Source of the DNA: Parasedimentitalea maritima | Lineage (GTDB): Bacteria; Pseudomonadota; Alphaproteobacteria; Rhodobacterales; Rhodobacteraceae | Assembly: GCF_005771405.1 (NCBI RefSeq) | Contig: NZ_VAUA01000002.1 | Span: 248,001 to 312,000 of the forward strand | Reading direction: 5' to 3' | DNA: 64,000 nt | Shown: positions 1 through 64,000 of the stretch, in pieces | Numbering within the stretch: the first letter of the stretch is position 1 | How the letters are laid out: every line of letters begins with the position of its first letter | The notes under the pieces: model-generated | The model's database searches: none | What the model saw: only the letters and a program-made list of their open reading frames with translations | What the model was told of the DNA's origin: nothing | Made by a program: the position numbers and the translations under genes

Positions 1-290
1 CCAAGACCGTGGTCGCTAAAGGCGCCGGAGAGATCCTGCTCACCTCGATGGACCGCGACGGCACCAAGGCAGGCTTCAACCTGCCCCTGACCCGCGCCAT
101 CTCGGATGCGGTCAATGTACCTGTCATCGCCTCGGGCGGCGTTGGTAACCTGGATCACCTGGTCGACGGCGTCACCAAAGGCGGAGCCAGCGCTGTGCTG
201 GCAGCCTCAATCTTCCACTTCGGCGACTACACCATTAAGCAGGCCAAGGCCCACATGCAGGCAGCCGGTATCCCGATGAGGCTCACCTAG
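1..290 (+). CDS. hisF: Imidazole glycerol phosphate synthase subunit HisF (3' part)
   Basis: The C-terminal ~95 residues of HisF, the cyclase subunit that with HisH turns PRFAR plus ammonia into imidazole glycerol phosphate and AICAR in histidine synthesis. The window edge cuts the gene; the frame is open from base 3. Visible family landmarks are [10 protein letters not shown], which carries the second catalytic Asp of the TIM barrel, and the phosphate-binding ASGGVG and AASIFHFG segments of strands 7 and 8. The stop codon TAG shares its last base with the GTG start of the next gene, so the genes are probably translated from one transcript. Confidence 0.96.
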
Positions 291-712
291 TGCGGTGGCA
301 AGACTGTTCTTTGGAGGAAGAAGAGCGCACAGACACGCCCTGCGATTGTTGCGGTTCCTCTACAACGGAGGTTACAGGAAATGTCCTGCACCTTAACTCG
401 TTTCATTCATGGTACACTGCCCTCTGGTCTGATGCCCACCCAGACATTTCGATGCACATTACCATCTACACAGGCGACTGGGGGGAAGATGCCCCCCAAA
501 GCCACCGATGGGCTACGCGTATTGCAGTGCATCAGGACGACGAAGGCGGGTGCTCTTTGATGGACTGGTCTGCCGAAGAACAAAAAGAAATTTCCATGTT
601 CACTCCGCTCAATCGAGATGATGTATTAAACAGCGATTATGCACAGCAGCTCTGGGCCTGCGTTGACGCTGTTTTAATGAATGAAAGCCGACTGGAGCAC
701 ATACGCCAATGA
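290..712 (+). CDS. Unknown 140-aa protein between hisF and hisE
   Basis: I do not recognise the function. It begins at GTG 290, overlapping the hisF stop by one base, and its TGA overlaps the hisE ATG by 4 nt (ATGA at 709-712), so it sits inside the his transcription unit. The N-terminus has a Cys cluster (PCDCCGSS, about residues 17-24), which could be a partial metal-binding knuckle. The rest is acidic and rich in Trp and His, with no signal peptide or membrane segment. Base composition is lower in GC and codon use is less biased than in hisF and hisE, which suggests later insertion. No his-pathway enzyme fits its length or motifs. Confidence 0.8.
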   Translation: MRWQDCSLEEEERTDTPCDCCGSSTTEVTGNVLHLNSFHSWYTALWSDAHPDISMHITIYTGDWGEDAPQSHRWATRIAVHQDDEGGCSLMDWSAEEQKEISMFTPLNRDDVLNSDYAQQLWACVDAVLMNESRLEHIRQ

Positions 713-1026
713 CCCTTCTCCACGACCTCGCCGCCACGATTGAGGCCCGCAAGGGCGCTGATCCCTCTAGCAGCTGGACCGCAAAACTGCTCGCCAAGGG
801 CCCGGAAAAATGCGCCGAGAAATTTGGTGAAGAAGCCATCGAGGCCATCATCGAAGCCGTCAAAGGCAACCGCGAAAAACTCACATCCGAAGGCGCCGAT
901 GTGCTTTACCACTTCTTGGTGATGCTCGCGGCTCGCGACGTGCCACTGGATGATGTGTTAAACGAACTGGCCCGCCGCCAAGGCCTCAGCGGCATCGACG
1001 AGAAGGCTGCTCGCCCAAACACCTGA
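709..1026 (+). CDS. hisE: Phosphoribosyl-ATP pyrophosphatase HisE
   Basis: A 105-residue all-alpha pyrophosphatase that hydrolyses phosphoribosyl-ATP to phosphoribosyl-AMP, the second step of histidine synthesis. The metal-binding acidic motifs of the family are present: EKFGEEAIE near residue 40 and EGADVLYHFLV near residue 63. Its length is normal for a stand-alone HisE (not fused to HisI). The start overlaps the stop of the preceding unknown gene by 4 nt. It is followed at once by a palindromic intergenic repeat that probably ends the transcript. Confidence 0.96.
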   Translation: MTLLHDLAATIEARKGADPSSSWTAKLLAKGPEKCAEKFGEEAIEAIIEAVKGNREKLTSEGADVLYHFLVMLAARDVPLDDVLNELARRQGLSGIDEKAARPNT

Positions 1027-1089
1027 TCTTCATCTAGCCAAAAATATCCTTGGGGGTGAGGCCGCAGGCCGAGGGGGCAAAGCCCCCCT
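1027..1089. repeat. Palindromic intergenic repeat, copy 1
   Basis: Starts with the shared core TTCATCTAGCC..AAATATCC, followed by GGCC-GCA-GGCC and a strong hairpin GGGGGC-AAA-GCCCCC (1073-1087). Two more copies occur at about 45153-45220 and 46926-46971. This copy lies between the convergent ends of hisE and the CoA-binding gene, so a role as bidirectional terminator is plausible (inference). Confidence 0.8.
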
Positions 1090-1099
1090 ACTTTATGTT

Positions 1100-1570
1100 C
1101 TACAGTTTGGAACTGATGACCCCGGTAGCAAACCCGCCCATTCGCAACTCGCCATGTAATCTCTGGTATTCGATCTTTGGGCAAAGATTCTGCACCACAT
1201 CGACCCCGCAAGCCTCTGCTTTAGCCGTCGCTGCAGCATGTACAACACCGATCTGCATCCAAATCGTCCGCAAATCGGGAAGAACAGCCAACGCTTCGTC
1301 GACAATGTCCGGCACCGCTTCAGATCGGCGAAAGATATCCACCATATCCACCGGACCTTCTATCGCAGTCAGGCTCTCCTGCACCACCTGGCCGAACAGC
1401 TGCTCACCCGCATGGCGAGGATTGACAGGAATCACAAGATACCCCTTCAGGCCCAGATACCGCGCTACATAATAGCTTGGACGCACAGGGTTCATCGAGA
1501 CACCAACCACTGCCACCGTCTTGGTGCGGTGCAGGATATCTTTTAGGAACGGATCGCTATAATTGGTCAT
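1100..1570 (-). CDS. CoA-binding domain protein (YccU type)
   Basis: A 156-residue single-domain Rossmann protein of the CoA_binding family (succinyl-CoA-synthetase-like nucleotide fold). The N-terminus has the dinucleotide/CoA-binding strand-loop VAVVGVSMNPVRPSY (about 19-33), followed by GYLVIPVNPRHAG and the family C-terminal segment VVQNLCPKIEYQRL. Members bind CoA or ADP-ribosyl moieties, and their physiological role is unsettled. The ATG at 1570 gives the expected N-terminus with a GGTGCC-type weak ribosome site. It stands alone on the minus strand, convergent with hisE. Confidence 0.85.
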   Translation of the reverse strand: MTNYSDPFLKDILHRTKTVAVVGVSMNPVRPSYYVARYLGLKGYLVIPVNPRHAGEQLFGQVVQESLTAIEGPVDMVDIFRRSEAVPDIVDEALAVLPDLRTIWMQIGVVHAAATAKAEACGVDVVQNLCPKIEYQRLHGELRMGGFATGVISSKL

Positions 1571-1610
1571 AGCGGCACCCTACGCGTGAGATCGAGAAAG
1601 GGAAGCCCAT

Positions 1611-1640
1611 AAAAAAGCGCCCAGGTCTGGGCCCGGGCGC
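1611..1640 (-). terminator. Rho-independent terminator behind the YHS gene
   Basis: On the minus strand GCGCCCGGGCC is followed by a loop and TGGGCGC, then six T. It lies 124 nt after the YHS gene stop and about 40 nt before the start of the CoA-binding gene. Confidence 0.75.
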
Positions 1641-1763
1641 AAGGTCTGGAACGAGGGACAGTGAAATAGGATCTGCGGTGGTTCCGCGCCACAGTCACAA
1701 TAATGATATGGGGTGATAACACGCAATTGAAAGGTCAGATCGCGGTTTCGTGAGCAACCCGCT

Positions 1764-2237
1764 TTATTGCTTCAGTACAGAAGGCCAGTTGTCGCGCGCC
1801 TGCGAAATCAGCTCCGTGGATTGATATTGCCAAATTTGGTGCACACCAGGGCCGTACAGCAAGAACAATTCCCCACCGACGATCTGCCAGGATTCGGGAC
1901 TTCCCGACATCAAATACCCCTGTGACACGGCAAACGCACAATAGCCGCCAAAACGAGGAGCATAAGCACGTGGATCAGCCTCGAAACTTACCTGATTGTC
2001 TTTAGTTACAAAGTGCCAAACTGCACCCTTCCACATGACTGCGAATTTTCTGTGCCCCTTGATTGCCTGCCCTTCGACAAAAAACGCCACGGTATCATAG
2101 CCATCAATTGCCACTCCCTGTTCTGCATGGAACATCGGCTGATCCGCGTAGGCACGATCTGGCAGCTGAAACAGCAGGGTAAAAAGGGTCAGAATGGCAA
2201 AACGCTGTAGCAAGGAATACTCCATAAAAAAAGGCAT
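1764..2237 (-). CDS. Exported YHS-domain protein
   Basis: About 157 residues. An N-terminal hydrophobic segment (ILTLFTLLFQLPDRAYA) looks like a signal peptide cleaved after AYA. The mature part carries a YHS-like domain: AIDGYDTVAFFVEGQAIKG, then FEADPRAYAPRFGGYCAFAVSQG. YHS domains are linked to metal or heme binding, often copper; no function can be fixed here. The start is uncertain among three in-frame Met codons (2261, 2237, 2225); 2237 puts a sensible n-region before the hydrophobic core. The gene is monocistronic, with a terminator at 1611-1640. Confidence 0.8.
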   Translation of the reverse strand: MPFFMEYSLLQRFAILTLFTLLFQLPDRAYADQPMFHAEQGVAIDGYDTVAFFVEGQAIKGHRKFAVMWKGAVWHFVTKDNQVSFEADPRAYAPRFGGYCAFAVSQGYLMSGSPESWQIVGGELFLLYGPGVHQIWQYQSTELISQARDNWPSVLKQ

Positions 2238-2337
2238 CGCCAAGCGGCGGGATTGCACCAATGTGCCGGATCAATCCCACGCTGCCTAGGCGCGATACGC
2301 AGTTGTGAACACAACGTAACAGAGCCTCAAAAGCACG

Positions 2338-3114
2338 TTACCGCGCCACAGATGCGTAGAGCGCCAGTGCTGCCGCGTTCGAGACGTTCAGCGATCCAAA
2401 CTCACCGGCCGCGTCGATTTTAACCAGCTGGTCCACCGTTTCCTTGGTCTTTTGCCGCAACCCCGGCCCCTCGGCCCCCAACACCAGTGCCACCGGGCGA
2501 TCCCGTCGTCCCTCCAAGGACGCTTCGACTGTCTGTTCTGCCTCACCATCCAAGCCTAATACGATGAAACCCATGTTCTGCAGTTCAACAATTGTATCCG
2601 CAAGGTTGCGCATGCGCAGATAGGGCTGGCGTTCCAGAGCACCGCTGGCGGTTTTGGCCAGGGCCCCGGTTTCAGGCGCTGAGTGGTGCCGGGTTCCAAT
2701 CACCGCACTGGCCCCCAGAACTTCAGCAGTTCGCAGAATAGCGCCAACGTTGTGTGGATCAGTCACCCGGTCCAGCAGAAGCACTCTTGGCACCTCGGCG
2801 CCGATGCAATTTTCAGCTAAGCTGCCCCAATGCAACGGTTTCACTTCCAGCACGGCACCCTGGTGTACTGAGTTCGGATCAATCGGTGCCTTGAACTTGC
2901 GAGGGTCAACCAATTCCGCCTCAATTCCAGATTCGGCGATTGCATCAGCCAATTTAGTCTGGGCGTTCAACGTCACCATCAATCGCAATTTCTGGCGCTT
3001 TGGGTTCAGCAGCGCATCACGCACCGCATGCAGGCCAAACAGCCAGACGGTTTCTGCAGCAGTGGCCTTTTTGGACTGTTCTTTTTCGACTACCCATTTA
3101 GGTTTTTTGGTCAT
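2338..3114 (-). CDS. rlmB: 23S rRNA (guanosine-2'-O-)-methyltransferase RlmB (TrmH family)
   Basis: A SPOUT-fold methyltransferase, predicted to methylate the ribose of a 23S rRNA guanosine (G2251 in E. coli numbering). The N-terminal substrate-binding domain (VWLFGLHAVRDALLNPKRQ) is followed by the three SPOUT motifs DPHNVGAILRTAE, LVLGAEGPGLR and LNVSNAAALALY, which form the trefoil knot and AdoMet site. I chose the ATG at 3114 (258 aa) because GGAGAG lies 5 nt upstream. A longer version to 3219 would add a tail without family similarity. It is divergent from tRNA-Tyr. TrmH paralogues are hard to separate, so RlmB is the best fit rather than certain. Confidence 0.9.
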   Translation of the reverse strand: MTKKPKWVVEKEQSKKATAAETVWLFGLHAVRDALLNPKRQKLRLMVTLNAQTKLADAIAESGIEAELVDPRKFKAPIDPNSVHQGAVLEVKPLHWGSLAENCIGAEVPRVLLLDRVTDPHNVGAILRTAEVLGASAVIGTRHHSAPETGALAKTASGALERQPYLRMRNLADTIVELQNMGFIVLGLDGEAEQTVEASLEGRRDRPVALVLGAEGPGLRQKTKETVDQLVKIDAAGEFGSLNVSNAAALALYASVAR

Positions 3115-3234
3115 CTTGCTCTCCGGCAAAAAGGAATTTTGAGCCATCCTGAAAAACCAGTGATTTTCCTGTTGACGCTCCGTTGGTGCGCTTGTAGTCA
3201 CGCCCCACATCAGGTGCAACAGTCACCTGATAGT

Positions 3235-3318
3235 GGGCGACAGGCCGCAAGGTGTGGCAGGGGACTGTAACTCCCTCGCGGAGACGCACGCCTGGTTCGA
3301 TTCCAGGGTCGCCCACCA
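3235..3318 (+). tRNA. tRNA-Tyr (GTA)
   Basis: Folds by eye into a class II tRNA. The acceptor stem GGGCGAC/GTCGCCC is perfect, with discriminator A and encoded CCA (3316-3318). The D-stem is GCC/GGC, the anticodon stem GGGGA/TCCCT encloses loop CTGTAAC (anticodon GTA), the long variable arm has GCG/CGC, and the T-arm is CCTGG-TTCGATT-CCAGG. The large variable arm plus GTA identifies tyrosine. Confidence 0.93.
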
Positions 3319-3773
3319 CTTCTACCGTGTCGGAGGAGTGAAAATTCAAAAAAATCAAGAACTTGCGGCAAAATGAGTTTTTGCTTTTGTGATTTAGGTT
3401 GAAAATCCCGTAATTTTTCTGTTTCCCACGGCCGGTCAGTGGCTGGCAAAGGTTTTGAGCATGTCTAAGACATCGCTATAGCCCCTTGCCCGGCAAAGTT
3501 GATCGCCTCGAATCTCTTTTGGCTTTTAACAATTCACGTCCTCAGGCTGACGTGCCCGGCGGTTCTTTTGGAGCGCTAGCTTTGAGGAAAACTCAGGTTG
3601 CTGCGTGCCCAGGGCTGTCAACTGCAAATTCGGCGCTACATATCAAACATGGGCAAACACTCTCGGGGGGGGGAGAATATGTCCCAATGTCTGACGTCAG
3701 CGCTTGTGGGTCCAAATAGGATAATTTGATAAGGGAGTGTTTCTGGCTCATCGTAACCACTGAGGAGTGGCCG
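3319..3773. other. Gene-poor stretch downstream of tRNA-Tyr
   Basis: About 455 nt with no convincing gene. A 77-codon frame at 3486-3719 lacks a ribosome site and any family feature. A run of nine G lies near 3664-3672. The last ~40 nt (from about 3733) resemble the left end and leader of an IS3-family element running into the orfA start at 3774. No repeat of the tRNA 3' end was found that would mark an attachment site. Confidence 0.5.
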
Positions 3774-3924
3774 ATGAGAAAGACAACCAAGAGCCCTGGC
3801 GAGAAGATCGTCAAAGACATCAAGCGGGCGACCCGCAAACAGTATTCCTCTGAAGAGAAGATCCGGATTGTCTTGGACGGTTTGCGTGGCGAAGACAGCA
3901 TTGCAGAGCTGTGCCGCCGCGAGG
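3733..3924 (+). mobile_element. IS3-family element, left-end fragment
   Basis: Only the left end and the first ~150 nt of orfA remain. The orfA rest, orfB (DDE integrase) and the right end are missing. The left border is approximate because the terminal inverted repeat cannot be checked without its partner. Confidence 0.6.
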
Positions 3925-4421
3925 TTTTGAATTCTCTGGAACAACAATCAGATCTCGGTAGCGAATTCGCAGCCAGAATGCTCGCAGGTGCTTATCGAAA
4001 TTTACACTCCCACATCTCTGACGATCGCGCAAAATTGGCAAAACTTGTCGAAGATCACGCTGTGGAGTTAGGCCCTGAAGCCCTCGCGGCTGAAACAATC
4101 ACTGTGCTTTACGACAAGAATGACTACTATGGTTCTCGGCTAGCGTCAGCGGAATACCTCGAAGGGTTAGACACAGTAGGCCTCGCCAAGGGAGCCCTGA
4201 GGCTTAGATCAATTGAGCCACGGGCTTATGTTTTCGTACTGCAACGACAACTGAAGGCTCGAGGGATGTATTCCGGGTCTGTTAATGGGCTGGCCACCCG
4301 TTCTACGCTCCGGGCAATCCTCAGGTTCTGCAGGCAAGAAGGATACTTCGATGTGTGTACTCACGGGCCAATTAGTCACGCATCAGCCACACGGATAATG
4401 CAGAGTTTAGAAGATACCTAG
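3774..4421 (+). pseudogene. IS3-family orfA remnant fused to the tail of another gene
   Basis: A 215-codon open frame made of two unrelated parts. Residues 1-50 (MRKTTKSPGEK, KQYSSEEKIRIVLDGLRGED, IAELCRRE) are the helix-turn-helix N-terminus of an IS3/IS911-type transposase OrfA. The match stops abruptly after CRRE, near base 3924. The remainder matches no transposase; its end (LQRQLKARGMYSGSVNGLATRSTLRAIL) looks like a peptidoglycan-binding-type repeat, and no signal peptide or catalytic domain remains. The likely history is insertion of the IS into an older gene followed by a deletion that removed most of the IS and the 5' part of that gene. Whether the hybrid is expressed is unknown. Confidence 0.7.
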
Positions 4422-4886
4422 GTACAATCGCCGAACTACGACCTGAGACTATGGCTCTCAAATACTGTAAATGATCGTTATAAGTTGGTGTCGCTAACTT
4501 GGCGCGGGTTTCGATGCGGCTTGGGCAAGCTTTCGTGTATTTACCAATGTTGTACTTCGCCTTCCCAGACTTCAGCGACGAAACTATCGCCCTAGCAAGT
4601 AACTAAGTGTTGCGGGAAAGTGCTCCAGCCACGCCGCACCAAGCGATCGTGCAGGCTCCATTGTTCGAAGATAGCCTCCCCCTTCTCAAATACCATGCCG
4701 AGCTTGAACTCAGGCTGGATCTGCGACTGAAGGTCGAAACACTCTGACGACGCCCGGCAAGCGTATGGCCCCACCCAAAAGAAATTCCGCAACAAAACTC
4801 AAGGCCAAAGCCTAGCCATCCATGACTGTTATCTATGGCTTGGCGGACGAACAAATCCATTGCTCAAACTCGCTTCAGACTTTTCT
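4422..4886. other. Gene-poor stretch after the IS remnant
   Basis: 465 nt between the chimeric frame and the DUF2478 gene. The best open frame is on the minus strand (4592-4795, 67 codons), whose C-terminal half has a protein-like composition (IQPEFKLGMVFEKGEAIFEQ). It has no ribosome site and I know no family for it; it may be a decayed fragment. Composition is more AT-rich than the flanking genes. Confidence 0.45.
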
Positions 4887-5405
4887 TTAGACCTCTGGCT
4901 GCTGTGCGGTAGTCAGCCATTTGATCAGAGCCTCAACACTGGGTTCGACAGCAACGGCCAGACCGTCCGAGAACTCTTTAAACGCTTCGACGTTCATTTT
5001 GTTGACGCCAGACACAACCGGAATTCCCAATGCCATTGCTTCTCCGATTACCGGGCGCATTCCGCGGCCATCGGCCTCGTGCTTGCCAAACTTATTGACA
5101 ATCAGCACCTCGGGTAGAGGCGCGGCATGGAGCGAATTCGTGACCTGTGCAACGGCATGCTCCAGCGCAGCCGGGTCCAATCGGCAACCACGAGCCTGCG
5201 GCCCCAATGACTGCGAAATACGAATGGTTTCCCCTTTTGGCAGAACGCGAACATCCATGTCACACAACGCGTCATCGTGGCATTCTGTGTTGGTCTGTAC
5301 AATTCCGGCAATGGAGGCCCCCTGCGCTTGAAGGCGCTCGGCCAGCGCGCTTAACAGCCGATCGGTTGCGCCACGGTCTTGGGTCATCACGTAGGCCAGA
5401 TGCAT
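4887..5405 (-). CDS. DUF2478 domain protein (nucleotide-binding-like)
   Basis: 172 residues. The N-terminus MHLAYVMTQDRGATDRLLS replaces a P-loop with a related turn. The middle has LPEVLIVNKFGKHEADGRGMRP, a hallmark of DUF2478 proteins, followed by GIPVVSGVN. The family is often found near molybdenum, nitrate or nitric-oxide genes and is thought to be a divergent NTPase; the function is unproven. Start 5405 is preferred over 5498 because it fits the family N-terminus and has GAAAGAG upstream. The next gene upstream on the same strand encodes an NnrU-like protein, another denitrification-associated family. Confidence 0.8.
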   Translation of the reverse strand: MHLAYVMTQDRGATDRLLSALAERLQAQGASIAGIVQTNTECHDDALCDMDVRVLPKGETIRISQSLGPQARGCRLDPAALEHAVAQVTNSLHAAPLPEVLIVNKFGKHEADGRGMRPVIGEAMALGIPVVSGVNKMNVEAFKEFSDGLAVAVEPSVEALIKWLTTAQQPEV

Positions 5406-5497
5406 CACATATCTCTTTCTTGCTTCGGTATGGGCACAGATAGACCTTTTATCACACCCCGACCAGTAGCGGCAGTACCACGCATCGTTTTCAAGCA

Positions 5498-6163
5498 CTA
5501 CCAGGGCAGCGGCACATAGCCGATGACCGGCTCATGCAGGAGGATCAACACTAACATGACACTTCCTGCGAGGACCAACGGCAATGGCGATAGCGGCAAC
5601 CGTATCAGATTTAACCGTGCAGTGCCCCGGGCTAAACGTTGCCACTCGCCCTGCCCTAATTGTCGCTGTTTGCGACGGTCGATCAGGAATATGCCCATCA
5701 CAGCAAAGCCCGCAAACAAACCAAATAGGATTACATGCGCCAAATCGCCGTTGGCCAACACATGTGCCACTGCCCACAGGGCCATCGCCGCCAACAGCGG
5801 ATGCCGAGTAGCGGCCAGCATGCCGGGTTTATCAGGGTCAAAAGGCTGTTTACCCAAACCACCAAAGCTAAGCGGATTCTGCACCATCACGCCGCCCACA
5901 GCGATCAGACAGGCCAGCGGCATCACCACCAGCGGCGCCCAGCGAAAGATCTCCCATTGAGGCAGCACAGCGACAAAGGGTGCGCGCGCAGCGGCCACGA
6001 TCAGCCATCCCAAGACCAGTAACGATAGAAAGGAATAGGATATGAAGTACCCTTTTGTTCCCAACCGCGCGATCAGCCAGGGTCGCAACGGCGGGCGCAC
6101 GGGGAACATGTGGCTCACCATGAACAGGGTCAGCGCTGTAATGAATTCGAGCCAGTCTGTCAT
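5498..6163 (-). CDS. NnrU family integral membrane protein
   Basis: 221 residues with six or so hydrophobic segments. Features typical of NnrU are a conserved N-terminal LTLFMVSHMFP, the RHPLLAAMALWAVAHVLANG motif (about residues 120-140), and an RRKQRQLG cytoplasmic stretch. NnrU proteins sit near denitrification genes or next to isoprenoid methyltransferase-like enzymes; the biochemical role is unclear. The ATG at 6163 opens the first membrane segment directly; the in-frame extension to 6229 adds a polar tail. It ends 92 nt before the DUF2478 gene start on the same strand and may be co-transcribed with it. Confidence 0.85.
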   Translation of the reverse strand: MTDWLEFITALTLFMVSHMFPVRPPLRPWLIARLGTKGYFISYSFLSLLVLGWLIVAAARAPFVAVLPQWEIFRWAPLVVMPLACLIAVGGVMVQNPLSFGGLGKQPFDPDKPGMLAATRHPLLAAMALWAVAHVLANGDLAHVILFGLFAGFAVMGIFLIDRRKQRQLGQGEWQRLARGTARLNLIRLPLSPLPLVLAGSVMLVLILLHEPVIGYVPLPW

Positions 6164-6237
6164 CTCAGTTTCCGAAAACTCTGTAAACTGAGAGAACGTG
6201 TAGGCCAAGCTTATAGCATCGTCCACCACATGAGGGG

Positions 6238-6320
6238 AGCGCTTGACCTTGGGGAGGTGCTAAGCGCCTTCCCATTTTGCTGAAAGCAAACCATTTGTTT
6301 GACGGGAAGGTCAGGCGCGG
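6238..6320 (-). repeat. Nested palindromic repeat, intergenic copy behind tmoW
   Basis: On the minus strand it reads CGCGCCTGACCTTCCC, a variable 28-nt centre, then GGGAAGGCGCTTAGCACC and a tail AGGTCAAGCGCT. It is imperfectly self-complementary (GCGCCTGACCTT at one end against AAGGTCAAGCGC at the other). A second copy lies inside bioD at 14261-14316, with 17/17 and 32/36 identical bases in the two arms. Next to it (6319-6335) is a GGCCCGGC-GAT-GCCGGGCC-type hairpin. It may cap the tmo transcript. Confidence 0.85.
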
Positions 6321-6351
6321 CCCGGCGATGCCGGGCCAAACCAAGTTTTGG

Positions 6352-8391
6352 TCACAGCCCCAGCACCTTGCGCCGTTCTTCGGCAAAGCCCTGCACCATA
6401 CGGTCGGCAATCAGCGCCAGGATCGCCATCGCGGCCCCAGCCGAAATGCCAAGCCCCACATCCGCCTGTCCCAACGCCAGATAGATCAGCTGCCCCAAAC
6501 CGGTGGTGCCGATTAGCGCCGCGATCACCAGCATGGCAAAGGCATACAAGATAGTCTGGTTCAACCCCAGCAGGATCGTCGGCGCCGCATAGGGTGCCCG
6601 CACATCACGCAGGATCTGCCAAGTGGTTGCCCCTGATGCAATTGCTGCCTCGATCATCTCGTCCGGGGTCTCTGTCAGCCCATGACGGCTATAGCGGATC
6701 ATCGGCACGATCGCGTACGCGATGATCGCTAGAAACGCCGAGAATTCGCCGATCTGAAACACCATCAGAACGGGGATCAGGAACACGAACAACGGAATGG
6801 TCTGCAACATGTCACAGATCGGACGGGTGATCCGCCACGCCATTGGTGACACCGCGCACAGCAAACCGATACCGCCACCGACAATCGCACAGGCAAATAC
6901 CGCAGCGCCACTAAGGTACAGCGACAACATCGCACGATCCCACAGTCCCGACAGCAGGATGGTCAACAGCAGCCCAACCGACAACACTGCCAGCCCACGC
7001 CCCGACGCCACCCAGCCCAGCGCCGCAACGCCGACCAGAACAAACGGCCATGGCAGGTTGGTGATACCGGTCTCCAGCATACCAACAAAGATCAGCACCA
7101 TGATCCCCCAGGTTACCTGTCCGCGCAGCGCCAGCATCAGTCCGGTCACGGCGCCAACGGCAAACAGCCCCAGGCTCCATTGTGCTGTCCACTGGAAACC
7201 CCAAGTGAACGGCAGCACGGCCTCATCCAGGCCAATGCGCAGCGGCAACAGACCAAAGTACAACACATTATTTTTGACAGCAGCCAACCATTGCCAATTG
7301 GCGGTGGTAAAGGCGCTAAGCCCCGCATCCACTGCATCAACCGCGTCATCAAAGGCCGAATACTCGGATGGGTTCGGCAGGCTGTTCCATGTAACCGCAC
7401 TGGCAACAACACCAACCGCCAGAATGCCCCAGGCAACCCGTGCATCATAACGTTTGCGATTATCCTGCGCCAAGGTGCCGCTCATCCGGTCGATGATTAC
7501 GGCAAACACCACAATGACCAAGCCAGCCATCAACGCAGGACCAAACTGCGCCTTGCGCATGGTCAGCAGTACTTCCCAGCCGATGTCATCAAAACCACCG
7601 ATCACAGCCGCGATGATCACCATCGAAAGCGCCGCCATCAGGCATTGGTTGACCCCCACCAGGATCTGCGTCGCCGCCGAGGGGATCTCGACCTGAAACA
7701 GCTGCTGCAACCGGGTTCCCCCAGCCATAATCGCGGCTTCTTTGATCTCTGGCTCAATCCGCTCCAGCCCCAGCAACACATTGCGCGCCATGGGTGGTGC
7801 GGCATAGATCGCACTGGCAATCAGCCCAACCACGGGACCAAAACCAAATAGCACCAGTAGCGGTGTCAGATAGGCAAAGGTCGGCACCGTTTGCATGATG
7901 TCCAGCATCGCCTGCACCGGTTTGCGAAACCGCGGGTATTCATTGGCCAACACACCGATGCCACCACCGACGATCAAGGCCAAAGGCACCGAAACCGCAA
8001 CCAATGACAGTGTGTTCATGCTCTCGGCCCAATAGCCCGAGGCCAGCACAAAGCCCAACCCCACAACGGCCATCAGCGCCATCGACACGCCGCCCAGCAT
8101 CCAGCCAATGGCTGTCACCACAGCGATCACCAGGATCCAAGGCGAGCTCCCCAATACCAGATTTGTGGCCTCCATCGGATAGGACATTAGAGCTGAAAAT
8201 CCGCGCGCAATTGGTTTTATCAGTTGCAACAGCCAGGTCATGCCCGTGCCAACCCAATCGGTTGCTGGCACAACCAGCGTTTCGGGGAATGTCACCAGCC
8301 AGGGCAATGTGGTTTCCAGCAGCAGGCACAATGCACCCACGACCAGGGCCACCAATGCGGCAAGGCTTCCCTTGCTAAGACCCGCCATCAC
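6352..8391 (-). CDS. tmoW: TMAO/betaine-type ABC transporter permease, double-domain (TmoW-like)
   Basis: 679 residues: two ProW-type permease domains in one chain, each with the inner-membrane coupling segment (EIKEAAIMAGGTRLQQLFQV near residues 215-235 and EMIEAAIASGATTWQILRDV near 580). Around a dozen membrane helices are visible. With the ATPase and binding protein upstream it forms a QAT-family importer. In Ruegeria pomeroyi the same three-gene layout with a fused permease is the TMAO transporter TmoXVW; glycine betaine or choline would be the alternative substrates. Its ATG overlaps the tmoV stop by 4 nt. The repeat at 6238-6320 follows. Confidence 0.88.
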   Translation of the reverse strand: MMAGLSKGSLAALVALVVGALCLLLETTLPWLVTFPETLVVPATDWVGTGMTWLLQLIKPIARGFSALMSYPMEATNLVLGSSPWILVIAVVTAIGWMLGGVSMALMAVVGLGFVLASGYWAESMNTLSLVAVSVPLALIVGGGIGVLANEYPRFRKPVQAMLDIMQTVPTFAYLTPLLVLFGFGPVVGLIASAIYAAPPMARNVLLGLERIEPEIKEAAIMAGGTRLQQLFQVEIPSAATQILVGVNQCLMAALSMVIIAAVIGGFDDIGWEVLLTMRKAQFGPALMAGLVIVVFAVIIDRMSGTLAQDNRKRYDARVAWGILAVGVVASAVTWNSLPNPSEYSAFDDAVDAVDAGLSAFTTANWQWLAAVKNNVLYFGLLPLRIGLDEAVLPFTWGFQWTAQWSLGLFAVGAVTGLMLALRGQVTWGIMVLIFVGMLETGITNLPWPFVLVGVAALGWVASGRGLAVLSVGLLLTILLSGLWDRAMLSLYLSGAAVFACAIVGGGIGLLCAVSPMAWRITRPICDMLQTIPLFVFLIPVLMVFQIGEFSAFLAIIAYAIVPMIRYSRHGLTETPDEMIEAAIASGATTWQILRDVRAPYAAPTILLGLNQTILYAFAMLVIAALIGTTGLGQLIYLALGQADVGLGISAGAAMAILALIADRMVQGFAEERRKVLGL

Positions 8392-9440
8392 CCGGCTTCC
8401 ACATGCAGGGCAGCAGCCAGATCAGCAGGGTTCACAACACCCAACAACGTGCCATCTTCGGCGCGTACCGGAACCGGTTCATACAGGTCCATACACCGCG
8501 CCAATGCAGCATCCAGCGTCATATCCACCCGCAAGCCCGGATCATCGGCGCCATATACGTGCCCCTCGCCCGGTTCCATCACCGAGGCCACATGGGCATG
8601 ACGCCCCTTGGCTACATCTTTTGAAAACTCGCGCACATAGTCATCTACCGGGTTTAGGATGATATCGGACGGCGTGCCAATCTGAACAACCTTACCGTCG
8701 CGCATAATGGCAATACGGTCGGCCAGTTTCAGCGCCTCGTTAATGTCATGGGTGATGAACACAATGGTCGTTTTCAGCTCGGCCTGAATTTGCAAGAACT
8801 CATCCTGCAACTGACGACGGATAAGTGGGTCAAGTGCCGAGAACGGCTCATCAAGGAACCAGACAGAGCAATCGGTCACCAGCGAACGGGCAATACCAAC
8901 GCGCTGACGCTGACCACCGGACAGTTCGCGCGGGTAGTGTTTTTCACGCCCGCCCAAGCCAACCAGATCGATGACTTTCTGAGCCTTTTCCAGCCGCGCC
9001 TTACGCTTCATCCCCTGCACCCGCAGCGGATAGGCCACGTTGTCAATCACGCTCATATGCGGGAACAGACCAAAATGCTGAAACACCATACCCAGCTTTT
9101 TGCGCCGCAGCTCGATCAGCCGCGCAGGTGTAGCCTCGACAATGTTTTCATCGTCAATGCGGATCTCGCCATTGGTCGCATGCAACAGATGCGAAATACA
9201 GCGGATCAGGGTGGACTTGCCCGAACCGGACAACCCCATGATGACAAACAACTCGCCTTCGGCCACTTCAAAATTGGCGTCCTGCACCGCGGCGATCAGC
9301 CCTTTTTCACGCAGCGCAGCTGCGGCGGCTTCGGGTTCGGAATGGACAGACAGCGCCTCGGCTAAGGCGCTGTCTGCGTTGGGGCCAAACACCTGCCAGA
9401 CATTCTGGCAGGAGATGGCGGCCTGAGGCTTGTCGCTCAC
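8388..9440 (-). CDS. tmoV: Quaternary-amine/TMAO ABC transporter ATP-binding protein (TmoV-like)
   Basis: 350 residues. An N-terminal extension typical of the QAT subfamily (QNVWQVFGPNADSALAEAL) precedes the ATPase: Walker A GLSGSGKST, signature LSGGQRQRVGIA, Walker B VWFLDEPFSALDP and switch His in VFITHDINEAL. A C-terminal regulatory region (about 280-350) resembles one CBS-like module. The start is GTG 9440, 10 nt after the binding-protein stop; longer frames would overlap tmoX by over 100 nt. It drives the TmoW permease. Confidence 0.9.
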   Translation of the reverse strand: MSDKPQAAISCQNVWQVFGPNADSALAEALSVHSEPEAAAAALREKGLIAAVQDANFEVAEGELFVIMGLSGSGKSTLIRCISHLLHATNGEIRIDDENIVEATPARLIELRRKKLGMVFQHFGLFPHMSVIDNVAYPLRVQGMKRKARLEKAQKVIDLVGLGGREKHYPRELSGGQRQRVGIARSLVTDCSVWFLDEPFSALDPLIRRQLQDEFLQIQAELKTTIVFITHDINEALKLADRIAIMRDGKVVQIGTPSDIILNPVDDYVREFSKDVAKGRHAHVASVMEPGEGHVYGADDPGLRVDMTLDAALARCMDLYEPVPVRAEDGTLLGVVNPADLAAALHVEAG

Positions 9441-9450
9441 GATCGTCAGC

Positions 9451-10416
9451 TTACTTGGTGGCTGCGTCGACAACCGGGCGCCATGTGGCCTCGTTCTCGG
9501 CCATCCAGGCAGCAACCACTTCTTCGACCTTGCCACCGTCCACGTCGACGGCACCCATCATCGGCTGCTGATCTTCAACAGCTAGGGTGTAGTTTGACAG
9601 GATTTCGCTGGCAGCAGGCCATGTTTCAGCCAAACCGGACCAACCAGCCTTAAAGATGCGCGAAGCGGCAAAATCACAGTCGTTGATCGCATTGGGGTTC
9701 GGGCCCCAAGCTGGATCTGAGAAACAGGCATCTTCACCGGCTGGCAGATCAACGAATTTCACGTCATAAGCCGACATCGCCCAGTGCGGCTGCCAGAAGG
9801 TAACCAACAATGGAGTCTTACGCTCAGTCGCGGCGCGCAGCTCAACAATCAGTGCAGCCTCAGAACCAGCAGGAACTGCTTTGAAGGGCAAATCCAGACC
9901 CGTCATGCGGTCAGCACCCGGTGTGCCCCAATCGGCAGGGTAGTCAACCAGACGACCGGCTGGCAGTGTTTCAGCCGAGGCAAACAGCGGCGCGCAGTCT
10001 TTTAGCGCTTCCCATGCTGGCAAACCAGGGCACAGCTCGCCCACGTGTGCCGGATAGGCGATACCTTCACGGGCAGCCAGTTCCAGATCACCCAGCTCAA
10101 CCACGGTGCCTTCACCAATTTTCTTGGCATAGTCATCGGACACGTTGGAGGACCAGATTTCCAGCGTCGCGTGGATGTCGCCATCGGCAATCGCCTGGAA
10201 CTGGTTCATCATGCCAGCCGAGACGTACTCAACCTTATAGCCAGCCGCCTTTAGCATTTCACCAGCGATATGAGTGGTAACGTGCTGTCCGGTCCATTCG
10301 TTCACTGCCAGGCGGATCGGCTTGTCCACCGCGCCCAGATCAGCCGCTTGTACCATTCCGGTCGTTACTGCAAATGTGGCCGCTCCAAGCGTCGCCGCAT
10401 ATCTCGTCATCTTCAT
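9451..10416 (-). CDS. tmoX: Periplasmic TMAO-binding protein (TmoX-like)
   Basis: 321 residues with a clear signal peptide (MKMTRYAATLGAATFAVTTG..AQA). The mature protein belongs to the OpuAC/ProX substrate-binding class: VNEWTGQHVTTHIAGEML at the N-terminus, LEIWSSN, and FWQPHWAMSAYDV. Several Trp residues are positioned to build an aromatic cage for a trimethylammonium-type ligand. Family context (fused TmoW, order X-V-W) favours TMAO, but glycine betaine cannot be excluded from sequence. ATG 10416 has GGGAG 7 nt upstream. It is the first gene of the tmoXVW operon. Confidence 0.88.
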   Translation of the reverse strand: MKMTRYAATLGAATFAVTTGMVQAADLGAVDKPIRLAVNEWTGQHVTTHIAGEMLKAAGYKVEYVSAGMMNQFQAIADGDIHATLEIWSSNVSDDYAKKIGEGTVVELGDLELAAREGIAYPAHVGELCPGLPAWEALKDCAPLFASAETLPAGRLVDYPADWGTPGADRMTGLDLPFKAVPAGSEAALIVELRAATERKTPLLVTFWQPHWAMSAYDVKFVDLPAGEDACFSDPAWGPNPNAINDCDFAASRIFKAGWSGLAETWPAASEILSNYTLAVEDQQPMMGAVDVDGGKVEEVVAAWMAENEATWRPVVDAATK

Positions 10417-10831
10417 AAATCTACTCCCAGTGTTGTTGTTCTGCACCCGCCCGTGAACAGACCGGCATTCTAATTGGAATCTGAATTTTCGTAGCCTGAA
10501 AAGGCCACTGGATCCGCAATCTGTTTTTTTGTCCCGATCAGGATGAGTCTCACCATCAGATTGACCGGTGTACCCCTTAGTGTTTGACCAGATAACGACA
10601 CTTTGTCGAGCAATTGCGGCTCATTTCTCCATTTTTTTGTTCAGCCGTTCAATTTTTGGTGCAAGCAATCAAGATTTGACTTATCTTCGTCGCTAAATCT
10701 GCCAGCCCCCAGAGGCCTTGAGCTCAGATTAACTGCTGATCCACAGCAAAAGGCCTTCAACCTAGAGCCAAACAGTTGGCAGGCAGCAAAAACGCAATAT
10801 TATTAAAGACAGGGGTAATCAGGGGGTATTC
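10417..10831. other. Divergent intergenic region tmoX / exported protein gene
   Basis: 415 nt holding the promoters of tmoX (leftward) and of the gene at 10832 (rightward). It is AT-richer than its surroundings and has T-runs near 10521 and 10632. I see no convincing gene; a 67-codon frame at 10603-10806 has no ribosome site or family feature. No clear operator palindrome was identified. Confidence 0.5.
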
Positions 10832-11425
10832 ATGACAACCAGTTATTCGATTCCATCTGTACTGCGTCTCGGTATCATCGGCGCGCTACTTGGTATTGGC
10901 AGCGGTACTGCCGCCGACACAATCGACTGGAAAACTGTGGGCGGCTGGGATGTTTCTTTCTATCCCAGTTCCGAAGGCTGTCAGGCCTTTTCCCTGTTCG
11001 AAGAAGACACCGCCTTTTTTATCGGTTTTGATAATACCGGTGGCAACCTCAGCCTGGACATCACCCTGCTGGACAACCGGTGGAGATCAATCGAAAACGG
11101 CAGTGAATATTCGATCACGGCTAAATTTGGCAATGAGAGCCCATGGACACTGGCAATGGATGGCATTCAGGTCGACGGGTTTCCGGGGTTAAACATGTTG
11201 ATCGATGCCAATTCAGATCAAGCAGGGTTGTTCATTGATGAGTTCCAACGCAAAGGTTCAATTACCTGGAGCTTTGGCAGCAGTCCTTTGGGTCGTTACA
11301 CCCTTCGCGGATCTCGCAAGGCCTTCAATGAGGTGGTCGCCTGCCAAAGGTCTTACCTCGAAGCTTTGAATGGCAGTTCGGACCCGTTTGCCACATCCGA
11401 CCCTTTCAGGAAGAAGGGACAGTAG
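10832..11425 (+). CDS. Exported protein of unknown function
   Basis: 197 residues. A signal peptide (VLRLGIIGALLGIGSGTAAD) is followed by a mature domain opening with WKTVGGWDVSFYPSSEGC. Two Cys (in SEGCQAF and VVACQRS) may form a disulfide. The fold looks beta-rich; invasion-associated-locus-B-like or other small periplasmic folds are possible but I cannot assign one. ATG 10832 follows AGGGGG. It stands alone, divergent from tmoX and convergent with bioC. Confidence 0.75.
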   Translation: MTTSYSIPSVLRLGIIGALLGIGSGTAADTIDWKTVGGWDVSFYPSSEGCQAFSLFEEDTAFFIGFDNTGGNLSLDITLLDNRWRSIENGSEYSITAKFGNESPWTLAMDGIQVDGFPGLNMLIDANSDQAGLFIDEFQRKGSITWSFGSSPLGRYTLRGSRKAFNEVVACQRSYLEALNGSSDPFATSDPFRKKGQ

Positions 11426-11471
11426 TAAACTACACTGCTTGGAATTCATTTCCTCCAATCGTGAAAGCCGG

Positions 11472-12251
11472 TTAGCGACATTTCCTGGCGATCATGCAGA
11501 CTGGATCATAGGTCAACGGCAGCTTTCCATCCTGACCAAACTGATGCCGATAAGAGGCTTCAAATTCCCTCAGCCGCCCGCGGTTCCAACGTTGTGAAGC
11601 CTGGGCGTTAACACCAGTTTTTCTCAGGTGACGCAACAGCTCAACAGCGCTGTCAAACTGCAGAACCATCGGCTTTTGCGCTACATGCATCAGCTCGACA
11701 TCGCGAGGCAGCAGTGCAGGCCAATCTTGGGCATTATGATAGCTTGGCGCAGCAGCGTCTGATCCTAGATTTCGTAACTCGTGAAACTGGGCTCTGCCAA
11801 ATCCTGAAACAGCTAGCCAACCTCCAGGACATAGCCGGGCCACCAGCCGCGCCATCAATGCCGGAACATCACTGATCCATTGAACAGTGGAAGCGGAAGC
11901 GATCAAGTCCAATTCTATGGGAAGCGGCACTGTTTCTATTGGGCCAAAAGTGAAATCTGTTCTCTCAGCCCGATCCGAAGTCAGCACGCTTAACCCTGAC
12001 ACGGCCTCAGCCACCAGATCATTCAAAGACAGGTGGTGGATATCGAAATTCTCAATCAGCGGCCGCGTCAAATGTCCTGTGCCACAGCCAAACTCAAGAA
12101 CATTTTCAAACCGGACTGGAGCACCTTGTTCACGCAGCATCTGCACCAGATTGGTAGCAATCTTTGCCTGTGCCGTAGCACCCATATGGTAACTGCTCAG
12201 CCCGCGGCGAAAACTTTGCCGCACCCGGTTTTGGTTCAAACTTGAGGTCAT
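11472..12251 (-). CDS. bioC: Malonyl-[ACP] O-methyltransferase BioC
   Basis: 259 residues, class I AdoMet methyltransferase. It methylates the free carboxyl of malonyl-ACP so that fatty-acid synthesis can build the pimeloyl chain for biotin. Visible motifs are the N-terminal VRQSFRRGLSSYHMGA segment typical of BioC, motif I VLEFGCGTGHLT (about 49-60), and the later ASASTVQWISD stretch. Start 12251 lies 8 nt after the bioG stop. It is the last gene of the biotin operon; the partner BioG removes the methyl group later. Confidence 0.88.
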   Translation of the reverse strand: MTSSLNQNRVRQSFRRGLSSYHMGATAQAKIATNLVQMLREQGAPVRFENVLEFGCGTGHLTRPLIENFDIHHLSLNDLVAEAVSGLSVLTSDRAERTDFTFGPIETVPLPIELDLIASASTVQWISDVPALMARLVARLCPGGWLAVSGFGRAQFHELRNLGSDAAAPSYHNAQDWPALLPRDVELMHVAQKPMVLQFDSAVELLRHLRKTGVNAQASQRWNRGRLREFEASYRHQFGQDGKLPLTYDPVCMIARKCR

Positions 12252-12259
12252 GTTGTCTC

Positions 12260-12877
12260 TCAAGACAATAACTCCTGCCAATTTGAAAAATGTCCGAATG
12301 GAGCATGAGGAGCGGAAACCTGTCGGGACCATCCGTCTGGCCAAGCACGTTTTTGATTGGCCGTTGGAAAAATCTTGTCGGCGTCGCTGATCCAGACAAG
12401 ATCAAACTCTATCCCCTGCGCATCGCCACGGGCTTCAATTTCAGACAATTCTTCGCGACGGGCAACGCAGTCAATCGGAACATTTGGCTGACGTTCGTTG
12501 AAAGCACGGGCCAGGAACAGCTGGTAGGACTCCTGACTTAAGGTTTCGATTGTCTTGCTCATAGCCAGAGGCGGCACGCCAGTCATACGGTCAACCGGCG
12601 TCAAAGTACCATTCACAGCAACCTTGTGGTCAAAAGGATCGGCGCGTCCCTGCTGCCAATGGGCATAAGACACTACACCAAAGGACCAAGCGACCAGGTT
12701 GATCCTGTCGTATGCGGACAGGTCCGGCAGTTCGGCATTAAGGTCACGAAAGTCGCTGGCAAAGAGAACGTCGTATGCGCCGGTCAGGTGGTCGAACACT
12801 TGCGAACCAACCGCCCAGCCACCAAAGATGACAATGGCTTCGGACTCGTGCTCTCTCTTTAACCAGCGGAAATCCAT
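12260..12877 (-). CDS. bioG: Pimeloyl-[ACP] methyl ester esterase BioG
   Basis: 205 residues of the BioG (DUF452) alpha/beta-hydrolase family, which cleaves the pimeloyl-ACP methyl ester to end the BioC detour. The N-terminal FGGWAVGSQVFDHL is characteristic. The nucleophile Ser65 lies in LVAWSFGVVSY, and His196 in PFGHFSNW is a likely catalytic base. Its ATG overlaps the bioA stop by one base (TAATG). BioG replaces BioH in this genome segment. Confidence 0.9.
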   Translation of the reverse strand: MDFRWLKREHESEAIVIFGGWAVGSQVFDHLTGAYDVLFASDFRDLNAELPDLSAYDRINLVAWSFGVVSYAHWQQGRADPFDHKVAVNGTLTPVDRMTGVPPLAMSKTIETLSQESYQLFLARAFNERQPNVPIDCVARREELSEIEARGDAQGIEFDLVWISDADKIFPTANQKRAWPDGWSRQVSAPHAPFGHFSNWQELLS

Positions 12878-14175
12878 TACAGTTCTCGTGCCAGTCGCAA
12901 CATGCCGCCGGTGATCTGGGTCAACTGGTCGGGCGTGGTGATAAAGGGTGGCATGGTATAGATATTTTTGCCAAAGGGGCGCAAGAACACGCCCATCTCA
13001 CGGGCCAAACCATGGGCCTGATCGGCCGAAACACGGTGTTTCATCTCAATCACCCCAATTGCCCCCAGAACCCTGACATCCGCCACATTGGGTAGAGCTT
13101 GCGCAGGGGCCAGCTCGGTCACCATCTGATCCGCAATGCCAGAAACGGTTGCGCGCGTGTCCTGTTCGGTCAGCAGTTCCAGCGAGGCCAGTGCTGCAAC
13201 GCAGGCCAGTGGGTTGGCCATATAGGTGGGGCCATGCATGAAAATACCCGGATTGCCGCCGCCGATACCTTCTGCCACGCGGTCATTAGTCATTGTGCAG
13301 GCGAACGAGATATGACCTGCAGTCAGCCCCTTGCCTAGGCTGATGATATCCGGCTCGATGGTACAGAAATCGGTGGCGAACATCTCACCCGTGCGGACAA
13401 AACCAGTGGCGATCTCGTCAAAGATCAACAGGATACCCAGCTCATCGCAGATCGCGCGGGCCTGATTGAGGTATTCCGGGTGATAGAAGTACATCCCGCC
13501 AGTGCCTTGCACCACGGGTTCGAGGATGAACCCCGCAATCTTGTCCTTGTTCGTTACAAGCAGGCTCCGCAGATCTGCCAAACCATTTTTCGCCGGATCA
13601 TCATTCCAATTTTCGTTCAGGCGGATCGGTGGACGGTTGACAAAATGCTGCACACTTAGCGCACCCTGGAACAGGTGGTGCATGCCGGTGTCAGGGTCAC
13701 AGACGCTCATCGCCTTCCAAGTGTCGCCGTGATATCCGGAACGTACGGTAGCAAACTGAGATCGTCCCTCGAACCCCATAGCATGTTGATATTGCAGGGC
13801 CATTTTCATCGCCACCTCAACCGACACCGAGCCGCTGTCACAATAGAAGATACGCGTCAGGCTCTCTGGCGTAATCTCCAGCAGTTTGCGACCAAGGTTG
13901 ATTGCCGGGTCATGGGTCAACCCCCCGAACATCACATGCGGCAGCCGGTCCAGCTGATCGTGCATCGCCCGGGTAACCCGTGGGTTACGGTGCCCATGCA
14001 TCATGCACCACCAGGACGACATCGCGTCGATCAATTGGCAGCCGTCATCCAGTGACAGGTGAACACCCTGCGACTCTTTCACCACAAAGGTCGGCCCCGG
14101 TTGCGTGACGTTAGTATAGGGATGCCAGAGATGCTGCTGGTCGAATTCCAGCTGGGTTAGGTCAGATGCGCTCAT
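12877..14175 (-). CDS. bioA: Adenosylmethionine-8-amino-7-oxononanoate aminotransferase BioA
   Basis: 432 residues, a class III PLP aminotransferase that uses AdoMet as amino donor to make 7,8-diaminopelargonate. Landmarks are HLWHPYTNV at the N-terminus, SSWWCMMHGHRNP, LIFDEIATGFVRTG before the PLP-stacking region, the PLP lysine in ISLGKGLTAG, and HGPTYMANPLACVAA. Length is normal for BioA. It overlaps bioD upstream by 4 nt and bioG downstream by 1 nt. Confidence 0.95.
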   Translation of the reverse strand: MSASDLTQLEFDQQHLWHPYTNVTQPGPTFVVKESQGVHLSLDDGCQLIDAMSSWWCMMHGHRNPRVTRAMHDQLDRLPHVMFGGLTHDPAINLGRKLLEITPESLTRIFYCDSGSVSVEVAMKMALQYQHAMGFEGRSQFATVRSGYHGDTWKAMSVCDPDTGMHHLFQGALSVQHFVNRPPIRLNENWNDDPAKNGLADLRSLLVTNKDKIAGFILEPVVQGTGGMYFYHPEYLNQARAICDELGILLIFDEIATGFVRTGEMFATDFCTIEPDIISLGKGLTAGHISFACTMTNDRVAEGIGGGNPGIFMHGPTYMANPLACVAALASLELLTEQDTRATVSGIADQMVTELAPAQALPNVADVRVLGAIGVIEMKHRVSADQAHGLAREMGVFLRPFGKNIYTMPPFITTPDQLTQITGGMLRLAREL

Positions 14176-14885
14176 GGCAGGATCGCCTTTTTGATCGTGT
14201 CGAGGTCGATGTGTTTGGCGAAGGCTTGATGCAGTTCTTCAGACCGGCCGCTAGGCTGGTCCGCGCCTGACCTTCCCCCTGGGAAGGCGCTTTGCACCTC
14301 TCCAAGATCAGGCGCTTCTGTTGCGTTGTTCAATCCCTCGATCATCGGTAAGCGTCCCAGATTCGCGACTTTGCCGAATTGGCAAATGGTCTCTTCTACC
14401 GCGTCTTCTGCCTCACCAATAAAGGCTACGCCGATCACGTCGCAGCCCCCGCCACGAAGGGCCTGCAAGGACAGCAAAGTGTGGTTGATCGTGCCCAATT
14501 GTGTCCGGGCACATAAGATCACCGGAGCCCCCCAACGGGTAAAGAGATCCAAGTACAAAATCTCGCGGTTCAACGGGACCATTAGCCCCCCTGCCCCTTC
14601 AGCCACGAGAACTCCGTCTACCTTCGGCAAGTCCAGCGTAGCAGGATCAATCTCAACACCTTCGGCCTCGGCTGACAGATGGGGAGAGGCTGGCAATTGC
14701 AGTAAATAACCTTCGGGAAGAATGGGTCGGCCGGACAGGCGGGCAACGATTTGACTGTCGGTTTCCTCTTCTTGACCGGATTGTACCGGTTTCCAATAGG
14801 TGGCGTTGAGAGCGGCGGTCAGGCCCGCCGAAAACACTGTTTTACCGATCTCGGTATCGGTGCCTGTGACAACAATAGCGCTCAT
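14172..14885 (-). CDS. bioD: Dethiobiotin synthetase BioD with an in-frame repeat insertion
   Basis: 237 residues. It closes the ureido ring of dethiobiotin from diaminopelargonate, CO2 and ATP. The P-loop variant VTGTDTEIGKTV (about 5-16), the substrate lysine region YWKPVQSG, and VAEGAGGLMVPLN are all present. After RLPMIEGLNNAT the usual family end is interrupted by about 22 extra residues, of which APDLGEVQSAFPGGRSGA is translated from a palindromic DNA repeat (14261-14316). The normal C-terminus ELHQAFAKHIDL then resumes, so the enzyme is probably functional with an enlarged loop. It overlaps bioF and bioA by 4 nt each. Confidence 0.94.
   Translation of the reverse strand: MSAIVVTGTDTEIGKTVFSAGLTAALNATYWKPVQSGQEEETDSQIVARLSGRPILPEGYLLQLPASPHLSAEAEGVEIDPATLDLPKVDGVLVAEGAGGLMVPLNREILYLDLFTRWGAPVILCARTQLGTINHTLLSLQALRGGGCDVIGVAFIGEAEDAVEETICQFGKVANLGRLPMIEGLNNATEAPDLGEVQSAFPGGRSGADQPSGRSEELHQAFAKHIDLDTIKKAILP
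14261..14316 (+). repeat. Palindromic repeat element inside bioD
   Basis: 56 bp, CGCGCCTGACCTTCCC, a 3-nt centre, GGGAAGGCGCTTTGCACC, ending AAGATCAGGCGCT. The ends are inverted repeats of one another (GCGCCTGA), with a nested CTTCCC/GGGAAG. It is the same element as the intergenic copy at 6238-6320, but with a 3-nt instead of a 28-nt centre. It is read in frame on the minus strand as part of BioD. Confidence 0.88.
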
Positions 14886-16024
14886 GTCGCGGCCTCCAGT
14901 TCCTCGGCGAGATCAGCGAAAAGAGCTGAAATCACCTGCTTTGACGTGTTCAATGTCACCGAAATTCGCAGCCGTGAAGTACGGCGCGGTACAGTGGGGG
15001 GGCGGATTCCGCGAATGTCATAGCCGCGGTCCTGCAGAGCGTGGGCTATTGCCATGGTGCGTTTGTCGTCACCGATGATAATCGGCAGGATCTGACTTTG
15101 AAACCCGCTGAGGCCACAGTGCGTTTCAGCCTCGCTATGAGCATGATGGATTGCGCTCCACAGCTGATCCTGACGCATGGGATTGTGCAACAGTTCTGAC
15201 AAAGCGGCGCGCACTAAGGCCGCATTCAGAGGTGATGGTGCTGTTGCATAAATAAAAGCGCGTGCTTTGTTGATCAGGGTTTCGATCAGCGCTGAGGCGC
15301 CGCAGATCAAGGCGCCCGATGCCCCAAGTGCCTTGCCACAGGTGTGCAAAGACAGGACGTTTGGTGAATGTGCCACTTTGTGGCCCAAGCCTCGCCCCAG
15401 GTCACCAAACACACCGGTCGAATGGGCTTCGTCTAACACCAACACTGCGCCCACCCGGGTCGCCAAATCTGCAAGCGCCGCCACAGGTGCACAGTCGCCA
15501 TCCATCGAATAGACCGCTTCAACCGCGATCCAGACTTGCCCGGTGCCACCGTTGGCGCGCCATTTTGCAATTTCAGCCTCGGCAGCAGCGACATCATTAT
15601 GGGCGAAACTGCGGGATTGCGCCCGACCCAGCCGCATTCCATCATGGGCGCTGGCATGAATCAAATCATCATGCAGGACCAGATCGCCGTGCTGCGGTAG
15701 TGTCGAGAAGATTGCCAGATTAGCCTGGAACCCACCGCCCATGAACAAGGCGGCCTGCGTGCCAAAGAAACTTGCCGCCTCGGTTTCCAATAGTTGGTGT
15801 TCGTCTGCATTACCACGCAACAGGCGTGAGCCGCCTGCCCCAACAGGTACTCCACGTGCAAGCGCAGCGCTGGCGGCGTCGCGCAGCAAATCCGACCCGG
15901 CCAGCCCGAGGTAGTCGTTTGACGCAAAATCCTGCCCAGCGCGGGGCATCAGACTGCGATAGCGGCCCCGCGACCTGAGCGCATCCAGCGCCCTTTGATG
16001 GCGCGGGAAAGCGCCCGTGCTCAT
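14882..16024 (-). CDS. bioF: 8-amino-7-oxononanoate synthase BioF
   Basis: 380 residues, a PLP enzyme of the alpha-oxoamine synthase family that condenses pimeloyl-ACP (or -CoA) with alanine. Landmarks are [43 protein letters not shown] (PLP-nitrogen Asp and adjacent His), and the PLP lysine in [11 protein letters not shown]. Length is normal. The ATG overlaps the bioB stop and the stop overlaps bioD, each by 4 nt, in keeping with translational coupling through the operon. Confidence 0.95.
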
Positions 16025-16998
16025 TTAGATCCGTCGCAGCCCACCGCCATGGGAGAAATTCCCAGACGGGCAAACAGCGCACTGTCTTTGTCTTCTTCGG
16101 GATTGTCAGCGGTCAGCAGGGTTTCCCCTACAAAGATCGAGTTGGCCCCAGCAAAGAAACACATGGCCTGCATCTCGTCACTCATATCGGTGCGTCCTGC
16201 CGACAGGCGCACATGCGACTTTGGCATCAGGATACGGGCTAAGGCTACAGTGCGGACAAATTCGATCGGGTCCAGCTTGGCCACGTCGGCCAGCGGCGTG
16301 TCAGCAATTGGGATCAACATGTTGACTGGAACCGAATCCGGGTGTTCTTCGAGTGTGGCAAGGGCCAGCATCATGTCGATACGGTCCATCTGCTGCTCGC
16401 CCATGCCAACGATCCCACCAGCACAGACCTTGATACCGGCCTCGCGTACTTTATTCAGGGTGTCGATGCGGTCGGCAAAGGTACGGGTTGTAATGATTTC
16501 CGAGTAGTAGCGCTCAGAGGTGTCGATGTTGTGGTTGTAATAATCCAGACCGGAATCGCGCAGACGGAACACTTGTTCTTCGTCCAGCATACCCAGTGTC
16601 ATGCAGGTTTCCATGCCCAGATCTTTGACACCTTTGACCATCGCCTCTAGCGCGGCCATGTCGCGATCTTTGGGCGAGCGCCAAGCTGCGCCCATGCAAT
16701 AGCGTGTCGCGCCGCCCTCTTTGGCCTTACGGGCTTCAGATATTACCCGTTCGACTTCGATGAGTTTGCTGGCCGACAATTGCGCGCCATTGCGGGCCGA
16801 CTGCGAGCAATAAGCGCAATCCTCGGCGCAGCCACCAGTCTTAATGCTGAGCAATTTCGATTTCTGAACCTGATTGGGGTCAAAATGCTGACGGTGCACA
16901 GTCTGCGCCTGAAACAGCAAATCCATGAAAGGCAGATTGTAAATCGCTTCGGCTTGCTCACGTGTCCAGTCGTTACGGATAGGGCTTGCGTCCAACAT
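16021..16998 (-). CDS. bioB: Biotin synthase BioB
   Basis: 325 residues, a radical-SAM enzyme that inserts sulfur into dethiobiotin. The radical-SAM cluster motif [11 protein letters not shown] lies near residue 53. [12 protein letters not shown], the [12 protein letters not shown] loop and the arginine in [11 protein letters not shown] (ligand of the auxiliary 2Fe-2S cluster in this family) are also visible. The ATG at 16998 has GGGAG 6-8 nt upstream; the longer frame to 17055 would run across both BioR-like boxes and is rejected. It is the first gene of bioBFDAGC. Confidence 0.96.
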
Positions 16999-17017
16999 GT
17001 GATCTCCCAAGAGGAAA

Positions 17018-17027
17018 TTATAGATAA
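17018..17027 (-). promoter_or_regulatory. BioR-type operator, proximal box
   Basis: TTATAGATAA, a perfect match to the BioR (GntR family) consensus TTATMKATAA known from alphaproteobacterial biotin genes. It lies 20-29 nt upstream of the bioB start codon. BioR would repress the operon when biotin is sufficient. The bioR gene is not in this window. Confidence 0.88.
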
Positions 17028-17059
17028 TTTTCGCGCCAGACCATCCCGGCTGCATCGGT

Positions 17060-17069
17060 TAATAGATAA
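17060..17069 (-). promoter_or_regulatory. BioR-type operator, distal box
   Basis: On the minus strand TTATCTATTA, one base off the TTATMKATAA consensus. It begins exactly 42 bp from the proximal box, about four helical turns, so two repressor dimers could sit on the same DNA face. Confidence 0.75.
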
Positions 17070-17245
17070 TTTCTAATGTCGGTTTCAAGCCCCATCTCGC
17101 AACTGCCGCAATTAGTCGCGCTTCTTACCCCCTGTCACAGGCATTATTGCGCATATTCGCACAGGATCCGTTACTCGACGCCGATTGCGCCGCACCTCCG
17201 CACGACTATCTTTGGGTCAACCAAACATGAACCGGAGGCAAATAC

Positions 17246-18157
17246 ATGTCGCTCAGACCCGTACTCGAAACCCGCAACGCAATTGCAACCATGGAAGGCG
17301 CCGGCGTCAAGCTGCATCGCGCCTTTGGTTTTCAAGACCCAAGTGAGCTGGACCCATTCCTGTTGTTCGACGATTTTCGCAATGAAAACCCCGAAGATTT
17401 CAAAAAGGGATTCCCATGGCACCCACATCGCGGCATCGAAACCATCACCTATGTGCTGTCCGGAACTGTTGATCACACGGATTCTCTCGGCAACTCCGGC
17501 ACTTTGGGTGCAGGTGATGTGCAGTGGATGACGGCTGGATCGGGGATCATGCACCAGGAAATGCCCAACGGGAACGCGTCTGGGCAGATGCATGGTTTCC
17601 AGTTGTGGGGCAACTTGCCCGGCGCCCAAAAAATGACAGCGCCCCGATACCAAGATGTTGGCAGTAGCGACATCCCTGAGGTCATTGATGACGATGGGAC
17701 TCGGGTCAAAGTCATCGTTGGCGAATTCTGGGGACAGCGTGGGCCAGTAGATGGCATCGCCGCCGATCCACAGTACCTAGACGTTTATGTCCCCGCCGGG
17801 GTCAAGAAGACCTTCAAGATTGACACTTACCGACGCGCCTTTGCCTATATATTTGATGGCCAGGCCGCCTTTAGCGATGCTTCGGCCCCCCAGGGTGTCT
17901 TGCTGGAAAAAGAAGTGGCTGGTGAAGAACTGCACATTCGCGATATGTCAGGCGACCGGACGCTGGTACGGTTTGGAAGCGGAGATGAAATCACGGTAAT
18001 GGCAGGTCATGAAGGCGTTCGGTTCCTGCTCATCTCAGGTGCACCAATTGACGAACCCGTCGCCTGGCATGGTCCTATTGTGATGAATACCCGCGCTGAA
18101 TTGCAACAGGCCTTCGATGAATTGCGCAATGGTAGCTTCATCCGACCTGCTCACTAA
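17246..18157 (+). CDS. Pirin family protein
   Basis: 303 residues, bicupin. The metal ligands of human pirin are conserved as His59 and His61 (WHPHRGIET), His103 and Glu105 (MHQEMP). Bacterial pirins are Fe or other metal proteins, some with quercetinase activity or acting as redox-sensing partners; the substrate is unknown here. A strong ribosome site (GGAGG) precedes ATG 17246. The gene is divergent from bioB and transcribed alone. Confidence 0.92.
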   Translation: MSLRPVLETRNAIATMEGAGVKLHRAFGFQDPSELDPFLLFDDFRNENPEDFKKGFPWHPHRGIETITYVLSGTVDHTDSLGNSGTLGAGDVQWMTAGSGIMHQEMPNGNASGQMHGFQLWGNLPGAQKMTAPRYQDVGSSDIPEVIDDDGTRVKVIVGEFWGQRGPVDGIAADPQYLDVYVPAGVKKTFKIDTYRRAFAYIFDGQAAFSDASAPQGVLLEKEVAGEELHIRDMSGDRTLVRFGSGDEITVMAGHEGVRFLLISGAPIDEPVAWHGPIVMNTRAELQQAFDELRNGSFIRPAH

Positions 18158-18330
18158 TTACGAAAATTAGCGGTCGCAACAACCAAATGAGTCATTTTCC
18201 CTTACGTGACTCTGGAAATTGCGGCCGCAACCTGACATCGTAAGCAAATATAAGGTTACTCTCTTCTAAATTGAAATCGGACCTTTTTGTCCGAAGTGTT
18301 TTTTATCATTTTGCCTTGGGGTGTTCCCAA

Positions 18331-19209
18331 ATGAGTTATCAACGGACTGCTGAACGGCCGCTGGACAAAGCAATGAGAGAACGTCTGCATCTGCGCAGCG
18401 GAAATACCGTTGTGCTGAAACTCATTCGCGGCCTGATCCATACCAGCGACACTGTTAGCCGGACATTGTTTGGCCACCCGCTTATTGCACTACGTGAAAG
18501 CGAAGCCCTTTTCGATCAGGTAGACGGGCTAAAGGGCCAGGCCCTGGTCAACGCCCTGCTGGCACGAGATGGAGGCACCACAATCACAGTTCATGGGCTG
18601 CAAAACATCCCTGCCACCGGTCCAGTTATAATCGCATCGACCCATCCAACAGGCATCTTTGACTTTCCTGCCCACGCAAGAGCCCTGTTGGAAAAACGCC
18701 CTGACATGAAAGTCGTTGCCAACCAAGAAACCGAAAAATTTCTTGGTTCAGAAAGCATCATTCCAGTCACGATCAACAAGCAAAACCGCGCTGTGTCGGG
18801 CAAACAAACCCGGCAGGCGATGCTAAATCACCTTGCAAACGATGGGGCCGTTCTAATTTTCGGATCAGGAAGGGTTCCCGATTCCAAACAGGGTCAATTG
18901 GTCGAACCTGCATGGCGAAACGGCTCCACACTGGTTTCCTTGGCCAGCCAGGCGCCAATTGTACCCGCAACACTAGATGCCAGAAACTCCAGAGCCTACT
19001 ACCGCATACGCGCCATTGCCCGGTTCCTTAGTGGAGGCAATGACCATTTTGGCGCCATGGTAGCGTCACTTCGGTATACGGCTGAGCTGATTGAAAAACT
19101 GGGCGGGCGATACGACGTTCATTATGGCAAGCTGCTCCCACCCGGGGCCGACCCTGCAACTCTAAAACAGGCAGCGGAATCTCTTGTACCAGGGCAATAT
19201 CAAGCCTGA
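18331..19209 (+). CDS. Lysophospholipid acyltransferase-like (PlsC superfamily) protein
   Basis: About 292 residues. The acyltransferase core begins GPVIIASTHPTGIFDFPAHA, where HPTGIFD corresponds to motif I (a His and Asp spaced as HX5D rather than the usual HX4D). IFGSGRVPDSKQG takes the place of motif III and APIVPATLDAR that of motif IV. These suggest transfer of an acyl chain to a glycerol- or amino-acid-based lipid at the inner membrane. I prefer ATG 18331 (GGGG 9 nt upstream) to the TTG at 18271. It converges on the GNAT gene with a 10-nt overlap of coding ends. Confidence 0.78.
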   Translation: MSYQRTAERPLDKAMRERLHLRSGNTVVLKLIRGLIHTSDTVSRTLFGHPLIALRESEALFDQVDGLKGQALVNALLARDGGTTITVHGLQNIPATGPVIIASTHPTGIFDFPAHARALLEKRPDMKVVANQETEKFLGSESIIPVTINKQNRAVSGKQTRQAMLNHLANDGAVLIFGSGRVPDSKQGQLVEPAWRNGSTLVSLASQAPIVPATLDARNSRAYYRIRAIARFLSGGNDHFGAMVASLRYTAELIEKLGGRYDVHYGKLLPPGADPATLKQAAESLVPGQYQA

Positions 19210-19700
19210 GTTGCACTAATGTCGGATGTGGCAGACCAACGATAGACCACTTCGTTGCCGCCACCTTCGCCGTGAAATCCGGCCCGCTGCAACACGCGAG
19301 CAGACGCTGTATTGTCGGCCATGACACCCCCACACAGCACAGTATCAGTATCTCCAAAGTGCTGCTGCAGCGCCGAAATGAGTTCGGTTGCCCGCCCTTG
19401 CCCCCAATAATCCTGCGCAAACAGATAGCCAAGATGACGCTCTTTGCTACTTGGCTCTGCATAAGAAAGGACCAGCAGTCCAACCCCTGCACCCGATAGA
19501 TCAAACAAAGCGACCACTTCGGCCTCACGAGATAATTCGGTCAGGAAACCCCGCTGTGCTGAAAAACTTAGAAGATCGTGAAACCCACCTGGTAGGAATT
19601 TCACAACTTCGGGCATGAAGAAGGTAGACAAATCGTCCGGAGAAAGTAGGCGCCAATCATCACAGTACAGGCGTTCCGATCTAACCTCGAAAAGGGTCAT
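19200..19700 (-). CDS. GNAT family N-acetyltransferase (RimJ/RimL type)
   Basis: 166 residues. Residues 1-30 match the usual opening of this group (SERLYCDDWRLLSPDDL). The acetyl-CoA binding motif A appears as HLGYLFAQDYWGQGRATELI, and NTASARVLQRAGFHGEG gives the typical C-terminal strand-helix. The substrate is not predictable. The ATG at 19700 overlaps the stop of the TetR regulator by 4 nt (ATGA), so the two genes form one unit and the acetyltransferase is probably under TetR control. Confidence 0.87.
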   Translation of the reverse strand: MTLFEVRSERLYCDDWRLLSPDDLSTFFMPEVVKFLPGGFHDLLSFSAQRGFLTELSREAEVVALFDLSGAGVGLLVLSYAEPSSKERHLGYLFAQDYWGQGRATELISALQQHFGDTDTVLCGGVMADNTASARVLQRAGFHGEGGGNEVVYRWSATSDISATQA

Positions 19701-20284
19701 GACACCATCGCCCGCCGCACCATCTCCCAATATGTTGTCTCAACTTCATCCAAGGAAAGACGCCCACCAGAGCGATACCAAGTATTGACCCCATTTAGCA
19801 TGGCAATCACCGCCAGCGTTGCGATTTTGGTATCCGGGACCACAAACACGCCGTCACTTACGCCCTGTTTAAGGATCACCTCTAGCGCGATTTCATATTC
19901 CCGACGTAGCGATTCGATAGCGGTGAAATTGTCCGGAGACAGGTTGCGCAGCTCCATATAGGCGATGAATACAGCGTCCGGCCGCCGCATATGGAACCGG
20001 ATGTGGAACCGTGTAAAGGCTTCGAGCTGTGACAATGCCCCACCATCGCGCGGCAAATCACGCCACGAGGCAAGAAGCTCGGTCATATGGCTTTCCATCA
20101 GCCGAAACAGCAGGCTTTGCTTGTCTGGGGTATAGTTATACAACGCGCCCGCCTGCACACCCACCTCCCGCGCAATCTGACGCATGGAAACAGCGGCATA
20201 GCCGTGTTGCGCAAACAGACGCAGTGCCGCGTCAGAAATACGCGGGCCAGTTATGCCAGAATGAGATCCCTGAGTTCGAGCCAT
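19697..20284 (-). CDS. TetR family transcriptional regulator
   Basis: 195 residues. The N-terminal helix-turn-helix is canonical: AALRLFAQHGYAAVSMRQIAREVGVQAGALYNY (about 19-51, quoted in parts), with KQSLLFRLMESH leading into the ligand domain. The C-terminal domain resembles FadR/AcrR-like regulators, for which acyl-CoA or another hydrophobic ligand is common; none is indicated directly. A palindromic operator lies 14 nt upstream of its start, so autoregulation is likely. The downstream partner is a GNAT enzyme; a small lipoprotein gene is transcribed divergently. Confidence 0.9.
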   Translation of the reverse strand: MARTQGSHSGITGPRISDAALRLFAQHGYAAVSMRQIAREVGVQAGALYNYTPDKQSLLFRLMESHMTELLASWRDLPRDGGALSQLEAFTRFHIRFHMRRPDAVFIAYMELRNLSPDNFTAIESLRREYEIALEVILKQGVSDGVFVVPDTKIATLAVIAMLNGVNTWYRSGGRLSLDEVETTYWEMVRRAMVS

Positions 20285-20297
20285 GCATCTAGACTAT

Positions 20298-20313
20298 CTG
20301 AACAAACGTTCAG
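20298..20313. promoter_or_regulatory. TetR-type operator palindrome
   Basis: CTGAAC-AAAC-GTTCAG, a perfect 6-bp inverted repeat with a 4-nt centre, located between the tetR start (20284) and the divergent lipoprotein gene (20382). Position and symmetry fit a TetR dimer site. Confidence 0.75.
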
Positions 20314-20381
20314 AAAAAACCCCTGCTTGCGCCTTTTGCGTCAAACAGGCATCAAAGAGAAAGAGAAAAGGACCAACCGTC

Positions 20382-20642
20382 ATGAGCAGCCAAACTGCGC
20401 TGAAATCCTGCGCCTGCATCGTTGCACTGATGGCTGTGGCCTGCACCCGAGTGCCCGAGCTGGAAGACCAGCTGACCCCGGCATTGAAGCGGGCCGACTA
20501 TCCTATTCTGGTCCCATTGGATAGTGCTGCCCCTCCCCTGCCTGATCCGGAAATCGAGAGCACTGCATTGGAACAAGAACTGGCTGCACGAAGTGCCCGA
20601 TTGCAGGCGCGCGCACACGCGTTGGCCTCAAGACCTAATTAA
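20382..20642 (+). CDS. Small lipoprotein of unknown function
   Basis: 86 residues. A type II signal peptide ends in the lipobox ALMAVAC with Cys21 as lipidation site. The mature part is a short Pro-rich linker (DSAAPPLPDPEIES) and a terminal helix rich in Ala, Arg and Leu. ATG 20382 is preceded by AAAAGGA. The gene is divergent from tetR and shares its operator region, so it may be under the same control. No known family. Confidence 0.72.
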   Translation: MSSQTALKSCACIVALMAVACTRVPELEDQLTPALKRADYPILVPLDSAAPPLPDPEIESTALEQELAARSARLQARAHALASRPN

Positions 20643-20857
20643 TCTTACCTGCGTCGTCGCCATCCACTAGATCGTCTTCCCGTAATGTCTGGCACCTCTT
20701 CCTCGACCTAGGTCAAACCTCACTTCGGCACCGAAATCGGACAGCCATCGACAACACAAGCCATGCGTTTCCTTCCCTTCCGAAGTTCAGCGCCGTTGCG
20801 CCTCTCCCCTGAATTGGCTAAGGCGGAGGAAAGATTAAGAATAAGGGATCATCAACT

Positions 20858-22144
20858 ATGACAGAGCCGCTTCGTCTTGGGATTGCAGGTTTAGGTACCG
20901 TTGGCATGGGCGTGATCAAAATCATCCGCCGCCAGGCTGACCTGCTAGAGGCACGAACGGGTCGTCCAGTGGTGATTTCCGCTGTTTCCGCCCGTGATGC
21001 GAGCAAGGACCGCGGCCTCTCTCTCAGCAATTATGCTTGGGAAACGGACCCGGTCGCACTGGCCAAACGCGATGATGTTGACGTGTTTGTGGAACTGATG
21101 GGTGGGCATGAAGGCGCAGCCAAGCAAGCGACCGAAGCCGCTCTGGCAACGGGCAAGGACGTGGTCACCGCAAACAAGGCATTGCTGGCCATTCACGGTC
21201 AATCACTGGCTGAACAGGCCGAAGCCGCAGGCCAGGTGATCCGGTTTGAAGCTGCAGTTGCCGGCGGTATCCCAGTGATCAAATCCCTGACCGAAGGGCT
21301 GGCAGGCAATGAAGTAACGCGCGTAATGGGCGTGATGAACGGCACCTGCAATTTCATCCTGACCCAGATGCAGGCCACCGGACAGGGCTATAACGCCTTG
21401 TTCGAAGAATGCGCCAAGCTTGGTTATCTCGAAGCCGATCCCAACCTGGATGTTGGGGGCATCGATGCTGGCCACAAACTGGCGCTGCTGGCTGCAATTG
21501 CCTTTGGGACCAAGCCTGATTTTGAAAACGTGCAGCTGGAAGGCATTCAGCGCATCACACTGGAAGACATCAATCAAGCTGCAGACATGGGCTTTCGCAT
21601 CAAATTGCTGGGGGTAGCTCAACGCTCTCCCCGCGGTTTGGAACAGCGTATGTCACCTTGCTTGGTCCCGGCCAGCTCCCCGATTGGGCAGCTGGAAGGC
21701 GGCACCAATATGGTCGTGATCGAAGGGGATGCAGTGGAACAGATTGTTCTGCGCGGTCCCGGTGCCGGTGAGGGCCCAACAGCCAGCGCCGTATTGGGCG
21801 ACATCTGCGACTTAGCACGTGGATTGCGCATTGCCACCTTTGGCCAGCCCGCCAACAGCCTGCAAACAATTCCTGCAGCTCAAACAGGCATGCCAGCCCC
21901 CTACTACCTGCGAATGGCATTGCAAGACAAACCCGGCGCCCTGGCCAAAGTGGCTGCAGCTCTGGGCGATGCGGGCGTCTCAATCGACCGAATGCGCCAG
22001 TACAGCCACTCGGAACCAACAGCACCTGTTCTCATCGTCACCCATAAATGCACCCGGGCAACGCTGGATGTCGCATTGGAGGCGCTCGAGGCCAGTGCGG
22101 TGGTCGCCCAAACGCCGGTCGCGCTGCGTATCGAAGAGCTTTGA
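20858..22144 (+). CDS. hom: Homoserine dehydrogenase
   Basis: 428 residues. It reduces aspartate semialdehyde to homoserine on the way to threonine, methionine and isoleucine. The Rossmann motif LGIAGLGTVGMGV is at residues 7-19, the homoserine dehydrogenase signature region around AAVAGGIPVIKSL, GVMNGTCNFIL and LGYLEADPNLDVGGIDAGHK follows, and an ACT domain (YYLRMALQDKPGALAKVAAAL) forms the C-terminus, implying feedback control. The ribosome site AAGGGA precedes ATG 20858. glpX follows 141 nt later on the same strand. Confidence 0.96.
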   Translation: MTEPLRLGIAGLGTVGMGVIKIIRRQADLLEARTGRPVVISAVSARDASKDRGLSLSNYAWETDPVALAKRDDVDVFVELMGGHEGAAKQATEAALATGKDVVTANKALLAIHGQSLAEQAEAAGQVIRFEAAVAGGIPVIKSLTEGLAGNEVTRVMGVMNGTCNFILTQMQATGQGYNALFEECAKLGYLEADPNLDVGGIDAGHKLALLAAIAFGTKPDFENVQLEGIQRITLEDINQAADMGFRIKLLGVAQRSPRGLEQRMSPCLVPASSPIGQLEGGTNMVVIEGDAVEQIVLRGPGAGEGPTASAVLGDICDLARGLRIATFGQPANSLQTIPAAQTGMPAPYYLRMALQDKPGALAKVAAALGDAGVSIDRMRQYSHSEPTAPVLIVTHKCTRATLDVALEALEASAVVAQTPVALRIEEL

Positions 22145-22285
22145 GCACATCGCTGCACAAAAAACGAAATTAGCCCGGGCTGCGAGGGCATCAACCCGCC
22201 CCGGATCATACTCGCCTCTTGCGAGCCCTGCCCCGCACGGGGTATGCGACGAGTAACCCTCATTGTTTGAGACAGGATATTGATC

Positions 22286-23257
22286 ATGAATTCGACCCTT
22301 TCCGACGCGGCCTTTAACGACCGCATGTTGTCCCTGGGCCTGGCCCGTGTTGCCGAACAGGCAGCATTGGCCTCAGCCTCTTTGGTGGGTCGTGGAGACG
22401 AGAAAGCCGCTGACCAAGCGGCCGTCAACGCCATGCGTGAGCAATTGAATCTGCTGGACATCGCTGGCGTGGTAGTCATTGGTGAGGGTGAGCGCGACGA
22501 GGCGCCGATGCTGTTCATCGGTGAAGAAGTAGGCACTGGCAAAGGCCCCGGTGTCGATATTGCGCTGGACCCGCTGGAAGGCACCACGCTGACTGCAAAA
22601 GACATGCCCAATGCGTTGACGGTGATTGCAATGGGTCCACGCGGATCCATGCTGCACGCGCCTGATGTTTATATGGACAAGCTCGCAGTTGGCCCCGGCC
22701 TGCCTGAAGGCGTTGTCACCTTGGACATGAGCCCGACCGAGCGGGTCGTCGCCTTGGCTAAGGCCAAAGGATGTGCCCCATCCGATATTACGGTTTGCAT
22801 TCTGGAGCGTCCACGCCACGAAGCCATGATTGCCGAAGTGCGCAAAACTGGTGCTGCGATCCGCCTGATCACAGACGGCGATGTAGCTGGTGTTATGCAC
22901 TGCGCCGAAAGCGAGACCACTGGCATCGATATGTATATGGGGTCTGGTGGCGCGCCCGAGGGAGTTTTGGCTGCTGCAGCTTTGAAATGTATGGGCGGTC
23001 AGATTTATGGTCGGTTGTTGTTCCGCAACGACGACGAACGCGGTCGCGCAGCCAAGGCAGGTATCACCGACCTGAACCGGATTTACGCCCGCGACGACAT
23101 GGTCACTGAAAATGTGATTTTTGCGGCCACTGGCGTTACTGGTGGCACCCTCCTGCCTGCCATCAAACGCGAACCCGGATGGGTAGAAACCAGCACCCTG
23201 CTGATGCGCTCCAAATCCGGCTCGGTCCGTCGGATGTCTTATCGCACCCCGGTCTAA
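22286..23257 (+). CDS. glpX: Fructose-1,6-bisphosphatase class II (GlpX)
   Basis: 323 residues. GlpX hydrolyses fructose 1,6-bisphosphate for gluconeogenesis; in autotrophic relatives it can also act on sedoheptulose bisphosphate. Family motifs are VVIGEGERDEAPML (metal ligands), DIALDPLEGTTLTAKD (the inositol-phosphatase-like signature) and MGSGGAPEGVLAAAALKCMGG. ATG 22286 has CAGGAT upstream. A terminator follows at 23328-23358. Confidence 0.95.
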   Translation: MNSTLSDAAFNDRMLSLGLARVAEQAALASASLVGRGDEKAADQAAVNAMREQLNLLDIAGVVVIGEGERDEAPMLFIGEEVGTGKGPGVDIALDPLEGTTLTAKDMPNALTVIAMGPRGSMLHAPDVYMDKLAVGPGLPEGVVTLDMSPTERVVALAKAKGCAPSDITVCILERPRHEAMIAEVRKTGAAIRLITDGDVAGVMHCAESETTGIDMYMGSGGAPEGVLAAAALKCMGGQIYGRLLFRNDDERGRAAKAGITDLNRIYARDDMVTENVIFAATGVTGGTLLPAIKREPGWVETSTLLMRSKSGSVRRMSYRTPV

Positions 23258-23327
23258 CCCGTTGCGGGGCCTAGGTCCTGCTGCCTCTACCGGCGACGTC
23301 CGGAGAAGGCATTTCTAAATACGAAGA

Positions 23328-23358
23328 AAGGCCGGGTCTGAGAGAGACCTGGCCTTTT
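23328..23358 (+). terminator. Rho-independent terminator of glpX
   Basis: AAAGGCC-G-GGTCT, loop GAGAG, AGACC-T-GGCCTTTT: a 12-bp stem with one mismatch, ending in T4. It separates hom/glpX from recJ. Confidence 0.88.
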
Positions 23359-23383
23359 GCCTTCTTATACTAAGGATTGTGCT

Positions 23384-25126
23384 GTGGCGTTTCTGAATGT
23401 TGAAAAATCCCTGACTGGACGGTGCTGGCAAGGGCCAGGAATTGACATTGAACGCGCAGCGGAAGCTATGGCGCAACAAAGCGAAATTGCTGCACCAGTG
23501 TGCCAGGTTCTTGCCCGACGAGGTGTCCCCACGCACGAGGCCAAAGGGTTTCTGACACCACAATTGAAAGACCTGCTACCAGATCCACGACGAATGAAAG
23601 ACATGGAGACCGCTGCAAAGCGCTTTCTACAGGCTGCAGAGCGACGCGAACGGATCGCCGTTTTTGCCGACTATGACGTCGATGGTGGCAGCTCGGCAGC
23701 CCTGTTGCTGGTATGGCTACGTCAAATGGGACTCAGTGCAACGCTTTATGTGCCCGACCGCATCGACGAGGGTTATGGACCCAATGACGAAGCCATGTCA
23801 GCGCTGGCGAAAAATCATGATCTGATCATTTGCGTCGATTGCGGCACAATGAGTCATGGCCCAATCGCCGCAGCCGCAGGTGCGGATGTGGTGGTTCTGG
23901 ACCACCACCTTGGCGCAGAGACGCTGCCCGACTGCGTGGCGGTGGTGAACCCCAACCGACAAGACGAGGACGGCGAGCTGGGTTACTTTTGCGCGGCTGG
24001 CGTCGTGTTTTTGATGTTGGTCGAGGCGCGTCGGCAGTTGCGTGAAGGCGGTCATGGTACCGGCCCTGATTTGATGGCCATGCTGGATCTTGTCGCACTG
24101 GCAACAGTGGCAGATGTGGCGCCTCTGATTGGGGCAAATCGCGCCCTTGTACGTCAGGGGTTAAAGGTAATGGCTGCCCGAAAACGTCCCGGTCTGGTGG
24201 CACTGGCAGATGTATCACGGATGGATTCGGCGCCATCCACCTATAGTCTCGGCTTTATGCTGGGCCCACGGGTCAATGCAGGCGGGCGGATTGGCAAGGC
24301 TGACCTTGGTGCTCGGTTGTTGTCGACCGATGACGCACATGAAGCCGCCTCAATTGCAGAGCGGTTGGACCAGCTGAACACAGAACGCCGCGATATAGAA
24401 AACGCCGTACGTGCCGCTGCGATGGAGCAAGCCGAAGAGCGTGGGCTGGATGCGCCATTGGTCTGGGCCGCTGGCGAGGGCTGGCATCCGGGGGTGGTGG
24501 GTATTGTTGCGTCGCGGCTGAAAGAAGCTGCCGGACGACCTGCCGTTGTGATTGGTCTGGATGGCAACGAGGGCAAAGGGTCGGGCCGCTCCGTCAGCGG
24601 TATTGATCTGGGTGCAGCTATTCAGCGATTGGCCAGTGATGGGCTACTGATCAAAGGTGGAGGCCACAAGATGGCAGCAGGGCTGAGTGTGGCCCGCGAC
24701 CAGCTGGAGCCGGCCATGGCACGACTGGCAGAACTTTTGGACAAACAAGGCGCCGGCGATCTGGGCCCAGCAGACCTAAAGCTGGACGGCGTTCTGATGC
24801 CAGGGGCCGCCACAGTTAGCATGATCGAACAGATCGAACAGGCTGGCCCCTTTGGCGCAGGTGCACCTGCACCGCGGTATGCCTTCCCAGATATGCAGGT
24901 ACGCTTTGCCAAGCGTGTCGGTGAGTCACATTTGAAGCTATCGCTGAGCGACGGCATAAGCAGCGGCATTGATGCCATCTGTTTTGGCGCCTTCGACACC
25001 GCGATGGGGCAAAACCTACTGGACCATGGTGGCGCCAGGTTCCACTTTGCTGGCCGGTTGGAGATCAACAGTTGGGGTGGCCGTCAGACTGCGCAACTGC
25101 GGTTGGAAGATGCCGCCCCCGCCTAA
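23384..25126 (+). CDS. recJ: Single-stranded-DNA-specific exonuclease RecJ
   Basis: 580 residues, a 5'-3' ssDNA exonuclease of the DHH phosphoesterase family acting in recombination and mismatch repair. The metal-binding motifs are VFADYDVDGGSSAALLL (motif I), ICVDCG (II), VVVLDHHLG (III, DHH), and the C-terminal DHHA1 region with KGGGHKMAAGLSV. The start is GTG 23384 with AAGGA 6 nt upstream; the longer frame begins at a TTG inside the glpX terminator. Length is normal. Confidence 0.94.
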   Translation: MAFLNVEKSLTGRCWQGPGIDIERAAEAMAQQSEIAAPVCQVLARRGVPTHEAKGFLTPQLKDLLPDPRRMKDMETAAKRFLQAAERRERIAVFADYDVDGGSSAALLLVWLRQMGLSATLYVPDRIDEGYGPNDEAMSALAKNHDLIICVDCGTMSHGPIAAAAGADVVVLDHHLGAETLPDCVAVVNPNRQDEDGELGYFCAAGVVFLMLVEARRQLREGGHGTGPDLMAMLDLVALATVADVAPLIGANRALVRQGLKVMAARKRPGLVALADVSRMDSAPSTYSLGFMLGPRVNAGGRIGKADLGARLLSTDDAHEAASIAERLDQLNTERRDIENAVRAAAMEQAEERGLDAPLVWAAGEGWHPGVVGIVASRLKEAAGRPAVVIGLDGNEGKGSGRSVSGIDLGAAIQRLASDGLLIKGGGHKMAAGLSVARDQLEPAMARLAELLDKQGAGDLGPADLKLDGVLMPGAATVSMIEQIEQAGPFGAGAPAPRYAFPDMQVRFAKRVGESHLKLSLSDGISSGIDAICFGAFDTAMGQNLLDHGGARFHFAGRLEINSWGGRQTAQLRLEDAAPA

Positions 25127-25226
25127 CACACCGAAGCAAAAACGGTCGGTCCAAAGAATTTTCGCTGCCATGCATTTTTTACTTGCGGTGCGCATCGGGA
25201 ATTACTAATACCCGCTGACACTAAGT

Positions 25227-25301
25227 GGCCCGTTCGTCTATCGGTTAGGACGCCAGGTTTTCAACCTGGAAAGACGAGTTCGATTCTCGTACGGGCTGCC
25301 A
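25227..25301 (+). tRNA. tRNA-Glu (TTC), copy 1
   Basis: 75 nt. Acceptor stem GGCCCGT/ACGGGCT (closing G-U), discriminator G, encoded CCA. Anticodon stem CCAGG/CCTGG with the loop TTTTCAA giving anticodon TTC; T-loop TTCGATT between ACGAG and CTCGT. Identical to copy 2. Confidence 0.95.
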
Positions 25302-25468
25302 CATCCCTTCCACTGAAGTACTAAAACGCCGCCCTTGGACGGTTAAGTTATTGTTATTTGTCAAAAGCTTGCCTGAGTTTCACTGGGTGAGAAATTATTG
25401 CACTTTTTAGAAAATATCCACTTGCGTCCCGGAAGCGGGTTAATTAGATACCGCTTCAAGCACTAAGT

Positions 25469-25543
25469 GGCCCGTTCGTCTATCGGTTAGGACGCCAGGT
25501 TTTCAACCTGGAAAGACGAGTTCGATTCTCGTACGGGCTGCCA
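25469..25543 (+). tRNA. tRNA-Glu (TTC), copy 2
   Basis: Base-for-base identical to copy 1. The identity extends 8 nt upstream (CACTAAGT), giving 83-bp direct repeats at 25219-25301 and 25461-25543 with different spacer sequence. Either a tandem duplication or a gene pair kept identical by conversion. Confidence 0.95.
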
Positions 25544-25811
25544 TTGCTTATCATACCCGAATTTTTAAGACCATGTAGTTAGCTTTTGCGCTTCCGGGCA
25601 TGCGTTCCTTTTGGTCGGGTAGCAGACTGCCCCGTTTGCAAATATTGCAGATGCTGCGGCGTGTTCGGATATGCCTCCCCCTCTCACAAGCTCGACACAG
25701 AACGGCGCAAGGCACGATGGGGTAAATGCTCTAGTTAAATACACACAGTGTCTGAATGTCTTTCGTACTTAGCTAGAGCTTCGCCACCCAACCGTGCACG
25801 CGAACACCGAC

Positions 25812-26897
25812 CTACCCACCCGTACGCTGAGCAGCATCTTTGACAAGCCCGTCGCCATTTCCGCTTGAAACAGGCAAACCAACGTCTGGACTATCCGCTT
25901 CATCGCTATCGTCGTTGTCCATTCCAGGTTCGAAGAAGAAGTGACAGGCACGCCCGGCCCGTTTTGCTGCGTACAGCGCCACGTCTGCCTCATGCAGCAA
26001 CCGAGCAGCGTCAACACCCCCTCCCGAAGGAGAGAGTGCCGTACCTATACTCGCCGAAATTCTGCACATTTCACCACCAAAGGGAATCGGTACTTCCAAT
26101 TGCTCGATCAATCGGTTCGCAATGCTATCCAAGCGAGACCGATCCAACAAACCATCTATGATCAGGACAAACTCGTCACCACCGACCCGGGCCACCGTGT
26201 CAGTAGAGCGTGTGCAATCAACCATGATTCCGGCCACTTTTTGCAAGACCGCATCACCCGCCGCATGGCCCATCGTGTCATTGACCGCCTTGAAGAAATC
26301 CAAATCGACCTGCATTAGTGAAAAATCACGGCCAGTATTGATCATTCTGGAGAGGATGTGGTCCATTGCGCGGCGATTTTTAAGCCCGGTCAGAGTATCA
26401 GTAAATGCCTGTTCTTCCGCGGCAATTTTGGCCCCTTGCAACCGCAGGTTCAGCTGTCGCGACGCCTCCATCGCGGCTGACTTCGCCTCAACAAGATACA
26501 ACATCTCGATAGTGAGGTCGGTTGCCGAAAAATCGGCACTGGTCAGATCATAATCACGCACTGCATCCAGCACTGAAATACCAAAGGACAGGTTTACAAT
26601 TGCCCCCATATCCCCTGGTAGCGGTGCCAACACCCCTTTGAGACCGGTTTGAGGTTCATCACGAAACTGCATATGCAACTTCACGCCCGACGTCCGCAGC
26701 AGCTCAGTCATATTGCCAATCGATCGAGGACGACGCAGTTCGAACACTTCAAGAAAGGGCTTTCCTGTCCAGTCCTGATCTGGACGCAACTTCTGCAGTG
26801 TAGGCCCAACCTGCCCGATGTTTCCCTGGCCGTCGAGCAACACAAACATCGGTGCAATTTTTGAAGCAATTTCAGCTAGTTGATCTACATTCATCAT
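25812..26897 (-). CDS. H-NOX-associated diguanylate cyclase (HNOBA-GGDEF)
   Basis: 361 residues. Residues 1-135 resemble the heme-NO-binding-associated (HNOBA, PAS-like) domain: IASKIAPMFVLLDGQGNI, then WTGKPFLEVFELRRPRSI. A helical linker leads to a GGDEF domain (about 165-325) with the intact active motif VGGDEF at 238-243, an inhibitory I-site RSTD at 230-233 and DLDFFKAVND. It should make cyclic di-GMP in the cytoplasm. Its ATG overlaps the stop of the H-NOX-like gene by 4 nt, so the two are translated together and very probably interact. Confidence 0.9.
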   Translation of the reverse strand: MMNVDQLAEIASKIAPMFVLLDGQGNIGQVGPTLQKLRPDQDWTGKPFLEVFELRRPRSIGNMTELLRTSGVKLHMQFRDEPQTGLKGVLAPLPGDMGAIVNLSFGISVLDAVRDYDLTSADFSATDLTIEMLYLVEAKSAAMEASRQLNLRLQGAKIAAEEQAFTDTLTGLKNRRAMDHILSRMINTGRDFSLMQVDLDFFKAVNDTMGHAAGDAVLQKVAGIMVDCTRSTDTVARVGGDEFVLIIDGLLDRSRLDSIANRLIEQLEVPIPFGGEMCRISASIGTALSPSGGGVDAARLLHEADVALYAAKRAGRACHFFFEPGMDNDDSDEADSPDVGLPVSSGNGDGLVKDAAQRTGG

Positions 26898-27481
26898 AGC
26901 ATGTTCGCCCCCAAGTCAAATGTGCGGCCTTCGGCAAAATCGGTCTCGACCAGCATCACTGAAATAACCTCGGCATCCTCTTCGCTTCCAGAATGCTCTA
27001 GGATGACCAGATCCCCATAGTCATCGGCCATAGCACGCAGCACCCCCATCATAACACTGGCATATCCGGGCAGACCGTTCTGGCAAATAAGTTTGAACTG
27101 ACCCGGTGCCGTTTCAACAAGTTCTAACGCGGGTAAACTCAGATCAGACACTGCCAGCCGGACCCTATCTGGCAGGTCATCCAGCGAATGAAGGAATTCG
27201 ACATAGTTCACCCCACCAAATCGCAACAGACGTCTTAATGCCTCAGTCTGCGGATTGGCCACTAAAAAGGTGCCCATATCCTCAAGCATTTCGCGAAGTG
27301 GCCGCTCAAGAACTTGCTCCATCGCGGTCAGAATTTTTTGCGATTGTTCATCCGTATAAATCAGCATGGCCTCGAACTCGGAAAAGCCGAGTTCAGCCGA
27401 ATCCGTCACATCGCGCCAACGCGATTCACCATAAGTGCTGCAGACAAAGGCCTGAATTGCCCTATTAATCAGCCCATGCAT
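26894..27481 (-). CDS. H-NOX domain protein lacking the heme-ligand histidine
   Basis: 195 residues, full length for the H-NOX (HNOB) family, starting MHGLINRAIQAFVCSTYG. In H-NOX the proximal heme ligand is the His of a motif like NLDALHDHL (His105 in soluble guanylate cyclase beta1). Here the aligned stretch is HSLDDLPDRV, with Pro104 in place of His. The heme-propionate motif YxSxR is also altered, to CQNGL before PGYASVMMGVLRAM. So the fold is kept but canonical heme binding looks lost (inference from alignment by eye). ATG 27481 gives the family N-terminus. It is the first gene of a two-gene operon with the diguanylate cyclase. Confidence 0.85.
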   Translation of the reverse strand: MHGLINRAIQAFVCSTYGESRWRDVTDSAELGFSEFEAMLIYTDEQSQKILTAMEQVLERPLREMLEDMGTFLVANPQTEALRRLLRFGGVNYVEFLHSLDDLPDRVRLAVSDLSLPALELVETAPGQFKLICQNGLPGYASVMMGVLRAMADDYGDLVILEHSGSEEDAEVISVMLVETDFAEGRTFDLGANML

Positions 27482-27585
27482 AAGAAGGCCCCTCGTTTTA
27501 AGTAACACACAATTGACGTGCGAACCTTAAGAAAGGCCCAACAATTAAAATGCAGTCGGTTTTTAGTGACCTTTCAGCTTCGGTT

Positions 27586-29361
27586 TTACGGTCTTGTGGT
27601 GATTTCCCTTCCGCCGACATGGAGCGCTCTAAGTGAACTGGGGCCAACCGAGTACTCCCCACTAAATATTTGCTCTATCGCCATGGTGTTCAGTCTTGGT
27701 CGCGCTTGCCCTGCCAACACCTGAGCTTCTTTAGAAAGAGCTAGGCCCTGAGTAGCGAAAGTCAGGAAGCGGGTCTTAACCGTCAAGGCGTAATGGGAGT
27801 TCCGGTACAATAACATCCCTTGCCGGTCAGAGTTCAAATCAAACTGGTCAATGATCAGAACACAACCTGGCCGTCCATTCGATACTGGTAAATCACAACC
27901 GGTCAGCCAGAGGCTTAGATCGTACTGCTCCAAACCTTCTAGATCTTCGATATTCAAAGTTTCACCCTCGGGAAATATCGGCAGTTTTTCCACCAGTTCG
28001 GCTTTTAGTCCCTCCAGCTTTTCGGATGTAACACCACGTTCAAATGCCCACCGATTGTCCGCACTCCGAAAGTCTTGCAGCCGTCTAATTAGCTCTGGAG
28101 ATTGGCTCTCTGGACTGTCTTCAAGTGCCTTTAGTGCCTCTTGGCCAGCCCGCCCCCAGTCATGTTCAAGTTGTGCGATGGGGAATTTATCCAGCGAAAG
28201 ACGCCCATCCTGATATCGCTGAACCTGGCTACTTGCCGCAATCTTATCTGGATTCAGCAAAGGTGTTAGTAGGGCCGCCGAAATAGCGATCGTAACCAAT
28301 GCCAGCCAAACATTGATGCGCCTAATCCGCTCCTCCCAACCCGTACGACGCAAAACGGCTAATGGATACAATACCCCATACCCCAGTAAAACAGCACTAA
28401 AGCAGGCTGCAAGCACCCGATCAGGGGTCCAGCCATAGTCAAAGACCCTTAGCCAGATCGACCAAGCCGCCAAACCAGTCACAAATGGCAAAAGAACGGC
28501 CAAATACTGTGTCGAAATCGAGATTGTAACACTCTCCCGCATTCTTGCATCGTCACGTTCTAGCACCACTGCGATCAAGGTGATCATCACCGTAGCCACG
28601 CTCATTAATGTTGCGGCGGCTGAAAAATCACCAAATAACTGCGAAAGGCCCCGCAGAGGGATGGCGATCAAAAATACCGCGACCACGGCCAGCACAGGCA
28701 ATACCAACAGGCGCAACAACCGTAACAATAAGAAAGGTGAAACCGCTGCACGAAGTTCGAACACCACTGCCATAGCAAGACCCAGCACGCCTCCGGTCAA
28801 GCCGAAAACCAACCACTCTTCGTCGGTAATCCAGTCGATGACTTTGACCTCGACCAACGATAGCAAGGCATCGGACAGAAACATCAGCACCCAAAACAGG
28901 CCGACAAATACCCATGCTGACAGGTATCGGATGGTCAGCGCCCAGGCTGTTTCGAACAGCGCGGTGTAACTGCGCCATACAGGGCGGTTCTGAAGACCGA
29001 CGATCAGAAACGGAGTGGCCAACAGCAACACAAGAATGCTGACGCTGATGGGGACCGGCTGATCCAGAATTTCGGTTGCCAACTCATACCGGCGCCCGGC
29101 CAAGGAGGTCAGTGCTGTAAACGGTACTGACAAAACGAGTGCGCCGCCCAGCGCACGCAACACTGAAACTGGCCCACAGAGCGCCAGCGCGACTGAGGCA
29201 TAGCTCCCGATAAAGCTCAGCAATGCCAGTAAAAGCCAGGGCGGCAACGCAGGGTTATCCCAATGTTCGGACAGCTGCCAAAGCGCAAGTCCAGAAACAA
29301 AGCCTAATCCAAACAAAATGGCACGGTTCTTGGACAGCTCTACTGCAGCGTTCAGAGACAT
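27586..29361 (-). CDS. DUF4153 integral membrane protein
   Basis: 591 residues. The first ~390 are about ten hydrophobic segments (for example LFGLGFVSGLALWQLSEHW and IAVVLERDDARMRESV between helices). The last ~200 are soluble (KFPIAQLEHDWGRAGQEALKAL and onward), probably periplasmic or cytoplasmic. This matches the DUF4153 family, whose function is unknown. The ribosome site is weak. It is on the same strand as the H-NOX pair, ending 104 nt before it. Confidence 0.8.
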   Translation of the reverse strand: MSLNAAVELSKNRAILFGLGFVSGLALWQLSEHWDNPALPPWLLLALLSFIGSYASVALALCGPVSVLRALGGALVLSVPFTALTSLAGRRYELATEILDQPVPISVSILVLLLATPFLIVGLQNRPVWRSYTALFETAWALTIRYLSAWVFVGLFWVLMFLSDALLSLVEVKVIDWITDEEWLVFGLTGGVLGLAMAVVFELRAAVSPFLLLRLLRLLVLPVLAVVAVFLIAIPLRGLSQLFGDFSAAATLMSVATVMITLIAVVLERDDARMRESVTISISTQYLAVLLPFVTGLAAWSIWLRVFDYGWTPDRVLAACFSAVLLGYGVLYPLAVLRRTGWEERIRRINVWLALVTIAISAALLTPLLNPDKIAASSQVQRYQDGRLSLDKFPIAQLEHDWGRAGQEALKALEDSPESQSPELIRRLQDFRSADNRWAFERGVTSEKLEGLKAELVEKLPIFPEGETLNIEDLEGLEQYDLSLWLTGCDLPVSNGRPGCVLIIDQFDLNSDRQGMLLYRNSHYALTVKTRFLTFATQGLALSKEAQVLAGQARPRLNTMAIEQIFSGEYSVGPSSLRALHVGGREITTRP

Positions 29362-29498
29362 GGTTGAAACCTAGTGATTGAAATTTGCAATGTATCTAGC
29401 GCTTAGGCCCTTACCTCTGCAACATTTTGTGTCACATCAGATTGTGGCTCAGCCTAAGTCTACCAACTGGCAAAATCACATATCTCCAGAACCGGTGC

Positions 29499-31058
29499 TC
29501 AAAAATCGGTCGGCGCACCACCCTCTTCCTTACGGCGTGCTACAAACTCCTGCAGCTCGCCACGAAGCGTGTCATCCATGGCCGGTTCCTGAAAGCTGGC
29601 GGTGATGTCCTTGAACACTCTGTGCGCCCGCTGCGCGGTCCATTCCGCCCCCGCCTCTTCCCAAGCCTCATAATTGCGCCAGTCGCTCAAAAACGGTTGA
29701 TAAAACGCTTCGGTGTAGCGGTCCTGAGTATGCTGGATACCGAAGAAATGACCTTCGTTCCCAACCTCCTTGATTGCGCCGAATGCAATGTCATCCGTAG
29801 TGGTGGCAAAGGTTGCAGGCTGCATATAGCGCTGAATGTGCTGCAGCACTTCGCAATCCATGATAAATTTTTCTGGGCTGGCAATCAGCCCGCCTTCCAG
29901 CCAGCCAGCCGCGTGATAGACCATATTGGTCCCTGACTGAACAGAAGCCCACAGCGAGTTCGAGGTTTCCCACATCGCCTGTCCATCAGGTACATTCGCT
30001 GTGCACACCCCACTTGACCGCATCGGAAGCCCATAAAACCGTGCCATCTGTCCCGTCATCTGGGTGGAGCGCATGTATTCTGGGGTACCAAAGGCTGGTG
30101 CACCACTTTTCATGTCGACGTTTGAGGTAAATGTTCCAATGACACAGGGCGTACCCGGCGCTACATACTGGAACAAAGCAATCGCACAGAGAGATTCTGC
30201 AATAGACTGTGCCACAGCCCCGGCCATGGTTACCGGCGCCATCGCTCCGGCCAGTGTAAACGGCGTTACCACAATCGCCTGCCCGCGACGGGCCAGCCGC
30301 AGACATCCATCGATCATCGGATAATCGTGTTTCAGCGGAGAGGTCGAGTTGATGTTGGTGTACATCCTCGGTTTAGCCTGAAACTCCTTTTCACTCAGCC
30401 CACCGGCGATCTTGACCATCTCCATCACATCTTCGACCCGCTCTGCCCCCAGCGAATAGGCATGCATCACCTTGTCGGTGATCGTCAGCTTGTCATACAG
30501 CACGTCCAGATGGCGGACGGATGCATGCAGGTCGACCGGCTCAACCGGATAGCCTCCAGCAAAGTGGATACAGTTAAAGTATTGTGTCAGCTTCAACAGG
30601 TCTTGGCACTGTTCTCGAGTACCGGACACCTTTTTACCCAGCTCCAGATCCCAGTAGTTTGGTGGTGACGACACATTGCCGAACAACATATGATTGCCGC
30701 CAATGGGCAAGGCACGCTCTGGATTACGGGGCGTAATGGTAAACGTGCTGGGCGCCTTGCCAATCATCTCCATCACAAAATCACGGTCCATACGGACCAA
30801 ATCCCCTTCGACACGACAGCCCGCCTGTTTGAATATCGCCAGGGCTTCGGGGTTCAGAAACACCACGCCGATTTCCTCAAGTATTCGCATGGCGCCTTCA
30901 TGGATCGCTTGAATGCCCTCGGGGCCAAGAGGTTCTGTTGGTCGATCAATGTTGACAGGAATTTGCCAGGGCATTTGTTCAATGACGGCACCACCCCGTC
31001 TTGCTGTTGCCCCTGCCCGGCCACCACCGCGCCGCCTGCGTCCCTCGCTCCTCGACAT
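29499..31058 (-). CDS. MttB-family (non-pyrrolysine) trimethylamine methyltransferase homologue
   Basis: 519 residues. An Arg/Gly-rich leader (RRRRGGGRAGATARRG) precedes the TIM-barrel MttB superfamily domain (PWQIPVNIDRPTEPLG, then AMRILEEIGVVFLNPEAL). No in-frame TAG is needed, so it is not the pyrrolysine enzyme of methanogens. Non-Pyl relatives demethylate glycine betaine, proline betaine or carnitine onto a corrinoid protein; this roseobacter type has no firmly proven substrate that I know. ATG 31058 lies 6 nt after AAGGGAG; an ATG two codons upstream abuts it. No corrinoid protein gene is adjacent. Confidence 0.85.
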   Translation of the reverse strand: MSRSEGRRRRGGGRAGATARRGGAVIEQMPWQIPVNIDRPTEPLGPEGIQAIHEGAMRILEEIGVVFLNPEALAIFKQAGCRVEGDLVRMDRDFVMEMIGKAPSTFTITPRNPERALPIGGNHMLFGNVSSPPNYWDLELGKKVSGTREQCQDLLKLTQYFNCIHFAGGYPVEPVDLHASVRHLDVLYDKLTITDKVMHAYSLGAERVEDVMEMVKIAGGLSEKEFQAKPRMYTNINSTSPLKHDYPMIDGCLRLARRGQAIVVTPFTLAGAMAPVTMAGAVAQSIAESLCAIALFQYVAPGTPCVIGTFTSNVDMKSGAPAFGTPEYMRSTQMTGQMARFYGLPMRSSGVCTANVPDGQAMWETSNSLWASVQSGTNMVYHAAGWLEGGLIASPEKFIMDCEVLQHIQRYMQPATFATTTDDIAFGAIKEVGNEGHFFGIQHTQDRYTEAFYQPFLSDWRNYEAWEEAGAEWTAQRAHRVFKDITASFQEPAMDDTLRGELQEFVARRKEEGGAPTDF

Positions 31059-31251
31059 CACCATCTCCCTTGGGCCTGCTGTTGAATACCAGCAGGCCTA
31101 ATTCTTGGCTATGTCGCCGCTTCATTCACGACATCATCTGTCGTTTTCATTGCTTAGCACGGCGCAATTCATCTTTTCTGTACATAAGTGCCCAGTACAG
31201 CCGGTAAACCAGCACATAGCTCGGCCAGACCCCCGCAGCAGTGATGTTCGG

Positions 31252-31941
31252 TCAGCTGTCCAGCCAAGCCTGAATATGTCCGATATCCGGCAGCACCACG
31301 TCGGCCAGGGGCGCCAGATCTTCGTGCAATGCCATCCCCGTCAAGACTGCAATCCGGCGCATTCCTGCGGCGTCCCCTGCCTCCAGATCATGGAGGCTAT
31401 CGCCAACCATGGCAGTCCGGGATGGATCTACGCCGACAGCATTGCAAAACGCCAGCAGCGGGTCAGGATCAGGCTTAGCGCCATGACCGCTGTCAAATCC
31501 GGCTATAAAGGCAAAGTGATCCAGCACACCCGCCTGTTGCAGTTGGTTACGCGCCGACAATTCTGAGTCGTTGGTCATGACACCCAGCACTTTGCCACGT
31601 GCTAGCAAGTCATCAAGAAACGCGACCAGAGGCACTGCCTCGGTTAGCGTGGCATCCGCAGCACTTGTGCTTAGATACAGTTCAAGTTCAGCAACATCCA
31701 TATGATCAATGTAGGGTGCCATCACAGCCGAGATTTCTGAATTGGTACTCGCAATTGCAATACTGTCCCGACGAAACTCACCCCGGTCGAGATCATAGCT
31801 CAGCACCTTGGCCAACCCCTGCACCACTTCGGCTCGTCCCTGAGCAAGATGGTGAATTGTCTTAGCGGTCCAACTGTTCCAAGTGGCCCCAAAATCAAAC
31901 AGGGTTCCATCTTTGTCGAACAATAGGGCATCAACGGGCAT
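31252..31941 (-). CDS. HAD-superfamily phosphatase (phosphoglycolate phosphatase-like)
   Basis: 229 residues. HAD motif I LLFDKDGTLFDF (nucleophile Asp at about 9), motif II VMTNDSE, Lys in AKPDPDPLLAF (motif III) and motif IV MVGDSLHDLEAG. The helical cap between residues 20 and 90 makes it a type C1 enzyme like Gph. The substrate could be phosphoglycolate or another small phosphate ester. AAGGAAC precedes ATG 31941. It lies 40 nt after the DUF3572 gene on the same strand. Confidence 0.87.
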   Translation of the reverse strand: MPVDALLFDKDGTLFDFGATWNSWTAKTIHHLAQGRAEVVQGLAKVLSYDLDRGEFRRDSIAIASTNSEISAVMAPYIDHMDVAELELYLSTSAADATLTEAVPLVAFLDDLLARGKVLGVMTNDSELSARNQLQQAGVLDHFAFIAGFDSGHGAKPDPDPLLAFCNAVGVDPSRTAMVGDSLHDLEAGDAAGMRRIAVLTGMALHEDLAPLADVVLPDIGHIQAWLDS

Positions 31942-31981
31942 GACAGTTCCTTAACTGGGAGCAGCGTTCCATGAAAATCTA

Positions 31982-32266
31982 TCAGGTCCAGTTGACCTGT
32001 GCGCCTCCTGGCAAAACCATTCGGGCCTGCATCGGAGCCTCATAAGCGATACCCTGCGCATCACAGAACCCAATCACCCAAGCGTCGTCCATCATCAGGA
32101 AGTCCAACACTGACCCCAAGAACTCTGGCTCACCTGCGCTTGCACGCAGATCGGCCTCGCTGGCCCCTGATGCACCAAGGAAAACCGACAGTAGATCCTC
32201 GTTCCCTACAAGCCAGGTCAACGCCTGCAGGGCAAGGGTTTCGGCGGAATGGGCGGAAACTGGCAT
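31982..32266 (-). CDS. DUF3572 family protein
   Basis: 94 residues, cytoplasmic, acidic. The family pattern AETLALQALTWLVGNEDLL, then FLGASGASEADLR and LDFLMMDDAWVIGFC, is clear. DUF3572 proteins are small alphaproteobacterial proteins without assigned function, often beside PleD-like genes, as here. Divergent from the PleD-like gene, with 93 nt between their starts. Confidence 0.87.
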   Translation of the reverse strand: MPVSAHSAETLALQALTWLVGNEDLLSVFLGASGASEADLRASAGEPEFLGSVLDFLMMDDAWVIGFCDAQGIAYEAPMQARMVLPGGAQVNWT

Positions 32267-32359
32267 TTTGCGACACTTTTACGGGCTTGGGAAAGGGTTT
32301 GTTAACTCCTGTCATAAAGACTCTAGGCAAGTGAAATGCAAGGGCGGAAAGGGAAGCGC

Positions 32360-33769
32360 GTGCAAGGCACAATCCTGATCATAGATGGCGTCGCGACCAA
32401 CCGCATTATGTTGAAAGTACAGCTTTCAGCAGCCTATTACCGCGTGGTGCAAACGGATTGTGTTACGGATTTGTTGTCCGTGGCGCGGCGTTGCCGCCCG
32501 GATTTGATTCTGACCGCCATGTCCCTGCCGGATGGGACTGCCGCTGATGTTCAGCGAACTCTGGCAAGTGACGCCTCTCTATCTGGTATCCCTGTGATTG
32601 CAGTTTCAGCACAAAATGACAATTCCACCCGAATAAATGCGCTAGCTTCTGGGATAGATGATGTCTTAGTTCAACCAGTGGATGATGTAATTCTACAGGC
32701 GAGGATCCGCAGCCTGATCCGGGTTCGCAACAGTAACGAGGATCTGCACCTGCAGCACGACGCCGCGCAGAGCTTTGAGCCTCCGCTCAGCAATCGGGAA
32801 TGCCTCGCAGAAATTCGTGGTTCCAAAGTTGCGCTGGTGGCCCATGATGCACCTACCGCTGCGCAATGGACTGCGCGGTTGCAACCCTTGGTCCCCTATC
32901 ACCTGCACCCGCACCAGATTGACGATATACAACAGCTGATGAGTGCCCCTGTCCCCGACGTCATCGTCGTAGAACTGAACGAGGCTGAAACCGGCCAAGG
33001 ACTACGATTGTTGGCTGATCTGCGCGCGCGTGCTGCCACCCGGAATTCAGTAGTGATCGCAATTCCCAATCCGGCAAACCCTCATGTCGCGGCAGAAGCG
33101 TTGGACCGCGGTGCCCATGATGTGTTGCAATCAGGATTCAACGTTCAGGAACTGGCCCTGCGGTTGTCGACACAGTTGCAGCACAAAGTGAGAACCGATC
33201 GCCTGCGTGACACGGTTCGCAACGGGTTGCGCGCCGCTGTCGAAGACCCCATGACCGGCCTATATAATCGCCGCTATGCAAAGCCGTTCCTCGATCGGGT
33301 CGCCCGCAATGCCAATGATTGTGGTGAAAACTTTGCCTTGATGCTGATCGACCTTGACCACTTCAAACAGATCAATGACCGCTTTGGTCATCCGGCAGGT
33401 GACGCAGTATTGATCGAAACCTCCAATAGGCTGCAAAAACAGCTGCGTCCGGTGGATCTATTGGCGCGCGTAGGCGGAGAAGAATTTATGATTGTCTTAC
33501 CCGGCATCGGTGAAGCCAAAGCTGCGGAAGTTGCCGCACAGCTGTGTCGGAAAATTAATTCAGCCCCGTTTCACGTTCCGGGCGTCGCCGAACCGATCTC
33601 CGTCACCACCAGCATTGGGGTTGTCATTGGAGGTGGTGATCTCTGCTCCAAACGTACCTCTCCGGCCCACCCCAGCGTTAGCGATCTGATCGCAGACGCC
33701 GACCGCGCGCTATATTGCGCAAAACATGCGGGTCGAAACCAGGTTACTCTTAGTCCTGTCGCGGCCTAA
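32360..33769 (+). CDS. PleD-like diguanylate cyclase with degenerate receiver domains
   Basis: 469 residues: receiver 1 (1-120), receiver-like 2 (about 155-285) and GGDEF (about 300-465) with RVGGEEF, I-site RPVD and LIDLDHFKQINDRFGHPAGD intact. Aligned without gaps to Caulobacter PleD, receiver 1 has Gly10 for an acidic-pocket Asp, Ala53 (LILTAMSLPDG) for the phosphorylated Asp53, and Gln105 (VLVQP) for the conserved Lys. Receiver 2 has Glu at the matching site (VIVVELNE). Phosphorylation control is therefore lost, while catalysis and product inhibition look intact. GTG 32360 follows AGGGAAG. Confidence 0.92.
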   Translation: MQGTILIIDGVATNRIMLKVQLSAAYYRVVQTDCVTDLLSVARRCRPDLILTAMSLPDGTAADVQRTLASDASLSGIPVIAVSAQNDNSTRINALASGIDDVLVQPVDDVILQARIRSLIRVRNSNEDLHLQHDAAQSFEPPLSNRECLAEIRGSKVALVAHDAPTAAQWTARLQPLVPYHLHPHQIDDIQQLMSAPVPDVIVVELNEAETGQGLRLLADLRARAATRNSVVIAIPNPANPHVAAEALDRGAHDVLQSGFNVQELALRLSTQLQHKVRTDRLRDTVRNGLRAAVEDPMTGLYNRRYAKPFLDRVARNANDCGENFALMLIDLDHFKQINDRFGHPAGDAVLIETSNRLQKQLRPVDLLARVGGEEFMIVLPGIGEAKAAEVAAQLCRKINSAPFHVPGVAEPISVTTSIGVVIGGGDLCSKRTSPAHPSVSDLIADADRALYCAKHAGRNQVTLSPVAA

Positions 33770-33771
33770 AA

Positions 33772-33789
33772 CGGGCCTTTCCAGGCCCG
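33772..33789 (-). terminator. Hairpin between convergent pleD-like and metal-sensor-like genes
   Basis: CGGGCCT-TTCC-AGGCCCG, a perfect 7-bp stem. On the minus strand it is followed by TTTT, so it best serves the leftward operon, although it may slow transcripts from both sides. Confidence 0.65.
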
Positions 33790-33806
33790 CCTCAACGGCT
33801 TTCTTC

Positions 33807-34295
33807 TCAATTTCGCGATGAACCACGATGGCGTGGTGGCTTGGGTGGGCGATGCATACGCTGTTGCAGTTCATCAGCATAACTCTCGCGCTCAGCTTCG
33901 CTCATCGCGGCGACCCTCTCGATCCAGGCTTTCTGGACCGACATTTGAAAATCATGACCTGAGGTGGCTTTCTCTTGCAGAAAACTGGACAGAGCCTCAA
34001 CTACAAAAGGGTCTGCACGCAACAGGGCGAGGACGGATTCGCCTTCTGCCCGCCGCCGTTTGTGAAAATTACCGTGATCACCACCAGCCTGCTGGCGCAG
34101 GGACTGTCTTGCCTCGCTATCCAGCTCACGAAACAGCATCGCTCCAAATGAGGGCATCGGACGGGGCCGTACATCATCACGAAACCGCAAAGCCGCCCCA
34201 ACAGCCAGTCCGGCGACCATTAAATTCAGCCCCAGCGACCCTGCGAGTACAATCCGTAACCAGAGTTTCATTTTTGGCGTTTGCGTCGTGCTCAT
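33807..34295 (-). CDS. Periplasmic heavy-metal-sensor-like protein
   Basis: 162 residues. One N-terminal membrane segment (IVLAGSLGLNLMVAGLAVGAAL, about 14-35, quoted in part) anchors a helical periplasmic domain rich in Arg and Glu (LLRADPFVVEALSSFL, AMSEAERESYADELQQRM). This layout matches CnrX/ZraP-type metal-resistance sensor proteins. No obvious Cys or His metal site is visible beyond scattered His near 73-78 and at the C-terminus. It is the last gene of the ECF sigma unit, overlapping the preceding gene by 4 nt. It may sense metal or envelope stress. Confidence 0.75.
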   Translation of the reverse strand: MSTTQTPKMKLWLRIVLAGSLGLNLMVAGLAVGAALRFRDDVRPRPMPSFGAMLFRELDSEARQSLRQQAGGDHGNFHKRRRAEGESVLALLRADPFVVEALSSFLQEKATSGHDFQMSVQKAWIERVAAMSEAERESYADELQQRMHRPPKPPRHRGSSRN

Positions 34296-34675
34296 TGCAC
34301 CTCCTCGCCCAGCATCACCGCCAGGTCGTAACTGTCATAGGGCACCGAAGTGCTGTCTGAATACCCAACCAACTGGGCTGGGTCGGGCAAAAATGACGGC
34401 GGCTCCAGACCTATCCACACGCCAGCTGCACAGGCCACGGCAAACCCGCCAATCGTCGGTAAGCCACCAACTGCCAGTAACAACTGCCTCCAGAACCCTT
34501 GACGTTGTAGCACCACCGGCTTCACCGCAGGCTCTGCCACCGCAGCCTCAGATCGCGCAGTCACTGCATCCGCCAAAATTGCTTTATTCAGGTGGTCAGG
34601 TAGATGACTGGGCGCTTCACGCGCGGAAGCAAACAGATCGTCAAGCTCTTGCATTGCCTTATCCAACTCAGCCAT
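34292..34675 (-). CDS. Putative anti-sigma factor (membrane protein)
   Basis: 127 residues. A cytoplasmic helical N-terminus (MAELDKAMQELDDLFASARE) is followed by one membrane helix (LPTIGGFAVACAAGVWIGL) and a short periplasmic tail. There is no HxxxCxxC zinc motif, so it is not a ZAS-type anti-sigma. The assignment rests on position: it overlaps the sigma gene by 8 nt and the sensor gene by 4 nt, the usual layout for an anti-sigma. Confidence 0.65.
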   Translation of the reverse strand: MAELDKAMQELDDLFASAREAPSHLPDHLNKAILADAVTARSEAAVAEPAVKPVVLQRQGFWRQLLLAVGGLPTIGGFAVACAAGVWIGLEPPSFLPDPAQLVGYSDSTSVPYDSYDLAVMLGEEVQ

Positions 34676-35249
34676 CGTTATACCCCAATTCCTGACGCTT
34701 GTTGGTCAGAATGGCCGCCAATGACCGTTTTCCACGGGCGGTCAAACTCTCAACTGCTTCAACACTGACATCCATAATTCCTGCAATTTCAGGATTAGCC
34801 AACTCTTCAATATGGCGTAACACCACCGCTTGACGCTGACGCTCTGGCAATTGCATCAGGGCGGCTTGCAGCGCGTCATGACGTGCATCGTCCTGTATTT
34901 GCTCGGCAGCACTGCGGGCAGTATCTTCCGGTTCCGGCACCGCATCGAGATCCACATAGCCACCTCGCTGACGGCGTTTCAGATCAATACACAGGTTCAT
35001 CACTACCCGGTACAACCAGGTCGACAGTTGCGCCTGTCCCGGTTGCCAGTTGGGCGCCATCCGCCACAATCGCATCATTGCCTCCTGCGTGACGTCTTCA
35101 GCTTCTGCCCGATTTCCCAGAACCCGCATCGCCACGCCCAGGCACCTTGGAGCCAGGCGACTGGTTAACTCTTGTGCCGCACGGCCATCGCCATTGGCAT
35201 AAAGAACCAACAAAGCGTCATCGCTTAACGCGGGATCTGGGTCCCCCAT
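34668..35249 (-). CDS. ECF-type RNA polymerase sigma factor
   Basis: About 193 residues. Region 2 is visible as AMRVLGNRAEAEDVTQEAM and STWLYRVVMNLCIDLKRR, and region 4 as LPERQRQAVVLRHIEELANP followed by VSVEAVESLTARGKRSLA. The start is unclear: GTG 35306, ATG 35264 and ATG 35249 are all in frame; MGDPDPALSDDALLVLYANG at 35249 looks most like relatives. It directly follows the EF-hand gene, and the anti-sigma-like and sensor-like genes follow it with overlaps. Confidence 0.88.
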   Translation of the reverse strand: MGDPDPALSDDALLVLYANGDGRAAQELTSRLAPRCLGVAMRVLGNRAEAEDVTQEAMMRLWRMAPNWQPGQAQLSTWLYRVVMNLCIDLKRRQRGGYVDLDAVPEPEDTARSAAEQIQDDARHDALQAALMQLPERQRQAVVLRHIEELANPEIAGIMDVSVEAVESLTARGKRSLAAILTNKRQELGYNDG

Positions 35250-35316
35250 CAGTAGCGGCCCCATTTCATGAGGCCGCCGCCGGGATATGTCTGTGTTAAG
35301 ATACACGTCAGACTAA

Positions 35317-35808
35317 TCAGTTTTGCTCCGGTTCTGTCATTTCTGATTGCCCCGGACGGTGTTTACCCATTCCGTTCGAGCTCATTTGATTGCGCGCTTC
35401 TTCGAATTCCTGCTTAGAGATGGTGCCATTTCCGTCGGCATCCATCCGTTCGAACATATGGCCCGACCGGCGCGGCTTAGGCAACTCATCCTGGCTCAAC
35501 ACACCGTCGCCGTTTGCATCATGCCTCTCCAACATTCCAGCTGCCCGTTGTTCTGCTTTCTTCATCCCCTGAGCTTGTAGCTCTTCAAGAGACAGCGCGC
35601 CATCACCATTGGCGTCTGCGGCGGCAAAACGTGCGGCCTTTAGCCCGTCAACTTCAGCCTGTGTAATTTCACCGTTTCCATCGGCATCCAGTTTCTCAAA
35701 CGTCATATTCATACCCTGACGTCCCGGACCACTGTTCGCCAGAACTGCGCCTGCACCAACAAGTCCAGCCGAAGCGGCGATCACTGCGAAGATACCTGCT
35801 TTTTTCAT
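35317..35808 (-). CDS. Exported EF-hand calcium-binding protein
   Basis: 163 residues with a signal peptide (MKKAGIFAVIAASAGLVGAG.. to VLA). Four complete EF-hand loops follow: DADGNGEITQAE, DANGDGALSLEE, DANGDGVLSQDE and DADGNGTISKQE. All oxygen ligands at positions 1, 3, 5 and 12 are present, so four Ca2+ could bind in the periplasm. ATG 35808 has AAGGA 8 nt upstream. It is the first gene of a four-gene unit with an ECF sigma factor, which suggests a calcium- or metal-linked envelope response (inference). Confidence 0.9.
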   Translation of the reverse strand: MKKAGIFAVIAASAGLVGAGAVLANSGPGRQGMNMTFEKLDADGNGEITQAEVDGLKAARFAAADANGDGALSLEELQAQGMKKAEQRAAGMLERHDANGDGVLSQDELPKPRRSGHMFERMDADGNGTISKQEFEEARNQMSSNGMGKHRPGQSEMTEPEQN

Positions 35809-36116
35809 GTCCAAATCCTTTGTCCAAAGCGACCCAGTGTCGCCGATCATGGTAGTCAAACGTAGCAGGGCCGCAGTTCCGTCGCTCCGGTTTGAAAAAA
35901 GGTCAATGAAACTATGAAAGGTGTCTATCCACGATCGTTACAGTTTGCTTACATCCTTTGGCATACCCTTTTCCAAAAGCGTGTCTGCCTTGATATGGTC
36001 AGAGTAACTCCTGTTGAGAGCAAACAATTTTGCGGCATCACGCCGCAGCACTCGCGTAGCCTCTACCCATTGGGGCTTTAAGGGCGCAAACATGTGCCAA
36101 ACACATAGGATTTGTC

Positions 36117-36521
36117 ATGACTGAGTCTCAGGCCGTACCCGCATCAGAAATTGAAAATGATCGTCCAACAGCACCCGCTCTATTAAAAGGGTGGCGCAAA
36201 AAGTGTCCCTGCTGTGGTAAAGGTGCTTTGTTGCATTCCTATCTCAAAATCAATGACAACTGTGACAGCTGCGGATTGCAGTTGTCGCATGCACGCGCAG
36301 ATGACGGGCCTGCCTATTTGACCATTTTGATCGTTGGACACTTGCTGGCCCCTTTGTTGCATTTCGCCTATGTTACCTGGCGCCCTGAACCACTGGCCAT
36401 GTTTTCCATTGTTACCCTCGGTTGCGTCTCGTTGTCCTTGTTCCTCTTACCCCGAATGAAGGGTATTGTCGTTGGCTACCAATGGGCGCGGCGCATGCAT
36501 GGGTTCGACAAGGACTCGTAA
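36117..36521 (+). CDS. DUF983 membrane protein with zinc-ribbon-like Cys pairs
   Basis: 134 residues. A cytoplasmic CPCCGKG and CDSCGLQ pair (about 31-55) could bind zinc. Two membrane segments follow (LTILIVGHLLAPLLHFAYV and FSIVTLGCVSLSLFLL). This is the DUF983 family, function unknown, sometimes located near cytochrome oxidase genes. AGGA precedes ATG 36117. The Nudix gene follows after 25 nt. Confidence 0.87.
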   Translation: MTESQAVPASEIENDRPTAPALLKGWRKKCPCCGKGALLHSYLKINDNCDSCGLQLSHARADDGPAYLTILIVGHLLAPLLHFAYVTWRPEPLAMFSIVTLGCVSLSLFLLPRMKGIVVGYQWARRMHGFDKDS

Positions 36522-36546
36522 CCCATAGTAAGGTGCTAAGAATCTT

Positions 36547-37275
36547 ATGAGCGCAAATCGGGACAATCAGCCAGTGATCGACAAAACGGCAATCCGCAAT
36601 GCGGCCACAGTCATTGTAGTACGCGACCGGATGGGCAAAGATCCAATGATCCTTATGGGTCAACGCGGCGCCAAAGCTGCATTCATGCCCAACAAGTTTG
36701 TGTTTCCAGGCGGTGCGGTCGATGTTGCAGATGCTGAGATCCCTTTAGCCTCTCACATTTCCGACCTTTGCCACACACGGCTAGCCGACCAGGCGCCTGA
36801 CGACCTACAATCCGCCCTCACAGTGGCTGCAATACGTGAACTATGGGAAGAAACTGGGTTGGTATTGGGTGAGCGCGGCGACTGGCCTGGCGTCCCGCCC
36901 GCCGATTGGGCCGGTTTTGCGTCAGCTGGGTTTCTGCCGTCTGGCAACGGCCTGCAATATGTGTTCCGCGCCCTGACCCCGCCCGGGCGACCTCGACGAT
37001 TTGATGCCCGGTTTTTCCTTGTTGATGCGGACCAGATCACCGGTGATCTGGATGATTTTTCACAGGCGTCTGACGAACTGTCCCATTTGCAGTGGATCAA
37101 ACTATCCCAGGCCCGCCAGTTTGACCTGCCGTTCATTACCGAGGTGGTACTGGCCGAAGTCGCCGCTCGTATTACGGATCTGACGCCGCCCAGTTCGGTG
37201 CCTTATTTTCGAAACAACGACGAGGCCAGCCTGTTCCTTCGGCTACACGGCACGGAAATGCCTGAATCTGGATAG
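36547..37275 (+). CDS. Nudix hydrolase (NUDT19-like)
   Basis: 242 residues. The Nudix box is split by an insertion: FPGGAVDVADAEIPL supplies the first glycine half, and about 35 residues later AAIRELWEETGLVLG supplies the REUXEEXGU catalytic helix. Such split boxes are typical of the NUDT7/NUDT19 group that hydrolyses CoA derivatives, so a CoA or acyl-CoA substrate is plausible. It is convergent with the DMT permease gene. Confidence 0.88.
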   Translation: MSANRDNQPVIDKTAIRNAATVIVVRDRMGKDPMILMGQRGAKAAFMPNKFVFPGGAVDVADAEIPLASHISDLCHTRLADQAPDDLQSALTVAAIRELWEETGLVLGERGDWPGVPPADWAGFASAGFLPSGNGLQYVFRALTPPGRPRRFDARFFLVDADQITGDLDDFSQASDELSHLQWIKLSQARQFDLPFITEVVLAEVAARITDLTPPSSVPYFRNNDEASLFLRLHGTEMPESG

Positions 37276-37305
37276 CCCTGACAGGGTCGGCCTCGCGCGT
37301 CCTCT

Positions 37306-38208
37306 TCAGATGGCCAGCACCAGCGCTAGAATGGACACCACCAATAGTGCCATACCCAAGATCTCACGCGAGGTGATTTTTTCTTTGAAAAACAGAACGG
37401 TCGCCAGGATCGACAGGATCAACTCCACTTGACCCAGCGCTTTGACGTAAGCTGCATTTTGCAAAGAGAAAGCCCAAAACCAACAAAACGAGCCACCCAT
37501 GCTGGTCAGACCAACCCAAATCGCAACGCGACGTGCGGCCCAGACGCGGGTGATCTCAGCCCTGTCGCGCCAGCTTAGCCAGGCCAACATCATCAGAGTT
37601 TGCAGGCTGACCACCACCGCCAGAGTAACGCCCGCGCGGAACATTGCGTCCAGGTCGCCCAACTGGAGTGAGGCTCCACGATAGCTTACGGCGGAGAAAG
37701 CAAACAACACTCCAGATCCCAGCCCAAACCGGGCCGCCTTGTTGGTAAGGTGTTGCCACCAGGGCCCGCTACTATTGGGCGGCTTGGCCAGCACCAGCAC
37801 CGCCAGCAATCCAACCACAATCGCAACCCAGCCCCAGACCGTAATCTGATCACCGAGCACCAACAGACCAACAATGGCCGTCTGGATCACTTCGGTTTTC
37901 TTAAACGTGATGCCTACTGCGAAATTGCGCTGCTTAAACAATGCCACCACACAAATCGTGGCTAGGATTTGCGACAATCCGCCAATAGAGGCGAACATCC
38001 AAAACTTGGGCGGGAGTGACGGTAGCTGTTGTCCAGAAACCATCAGATAGATGAACAATCCGGCGAGAATAAATGGCGCCGAGTAGATGAAGCGGGAAAA
38101 CGTAGCGCCCGCTGGTGACAGACTGACGCTGCTTAAGACTTTTTGCAGCATAAACCGCACGGTCTGAAACGTTGCGGCGGCGATGGCGACGGGAATCCAT
38201 AAACTCAT
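37306..38208 (-). CDS. DMT/EamA family transporter
   Basis: 300 residues with ten predicted membrane helices in two repeats of five, beginning MSLWIPVAIAAATFQTVRFM and ending EILGMALLVVSILALVLAI. The drug/metabolite transporter superfamily exports amino acids or other small metabolites; the substrate is unknown. Its start is 18 nt after the desaturase stop, so it is probably co-transcribed with it and the DUF2061 gene. Confidence 0.88.
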   Translation of the reverse strand: MSLWIPVAIAAATFQTVRFMLQKVLSSVSLSPAGATFSRFIYSAPFILAGLFIYLMVSGQQLPSLPPKFWMFASIGGLSQILATICVVALFKQRNFAVGITFKKTEVIQTAIVGLLVLGDQITVWGWVAIVVGLLAVLVLAKPPNSSGPWWQHLTNKAARFGLGSGVLFAFSAVSYRGASLQLGDLDAMFRAGVTLAVVVSLQTLMMLAWLSWRDRAEITRVWAARRVAIWVGLTSMGGSFCWFWAFSLQNAAYVKALGQVELILSILATVLFFKEKITSREILGMALLVVSILALVLAI

Positions 38209-38226
38209 ACGTCGGGTTATGGCGGC

Positions 38227-39129
38227 TTATTCGCCGCTGTGCCAGAGCGGATGCGGCACCGGGTCCTTGCCACGCAGAAAATAACGGCGAAACACGTCGC
38301 GGTATGATGGGTAGATGTAACCCTCATTGGCATTGCTGAAATCACCCTGTCGTTCGCGGTACAACTTTGGCAACGCGTACCAGGGCACGCCTGGGTGCAG
38401 ATGGTGAACCACATGGAAGTTATTGTTCAGAAACAGGAATGCCAAGGGGCCTCGATCTTCGACTACAACGGTGCGTGCATGCATCTGATCATGCGCACGA
38501 TGTTCCAGAAAGGTGCGGATTTTGACCAGTCCCAGCCCCAGGTAGGCGGCGATACAATAGGCCCAAAATGGCATCGGTGTCAGGCTGACCAGCCACACCA
38601 CCATCAACACCCCCGGCACATGTAGTGCCCAAGCCCATATCACTGAGCGGTCCCCCCGCCATGCGGCTCTCGCATCACTGGCAAGAAAACAACACTGTCC
38701 AATCATCGGTCCCAGAAGGATCCTTCCCAAAAGGGTATTGTTGGCACGGTAAAGGTGGCGCTTCCATCGCGGCATTTCTCGCCAGGCCGCAGGATCCAAA
38801 AAGTTGCTTTCCGGATCGTCATAAGGATCGGTCAGGGATTCATCCTTATGATGGGCCAGATGGGTGTCGCGAAAGCGATTGTATGGGATCGCCATATTCA
38901 GCTGAGCCGCCATCAGCGTCTCATTCAACGCCTTGCTACGAAACGGATGCCCATGCAGCGCCTCATGTGTCAGCGAAGAATGAAAGGCAACCAGCGCAGA
39001 GGTCACAATTATCGTCAGAAACAGGCTCACATCAGGCAACAAAGCCAAGGCAGCAAACCATAGACCGTAGCAGGACAATATGAGCAGAAACGTACCCCAC
39101 TCCGGACCTGTGGACAGCGGTTTAGACAT
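38227..39129 (-). CDS. Fatty acid desaturase (membrane-bound)
   Basis: 300 residues. The three histidine boxes of the di-iron membrane desaturase family are present: HEALHGH, HLAHHKD and NFHVVHHLHPG, with a further HRAHDQMH. At least four hydrophobic segments surround them. It could desaturate acyl lipids or act on another hydrophobic substrate such as a carotenoid. ATG 39129 overlaps the DUF2061 gene by 8 nt; GGTGGGGG lies upstream. Confidence 0.9.
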   Translation of the reverse strand: MSKPLSTGPEWGTFLLILSCYGLWFAALALLPDVSLFLTIIVTSALVAFHSSLTHEALHGHPFRSKALNETLMAAQLNMAIPYNRFRDTHLAHHKDESLTDPYDDPESNFLDPAAWREMPRWKRHLYRANNTLLGRILLGPMIGQCCFLASDARAAWRGDRSVIWAWALHVPGVLMVVWLVSLTPMPFWAYCIAAYLGLGLVKIRTFLEHRAHDQMHARTVVVEDRGPLAFLFLNNNFHVVHHLHPGVPWYALPKLYRERQGDFSNANEGYIYPSYRDVFRRYFLRGKDPVPHPLWHSGE

Positions 39130-39328
39130 GGTGACGCCCCCACCGGATCCGCGACCAAATTCGCTCATATAACAGGTAGCAAGAGAAACCGATGACCGTG
39201 TTGGTCAGCGCTATTACTCCGCCAATTGCCACTGATCCCGTTGCAAAAAAACCAACCAGTGCCATCATCACCAACCCAATGGCGTTCCAGATCAGCGCTT
39301 TCACCAGTGAACGTAATCGCGTTTCCAT
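39122..39328 (-). CDS. DUF2061 small membrane protein
   Basis: 68 residues with two hydrophobic helices (ALIWNAIGLVMMALVGFFAT and ALTNTVIGFSCYLLYE) and the family N-terminus METRLRSLVKA. Function unknown; homologues are often encoded next to desaturase or sulfate-assimilation genes. AGGAGG precedes ATG 39328. It is the first gene of the DUF2061-desaturase-DMT unit and divergent from the XRE regulator. Confidence 0.88.
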   Translation of the reverse strand: METRLRSLVKALIWNAIGLVMMALVGFFATGSVAIGGVIALTNTVIGFSCYLLYERIWSRIRWGRHHV

Positions 39329-39432
39329 TGTTCCTCCTGAGCAAATGTCTGTTCAGGTGTACCGCGACGTGGCACTGTTCAAAATTCCGTATCTGATTAA
39401 CAAAATTCAACAACTGTGATATTAATCCACAC

Positions 39433-40296
39433 ATGAACACAAAAATCGACAAACGCGTCCGCGCTGAGCAATTTCGGATCCGTCTAAATCGTGGATTGCA
39501 AGACAGCGGGCTAAGCCAAAGTGCTCTGGCGCGGCAAATCGGCGTGGATCGGTCAACAATTTCACAACTGCTCACTGGTGACGGCGCCCGGCTTCCCAAC
39601 GCTCATGTGGTTGGAGCCTGTGCAACTGCACTGGGGGTTTCGGCGGATTGGTTGCTCAGCCTGTCGGACCGCCCCGAAAGCGCCGCTGAACTGCTGGCCG
39701 GTGCTCTTTCCTTGTCCGAAGCCCCACGCTCCCTGGTCGATGCGCGTATTTTTGATTGGCACCGTGAAGCAGCGGGGTACAAGATCCGTCATGTCCCCGC
39801 CACCCTGCCCGACATGATGAAAACCCGCGCCATGCTAGAGTGGGAGTATACCCCGCATCTGGGGCGTACAGCCACTCAGGCGATTGGTGCGTCCGAGGAC
39901 CGCTTGTCCTGGATGCGGCAATCGCAGTCGGACTATGAAATTGCCCTGCCAATATATGAGCTGCACAGCTTTGCCCATGGCACCGGCTACTATCAGGACC
40001 TGGAACTTGAAACTCGTATTGAACAGCTCGACAATTTTGAGCGCCTCTGCACCCAACTGTATCCGCGCCTACGGGTCTATCTGTTTGATGCCAAACGATT
40101 GTACTCATCACCGCTGACCATCTTCGGCCCGTTACTCTGTGTTTTCTATGCTGGTAGCCACTATATGGCCTTTCGCGATAGCGACCGGATAGAGACCTTT
40201 ACCAAACATTTCGACACCCTAATTCGCGAGGCCAACATGACAGCCCGGCAATTGCCCGGCCATCTGCGCGCACTTAAGGCAACCATTGGCAGCTAG
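39433..40296 (+). CDS. XRE-family transcriptional regulator
   Basis: 287 residues. The N-terminal helix-turn-helix is LSQSALARQIGVDRSTISQL (about 28-47), followed by a long C-terminal domain (SHYMAFRDSDRIETFTKHFD near the end) without a known ligand motif. It is divergent from the DUF2061-desaturase operon with 104 nt between starts, and is therefore a candidate regulator of it. Confidence 0.85.
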   Translation: MNTKIDKRVRAEQFRIRLNRGLQDSGLSQSALARQIGVDRSTISQLLTGDGARLPNAHVVGACATALGVSADWLLSLSDRPESAAELLAGALSLSEAPRSLVDARIFDWHREAAGYKIRHVPATLPDMMKTRAMLEWEYTPHLGRTATQAIGASEDRLSWMRQSQSDYEIALPIYELHSFAHGTGYYQDLELETRIEQLDNFERLCTQLYPRLRVYLFDAKRLYSSPLTIFGPLLCVFYAGSHYMAFRDSDRIETFTKHFDTLIREANMTARQLPGHLRALKATIGS

Positions 40297-40327
40297 GGTT
40301 GCACGACGCCCGTAGGGCGGCGTTCAG

Positions 40328-40353
40328 GCTCAGGTCGCGGCAGTGACCTGAGC
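40328..40353. terminator. Hairpin between convergent XRE and SDR genes
   Basis: GCTCAGGTC-GCGGCAGT-GACCTGAGC, a perfect 9-bp stem with an 8-nt loop and no clear T-run. Its position between two convergent gene ends suggests a bidirectional transcription stop. Confidence 0.55.
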
Positions 40354-40363
40354 TACCGGAGCA

Positions 40364-41119
40364 CTAGACTTTTGGGTCCGGGTTTTCTGTGTGGCCATCC
40401 ACTGCGATGACCTGCCCCGACACCAGACGGGCCGCGTCAGAGGCTAGGAACACTGCCATATTGGCAATATCACCGGCTTCGACAAACCGCCCCATCGAGG
40501 TGCCTGAGGCATAGCCCTGATAGACCTCATCCCGGGTCATCCCCTTGGCCGCTGCCTCGCGCTCCAGCACGCCCTCGATACGGGGGCCTTCGACAGCGCC
40601 AGGACAGATGACATTGGCGCGAATACCATGTGGTCCCAGCTCCATTGCCAGCGTCTTGGTCAAGCCGATCACCGCCCATTTCGCAGCCGAATAGGGCGCA
40701 CGGTTAGGATAGCCGTACTGCCCTGCAGTCGATGACGTCACTACGATGGCCCCCTTCCCCGCCGCCTTCATCAGCGGCGCGGCGTATTTCGCTGCCAAAA
40801 ACGCCCCCTCCAAATTGACGCTGACACAGGCCTGCCAGTCTGCGAGTTCCACATCCTCTACTTTGGCCGTAGGCCCGGCAACACCGGCATTGGCACAGAG
40901 CACATCCACACCGCCGGCTGCTGCAATAGCCGCAAACACCGCCCGCATATCCTCTTCGCTGGCTGCATTGGCACGGTGAGTGATCCAGTCAGTGGGCAAT
41001 TCACCCAGTCCGGCCTCGTTTACATCAGTGACCCAGACCTCATAACCGGCAGCTGCAAATCCCTCCCCCATGGCGCGGCCAATGCCGGACGCGCCCGCGG
41101 TGATCAGAACCCGCGCCAT
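40364..41119 (-). CDS. SDR family dehydrogenase in the carnitine operon
   Basis: 251 residues, classical short-chain dehydrogenase. Cofactor motif ITAGASGIGRAMG (the usual TGxxxGxG is AGxxxGxG), CANAGV, catalytic Ser in VVTSSTAGQYG, and Tyr/Lys in YSAAKWAV. Asp in VTDVNEA favours NAD. It overlaps the L-carnitine dehydrogenase gene by one base (TAATG). In Agrobacterium the D-carnitine dehydrogenase is an SDR enzyme, so this could oxidise D-carnitine to 3-dehydrocarnitine; that is inference from context only. Confidence 0.85.
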   Translation of the reverse strand: MARVLITAGASGIGRAMGEGFAAAGYEVWVTDVNEAGLGELPTDWITHRANAASEEDMRAVFAAIAAAGGVDVLCANAGVAGPTAKVEDVELADWQACVSVNLEGAFLAAKYAAPLMKAAGKGAIVVTSSTAGQYGYPNRAPYSAAKWAVIGLTKTLAMELGPHGIRANVICPGAVEGPRIEGVLEREAAAKGMTRDEVYQGYASGTSMGRFVEAGDIANMAVFLASDAARLVSGQVIAVDGHTENPDPKV

Positions 41120-42591
41120 TACCGTGGCGCTCCGATAGCACGGCCCAATCCGTCTGGTGCAGGCAACGCAGCATGCGCCGTTGCCAGTTTTACCAGCGCA
41201 GCTTCTACATGTTCTGCAGGTGGTGCAGAGCGCCGGGTCGCCAAGTCCACGTGCAGCAACATGTGCTCCCCAGTGGCAAGCAAGCGGTCTCCCTCATACA
41301 TCTCGTGCCAAAGGTGCATCTTCTTACCCGCTCCCAGTATCACCTGAGTTCGAACCTGAATGGAATGCCCAGCATGCACCTCGTCGATATGGCGGATATG
41401 GGTTTCAGCGGTGAAATAGCTACCGCCACTGGCGATATACTCGGCATCACAGCCAATCAACAACATCAGCCGATCAGTGGATTGCGCAAAGGCATCCAGA
41501 TAACGGCTCTCGGTCATATGACCGTTATAGTCCGTCCAATCCAGCGGCACCGTGCGGTTCAGAGTCAGCACCGGCTTGGACAAATCACCAATCTGGTCGA
41601 TATGGCTCAGCAACCCCGCCTCACCTTCACGCGCCTTATCCTGCACATTCTGCAGCGCACCTGCGCCCCAATCATTGGCCGACATCGCCCGCATCATGCC
41701 GACAAGATTGTCGTCGCGAATACGCTCCAGTTCGCGGATCGAGTGCATCCCCGACTGTTCATCTGATTGATCGGCAATCAGATCCACCAGTTCATCCGTG
41801 AACTCGGGCACATCCATCAACTTGGTCCAGGGCGCCGTCAGACAAGGGCCAAACTGCGCCATGAAGTGCTTCATCCCAGCCTCGCCGCCAGCCACGCGAT
41901 AGGTTTCAAACAGCCCCATCTGCGCCCAGCGAATACCAAAGCCATAGCGGATTGCGTTGTCGATTTCCTCGGTCGAGGCTATGCCGTCTTTGACCAGCCA
42001 TAACGCCTCGCGCCAGACTGCCTCCAGAAAGCGGTCAGCGATATGGGCATCGATTTCCTTGCGAACATGCAGTGGATACATGCCAATGCCGCTGATGATT
42101 TCCTTTGCGCGTGCAATCACATCAACCGGGTTTACGTGGGTGCCGACCAGTTCAATCAGCGGCAGCAGATAGACCGGGTTAAACGGATGCGCCACCACGA
42201 TCCGGCTGGCATTACCACGGCCCTCTTGCAGTTCGGACGGTTTGAACCCGCTGGTAGAAGAGCCAATCAACGCATCCTCGGCGCAATGTTGCTGTAATTC
42301 AGCATAGACTTTCTGCTTCAGGTCCAACCTCTCAGGTACGCTTTCCTGCACCCATGCCGCGCCCTCGACGGCCTCGGCAATTGTCGCATGAAACGTCAAC
42401 GCGCCCTCCGCAGGCAGCGCAACATTACCCAATCCCGGCAGGCTGCGGCGCGCGTTGCTCAGCACCTCGCCGATCTTGCGTTCGGCCTCCGGGTCCGGGT
42501 CAAACACCCGCACATCCCAACCGTTTAACAAGAACCGGGCTGCCCATCCGCCGCCGATAACACCACCACCGATGATTGCTGCTGTTTTCAC
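41119..42591 (-). CDS. lcdH: L-carnitine dehydrogenase fused to a thioesterase
   Basis: 490 residues. Residues 1-320 are a 3-hydroxyacyl-CoA-dehydrogenase-like enzyme (AAIIGGGVIGGGWAARFL, VAHPFNPVYLLPLIELV, RYGFGIRWAQMGLFET), as in L-carnitine dehydrogenase. Residues from about 335 form a hotdog thioesterase of the 4-hydroxybenzoyl-CoA type (VPLDWTDYNGHMTESRYLDA). The fusion would make 3-dehydrocarnitine and later hydrolyse betainyl-CoA to glycine betaine, so one chain supplies the first and third steps of the pathway. The second step is the cleavage enzyme at 43087-44004. Confidence 0.92.
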   Translation of the reverse strand: MKTAAIIGGGVIGGGWAARFLLNGWDVRVFDPDPEAERKIGEVLSNARRSLPGLGNVALPAEGALTFHATIAEAVEGAAWVQESVPERLDLKQKVYAELQQHCAEDALIGSSTSGFKPSELQEGRGNASRIVVAHPFNPVYLLPLIELVGTHVNPVDVIARAKEIISGIGMYPLHVRKEIDAHIADRFLEAVWREALWLVKDGIASTEEIDNAIRYGFGIRWAQMGLFETYRVAGGEAGMKHFMAQFGPCLTAPWTKLMDVPEFTDELVDLIADQSDEQSGMHSIRELERIRDDNLVGMMRAMSANDWGAGALQNVQDKAREGEAGLLSHIDQIGDLSKPVLTLNRTVPLDWTDYNGHMTESRYLDAFAQSTDRLMLLIGCDAEYIASGGSYFTAETHIRHIDEVHAGHSIQVRTQVILGAGKKMHLWHEMYEGDRLLATGEHMLLHVDLATRRSAPPAEHVEAALVKLATAHAALPAPDGLGRAIGAPR

Positions 42592-42603
42592 TTGATCTTC
42601 CTT

Positions 42604-42996
42604 TTACTTCTTACATCGGACCAGATTTTCGGTGACGCCACTTTCTCCAAGGATCAGCAAACGATCCTCATGGGTCACCAGAAGCATCATCTGTTCCTGA
42701 TAGCTGTAGCCTGCATCCAGACAGTCGAGATTCAGGACCCAGGAATTCGGCAGACCTGTCTCCTGGACCTTGGCAACATCGCAGCTCCATTCCATCCCAA
42801 ACAGGCCATCCTTGCCATAATAGGTCGGGGTTTCGTCCCCGACGTCCCCTGCCCGCTCACACCAGTTTGCGTTTCCACTCCAGTGACCTTCCCACAGCGG
42901 CGCATCCGCGGCCTGAGCAGTCGCCGTCGTCAAAACCAAAGTGGCAATCACTTTTTGCAGGACAGAGATAGAATAGCGTGTCACTTTCAAAACCAT
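42604..42996 (-). CDS. Exported protein of unknown function in the carnitine operon
   Basis: 130 residues. A signal peptide (VLQKVIATLVLTTATAQA) precedes a mature domain of about 100 residues starting with APLWEGHWSGNANWC. Four Cys (in NWCERAG, WSCDVA, LDCLDA and VRCKK) could form two disulfides. I know no function. AAGGAAA precedes ATG 42996. It lies between the cleavage enzyme and L-carnitine dehydrogenase genes on the same strand with short gaps (90 and 12 nt). Confidence 0.8.
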   Translation of the reverse strand: MVLKVTRYSISVLQKVIATLVLTTATAQAADAPLWEGHWSGNANWCERAGDVGDETPTYYGKDGLFGMEWSCDVAKVQETGLPNSWVLNLDCLDAGYSYQEQMMLLVTHEDRLLILGESGVTENLVRCKK

Positions 42997-43086
42997 GTCG
43001 AATTTCCTTTTCCAATACCTTTGATGGAAAAGATTATTGCGAGGCAGACTGGATCTGTCCATGTTTTCACCACATCGGAGATAGGC

Positions 43087-44004
43087 TTACTTCGCCACCG
43101 GTGCCCGCTTGACCAGACCCAGTTTCTCACGCACCGCATCAGGCCCGATCACGCGCGCGCCCATGTTCTCAATAATGGTGCCCGCACGTTCAACAAGCTG
43201 CCAGTTCTCAGCCAACTCACCCTTACCCAGCCACAGATTGTCCTCCAGCCCCACACGCACATTGCCGCCGCCCAGAACGCTCGCCGCAACATAAGCCATC
43301 TGGTCGCGGCCCAGCGAGAACGCCGACCACGTCCAGTCATCCGGCACATTGTTGACCATCGCCATAAAAGTATTCAGATCATTCGGCGCGCCCCAAGGCA
43401 CCCCCATGCACAGCTGTACCAGTGCCGGACCGTCCAGCACACCTTCTTTCACCAACTCTTTGGCAAACCACAGATGGCCAGTGTCAAAGGCCTCAATCTC
43501 GGGCTTCACACCCAGATCGGTCATCATCTGCCCCATCGCCCGCAGCATGCCCGGCGTGTTGGTCATCACGTAGTCGGCCTCGGCAAAGTTCATGGTGCCG
43601 CAGTCCAGTGTGCAAATCTCGGGCAGGCATTCCGCAACATGCGCCATACGCTCGGTCGCGCCAACCATATCGGTGCCCGCCTCGCTCACTGGCAGCGGGT
43701 TTTCGACATCGCCAAATACCATGTCGCCGCCCATGCCAGCGGTCAGGTTCAACACCATGTCCACCTCGGACTCACGAATTCGGTCGGTCACTTCGCGGTA
43801 CAATCCCAGATCACGACTTGGCACGCCGGTCTCGGGATCACGCACATGGCAGTGCACAACCGCCGCACCAGCCTTGGCCGCTGCGATCGCACTATCGGCG
43901 ATTTGCGCCGGTGAACGCGGCACGTGTGGGCTGCGATCCTGGCTGCTGCCGGACCCTGTCACGGCACAGGTGATAAAGACGTCTTTGTTCATATTCAGAG
44001 GCAT
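43087..44004 (-). CDS. 3-dehydrocarnitine cleavage enzyme (BKACE/DUF849 family)
   Basis: 305 residues of the beta-keto acid cleavage family, a zinc TIM barrel. HCHVRDPETG carries the zinc-binding HxH, and EAFDTGHLWFA, GVPWGAPNDLNTFMAMV and VRVGLEDNLWLGKGELA are family signatures. Placed beside L-carnitine dehydrogenase, its reaction is most likely 3-dehydrocarnitine plus acetyl-CoA to betainyl-CoA plus acetoacetate. ATG 44004 with AGGGAAAA upstream is chosen; a much longer frame would run through the divergent regulator's start. Confidence 0.92.
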   Translation of the reverse strand: MPLNMNKDVFITCAVTGSGSSQDRSPHVPRSPAQIADSAIAAAKAGAAVVHCHVRDPETGVPSRDLGLYREVTDRIRESEVDMVLNLTAGMGGDMVFGDVENPLPVSEAGTDMVGATERMAHVAECLPEICTLDCGTMNFAEADYVMTNTPGMLRAMGQMMTDLGVKPEIEAFDTGHLWFAKELVKEGVLDGPALVQLCMGVPWGAPNDLNTFMAMVNNVPDDWTWSAFSLGRDQMAYVAASVLGGGNVRVGLEDNLWLGKGELAENWQLVERAGTIIENMGARVIGPDAVREKLGLVKRAPVAK

Positions 44005-44136
44005 TTCGCTTTTCCCTGCGATGTACAGAGTTTTGCCTGAGTTATCCCCAGGCTCTTCCCCAGATTCCTGTTTGATTTGATCCCCACTGTGGCTCAGCCT
44101 TGGGGCCTGAACTTTACAATATGCGAATCGTACTTG
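44005..44136. promoter_or_regulatory. Divergent promoter region of the carnitine operon
   Basis: 132 nt between the cleavage-enzyme start and the regulator start, both reading outward. It should hold both promoters and the regulator's binding site. Repeated CCCAG/CAGGC/CTTCCCCAG elements are visible, but no single palindrome stands out. Confidence 0.5.
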
Positions 44137-45120
44137 ATGAAATACGCAAAAAACATACTGCAGCCGGAAAACAGACCGCTGAAAACAGCCGTTCTGGTGC
44201 TGGACGAATGCAACACCTTGTCCTTTGCGGCCACGGTTGACCCGATGCGCGCCGCCAACCGGCTGGCCGGACGTCATGCATTTGACTGGGATTATGTCAC
44301 CCCGACAAACGAGCCCTCGATGCTGACCAGCGGGTTGACTGTGCCCGGCATTCCATTGGCCCGCCTGCAAGACTGTGAATTGTTGATCGTTGTCGCTGGT
44401 TTTCAACTCGCCCGCCAGGCCACACCCAGCCTGTTGGCTGGCTTGCGCCGTATCGCCGCCACAGGCGCGACCATCGCGGGCATCGACGGCGGCCCGTGGC
44501 TGATGGCCGAGGCTGGTTTGCTAGACGGCCACGCCGCCACCACCCACTGGGAAGATCTGGAAAACTTTGCCAACCGTTTCCCCGAAGTTGACACCCGCCA
44601 GGACCGGTTCACCCTATCCGAAGGTCGCCTGACATCTGGTGGGGCCACCCCAGCGATTGAGATGATGTTGCACATCATCGGCGCGCGCCATGGCCACGGT
44701 TTTGCATCGCGCGTGGCTGGCCTGTTCCTGTATGACGGCCCCGCCGCCCCAACCCGACCACAAAGCCGCCTTGGCAGCCAAAAGCACAGCGCATTGACCG
44801 CAAGGGCCAACGCCCTGATGGAATCCTCATTGGACGAGCCACTACCGCTCAGCTATATCGCCGAAAGCCTAGGCACCAGTCCGCGCAGCCTGCAGCAACA
44901 GTTCCGCCTGCGTCTGAACACCACGCCACAGGACCATTACTTGCAACTGCGGATGGCCGAGGCCCGCCGACTGGTTACCGATACCGGCATGCCGCTAATG
45001 GATGTGGCCATGGCCACTGGCTTCACGTCGCAATCCAGCTTTGCCCGCGCGTTCCGCACCGCCCACGGCAGTACCGCGCGTGATCTGCGCCAAGATGCAG
45101 TGCAACCCCTTCGCCACTAA
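44137..45120 (+). CDS. GlxA/CdhR-type AraC-family regulator
   Basis: 327 residues. The N-terminal DJ-1/PfpI-like domain (TAVLVLDECNTLSFAATVDP) has no catalytic Cys-type triad in the usual place. The C-terminus has two AraC helix-turn-helices (LPLSYIAESLGTSPRSLQQQ and MDVAMATGFTSQSSFARAFR). This is the architecture of CdhR, the carnitine-responsive activator of Pseudomonas. With the divergent carnitine operon it is a likely carnitine or dehydrocarnitine sensor. ATG 44137 lacks a strong ribosome site. Confidence 0.9.
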   Translation: MKYAKNILQPENRPLKTAVLVLDECNTLSFAATVDPMRAANRLAGRHAFDWDYVTPTNEPSMLTSGLTVPGIPLARLQDCELLIVVAGFQLARQATPSLLAGLRRIAATGATIAGIDGGPWLMAEAGLLDGHAATTHWEDLENFANRFPEVDTRQDRFTLSEGRLTSGGATPAIEMMLHIIGARHGHGFASRVAGLFLYDGPAAPTRPQSRLGSQKHSALTARANALMESSLDEPLPLSYIAESLGTSPRSLQQQFRLRLNTTPQDHYLQLRMAEARRLVTDTGMPLMDVAMATGFTSQSSFARAFRTAHGSTARDLRQDAVQPLRH

Positions 45121-45152
45121 ATTGGCGGCTGACAGTTGCATCGGCCGGGCAT

Positions 45153-45220
45153 CCTTTTCATCTAGCCAGAAATATCCCGGAGGTGAATTGGCCACCGGCC
45201 AAGAGGGGGCAGCGCCCCCT
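45153..45220. repeat. Palindromic intergenic repeat, copy 2
   Basis: Core TTCATCTAGCCAGAAATATCC followed by GGCC-ACC-GGCC and hairpin AGGGGGC-AGC-GCCCCCT (45204-45220). It lies between the convergent ends of the CdhR-type regulator and the aldo/keto reductase. Confidence 0.82.
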
Positions 45221-45232
45221 CCCCCTTTTCCT

Positions 45233-46276
45233 TTAATACGGCATTGGATAGGCGCGCTGTGCCTGATCTATCTCCGCCAAGACCTCATTACTCAGCTCGA
45301 CCTCCACCGATTTTAACAGATGTTTCAACTGCTCCATCGTGGTCGCACCAAAGATCGCCGAGGCCATAAAGGGCCGGGTACGGCACCAGGCCAGGGCCAT
45401 ATGCACCACATCCAAGCCATGCCGGTCTGCGATGTCCAGATATACTCCTACTGCGTCATAGACCCGTGGAGAATGGCGTCCACCCAGTTCGGGGTTGATA
45501 GCCTTGCGCGACCCCTCCGGCACGACACCGCCTTGATATTTTCCGGTTAGCAATCCAGTTCCCAACGGCGAAAAGGCCAGCAGTCCGACATCTTCGTTGA
45601 TGCTCAGCTCCGCCAAGTCGGTGTCGTACATCCGGCATAAAAGCGAGTATTCGTTCTGGATCGACGCCACCCGTGGCATGTTCGCTTCAGCAGCAAGCCG
45701 CAGCCATTGCGCTGTCCCCCAAGCGCTTTCGTTAGACAGACCAAAGGCGCGGATGTTGCCCTTATCAACTTGCTGTTGCAAGGCCTGCAGACAATCCACC
45801 ATATTGGCCAACGTCTCTTCTTTGTTCTGGCCTGAGGGATCATAACTCCAGTTTTTGCGGAACATGTAACTGCCCCGGTTTGGCCAGTGGAACTGATACA
45901 AGTCAATGTAATCGGTTTTTAGCCGTTGCAGTGAACCTTCAATTGTCGACGCAATTGTTTTGGAGGAGATTGGAGCCCCATCCCGTACAATCGCCAATCC
46001 TTCACCAGAATGTTTGGTCGCCAGAATGTAGTCTCCACGACGCCCCGTTTTGGCATTCCAATTGCCAATGATTTCTTCACTATGGCCAACGGTTTCTTGG
46101 CTTACCGGGTTCACCGGGTACATTTCGGCAGTATCGATAAAGTTCACCCCTGCCGCCAACGCGTAATCGATCTGAGCGTGAGAGTCTTCTTCAGTGGTCT
46201 GGGTGCCAAACGTCATGGTACCCAGGCAGAGTTCTGAGATCTGCAGGTCTGTGCGGCCCAACGGATTCATTTTCAT
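45233..46276 (-). CDS. Aldo/keto reductase (Tas-like)
   Basis: 347 residues, a TIM-barrel NADPH reductase. The catalytic tetrad can be placed as Asp and Tyr in NFIDTAEMYPVNP, Lys in LATKHSG and His in YQFHWPNRG. The coenzyme region near IFGATTMEQL is present. The PVNPVSQETVG insertion is as in E. coli Tas. The physiological substrate is unknown. Its single-gene transcript converges on the CdhR-type regulator, separated by repeat copy 2. Confidence 0.9.
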   Translation of the reverse strand: MKMNPLGRTDLQISELCLGTMTFGTQTTEEDSHAQIDYALAAGVNFIDTAEMYPVNPVSQETVGHSEEIIGNWNAKTGRRGDYILATKHSGEGLAIVRDGAPISSKTIASTIEGSLQRLKTDYIDLYQFHWPNRGSYMFRKNWSYDPSGQNKEETLANMVDCLQALQQQVDKGNIRAFGLSNESAWGTAQWLRLAAEANMPRVASIQNEYSLLCRMYDTDLAELSINEDVGLLAFSPLGTGLLTGKYQGGVVPEGSRKAINPELGGRHSPRVYDAVGVYLDIADRHGLDVVHMALAWCRTRPFMASAIFGATTMEQLKHLLKSVEVELSNEVLAEIDQAQRAYPMPY

Positions 46277-46421
46277 ATCGCGCGTTCCTCATATTTTGTT
46301 GAGCTTACAGTAGTGGGCCGACCTGCGAGCGCAAGCACAAGACTGCTAAGACTTGAGCTTGGCCTGAAAATCAGCCAGCCTGCCACCAAACGCCTCTCAT
46401 CTACGCGCAAGGGACATCTCA

Positions 46422-46823
46422 ATGACGCAAACCATCACCAAGGGTATCAAGGCGCTGTTGGCCGAAGCCAATGAGAGCGTTACCCTTTTGCCAGTCGCCG
46501 AGGCCAAAGATCTGGCAGCAAGTGAAGACTATGTCTTTGTCGACCTGCGCGACATCCGCGAACTGCAGCGATCTGGCATGATACCAGGAGCATTTTCTTG
46601 CCCTCGCGGCATGTTGGAGTTCTGGATCGACCCGGACAGCCCGTACCATAAGGCGGTCTTCAATCAGGATAAAACCTATGTGTTTTACTGCGCCAGCGCC
46701 TGGCGATCTGCACTCAGCGCTAAACTGGCAATGGAGATGGGGCTGAAACCGGTCATGCATCTTGAAGGTGGATTTAGCGAATGGGTGAAACAGGATGGCC
46801 CTGTTGTACCACGCGACGGCTAG
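46422..46823 (+). CDS. Rhodanese-domain sulfurtransferase
   Basis: 133 residues, one rhodanese domain. The FVDLRDIRELQRSGMIPGA opening is typical, and the persulfide loop is FYCASAWRSALSA, with the active Cys followed by a six-residue loop and Arg. The closing LEGGFSEWVKQDGPV is also typical. It probably transfers sulfane sulfur in the cytoplasm. ATG 46422 has AAGGGA upstream. Confidence 0.92.
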   Translation: MTQTITKGIKALLAEANESVTLLPVAEAKDLAASEDYVFVDLRDIRELQRSGMIPGAFSCPRGMLEFWIDPDSPYHKAVFNQDKTYVFYCASAWRSALSAKLAMEMGLKPVMHLEGGFSEWVKQDGPVVPRDG

Positions 46824-46925
46824 AACCTTGAGCTCAAGCGCAAATTGCCACTGCTATCCCCAAAGGGTTCCTGCGGCCTTTAGCTTTATACATAGCAGTT
46901 CGACAGTTCTTGGGGATGTTTAGTA

Positions 46926-46971
46926 TTGGGGCTCTGCCCCAAACCCCGGGATATTTCCAGCTAGATGAAGA
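46926..46971. repeat. Palindromic intergenic repeat, copy 3 (reverse)
   Basis: Reverse orientation: hairpin TTGGGGC-TCT-GCCCCAA (46926-46942), then CCCGGGATATTTCCAGCTAG, the complement of the shared core. It lies after the rhodanese gene and before yceI. Confidence 0.8.
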
Positions 46972-47085
46972 TCCAGCTCTTGGGATGACGACAGCTCAGA
47001 TAACGACTGATGTTTTGGCGAATTCCAGAGTTAGGGTATACAACTTGGCCAACACCCCTTGTGGGCGGCAAAGAGCGGAACACAG

Positions 47086-47676
47086 ATGATCCAGAGACGC
47101 CAAATCATAGTTGGGCTTGCCAGCACCTGTGCCATGCCAACAGCTGCCTTGGCTGTCCCGACCCACTATACACTGGTTCCGTCTGGATCACGTGTAGGCT
47201 TTCAATTCAATTTAAACGGCATTGCGCAAACGGGTACAATTCCAGTTGAGCAGGCCAAAATCACCATTGACCCACAGCAACTGGTGGCATCGCGAGTGGA
47301 GGTGACCTTAAATGTAACCAAAGCGCGCACTGGTTTGATTTTTATCACTCAGGTGATGACCGGCCCTGAAGTCTTAGATGCAACACGCTTCCCGACCATC
47401 CGATTTGTATCACGCCGGGTCATTCTTGGTGCGGCTGGGCGTCTGTCGGGTGGGGCCAAAATTATCGGTGATCTGACCCTGCGCGGGGTAACTAAACCTG
47501 TCACGCTGCAGGCGGCAATCTATCGCTCACGTGGCACAGCAGCCAACGATCTGAGCCAGCTTGACGTGACACTGAATGGGAGGATCAGCCGCGCAGCCTT
47601 TGGCGCAGATGGATTCTCCGATTTGGTTTCAGATACTGTGGCTCTGAACATCCAAGCCCAGATCAGGGCTAACTAG
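47086..47676 (+). CDS. YceI family periplasmic protein
   Basis: 196 residues. A signal peptide (IIVGLASTCAMPTAALA) leads into a YceI lipocalin-like barrel: HYTLVPSGSRVGFQFNLNG, FPTIRFVSRRV and IGDLTLRGVTKPVTL are family strands. YceI proteins bind polyisoprenoid-type lipids. ATG 47086 is chosen because a signal peptide begins there. A monocistronic gene following repeat copy 3. Confidence 0.9.
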   Translation: MIQRRQIIVGLASTCAMPTAALAVPTHYTLVPSGSRVGFQFNLNGIAQTGTIPVEQAKITIDPQQLVASRVEVTLNVTKARTGLIFITQVMTGPEVLDATRFPTIRFVSRRVILGAAGRLSGGAKIIGDLTLRGVTKPVTLQAAIYRSRGTAANDLSQLDVTLNGRISRAAFGADGFSDLVSDTVALNIQAQIRAN

Positions 47677-47759
47677 TAAATACCCGCACAGCGATCAGAT
47701 ACGACATTATTGTCGAAAATGGATAAGCCTACCTAGTTCAAGAAAGCATTCTGCCCGTT

Positions 47760-48983
47760 ATGCGCCTGATCATTTCTTTTGCCGCCCTGCTTCTTTCTGT
47801 TGTGCTCTTACAGCTCTCTACGGGTGGCGTAGGACCACTTGATGCTATTTCGGGGCTGACTCTGGGCTTTAGTAAAGAACAAATTGGCCTGCTGGGATCG
47901 GCGCATTTTCTGGGGTTCTTTATTGGCTGTTGGTGGTCGCCACGGGTGATGGGCACTGTTGGGCACTCACGTGCCTTTGCAGCCTTTACCGCTCTGGGGG
48001 CAATTGGGCTAATCGGTCATACTCTGACGGATAGTCCGCTGGCCTGGGCCGCCATGCGGATTGCATCGGGGCTTTGCGTGGCAGGCTGTTACACGGTGAT
48101 CGAGGCATGGCTGAATGCCAAAGTAACCAACGAGACCCGAGGTCGGGCTATGGGCAGTTATCGGATTGTCGATATGGGCGCCTCTCTGGCGGCGCAGCTC
48201 ATCATCGCTGTTCTGCCGCCTGCGGCCTATGTTTCGTATAACTTGCTGGCCATCTTGTGCTGTGCAGCCCTACTGCCGCTGACCCTGACCCGCGCCAGCC
48301 AGCCAGAGACCCCATCGGCACCGCGCCTGCGCCCTAAGCTGGCCTGGCGCTGTTCACCACTTGCGGTGGCTGGAGTGATTGTTGCCGCGCTCAGCTCGGC
48401 CTCGTTTCGTATGGTCGGGCCACTTTATGGGCAAGAAGTTGGTTTGGGGATCGACCAGATCGCTTTTTTCCTGGCCGCCTTTGTGCTGGGTGGCGCGTTG
48501 GCGCAATACCCGATGGGCTGGCTGGCCGATAAATACGATCGCCGCTGGGTGCTGATTTGGCTGTCCGTAGCCGCAATTTTATCCAGTGGTGTCACCATCG
48601 GAGCCTCTGGATTGGGCACCTTAGCTGTGATGACCTCGGCCGCGTTGTTTGGCTTTACCACCTTCCCGATCTTTTCGGTCTCGGCCGCACATGCTCATGA
48701 CTTTGCCAAATCAAACGAAAGGGTTGAACTATCGGCCGCCTTGATGTTCTTCTTTGCCCTGGGCGCTATCGCAAGCCCGTTTGTTGCCTCGGCGCTGATC
48801 GAAAATTACGGACCAAGTGCACTGTTTGCGATGATCGCACTTGGGCACTTGGGTTTGATCAGCTTTGGCTTGACCCGAATGCGCGCCCGTCCAACGCCCG
48901 AGCAACGTACACAATATGTCTACGCCCCACGCACATCCTTTGTCATCGGCCGCCTGCTGAAGCGGTCCCGCGAGAGGCGATGA
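47760..48983 (+). CDS. MFS transporter (YcaD-like)
   Basis: 407 residues, twelve hydrophobic segments. The loop GYxVIEAWLN-like stretch (CYTVIEAWLNAKVTNETRGR) and MGWLADKYDRRW between helices 8 and 9 match the YcaD subgroup. The substrate is unknown. The ribosome site is weak (start 84 nt after yceI), so co-transcription with yceI is possible. Confidence 0.88.
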   Translation: MRLIISFAALLLSVVLLQLSTGGVGPLDAISGLTLGFSKEQIGLLGSAHFLGFFIGCWWSPRVMGTVGHSRAFAAFTALGAIGLIGHTLTDSPLAWAAMRIASGLCVAGCYTVIEAWLNAKVTNETRGRAMGSYRIVDMGASLAAQLIIAVLPPAAYVSYNLLAILCCAALLPLTLTRASQPETPSAPRLRPKLAWRCSPLAVAGVIVAALSSASFRMVGPLYGQEVGLGIDQIAFFLAAFVLGGALAQYPMGWLADKYDRRWVLIWLSVAAILSSGVTIGASGLGTLAVMTSAALFGFTTFPIFSVSAAHAHDFAKSNERVELSAALMFFFALGAIASPFVASALIENYGPSALFAMIALGHLGLISFGLTRMRARPTPEQRTQYVYAPRTSFVIGRLLKRSRERR

Positions 48984-49070
48984 CCGGGTAGAATACGTGG
49001 AATCAACCTAGATTGGGCAATCTCAATTGAACAATTGAACTGCAGCGGAACCTGCGCTTAAGGTCCGTTC

Positions 49071-49529
49071 ATGTATTTGAATAAGCCCCCCTTTTCCTAC
49101 CGAAACGATAACAAGATCCCCGACTTTGCCGATGCTGGACCGATCTGTGTTATGGATGCCCAGTGCGCATTATGCGCCCGTGGAGCCAAATGGATTGCCC
49201 ACAATGATCGCAACGCAGAGTTCAGGATTGTGCCGCTGCAATCAGACTTGGGCAACGCCCTGATGACCCACTATGGTATGGATCCCGACGATCCAAGTTC
49301 CTGGCTCTATCTCGTTGAGGGGCGCGGTTACGCCTCACTGGACGCCTTGATCCATGTTGGCCAACGACTGGGGCGCATTTGGAAGGTTCTGGCCATTCTA
49401 CGCCTAGTCCCCAGCGGACTGCGCGACGTCCTATATCGCGCCGTAGCCAGAAACCGCTACCGCTGGTTTGGCACAGCAGATCTGTGCAGCCTGCCAGACA
49501 ATGAAGTTCAAAAAAGACTCATAACGTGA
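49071..49529 (+). CDS. DCC-type thiol-disulfide oxidoreductase (DUF393)
   Basis: 152 residues. The DCC motif is DAQCALCARGAKWI (family DGxCxLC), with a thioredoxin-like fold and the FRIVPLQSDLGNALM stretch that follows in DUF393 proteins. Predicted cytoplasmic redox protein, partner unknown. AAGGT precedes ATG 49071. The stop overlaps the next gene's GTG by 4 nt, so the two proteins are made together. Confidence 0.88.
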   Translation: MYLNKPPFSYRNDNKIPDFADAGPICVMDAQCALCARGAKWIAHNDRNAEFRIVPLQSDLGNALMTHYGMDPDDPSSWLYLVEGRGYASLDALIHVGQRLGRIWKVLAILRLVPSGLRDVLYRAVARNRYRWFGTADLCSLPDNEVQKRLIT

Positions 49530-51193
49530 AAATCATTATTCTTGGTGGCTATGGCGTATTTGGTGGCCGCCTTGCGGAGTTGCTAGCTGATACCCCCGAC
49601 CTCACCATGTTGATATGTGGCCGCAACCTAGATCGAGCGACGCAGTTTTGTGATAATTTTCGAGGGGTCGCCGCAGTTCAGCCTGCTCAACTGGATCGCA
49701 GCGCACTGGATCAACATATGGACAGGTTGAGCCCTGATCTGGTCATTGATGCCTCCGGACCGTTTCAAAACTATGGGGACGACGGCTACCGAGTGATCGA
49801 AACCTGTATTCGTTTCAAAGTGAGTTATCTGGACTTTGCCGACGCTGCTGAATTTGTGTTTGGCATTTCCAAGTTCGATCAGGCAGCCAAGGAAGCCGGT
49901 ATCTTTGTCCTGTCAGGTGTCAGCAGTTTCCCCATCCTGACCGCAGCGGTCCTGCGCGAAATATCCAAAACGATGGAAATTGAGACCGTTCAAGGTGGCA
50001 TCGCTCCGTCACCCTATGCCGGTATTGGCCTGAACGTCATGCGGGCGGTGCTTGGCTATGCCGGCGCTCCGGTCAAACTGACCCGGAATGGCAAGCGGAC
50101 AACAGCGCACGGGCTGACCGAAAGCAAGCGATGTACCGTTGCTGTGCCGGGTCTATTGCCGCTGAAGAATATTCGTTTTTCTCTAGTCGATGTACCTGAA
50201 TTGCAGGTCCTACCGCCTGAAATACCTGGACTTAAAGACATCTGGATGGGGGCTGGCCCTGTTCCCGAAACTCTGCACCGCATGCTGAACATGTTGGCGA
50301 AGGCACGGGCAAAATTCAACCTGCCAAGTTTCGTTCCCCTAGCGTCGATCTTCTACAAGATCTTGAACCTCATGAAATTTGGCGAGCACCGCGGGGGGAT
50401 GTTTGTTCATGTGACCGGACGCCAGGATGGTGAGCCCGTTGAACGTAGCTGGCACCTATTGGCTGAAGGTGACGATGGCCCCTATATTCCTTCGATGGCT
50501 ATTGAGGCCATTGTCCGGAAACATCTGAAGGCTGAGAGCCCCGAACATGGAGCCCGCCCGGCAACGCAGGCACTAACGCTTGCCGATTACCAAGTGCAAT
50601 TTGAAAACCGCACCATCTACATGGGGTTTCGCGCCCCACCGAATGCTGATGCCGCCCTTTACCGGCAGATCCTTGGCCATGCCTTTGACAGGCTCCCAAC
50701 CCAAGTTCAGGCTCTACACGACGACACAGCAGCACGCACATGGGCCGGAATAGCCCGCGTGCAGCGAGGTGCCGGGTTACTATCCAAGGCATTGGGAAGA
50801 CTATTCGGCTTTCCAGAGGCGACCAACCAATGCCCGGTCAAAGTTCAGTTCGAACCCCACAAGGGCGGCGAGAAATGGACACGTACCTTTGGCCACAAGT
50901 CCTTTTCCTCAGTCCAGTTTGCGGGCACTGGTCGCAACGACAAGCTGTTGGTCGAACGTTTTGGCCCTATCAATGTCGCACTTGCCCTGGTGATAGATGA
51001 TGGCAAGTTATTCCTCATCCCACGCAGGTGGTCGCTGCTGGGAGTTCCCTTACCCAAGGTGTTCTTACCTTCAGGCAGCAGCCATGAGACGCAAAAAGAC
51101 GGAACCTTTCACTTTGACGTCGAAATTTCCGCCCCAGTGATTGGGTTGATTGCCGCTTATCAAGGGTCTCTGGAACTCCTCGCGCAACCCTAG
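49526..51193 (+). CDS. Saccharopine-dehydrogenase-like protein with DUF4166 domain
   Basis: 555 residues. The N-terminal Rossmann domain starts IIILGGYGVFGGRLAELL and has the CGRN and DASGPFQNYG segments of the saccharopine dehydrogenase NADP-binding superfamily. The C-terminal ~180 residues (from PTQVQALHDDTAARTWAGIA) are a DUF4166 domain. The combination is a known but uncharacterised alphaproteobacterial fusion. Begins at GTG 49526 overlapping the DCC gene, suggesting a shared redox task. Confidence 0.88.
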   Translation: MKIIILGGYGVFGGRLAELLADTPDLTMLICGRNLDRATQFCDNFRGVAAVQPAQLDRSALDQHMDRLSPDLVIDASGPFQNYGDDGYRVIETCIRFKVSYLDFADAAEFVFGISKFDQAAKEAGIFVLSGVSSFPILTAAVLREISKTMEIETVQGGIAPSPYAGIGLNVMRAVLGYAGAPVKLTRNGKRTTAHGLTESKRCTVAVPGLLPLKNIRFSLVDVPELQVLPPEIPGLKDIWMGAGPVPETLHRMLNMLAKARAKFNLPSFVPLASIFYKILNLMKFGEHRGGMFVHVTGRQDGEPVERSWHLLAEGDDGPYIPSMAIEAIVRKHLKAESPEHGARPATQALTLADYQVQFENRTIYMGFRAPPNADAALYRQILGHAFDRLPTQVQALHDDTAARTWAGIARVQRGAGLLSKALGRLFGFPEATNQCPVKVQFEPHKGGEKWTRTFGHKSFSSVQFAGTGRNDKLLVERFGPINVALALVIDDGKLFLIPRRWSLLGVPLPKVFLPSGSSHETQKDGTFHFDVEISAPVIGLIAAYQGSLELLAQP

Positions 51194-51268
51194 GCAAAAA
51201 GCACAGGCAAAGTAGAAACCGACAGCCGGTTAGGAGTTCTTTGTGGCGTCCAAAGTGCTTCTGATCAT

Positions 51269-51301
51269 AAAAAATCAGAGCCGAATAGGATCCGGCCCTG
51301 A
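51269..51301 (-). terminator. Rho-independent terminator of the flotillin unit
   Basis: On the minus strand TCAGGGCCG, a 9-nt loop, CGGCTCTGA then six T: a 9-bp stem with one G-U. It follows the flotillin stop by about 24 nt. Confidence 0.88.
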
Positions 51302-51324
51302 CAAGTTTCTTTATATCTTAGCCC

Positions 51325-53031
51325 TTAGATCACTGGCGTTTGTGGTGTTGGCTTGTCTGACGCCTCATCGACCCCATCTTCCGGTGCGGCAATGGGTTTG
51401 GGCTGTGGGGACAAAGCCCCATTAGCCAGACCGCTTACCCCATCTTCCATTGACAGACCCAACTCTTCGCCCAGTTTCTTGAGCGCAGGCATCTGCACCG
51501 CCATGCCCATTATCGAATCCAGCGCCTGATTGACCACTGGCTTATCGCCGTCTCCACCGCCGGAACCACCGGACGCAGCCGCACCATTGCCGCCAATACC
51601 ACTAACCTGGTGGATTTTAATCGAGTCGATCTTCTCGGCTGGTTTGACCATCTCAGCGATGATCGTCGGCATTGCCTCAATCCGGGCCAGGTCAACCCGC
51701 ATGCGGATCTGCTCCCCTGACAGCACGTTGTCGGCTTCGACAATCGCACGCTTACCTTCCGCTTCGGCCAGCATGTCGTTCTTCTTAGCTTCAGCGCGGA
51801 TGTTCAGAGCATCCGCTTCAGCCTGCGCCTCTTCGCGCCGGGCATCGGCCCGGTCGGCGGCAGCGTCTTTCTCGGCCAGCGCTGACAACCTGATTGCGGT
51901 GGCCTGACGTTCAGCTTCTTGGGTGGCCTCGATCAATACGATCTGTTTCGCGCGCTCGGCTTCAGCAACTTGGCGAGCGGTAATCACAGACTCTGTCGCC
52001 TTGGTCGCCTCGGCGCGGGCCAGATCTGCAGATGCACGAGCCCGGCTTTCCTCTTCAGACTTTTGTGCAACAATCACCTGACGGTCCTGCTCGGCCACTT
52101 CCAGCTCACGCTCTTTGTTGATCTCTGCCTCACGAATTTTGCGCTCACGCTCAATATCCGCTGACCGAATGGACTCTTCGCGAGCAATACGGGCATGCTC
52201 TTTTTCTTGCTCAGAAGTTTCATGGTGTTTGGCGATCTCAGCTTCTTGCGCCGCGCGCATCTGCTCCACCTGTTTGACCTGTTCGATCTCAGCTTGTCTT
52301 TCGTCCTGTTCAATTGACAGGCGCTCACGTTCAGCTTCCATATGGGCACGACGCACCGCGACCTGAGAATCGGCCTCAATCTGGGCACGCTCTTTTTTCG
52401 ATTTGGCTATCACCTCGGCCAGCTTACGCATCCCTACCGCGTTAAATGCGTTGTTCTCATCCAAAGCCTCAAACGGGGTCTGGTCCAGCGCAGTCAGAGA
52501 TACCGATTCCAAAGACAAACCGTTCTTCAGAAGGTCCTCAGACACGGCATTCTGCACTTCCTGTACAAAGTCAGCGCGTTTTTCGTGCAATCCGTCCATG
52601 GTCATCTGCGCAGCAACTGCCCGCAAGCCGTCAATCAGCTTACCTTCAATCAATTCACGCAGCTGGTTCACATCAAATGTGCGATCGCCCAAGGTCTGGG
52701 CCGCACGGGCGATCCCCTCTTCTGTAGCATTGACCGAAACATAGAATTCCACACCAACATCAACCCGCATCCGGTCTTGTGTGATCAGAGCGGCATCGCC
52801 GTTGCGTTGCACCTCCAGACGCAGGGTTTTCATGTTGACTGGGCTTACTTCGTGCAACAATGGCACAACGATAGTGCCCCCATCCATAATCACGCGCTTA
52901 CCACCCGCCCCGGTCTTAACCAAACTAACTTCGCGTGTGGAACGCCGGTACAGACGACCAAGCACCAGTCCCATCAGAATAAGAAACGCCAGAACACTGG
53001 CGACGGAAATCAACAAAAACTGCAACTCCAT
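51325..53031 (-). CDS. Flotillin-like membrane scaffold protein (YqiK type)
   Basis: 568 residues. An N-terminal membrane segment (FLLISVASVLAFLILMGLVL) is followed by a band-7/SPFH domain (about 40-210, with EFYVSVNATEEGIARAAQTL), a very long Glu/Ala/Arg coiled coil (about 215-450), a Gly-rich linker (GAAASGGSGGGDGDKP) and a short helical tail. Flotillins organise membrane domains and envelope stress tolerance. GGAGG precedes ATG 53031. It follows the YqiJ-like gene by 32 nt; the two form the usual yqiJK pair. Confidence 0.92.
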   Translation of the reverse strand: MELQFLLISVASVLAFLILMGLVLGRLYRRSTREVSLVKTGAGGKRVIMDGGTIVVPLLHEVSPVNMKTLRLEVQRNGDAALITQDRMRVDVGVEFYVSVNATEEGIARAAQTLGDRTFDVNQLRELIEGKLIDGLRAVAAQMTMDGLHEKRADFVQEVQNAVSEDLLKNGLSLESVSLTALDQTPFEALDENNAFNAVGMRKLAEVIAKSKKERAQIEADSQVAVRRAHMEAERERLSIEQDERQAEIEQVKQVEQMRAAQEAEIAKHHETSEQEKEHARIAREESIRSADIERERKIREAEINKERELEVAEQDRQVIVAQKSEEESRARASADLARAEATKATESVITARQVAEAERAKQIVLIEATQEAERQATAIRLSALAEKDAAADRADARREEAQAEADALNIRAEAKKNDMLAEAEGKRAIVEADNVLSGEQIRMRVDLARIEAMPTIIAEMVKPAEKIDSIKIHQVSGIGGNGAAASGGSGGGDGDKPVVNQALDSIMGMAVQMPALKKLGEELGLSMEDGVSGLANGALSPQPKPIAAPEDGVDEASDKPTPQTPVI

Positions 53032-53063
53032 GAGTTACCTCCAAAAATAGAATTTCAATTCAA

Positions 53064-53801
53064 TCAGTCGGACAGGCCGACTAAAACATAGGTGCCACTG
53101 CGACGATCGCGCAGCACCAATACCTCTGTGCCCTGTTCAAGGGTTTCGTCATCGCGCAGAGGTTCGGCCCGCAGGTGATGCGCGTTGCCAAACCGATCAT
53201 TTACCCGCACCTCCGCCGCACGTCCCCGGGTTGCTGTCCCCTGGGAAATCACACCGCGACGGCGCCCTAGCTGGTTCATAGACGAAGCCTCGGTTTCAGT
53301 CTGTGGCAATAGCCTGGCAAAGACCCCGCCAAAGCCACGCGCGAACCAAAGCCCAAAAGCACTAGCAGGCAGAGCCGCAAGCCAAGCCGGGGCCAGCAGG
53401 CCAAACAGTTCCTGCAGTGCAACCTGTAAACCCAGACCACTCAGGCCAAAGCCCATCAGTAAGGCCGCAAGCCAAATCAGCGTTGGCATCTTGCCAAGGC
53501 CCAACCAACTGGTCAAACCACTGCTGGCTTCAATCCCGCCTTCGACGTCGATTTCAGCATCAAACTCGGCCAACTCCAGATCGCCCGGATCTACCAGCAT
53601 CCCTTCGGGGTCCAGATCAAGATCCAGATCAAAATCACCCAAGTCTGGCGCATCACCAATGTCTGGGGCAACGTCGTTGTCACCCGTCATCAAACTGCCA
53701 CCCAGTAACAAAGCCACCAGTTCAAGCCCCATCAGGCCGAACAAAAGCGCCAGAGCAAAGGAAAAAGGTGCAAACGCACCTCCGAGCAGAAAGTCAAACA
53801 T
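53064..53801 (-). CDS. YqiJ-like membrane protein with OB-fold domain
   Basis: 245 residues. One N-terminal membrane helix is followed by an acidic Asp/Leu/Gly-rich stretch (DIGDAPDLGDFDLDLDLDPE), then two or three further helices (LIWLAALLMGFGLSGLGLQV onward) and a C-terminal NfeD/YqiJ OB-fold (ISQGTATRGRAAEVRVNDRF, LVLRDRRSGTYVLVG). YqiJ/NfeD proteins partner with flotillins, here the next gene on the same strand. The acidic linker is longer and more repetitive than usual. Confidence 0.87.
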   Translation of the reverse strand: MFDFLLGGAFAPFSFALALLFGLMGLELVALLLGGSLMTGDNDVAPDIGDAPDLGDFDLDLDLDPEGMLVDPGDLELAEFDAEIDVEGGIEASSGLTSWLGLGKMPTLIWLAALLMGFGLSGLGLQVALQELFGLLAPAWLAALPASAFGLWFARGFGGVFARLLPQTETEASSMNQLGRRRGVISQGTATRGRAAEVRVNDRFGNAHHLRAEPLRDDETLEQGTEVLVLRDRRSGTYVLVGLSD

Positions 53802-53981
53802 ATATGGACCGCCAATCAGTTGGTATGCAAAGGTATACAGTCAAGGTGGGCCTCACATGACATGTTTTCAAGAGGTTAGTGAAATTCTCCTCAGCCGCAG
53901 GACAAGCTACACTCAATATTTTTCGCCTTATACACGATCTGTGCAAGCTCGTCAGCAGTCAAACCAAAGGGAATTACAGTG

Positions 53982-54032
53982 ATCCGTTCGCAAGGGGATT
54001 TCTAACCGGACAGGTTTGCGTTAGACGGATCG
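53982..54032 (+). other. Predicted stem-loop in the metG leader
   Basis: GATCCGT-T-CGCAA pairs with TTGCG-TTAG-ACGGATC across a 22-nt loop, two helices of 7 and 5 bp separated by a small internal loop. It ends 25 nt before the metG start codon. No standard T-box specifier or SAM riboswitch core was recognised. It could be a regulatory leader or simply a structured 5' UTR. Confidence 0.5.
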
Positions 54033-54057
54033 TCAGACAGCTAGGCGGAAAAGCGAT

Positions 54058-55776
54058 ATGGCACGAATTCTCATTACTTCGGCACTTCCCTATATCAATG
54101 GGATCAAACACTTGGGTAACCTCATCGGCAGCCAGCTGCCGGCGGACCTGTATGCCCGTTACAATCGTGGTCGCGGCAATGAAGTCATGTTCCTGTGTGC
54201 CACGGACGAACACGGCACCCCGGCCGAACTGGCCGCTGCTAAGGCAAACCAGCCAGTCGCCGACTATTGCGCCGATATGCAAAAAGTACAGACCGACATC
54301 GCCAACCGCTTTGGCCTGTCATTTGATCACTTTGGCCGCTCATCCAGTCCGCAGAACCACAAGCTGACCCAGCATTTTGCCAGCAAACTGGCCGACGCCG
54401 GTCTGATCACCGAAGTTGCTGATCGTCAGGTCTATTCGAACGCTGATGGCCGTTTCCTACCTGATCGCTATGTCGAAGGCACCTGCCCCAACTGCGGCTA
54501 TGATGGCGCCCGTGGTGATCAGTGCGAAGAATGCACCAAGCAGCTGGACCCAACTGACTTGATCAACCCCCGCTCCACAATTTCCGGGTCCACAGATCTG
54601 GAAGTACGTGAAACCAAGCATCTGTTCCTGCGCCAGTCCGCGATGCGAGATCAGCTGGACCAGTGGATCGACTCCAAAAGTGATTGGCCTATCCTGACCA
54701 CCTCGATTGCCAAGAAATGGCTGCACGATGGCGACGGATTGCAGGACCGTGGCATTACCCGTGATTTGGACTGGGGTGTCCCGGTCAAGAAAGGCGATGC
54801 AGATTGGCCAGGTATGGAAGGTAAGGTCTTCTATGTCTGGTTCGACGCTCCCATCGAATACATCGCTTGTGCAAACGAATGGGCCGAAGCCAACGGCAAG
54901 TCTGATGCCGACTGGGAACGCTGGTGGCGTACAGACAAGGGCGCAGATGATGTGAAATACGTCCAGTTCATGGGCAAGGACAATGTTCCCTTCCACACCC
55001 TATCGTTCCCCGCCACTATCCTTGGTTCGGGTGAGCCGTGGAAGCTGGTCGATCACCTGAAATCGTTCAACTACCTGAACTACGACGGTGGCCAGTTCTC
55101 GACCTCAAAAGGTCGTGGGGTGTTTATGGATCAGGCGTTGGAAATCCTGCCTGCCGACTATTGGCGCTGGTGGTTGTTGAGCCATGCGCCGGAAAGCAGT
55201 GACAGTGAGTTCACCTGGGAGAACTTCCAGCAGTCGGTGAACAAAGATCTGGCTGACGTTCTGGGCAACTTCGTGTCACGCATCACCAAGTTCTGCCGCT
55301 CCAAGTTTGGCGAAGCCATTCCCGAAGGTGGCGAATATGGTGAACAGGAACAGGCTTTGATAGCCGAACTGACCACCCGCATCCGCGCCTATGAGGGCCA
55401 TATGGAAGCGATGGAAATACGCAAGTCAGCGCAAGAGTTGCGGGCTATCTGGGTTGCAGGAAACGAATACCTGCAAAGCGCTGCACCCTGGTCGACTTTC
55501 AAAAGTGACCCGGAAAAAGCCGCCACTCAGGTCCGCATGGGACTGAACCTGATCCGGCTCTATGCTGTGCTTAGCGCACCGTTCATCCCAACAGCGACGG
55601 CGAGTATGCTCAGCGCAATGGACACTCTGAATACCAGTTGGCCTGATGATGTAGCCGAAGCGCTGAACGCCCTGCAGGTTGGTCACGAATTCTCGGTGCC
55701 CGAAGTCCTATTTGCCAAGATCACCGACGATCAGCGTGAAGAGTGGCAACAGCGGTTTTCCGGTGTTCGTGACTAG
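54058..55776 (+). CDS. metG: Methionyl-tRNA synthetase
   Basis: 572 residues, class I synthetase charging tRNA-Met. [20 protein letters not shown] contains the HIGH-type signature (HLGN). The KMSKS-type loop reads FSTSKGRG. A zinc knuckle with four Cys ([17 protein letters not shown]) lies near residue 142. An anticodon-binding helical domain follows, and there is no C-terminal tRNA-binding (Trbp111-like) extension. The ribosome site GGCGGA is 9 nt before ATG 54058, just after the leader stem-loop. Confidence 0.96.
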
Positions 55777-55822
55777 TTTGCGCACCTCGTATCGTTAACC
55801 CGTTACGCTTGCCCAACAAAAA

Positions 55823-55849
55823 CGCGCCTCACTTGGGCGCGATTTTTTT
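55823..55849 (+). terminator. Rho-independent terminator of metG
   Basis: CGCGCC-TCACTTG-GGCGCG followed by A and seven T, 47 nt after the metG stop. Confidence 0.92.
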
Positions 55850-55897
55850 GTTTTCAGCAACAATGCAGTCCGCCCACAAAGCAGAAATTGTTGACTG

Positions 55898-56086
55898 CTA
55901 GTAGCCCCGCGCATTCAATTGCTGGCGCGAGTAGTGGCCAATATCTGCACATGCGACAAAATCCCCGGCAACACAGGACGCTTTTTGTGCCCGCAATTCA
56001 GCTGTCGGGAAGCGATACCCTGCACAGGCTGAAACCAACACTGCCAGCAACAAACTTACGCAACAAGTCGACGGTACCAAGTCCAC
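55898..56086 (-). CDS. Very small lipoprotein (62 aa)
   Basis: Type II signal peptide with lipobox VLVSAC (about Cys21), then a 40-residue mature tail containing two Cys (KASCVAGDF and VACADIGH) that may be disulfide-linked. The GTG at 56086 is preceded at 11 nt by a perfect AGGAGG. No family is known to me. It is transcribed away from hemP and converges on metG. Confidence 0.62.
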   Translation of the reverse strand: MDLVPSTCCVSLLLAVLVSACAGYRFPTAELRAQKASCVAGDFVACADIGHYSRQQLNARGY

Positions 56087-56185
56087 CTACTTATTGTCCT
56101 CCTTATGGCATCAGTCACTGTACGGTCGAAAGATAAACCGCAATTCAGCGACAATATTCTTCAGAAATTTAATTCCGACTAAAAA

Positions 56186-56207
56186 ACTCAGGTTGACATA
56201 CCTGAGT
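56186..56207. promoter_or_regulatory. Palindromic candidate operator upstream of hemP
   Basis: ACTCAGGT-TGACAT-ACCTGAGT, a perfect 8-bp inverted repeat with a 6-nt centre that contains a -35-like TTGACA (56193-56198). A further half-site TCAGGT follows at 56215-56220. Overlap with the likely promoter of an iron/heme operon suggests an iron-responsive repressor site; the identity of the regulator (Irr, RirA, IscR or Fur type) is not settled. Confidence 0.7.
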
Positions 56208-56360
56208 AAATAAATCAGGTTCTCCTCAATCCAGCCAACCTGTGTCGCCACAGGTCAGCCCGAACCAAATCATAGATCATATCGCCCATGCCAATACGAA
56301 ACATCTCATCCCAGACACACGGCATTCAGATCGGGCGGACATCAGCAAAGGGCGACCCTC

Positions 56361-56525
56361 ATGAACATGCACGTGGCCGAAACAACCTCAACCACCACCG
56401 AAGTTTTCCCGACCTATCATGCCGAGGAGCTGACACGCGGCGGCATCCAGGCACGCATTCTACTGAACGGTCAGATTTACAGCCTCCGCATCACACGTGC
56501 GGGCAAGTTGATCCTGACCAAATGA
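56361..56525 (+). CDS. hemP: Hemin uptake protein HemP
   Basis: 54 residues, below the length that gene finders readily accept. The C-terminal motif of HemP/HmuP is clear: HAEELTRGGIQARILLNGQ, then YSLRITRAGKLILTK ending in Lys. HemP-type proteins promote expression of heme-uptake genes. ATG 56361 (with a second in-frame ATG at 56367) follows a GGGCGACC stretch. Its stop overlaps the next gene's ATG (ATGA at 56522-56525). Confidence 0.9.
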   Translation: MNMHVAETTSTTTEVFPTYHAEELTRGGIQARILLNGQIYSLRITRAGKLILTK

Positions 56526-56998
56526 ACCAGCAGACATCTCTTCGAGGAGGGGCCACCGTTGGCACCCTTTCCGAACTCGCCCCAATTGAAACAGCCGCTG
56601 TGCGTCACTTGCGTCAATGGTTCGCCAGTCCCGAAACGCGTCTTGAAATGCGCGACGATGTCACCAACCTGCTTGGCCCAGAGTTGTCAGAGGTTGCGCT
56701 AGAAACCTTTGGTCAGCTTTGTATGCTGTGTGTCCAATATGGCCGCCGCCCCTTGATCCGGCACGGCATAAAGTGCGCCTGCCTCGGGGCTGACGAAAAC
56801 TGTTTTGCCAATATGATTGCCGCCGCCGCGGATGGTCAGATCGATGACACTATGTTGTTTGCGTCCCTTATCGTCCGTCCCGCGGTCGCCCGCCAGCTGC
56901 TCCCGCTGGCCTCTGAGTTTGGTTATTTGCTCAGACAAATGACCACAGCGACGCCACCACCACCGGCGCGTCAATCCATCTCCACCACACTTCACTGA
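56522..56998 (+). CDS. Unknown Cys-rich protein co-encoded with hemP
   Basis: 158 residues, no signal peptide or membrane segment; largely helical with a Pro-rich tail (TATPPPPARQ). Five Cys are grouped at 67, 70, 85, 87 and 94 (LCMLC and KCACLGADENC), enough for an iron-sulfur cluster or zinc site. It begins inside the hemP stop (ATGA) and ends 28 nt before the imelysin gene. Not a known heme-uptake enzyme. A cytoplasmic iron or heme sensor role is only a guess from context. Confidence 0.82.
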   Translation: MNQQTSLRGGATVGTLSELAPIETAAVRHLRQWFASPETRLEMRDDVTNLLGPELSEVALETFGQLCMLCVQYGRRPLIRHGIKCACLGADENCFANMIAAAADGQIDDTMLFASLIVRPAVARQLLPLASEFGYLLRQMTTATPPPPARQSISTTLH

Positions 56999-57026
56999 TA
57001 CCAAACACCCACAAGGACATTACTTT

Positions 57027-58295
57027 ATGAAAACGTTGATTCTTGCCGGCACAGCACTGACAACACTTGCTGCTGGTTCATCGGCGGCTTTTGCTGCTGA
57101 TAAAGCTGCTGTGCTGACCAACTACTCGAACATTGCCGAGGCAAAATTTCAGGACAGCCTTGCCACTGCGCAGGTATTGCAGACCGCTGTTGAGGCCCTT
57201 TTGGCTGCTCCCTCTGTCGAAACACTGGAAGCCGCGCGCGGCGCGTGGCTGGACTCGCGCGTTCCTTATCAGCAATCCGAAGTGTTCCGCTTTGGCAATG
57301 CAATCGTTGATGACTGGGAAGGCAAGGTAAACGCCTGGCCACTCGACGAAGGCCTGATCGACTATGTTGATGCATCTTATGGCGGTCCTTCCGACGAAAA
57401 CGCCTTGGCCGTGTTGAACGTTGTTGCCAACCCTGCGTTTGAGCTGTCCGGTAAATCCATCGACGCAAGTGACATCACCCCTGCCCTGCTGGAAGGCTCA
57501 CTGCACGAGGCCGAAGGCGTTGAATCCAACGTCGCCACTGGCTACCACGCCATTGAATTCCTGCTCTGGGGTCAAGATCTGAATGGCACCAACCACGGCG
57601 CTGGCAACCGTCCATTCACCGACTACGCAGCAGGTGACGATTGCACCAATGACAACTGCGACCGCCGTGGTGCCTATCTAAAGGCCGCAACCGAGCTGCT
57701 GATTTCAGATCTGGAATGGATGGCTGCACAATGGGCCACCGACGGTGACGCCCGCACCTCACTTCTGGCAGACGAAAATGCCGGCATATCGGCCATGCTG
57801 ACTGGTATGGGCTCGCTGTCCTACGGCGAACAGGCTGGTGAGCGCATGCGTCTGGGCCTGATGCTCAACGATCCCGAAGAAGAGCACGATTGCTTCTCCG
57901 ACAACACCCACAACAGCCACTACTATGATGGCAAGGGCGTGCAGAACGTCTATCTGGGTGAATACACCCGTGTGAACGGCGACGTTGTATCGGGTGCCTC
58001 GCTCTCCGATCTTGTCATGGCCGTAAACTCGGATCTGGACGCGGAGATGCGCGGCAAGTTGACCGCGACCATGGATGCACTTGGCGCTCTCAAAGCCGCA
58101 GCTGACGGCGGTTTCTCCTATGACCAGATGCTGGCGCAAGGTAACGCCGAAGGCGAAGCCCTGGTCATGGGCGGCATCAACGGTCTGGTTGATCAGACGC
58201 AGTCGATTGAGCGTGTAGTCACCGCGCTGAAACTTGACGGTATCGCGTTCGAAGGTTCAGACTCTCTGGATAACCCAACGGCTGTATTCCAGTAA
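57027..58295 (+). CDS. Imelysin-family (peptidase M75) iron-regulated protein
   Basis: 422 residues. A signal peptide (MKTLILAGTALTTLAAGSSA..AFA) leads into an imelysin fold with the GxHxxE signature as ATGYHAIEFLLWG (about residues 170-182). A Cys pair (DDCTNDNCDRR) and a His-rich stretch (EEEHDCFSDNTHNSHYYDG) are also present. Imelysins are periplasmic iron-binding/uptake proteins (IrpA, EfeO/EfeM kin). AAGGA precedes ATG 57027. It belongs to the hemP unit. Confidence 0.93.
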   Translation: MKTLILAGTALTTLAAGSSAAFAADKAAVLTNYSNIAEAKFQDSLATAQVLQTAVEALLAAPSVETLEAARGAWLDSRVPYQQSEVFRFGNAIVDDWEGKVNAWPLDEGLIDYVDASYGGPSDENALAVLNVVANPAFELSGKSIDASDITPALLEGSLHEAEGVESNVATGYHAIEFLLWGQDLNGTNHGAGNRPFTDYAAGDDCTNDNCDRRGAYLKAATELLISDLEWMAAQWATDGDARTSLLADENAGISAMLTGMGSLSYGEQAGERMRLGLMLNDPEEEHDCFSDNTHNSHYYDGKGVQNVYLGEYTRVNGDVVSGASLSDLVMAVNSDLDAEMRGKLTATMDALGALKAAADGGFSYDQMLAQGNAEGEALVMGGINGLVDQTQSIERVVTALKLDGIAFEGSDSLDNPTAVFQ

Positions 58296-58398
58296 GTACC
58301 GGTCTGTTTCGGCCCGCCTTGAGAGAGGCAAGTCGGTAGTCCATTTTGACAGCTTTTGAGTTTCTATCAATGATACCTTGGCTTCAAAACAGCCTTGC

Positions 58399-58428
58399 AA
58401 AGGGTCGCGATTTTTCGCGGCCCTTTTT
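58399..58428 (+). terminator. Rho-independent terminator after the first imelysin gene
   Basis: AAAGGG-T-CGCG, loop ATTTTT, CGCG-G-CCCTTTTT, 104 nt after the stop. Confidence 0.88.
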
Positions 58429-58569
58429 CCTGGATAACTGGAGTGAGAAGCCTGATCGCTTCATGTCCAGACTCAACCTAGCGCCACACACTATGTGATG
58501 ACGCATCTATAGGGTTGTATGACGTATGATTTTGTATATGAAATTTACAAATTTTTCAGGAGATTATTT

Positions 58570-59007
58570 GTGAGCACACCCAAGCTACACCCAATGGCAC
58601 CGGACCATATTCCATCTTATGTAGTCCAGGCAGATGGAAGCGATTTTTTGTTCAGTTTCATGGTCGTTTTTACCATCATCCTGATTGTGCTGATCGGTTT
58701 GGCCTATTTCACGCTACACGCTATCCCTGAAAAAATGGCCCACAGCTCCAATCATTCTCAGTTTCAACTGGTGGGAATTCTGGCTCTGCTTGCGCTGTTT
58801 ACCCACAACGGATTGTTTTGGGTTGCCGCCATCCTTGTTGCAGGTTTCCAAATACCGGATTTCGCAGCGCCATTAAAATCTATCGCCGACGCCATTCGCT
58901 CTTTGGCCCCCCAACAGCCCGCCACTGCGCCAACTGCACCAGACACCACGACATCGGAACCAGCTGCAACGCCAACCGAAGCCCAAAATCTGGTTCAGGA
59001 GCACTAA
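58570..59007 (+). CDS. DUF3302 membrane protein (YiaW-like)
   Basis: 145 residues. After a polar N-terminus there are two hydrophobic segments (FSFMVVFTIILIVLIGLAYF and LVGILALLALFTHNGLFWVA) joined by the family motif LHAIPEKMAHSSNHSQ, followed by a Pro/Thr/Ala-rich tail (TAPTAPDTTTSEPAATP). It matches the DUF3302 group, whose E. coli member YiaW pairs with the HlyD-type YiaV. The start is GTG 58570 with AGGAG 7 nt upstream; the longer frame to 58519 is rejected. The HlyD-like gene follows after 3 nt. Confidence 0.83.
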   Translation: MSTPKLHPMAPDHIPSYVVQADGSDFLFSFMVVFTIILIVLIGLAYFTLHAIPEKMAHSSNHSQFQLVGILALLALFTHNGLFWVAAILVAGFQIPDFAAPLKSIADAIRSLAPQQPATAPTAPDTTTSEPAATPTEAQNLVQEH

Positions 59008-59010
59008 GCC

Positions 59011-60243
59011 ATGCTGGAAACCATGATATGTGCGCTAGTCACCATTCTGCCAGACTTTTTGTTTAGGCGTTTTGTTCAAGGAAAGCGGGTCGGCCAGGAA
59101 ATCACCCTGTTCACTCTGTGGTACGAATTGCGCTGGGGTTTGACCACCTGTGCCATTTTAGCCCTGACGATTATTACCACCCTGTTTTACTTCCACCCTT
59201 CGACCACAAGCGTTGCCTCCTATTTCCGCACCGTCACCATTCTGCCCCAAGTCGGCGGTCGGGTTGCTGAAATCTATGTGGTCAACAACCAGAAGATTGT
59301 CGCCGGACAACCCATTCTCAGGCTAGAAGACTTCAGTCAACAGGCTCAGGTGCAGGCTGCCAATGCTCAAATTTCCGAAGTTCAGGCCTCGCTCAATGTC
59401 GCAAAAACAGATCTGGCCGAAGCTGATGCAGGCATCGCCGGCGCACAGGCCTCTTTGGCACAGTCCGCAGACGATCTTCAGCGCAACCAAATCCTGCGTG
59501 ACGAGGGATCCAGTGCGGTGCGTTTGACCGAGATTGAACGGCTCGAAAACCTCGTTGCAGAGCGCGAGGCCCAAGTGGCGGCGGCACGGGCTCACCGGGA
59601 GGCGGTCGAGTATCAGATCAACGAACTGATCCCGGCCCAGATGAACAGCGCCCTGGCACAGCTCGATGCGGCCCAGGCCGAATTGAACAAAACCATCGTC
59701 GAAGCTGGTGTCACTGGCACCATCGAACAATTTGGTCTGCAAGTTGGCGATTATGTTAGCCCCCTGCTGCGGCCAGCTGGTATTATGGTTCCTTCGAATT
59801 CAGGGCATTCCAGATTCGAAGCCGGTTTCAATCAGATGGCTGCACAGGTCATCAAACCCGGCATGATCGGTGAACTGGGCTGCATGACAAGCCCATTCAC
59901 CGTGGTTCCGGTTGTTGTGACAAGTGTGCAGGATGTGATCCCTTCCGGCCAGATCCGACCCAGCGACGAGCTGCGTGACCCGCAAAAGAACGCAACCCCA
60001 GGAACTGTCCTAGTCTACCTGGAACCTCTATATGACGGGTTTGCCGAAAAGATCCCGCCAGGCAGCAACTGTCTGGCAAATGTCTACACTGACAACCACA
60101 GCAAGCTGCATGCCGAAGGATTGGGTATCTGGAACAAGGCCTTTTTACATGTGGTCGACACAATTGGCGTCGTCCATGCCGCAGGTTTGCGGCTCCGTCT
60201 GATCCTGATGCCGGTCAACACATTGGTCCTGACCGGCCACTAA
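59011..60243 (+). CDS. HlyD-family membrane fusion/secretion protein (YiaV-like)
   Basis: 410 residues. One membrane helix (LTTCAILALTIITTLFYF, about 42-60) is followed by a biotinyl-lipoyl half (TVTILPQVGGRVAEIYVVNN), a long coiled-coil hairpin (about 110-215, with EVQASLNVAKTDLAEADAG), and the returning lipoyl half and barrel (VTGTIEQFGLQVGDYVSPLL). No ABC or RND partner is encoded nearby, only the DUF3302 protein. AGGAGC precedes ATG 59011. Confidence 0.88.
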   Translation: MLETMICALVTILPDFLFRRFVQGKRVGQEITLFTLWYELRWGLTTCAILALTIITTLFYFHPSTTSVASYFRTVTILPQVGGRVAEIYVVNNQKIVAGQPILRLEDFSQQAQVQAANAQISEVQASLNVAKTDLAEADAGIAGAQASLAQSADDLQRNQILRDEGSSAVRLTEIERLENLVAEREAQVAAARAHREAVEYQINELIPAQMNSALAQLDAAQAELNKTIVEAGVTGTIEQFGLQVGDYVSPLLRPAGIMVPSNSGHSRFEAGFNQMAAQVIKPGMIGELGCMTSPFTVVPVVVTSVQDVIPSGQIRPSDELRDPQKNATPGTVLVYLEPLYDGFAEKIPPGSNCLANVYTDNHSKLHAEGLGIWNKAFLHVVDTIGVVHAAGLRLRLILMPVNTLVLTGH

Positions 60244-60273
60244 CACCTGGTTCAGCCAGATGCACAGATCAAA

Positions 60274-60305
60274 GGCTATTTCCACATCAGGAAATAGCCT
60301 TTTTG
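60274..60305 (+). terminator. Rho-independent terminator after the HlyD-like gene
   Basis: GGCTATTTCC-ACATCA-GGAAATAGCC followed by five T, a perfect 10-bp stem 30 nt after the stop. Confidence 0.92.
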
Positions 60306-60523
60306 CTTGGCATTTCAGAATCCGATGTCAACCAACAACCTGTTGCCCCTGCGAACACTTCATCAGGCGGTGCACCCCATTCTTGTCGCTAACCTCTCTC
60401 CCATCGGTCATTCTGACTATTTTGCTCAGAAACTCTTGAAACCCGATAGAAACTGTCAGATAAAATTCACATCGAATCAATCACCGCTGGGCAGCCCACT
60501 TTGCCAGTTAGTAGGACCAAGCT

Positions 60524-60790
60524 ATGATCGTCTGCCATTGTACTTGCATCACTGACCACGACATCCACTCTGCCATCACCTGGATGCGCAAGGCGGACCC
60601 GCAAACCATCATCACACCCGGTAAGATCTATCACGCATTGGGAAAATCCGCCGACTGCGGCGGTTGCATGCCCCTGTTTGTGGACACCATGCGTGGGAAT
60701 GATAAACTCACAGTTCCCAGGAACCTGCAAAATTTGCGCAGCGTGGTAACTCAGGAGAATAGCCATGAAGGGCGATCCCAAAGTAATTGA
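60524..60790 (+). CDS. bfd: Bacterioferritin-associated ferredoxin Bfd
   Basis: 88 residues. A 2Fe-2S protein that reduces bacterioferritin to release iron. The four Cys appear as [12 protein letters not shown] and [11 protein letters not shown], the Bfd BFD-like fold pattern. TAGGA precedes ATG 60524. Its 3' end overlaps the bfr start by 26 nt, and the last ~25 residues are longer than in E. coli Bfd. Confidence 0.92.
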
Positions 60791-61250
60791 ATATCTCAAC
60801 AAATCCTTGCGACACGAGCTGACGGCCGTCAGTCAGTATTGGCTGCACTATCGCCTGCAGGACGATTGGGGACTTGGCAAAATGGCCAAGAAAAGCCGCG
60901 AGGAAAGCATCGAAGAGATGGAGCACGCTGACAAGCTGATTGAACGCATTCTGTTTCTCGAAGGTCACCCAAATCTGCAAAAACTGGATTCCTTGCGAAT
61001 CGGGCAGACACCTAAGGAAACTCTGGAATGCGATCTGGCTGCGGAACTCTCGGCTCGGGCCCTGTACAAAGAAGCGCGCGAGCATTGCGACACTGTTGGC
61101 GACCATGTAACCAAAGCGCTGTTCGATGGGCTGATGGCCGATGAAGAAGGTCATATCGATTTCCTCGAGACCCAACTTGAACTGCATGACCGAATTGGTG
61201 CGGAAAACTATGCTCTCCTCAATGCCACGACAATGGACAACGCCGAGTAG
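60765..61250 (+). CDS. bfr: Bacterioferritin Bfr
   Basis: 161 residues, heme-containing ferritin that stores iron. Heme ligand Met52 is present, and the ferroxidase ligands Glu18, Glu51, His54, Glu94, Glu127 and His130 are in register (for example [18 protein letters not shown] and [10 protein letters not shown]). AGGAGA lies 6 nt before ATG 60765. The end overlaps the di-heme oxidoreductase start, tying storage to the uptake operon. Confidence 0.96.
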
Positions 61251-62772
61251 ATCCCTGCTGGCCGCCGCGACCCTGCTGGCGGCCACGCCCCTGACGGCGA
61301 TGGATCTGACGAAACTAGATCTAGGCGATCCACATCTTGATCTGATCCCCCGCACCCAAGCTGAACAGTCACGTATCGCTGAGGTTGTGGCTCTGACAGA
61401 TGATTTCTCTGCCACCGAGCTATATGAAGACAAGCCGGCGGGTGCCGCCACAATACGGTCCCGCACCGATACCGAGGCGTTTTCTCAGCACTCTCCAAAC
61501 ATCAGTTTTGAACAACAGCTGGAATTCAAGCTTGGCAATGGGTTGTTCAAAAAACTCTGGGTGTTCTCCCCAGCTTCGACATTGGCCTCCGATGGTTTAG
61601 GGCCGCTGTACAATGCCCGCTCGTGCCAGCGTTGCCATATCAAGGATGGACGCGGACATGTCCCGTTGGATGCGGGTGACAGCGCTGTTTCAATCTTCCT
61701 GCGGATATCCATTCCCGCAGATACGCCTGCCCATATGGCTGCTGTCAAAGACTATATCGGCACCGCACCAGATCCCAACTATGGCACTCAACTACAGGAT
61801 TTCTCGCCTCCTGGCATGGCCCCGGAATATAGTTTTTCGGTGACCTATCAGGAGATCGAGATCGCCCTTTCCGGTGATGAAACCACCAAACTGCGTCAGC
61901 CAACCTACCAGGCGCTCAATCTTGGCTACGGCCCGTTGCACGCAGATGCGATGCTGTCCCCACGGGTTGCGCCGCCGATGATCGGTCTTGGATTACTCGA
62001 GGCGATCCCGGTGGATGACATCCTGGCCAATGTTGATGAGACTGATGCCAACAACGATGGCATCTCGGGCCGTGCAAATCTGGTTTGGTCAACTGAATAC
62101 GAGCGAGTGATGCTTGGCCGGTTTGGTTTGAAAGCAGGCCAACCCACCGTGCATCAACAATCCGCTGCCGCCTTTGCAGGCGACATTGGTATTTCAACTC
62201 CACTGTTCCCCGACCCTTGGGGAGACTGTACTATAGCACAAGCGGACTGCCGCAATGCCCGCCACGGTGATGGTGATACCCGCGTCACCGAAATCGACCA
62301 GCCCAACATGGATCTTGTGACCTTTTACAGCCGCAACCTTGCGGTGCCTGCTCGCCGAAATCTAGGCGATCCACAAGTTTTGCGCGGCAAACAGGTTTTT
62401 TATGACACTGGGTGTATTAGTTGCCACACTCCCAAATATGTCACCCATCGCCTGTCTGACCGCCCCGAGCAAAGCTTCCAGCTGATCTGGCCCTACAGCG
62501 ACCTGTTGCTGCACGACATGGGTGAAGGACTGGCAGATCACCGTCCCGAAGCCCGTGCCACCGGCCGCGAATGGCGCACGCCACCATTGTGGGGGATTGG
62601 CCTGACACAACAGGTCTCGGCACAAGCCGGATATTTGCATGATGGCCGTGCGCGCACCCTGCTCGAAGCCGTGTTATGGCATGGCGGCGAGGCCCAAGCA
62701 GCGCGCGACACCGTTGTCGAACTGCCCCCCGCTGACCGCGCAGCCCTCATTCGTTTTCTGGAAAGTCTCTGA
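61210..62772 (+). CDS. Di-heme oxidoreductase (DHOR/DUF1111)
   Basis: About 520 residues. A signal peptide ([19 protein letters not shown]) precedes a c-type cytochrome with two CxxCH heme sites: [11 protein letters not shown] and [11 protein letters not shown]. Other family marks are [12 protein letters not shown] and [25 protein letters not shown] proteins stand next to imelysins in bacterial iron operons and may oxidise Fe2+ or act as peroxidases. The start is either ATG 61210 (GGAA upstream) or ATG 61222; both lie inside the bfr end. It is followed by the second imelysin gene after one nucleotide. Confidence 0.88.
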
Positions 62773-62773
62773 C

Positions 62774-63772
62774 ATGCGTTCACTCACTCTCGCTTTTGTC
62801 CTCTCGCTGTCTGCTTTTGCCGTGCAGGCCGATATGGTTGACGACGTATTGGATCAGCAAATCCTGCCATCGATGAGCGCACTTGCCGGCCACTCTCAAA
62901 CTTTATCGCAAGCTGCGGCTCAGGATTGCAGGTCAAACTCAGCAGAGTTGCAGCAGGCCTACGCTGACGCTTTTGATGCATGGATCACAGTGAGCCACCT
63001 GCGATTTGGCCCCACAGAAACCGACAACCGCGCCTTTGCATTGGCGTTCTGGCCTGACAGCCGCGGTAAAATCCCCAAAGCCCTGTCTGCAATGATCCAA
63101 AACGAAGATCCTGCTGTTAAAACACCTTCGGATTTTGCGACATCATCAATTGCGGTACATGGCTTTTATGCACTCGAATTTCTACTGTATGATACCGAGC
63201 TAAGTACGCTCGGCGAAGAGGCTTATCGCTGCCAATTGGTGCGTGCCATAGCCGATGACATTTCCGACACCTCTCATCTCATTCTCAAAGATTGGCAACA
63301 GAACTATGTCGCCCAAATGCGCACGCCCGGTGATCGTTACCAAACCCGTTCTGAGGTCAAACAAGAGCTGTTCAAGGCCTTGAACACCGGCCTGCAAGTC
63401 ACTTCTGACATGCGCCTGGGTCGCCCATTAGGGACATTTGACCATCCCCGGCCAAACCGGGCTGAAGCGCGCCGTTCAGGCCGCAGTCTTCGCCATGTAG
63501 AGTTGTCGCTGCAATCACTTGAAAGCCTAGCAATCGCATTGGCTGGTGATAACCTGGCACTGGCCGCCGACTTGCAGGCAGGTTTTTCCAAAGCCCGTAT
63601 CAGTGCCGCCCGCTTGGCGGATCCTGTATTTGCCCGGGTCTCTGATCCAAGCAATCGTTTTCGTATCGAAGCACTGCAACAACAAATAAATGATATCCGT
63701 AGCATCGCGGACGTAGATCTGGGGCCCGCGCTGGGGGTTACTCCCGGGTTCAATTCGCTGGACGGTGACTAA
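62774..63772 (+). CDS. Second imelysin-family protein with altered GxHxxE motif
   Basis: 332 residues. Signal peptide MRSLTLAFVLSLSAFAVQA. The imelysin core includes FDAWITVSHLRFGPTETDNR (the Arg-Phe-Gly-Pro segment) and HGFYALEFLLYD, where the GxHxxE position reads GFYALE, with Tyr instead of His. The DHOR gene ends just before it. Compared with the first imelysin (422 aa) it is shorter and lacks the His-rich stretch. It probably keeps the fold while binding metal differently or not at all. Confidence 0.88.
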   Translation: MRSLTLAFVLSLSAFAVQADMVDDVLDQQILPSMSALAGHSQTLSQAAAQDCRSNSAELQQAYADAFDAWITVSHLRFGPTETDNRAFALAFWPDSRGKIPKALSAMIQNEDPAVKTPSDFATSSIAVHGFYALEFLLYDTELSTLGEEAYRCQLVRAIADDISDTSHLILKDWQQNYVAQMRTPGDRYQTRSEVKQELFKALNTGLQVTSDMRLGRPLGTFDHPRPNRAEARRSGRSLRHVELSLQSLESLAIALAGDNLALAADLQAGFSKARISAARLADPVFARVSDPSNRFRIEALQQQINDIRSIADVDLGPALGVTPGFNSLDGD

Positions 63773-63773
63773 C

Positions 63774-64000
63774 ATGGCCTCTCGCCGCAGTTTCCTGGCC
63801 GGACTTCTGGCGACAGGACTGGCACCTCAGGCCAGCTGGGCTGACCTTGGATGCCCAAGCTTTCTGGCTGCGGGTCAGCAAAACGACGGCAGCTTTGTTC
63901 TGGCAGGACTGTCATCAAAAGGCGATATCCTGTTCCGTTGCCCGCTTCCTGATCGAGGCCACGCTGCCAGCGCCCATCCAAAACGTCCTGAAATTGTAGC
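63774..64000 (+). CDS. DUF1513 family protein (5' part)
   Basis: The first ~75 residues before the window ends. A Tat-like signal peptide (SRRSFLAGLLATGLAPQASWA, quoted over positions 3-23 in substance as SRRSFLAGLL..WA) with a twin Arg precedes the start of the mature protein (LGCPSFLAAGQQNDGSFVLA). This is the usual last gene of imelysin-DHOR-imelysin iron operons, where the DUF1513 protein is a predicted beta-propeller. It begins one base after the preceding stop. Confidence 0.85.
   Translation, partial: MASRRSFLAGLLATGLAPQASWADLGCPSFLAAGQQNDGSFVLAGLSSKGDILFRCPLPDRGHAASAHPKRPEIV

Follow-up and report, generated by a model that had tools for sequence, protein, structure and literature searches.

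A dispersed palindromic element lying in frame within bioD of Parasedimentitalea maritima, and its relatives in Rhodobacteraceae genomes

Results

The bio operon and the element in bioD

The window, by which we mean the whole stretch of 64,000 nucleotides of Parasedimentitalea maritima DNA that was analysed, contains a bio operon with bioB, bioF, bioD, bioA and further genes, recognised as ORFs, of which BioD alone is backed by Pfam. The bioD gene, coding for a dethiobiotin synthetase of 237 residues, lies on the minus strand (14172..14885; AAA_26, E = 1.4e-57, residues 3-188), with bioF and bioB upstream (14882..17055) and bioA as the next gene (12877..14175), all on the same strand and named by reading of the ORFs. 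Near the 3' end of bioD lies a complete palindromic element, matched on the minus strand by our covariance model R1 at 14238..14320 (87.3 bits, E = 2.3e-16; the bioD copy was itself among the 20 host copies used to build the model). Read along that strand, it extends from about 14320 to 14238 and is composed of a 12-bp outer stem enclosing an inner hairpin, followed by a terminal third hairpin. The arms of the outer stem, at 14263..14274 and 14304..14315, are indicated both by the predicted fold and by pairing over 49 copies, and the terminal hairpin (14242..14261) by its sequence and fold. Folded as RNA, the element reaches -45.2 kcal/mol, with a z score of -4.8.

A preliminary description of this DNA had reported a 56-bp nested palindrome at 14261-14316 in bioD. 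Its sequence and frame are as claimed, and a recount of the arm bases shared with the other copy in the window gave the same 32/36 and 17/17. The palindrome is thus real, but these limits are too short, as they leave out the terminal hairpin except for its last base. The other copy, which has a long centre, lies on the plus strand at 6234..6340 (model R1, 81.9 bits); a 22-nt arm is enough to locate it with 3 mismatches, and gave 0 matches in 100 shuffles. In the protein the element corresponds to residues ~190-216, read as APDLGEVQSAFPGGRSGA..., and the 237-residue ORF runs through it with the frame kept, as had been described. The window also holds two identical 83-nt copies of another sequence, at 25219-25301 and 25461-25543, 242 nt apart, which resemble duplicated tRNA genes.

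Copy number and distribution

A lack of other genomic copies beyond chance similarity would have refuted the preliminary description, and many were found. A BLAST search of the host genome returned 43 matches at E<=10 and 27 at E<=0.01, some of them two pieces of one copy, with a best E value of 6.9e-19 between the bioD element and other host copies. The alignment and covariance model built from 20 host copies found 35 matches in the host at E<=0.01, and between 29 and 63 in each of the eight genomes of the genus (G000 to G007, G000 being the host). The repeat was matched in at least 103 of 295 genomes of the family (E<=1e-4), a lower bound, as 15 candidates per genome were scored in this survey. 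A peptide profile of the element had matches in 113 of the 295 genomes, many of them weak, and 20 places with long frames were then retrieved. Of 190 genomes sampled across the class, 2 were matched, namely the host and another member of the same family; among 20 listed of the 188 unmatched genomes, one belonged to this family and 19 to others.

Matches are also carried by plasmids of Leisingera, Phaeobacter, Pseudosulfitobacter and others. On plasmid pP11_e of Phaeobacter gallaeciensis (L247, 1505-1741), a repeat between rfbB and rfbD is overlapped by an annotated hypothetical protein, which may be a spurious gene call. A search of 13 loci with copies against Rfam 15 (E<=1) gave no match on the element, and two matches elsewhere, both in locus L002 and away from it. 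Phage records searched with one copy as query gave no match.

Anatomy and pairing

By reading, the consensus is AGGGC[A/C]GCGCCTGACCTTGGGGAGGTGCAAAGCGCCTTCCC, a centre, GGGAAGGTCAGGCGC, and then a variable GCCCGG...CCGGGC hairpin. The centre is either short or a second palindrome of ~29 nt, so that the element measures ~80 or 110 nt. Other genera commonly carry a second subfamily, CCCTGGGTGGG...CCCTCCC...GGGAGGG. The borders are sharp, with few biased bases past them, in 137 copies, of which 111 had the terminal hairpin.

Over 49 copies, in an alignment that was fitted to the structure, standard pairs occupy 95.6% of the pair cells (0/500 shuffles as high), and double changes number 143 against 42.7 in shuffles (0/500 as high). 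A MAFFT alignment of the 20 host copies backs the pairing in part: 89.1% of cells are paired (0/500 shuffles), 17 cells show double changes (7/500) and the covariation score is 0/500, while shuffles were as high in 141/500 cases for the number of pairs with double changes and in 78/500 for pair types. Stops are absent from 45, 45, 38, 30, 24 and 16 of the 49 copies in the six possible frames, four of which are commonly open.

Genomic context

Most of the copies looked at are intergenic, many of them just past gene ends. By crude ORF calls on 137 non-random copies, orthologues included, 66 lie between tandem genes, 26 between convergent and 5 between divergent ones, 9 at an edge and 31 'inside an ORF', the last class being unreliable. 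The tandem copies lie at a median of 22.5 nt past the stop of the upstream gene. In the host, among 30 loci retrieved and the part of their ORFs that was tested, the bioD copy is the only one confirmed in a recognised gene; in G005, two copies in recognised genes were found among 30 loci examined of 63 matches. Many copies share orthologous intergenic places across the genus.

bioD in the genus and outside

All eight members of the genus have the element, or a trace of it, in bioD, in frame through to the conserved C-terminus: it is intact in six species and an in-frame remnant in two. G000, G001, G005 and G006 carry the standard intact element, G003 the long-centre form and G007 a copy of another subfamily, while that of G004 is shortened and that of G002, whose bioD contig contains ambiguous bases, has nearly vanished. 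The terminal hairpin is much alike in G000, G001, G005 and G006, and partly so in G003 and G004. By BioD, the named close relatives are Zongyanglinia huanghaiensis (97%) and Parasedimentitalea denitrificans (89%).

Of 54 BioD loci found, 36 from relatives outside the genus (L035 to L070, with L071 to L084 left out) were compared. The comparison of BioD lengths proposed in the preliminary description revealed element-free alleles: 33 of the 36 proteins have 197-213 residues and are insert-free by length and alignment, so the outcome in which every relative would carry the same residues did not occur. The three longer ones are L035 (234 residues), L038 (233) and L043 (215). In L035, an uncultured Roseobacter, the gene has its own copy, an exact 81-bp insert relative to its sister L052, between GGCGGC and GCAACC and at the same place and in the same frame as the insert of the genus. 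This junction, the one clean empty site, shows no target duplication. In L038 and L043 the additional residues may represent old remnants; the covariance model found nothing on L043. The record of L038 is titled Nocardioides marinus, and its BioD groups with Roseobacteraceae; the genome is probably mislabelled.

In a tree of the BioD core, L035 groups with three element-free rows at a support of 99/96, and the genus forms a separate clade (96/95). The simplest history is therefore one of two gains, the first dating to the ancestor of the genus or earlier and the other belonging to a different lineage; a single old gain followed by several losses may be the alternative.

The BioD protein

An AlphaFold2 model built with 16 sequences (pTM 0.83) has a fold that matches solved dethiobiotin synthetases. 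Among stretches of at least three residues, only 187-211 falls below a pLDDT of 50, and it covers most of the insert. Judging from the open frame, translation would turn the insert into an additional floppy or disordered loop. For the BioD core, w is 0.04-0.13 in 19 of 21 pairs, which denotes purifying selection, with two pairs incomputable and synonymous sites near saturation in many. The other seven BioD matches in the host genome cover the insert region alone, so that a single BioD gene was found, which probably works. The proteins that carry such inserts would tolerate them.

In-frame copies in other genes

Copies of the repeat lie between genes as well as in frame within unrelated ones, as a protein-coding palindromic element does; besides bioD, in-frame copies were found in a peptidase gene, in xdhC and in a YjeF gene, which supports the earlier suggestion that the element is able to enter genes. 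Element-free alleles in close relatives were found for bioD, the peptidase gene and xdhC. The peptidase is phage-like (Pfam NlpC_P60, 6.5e-5, just over the cut-off; PHROG minor tail, 4.1e-9), and we take it to be a gene-transfer-agent peptidase. Its gene holds a full copy in G005, one of the eight species, with nearly the same peptide as in bioD; a clear 3' remnant is present in G002 and weaker ones in G004 and G006, and G000, G001, G003 and G007 show no trace. Four element copies lie within ~11 kb around this gene in G005 (contig C2, 67954-78957, partly covered by L167).

In xdhC of Leisingera plasmids the element is antisense to the gene, and the insert adds 38 residues, ~30 nt of it being non-element. 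Among ten aligned alleles, the insert is present in the four from L. aquaemixtae R2C4 and M597 and from L. caerulea S122 and M561 (in M561 it is 6 bp shorter and in frame). It is absent from the remaining six, those of L. caerulea S141 and S216 together with L271, L272, L273 and L275. Its presence thus differs between strains of one named species, Leisingera caerulea. The ~30 nt adjoining the element in xdhC of L246, L268, L269 and L274 are absent from the element-free alleles and unlike element sequence.

A further copy lies in the linker of a bifunctional YjeF_N/Carb_kinase protein of G159. It uses the frame that is open in just 16 of 49 copies. The linker also varies in relatives, which makes this case less clean than the other three. 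The frames used differ among the element-carrying genes. Long ORFs over elements were mostly unsupported as genes: 9 of 10 in one set had no Pfam family, and of nine tested beside xdhC, eight were without domains and in one the element was flanked by domains on either side. Some ORFs over elements have a domain solely downstream, and there the element perhaps lies ahead of the true start.

Synonymous divergence of the bioD insert

A useless insert is expected to accumulate synonymous changes at the rate of the gene that carries it. Over the 24 insert codons, the pooled synonymous divergence was 0.164 in five of the eight genomes of the genus, and each of 157 overlapping 24-codon windows of the core was higher (0.455-0.753). 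The remnants of G002 and G004 and the G007 copy, which is of another subfamily, were unalignable there and left out, a choice that favours conserved copies. Some pairs also show slow change in the C-terminal tail of bioD beyond the insert (pS 0.00-0.50).

Discussion

We consider it probable that the insert in bioD belongs to a dispersed family of structured palindromic elements, copies of which sometimes enter genes in frame and survive there as a translated, disordered peptide. The interpretation given in the preliminary description is supported. An ordinary lineage-specific loop resembling intergenic DNA by chance could be defended by the extra residues that L038 and L043 have in the same loop, but E values down to 6.9e-19 to other genomic copies and the nearly identical peptide in the unrelated peptidase make it exceedingly improbable.

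Rickettsia is the best-known source of in-frame palindromic repeats. The element behaves like the Rickettsia palindromic elements (RPEs), which are described as small palindromic repeats lying in frame in unrelated genes (PMC10969869, PMC3733652), ~150 bp long and nearly half of them in genes (PMC10969869). The likeness that had been proposed to RPEs stands at the level of behaviour; the present element differs in its occurrence in Rhodobacteraceae, its high GC content, its length of 80-110 nt, its terminal hairpin and its few copies in genes. It also resembles REP and BIME sequences in being palindromic, multi-copy and mostly intergenic near gene ends, as REPs are portrayed in PMC12306157, but it is longer (80-110 nt against the 20-40 bp given in PMC3733652), has some copies inside genes, and its host has no Y1 transposase. 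In the border profile (137 copies, 111 at the 3' side), the foot of the palindrome shows AGGGC and CCGGGC, and neither a GTAG nor a CGTC tag. ERIC, RUP, NEMIS and other small MITE-like repeats, presented in PMC2759123 as small dispersed sequences with open frames within genes, are similar in these respects. The present element may differ from them, as its only clean empty site shows no target duplication and a search with PF01797 found no parent transposon. Among the open-access literature matches listed, none reports such an in-frame element in Rhodobacteraceae.

The insert changes more slowly at synonymous sites than its gene, and we infer that either its structure is selected or its copies are homogenised by copying between repeats. 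The former could mean that it is kept as a hairpin in the bio mRNA with a regulatory or RNA-stability role, the peptide being a by-product. The divergence of 0.164 against 0.455-0.753 in the 157 core windows, the conserved pairing and the position of copies close behind genes (median 22.5 nt in 66 tandem cases, by crude gene calls) agree with such a role, which is nevertheless unlikely to be the explanation, as most of the element is lost in G004 and G002, the C-terminal tail of bioD is slow too in some pairs and most outside relatives do without the insert. Gene conversion among the many repeats, rather than selection, is a possible cause that we hold only tentatively. At one orthologous intergenic place (the L011 group), different subfamilies and forms are found in different species at the same point, which would favour copying or re-insertion, and the bioD site itself holds another subfamily in G007 and the long form in G003. 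Such swaps could equally be new insertions, however, and as the terminal hairpin is common to most bioD copies (alike in G000, G001, G005 and G006, partly in G003 and G004), any conversion would be partial and copying limited.

The history of the bioD site allows a similar choice. Several independent insertions at a hot spot, instead of one ancestral insertion in the genus and one elsewhere, are suggested by L035, inserted at the same place and frame yet in a separate supported clade, and by the presence of another subfamily in G007. We regard this as plausible, if somewhat doubtful, since the terminal-hairpin sequence shared by most copies of the genus is what one insertion predicts, and one old gain with several losses may also account for the distribution. 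A wider reading, to which we give slightly less than an even chance, is that marine Alphaproteobacteria harbour a family-wide structured repeat which enters genes in frame time and again and, once within the reading frame, stays under nucleotide-level control, by structure selection or copying between repeats. The sequence of a peptide in a core enzyme would then be set by selfish DNA and not by the protein; here the bioD site would have been entered more than once.

The most likely course of events, in our opinion, starts from a family of structured elements of ~80 or 110 nt that is present across Rhodobacteraceae/Roseobacteraceae, chiefly between genes and in a REP-like manner. An occasional copy would land in a gene and most such events would be lost; with four of six frames commonly open, a frame-keeping insert in a loop or linker could survive. 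bioD would have been entered in or before the genus ancestor and a second time in another lineage, and the insert of the genus would later have changed form or subfamily, or shrunk to in-frame remnants. Movement would be rare, through a trans-acting factor acting on the folded strand; that the folded single strand is the substrate of a mobilising factor is our guess. The many intergenic copies at orthologous places across the genus suggest that movement may be slow.

The element had been called mobile, to which its dispersal, its presence and absence and one clean empty site lend weight; mobility is inferred from these, no transposition machinery having been identified. It is probably non-autonomous. 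The Y1 transposase family is the partner of REP elements. Its domain, PF01797, was matched in four of the eight genomes of the genus and was absent from the other four, including the host, for which it is ruled out as mobiliser; no parent transposon was found by this search. The bacterial family that hosts the element is large and mostly marine, and offers strain differences in xdhC of Leisingera caerulea and a decay series in bioD; the cost, tolerance and movement of in-frame inserts thereby become testable in laboratory strains.

Empty sites between genes were seen at the place of the L008 copy, which is missing in all six relatives retrieved, and at that of the L022 copy, missing in G001, the gaps being too divergent between species for the junction to be read. 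Other intergenic sites among those listed were occupied, had remnants or were too diverged, and the sequences at other junctions were too diverged or complex for a target duplication to be read. In the six relatives that lack the L008 copy (L145-L150), a short terminator-like hairpin can be seen by eye at that place, as if the element stood in for a terminator there.
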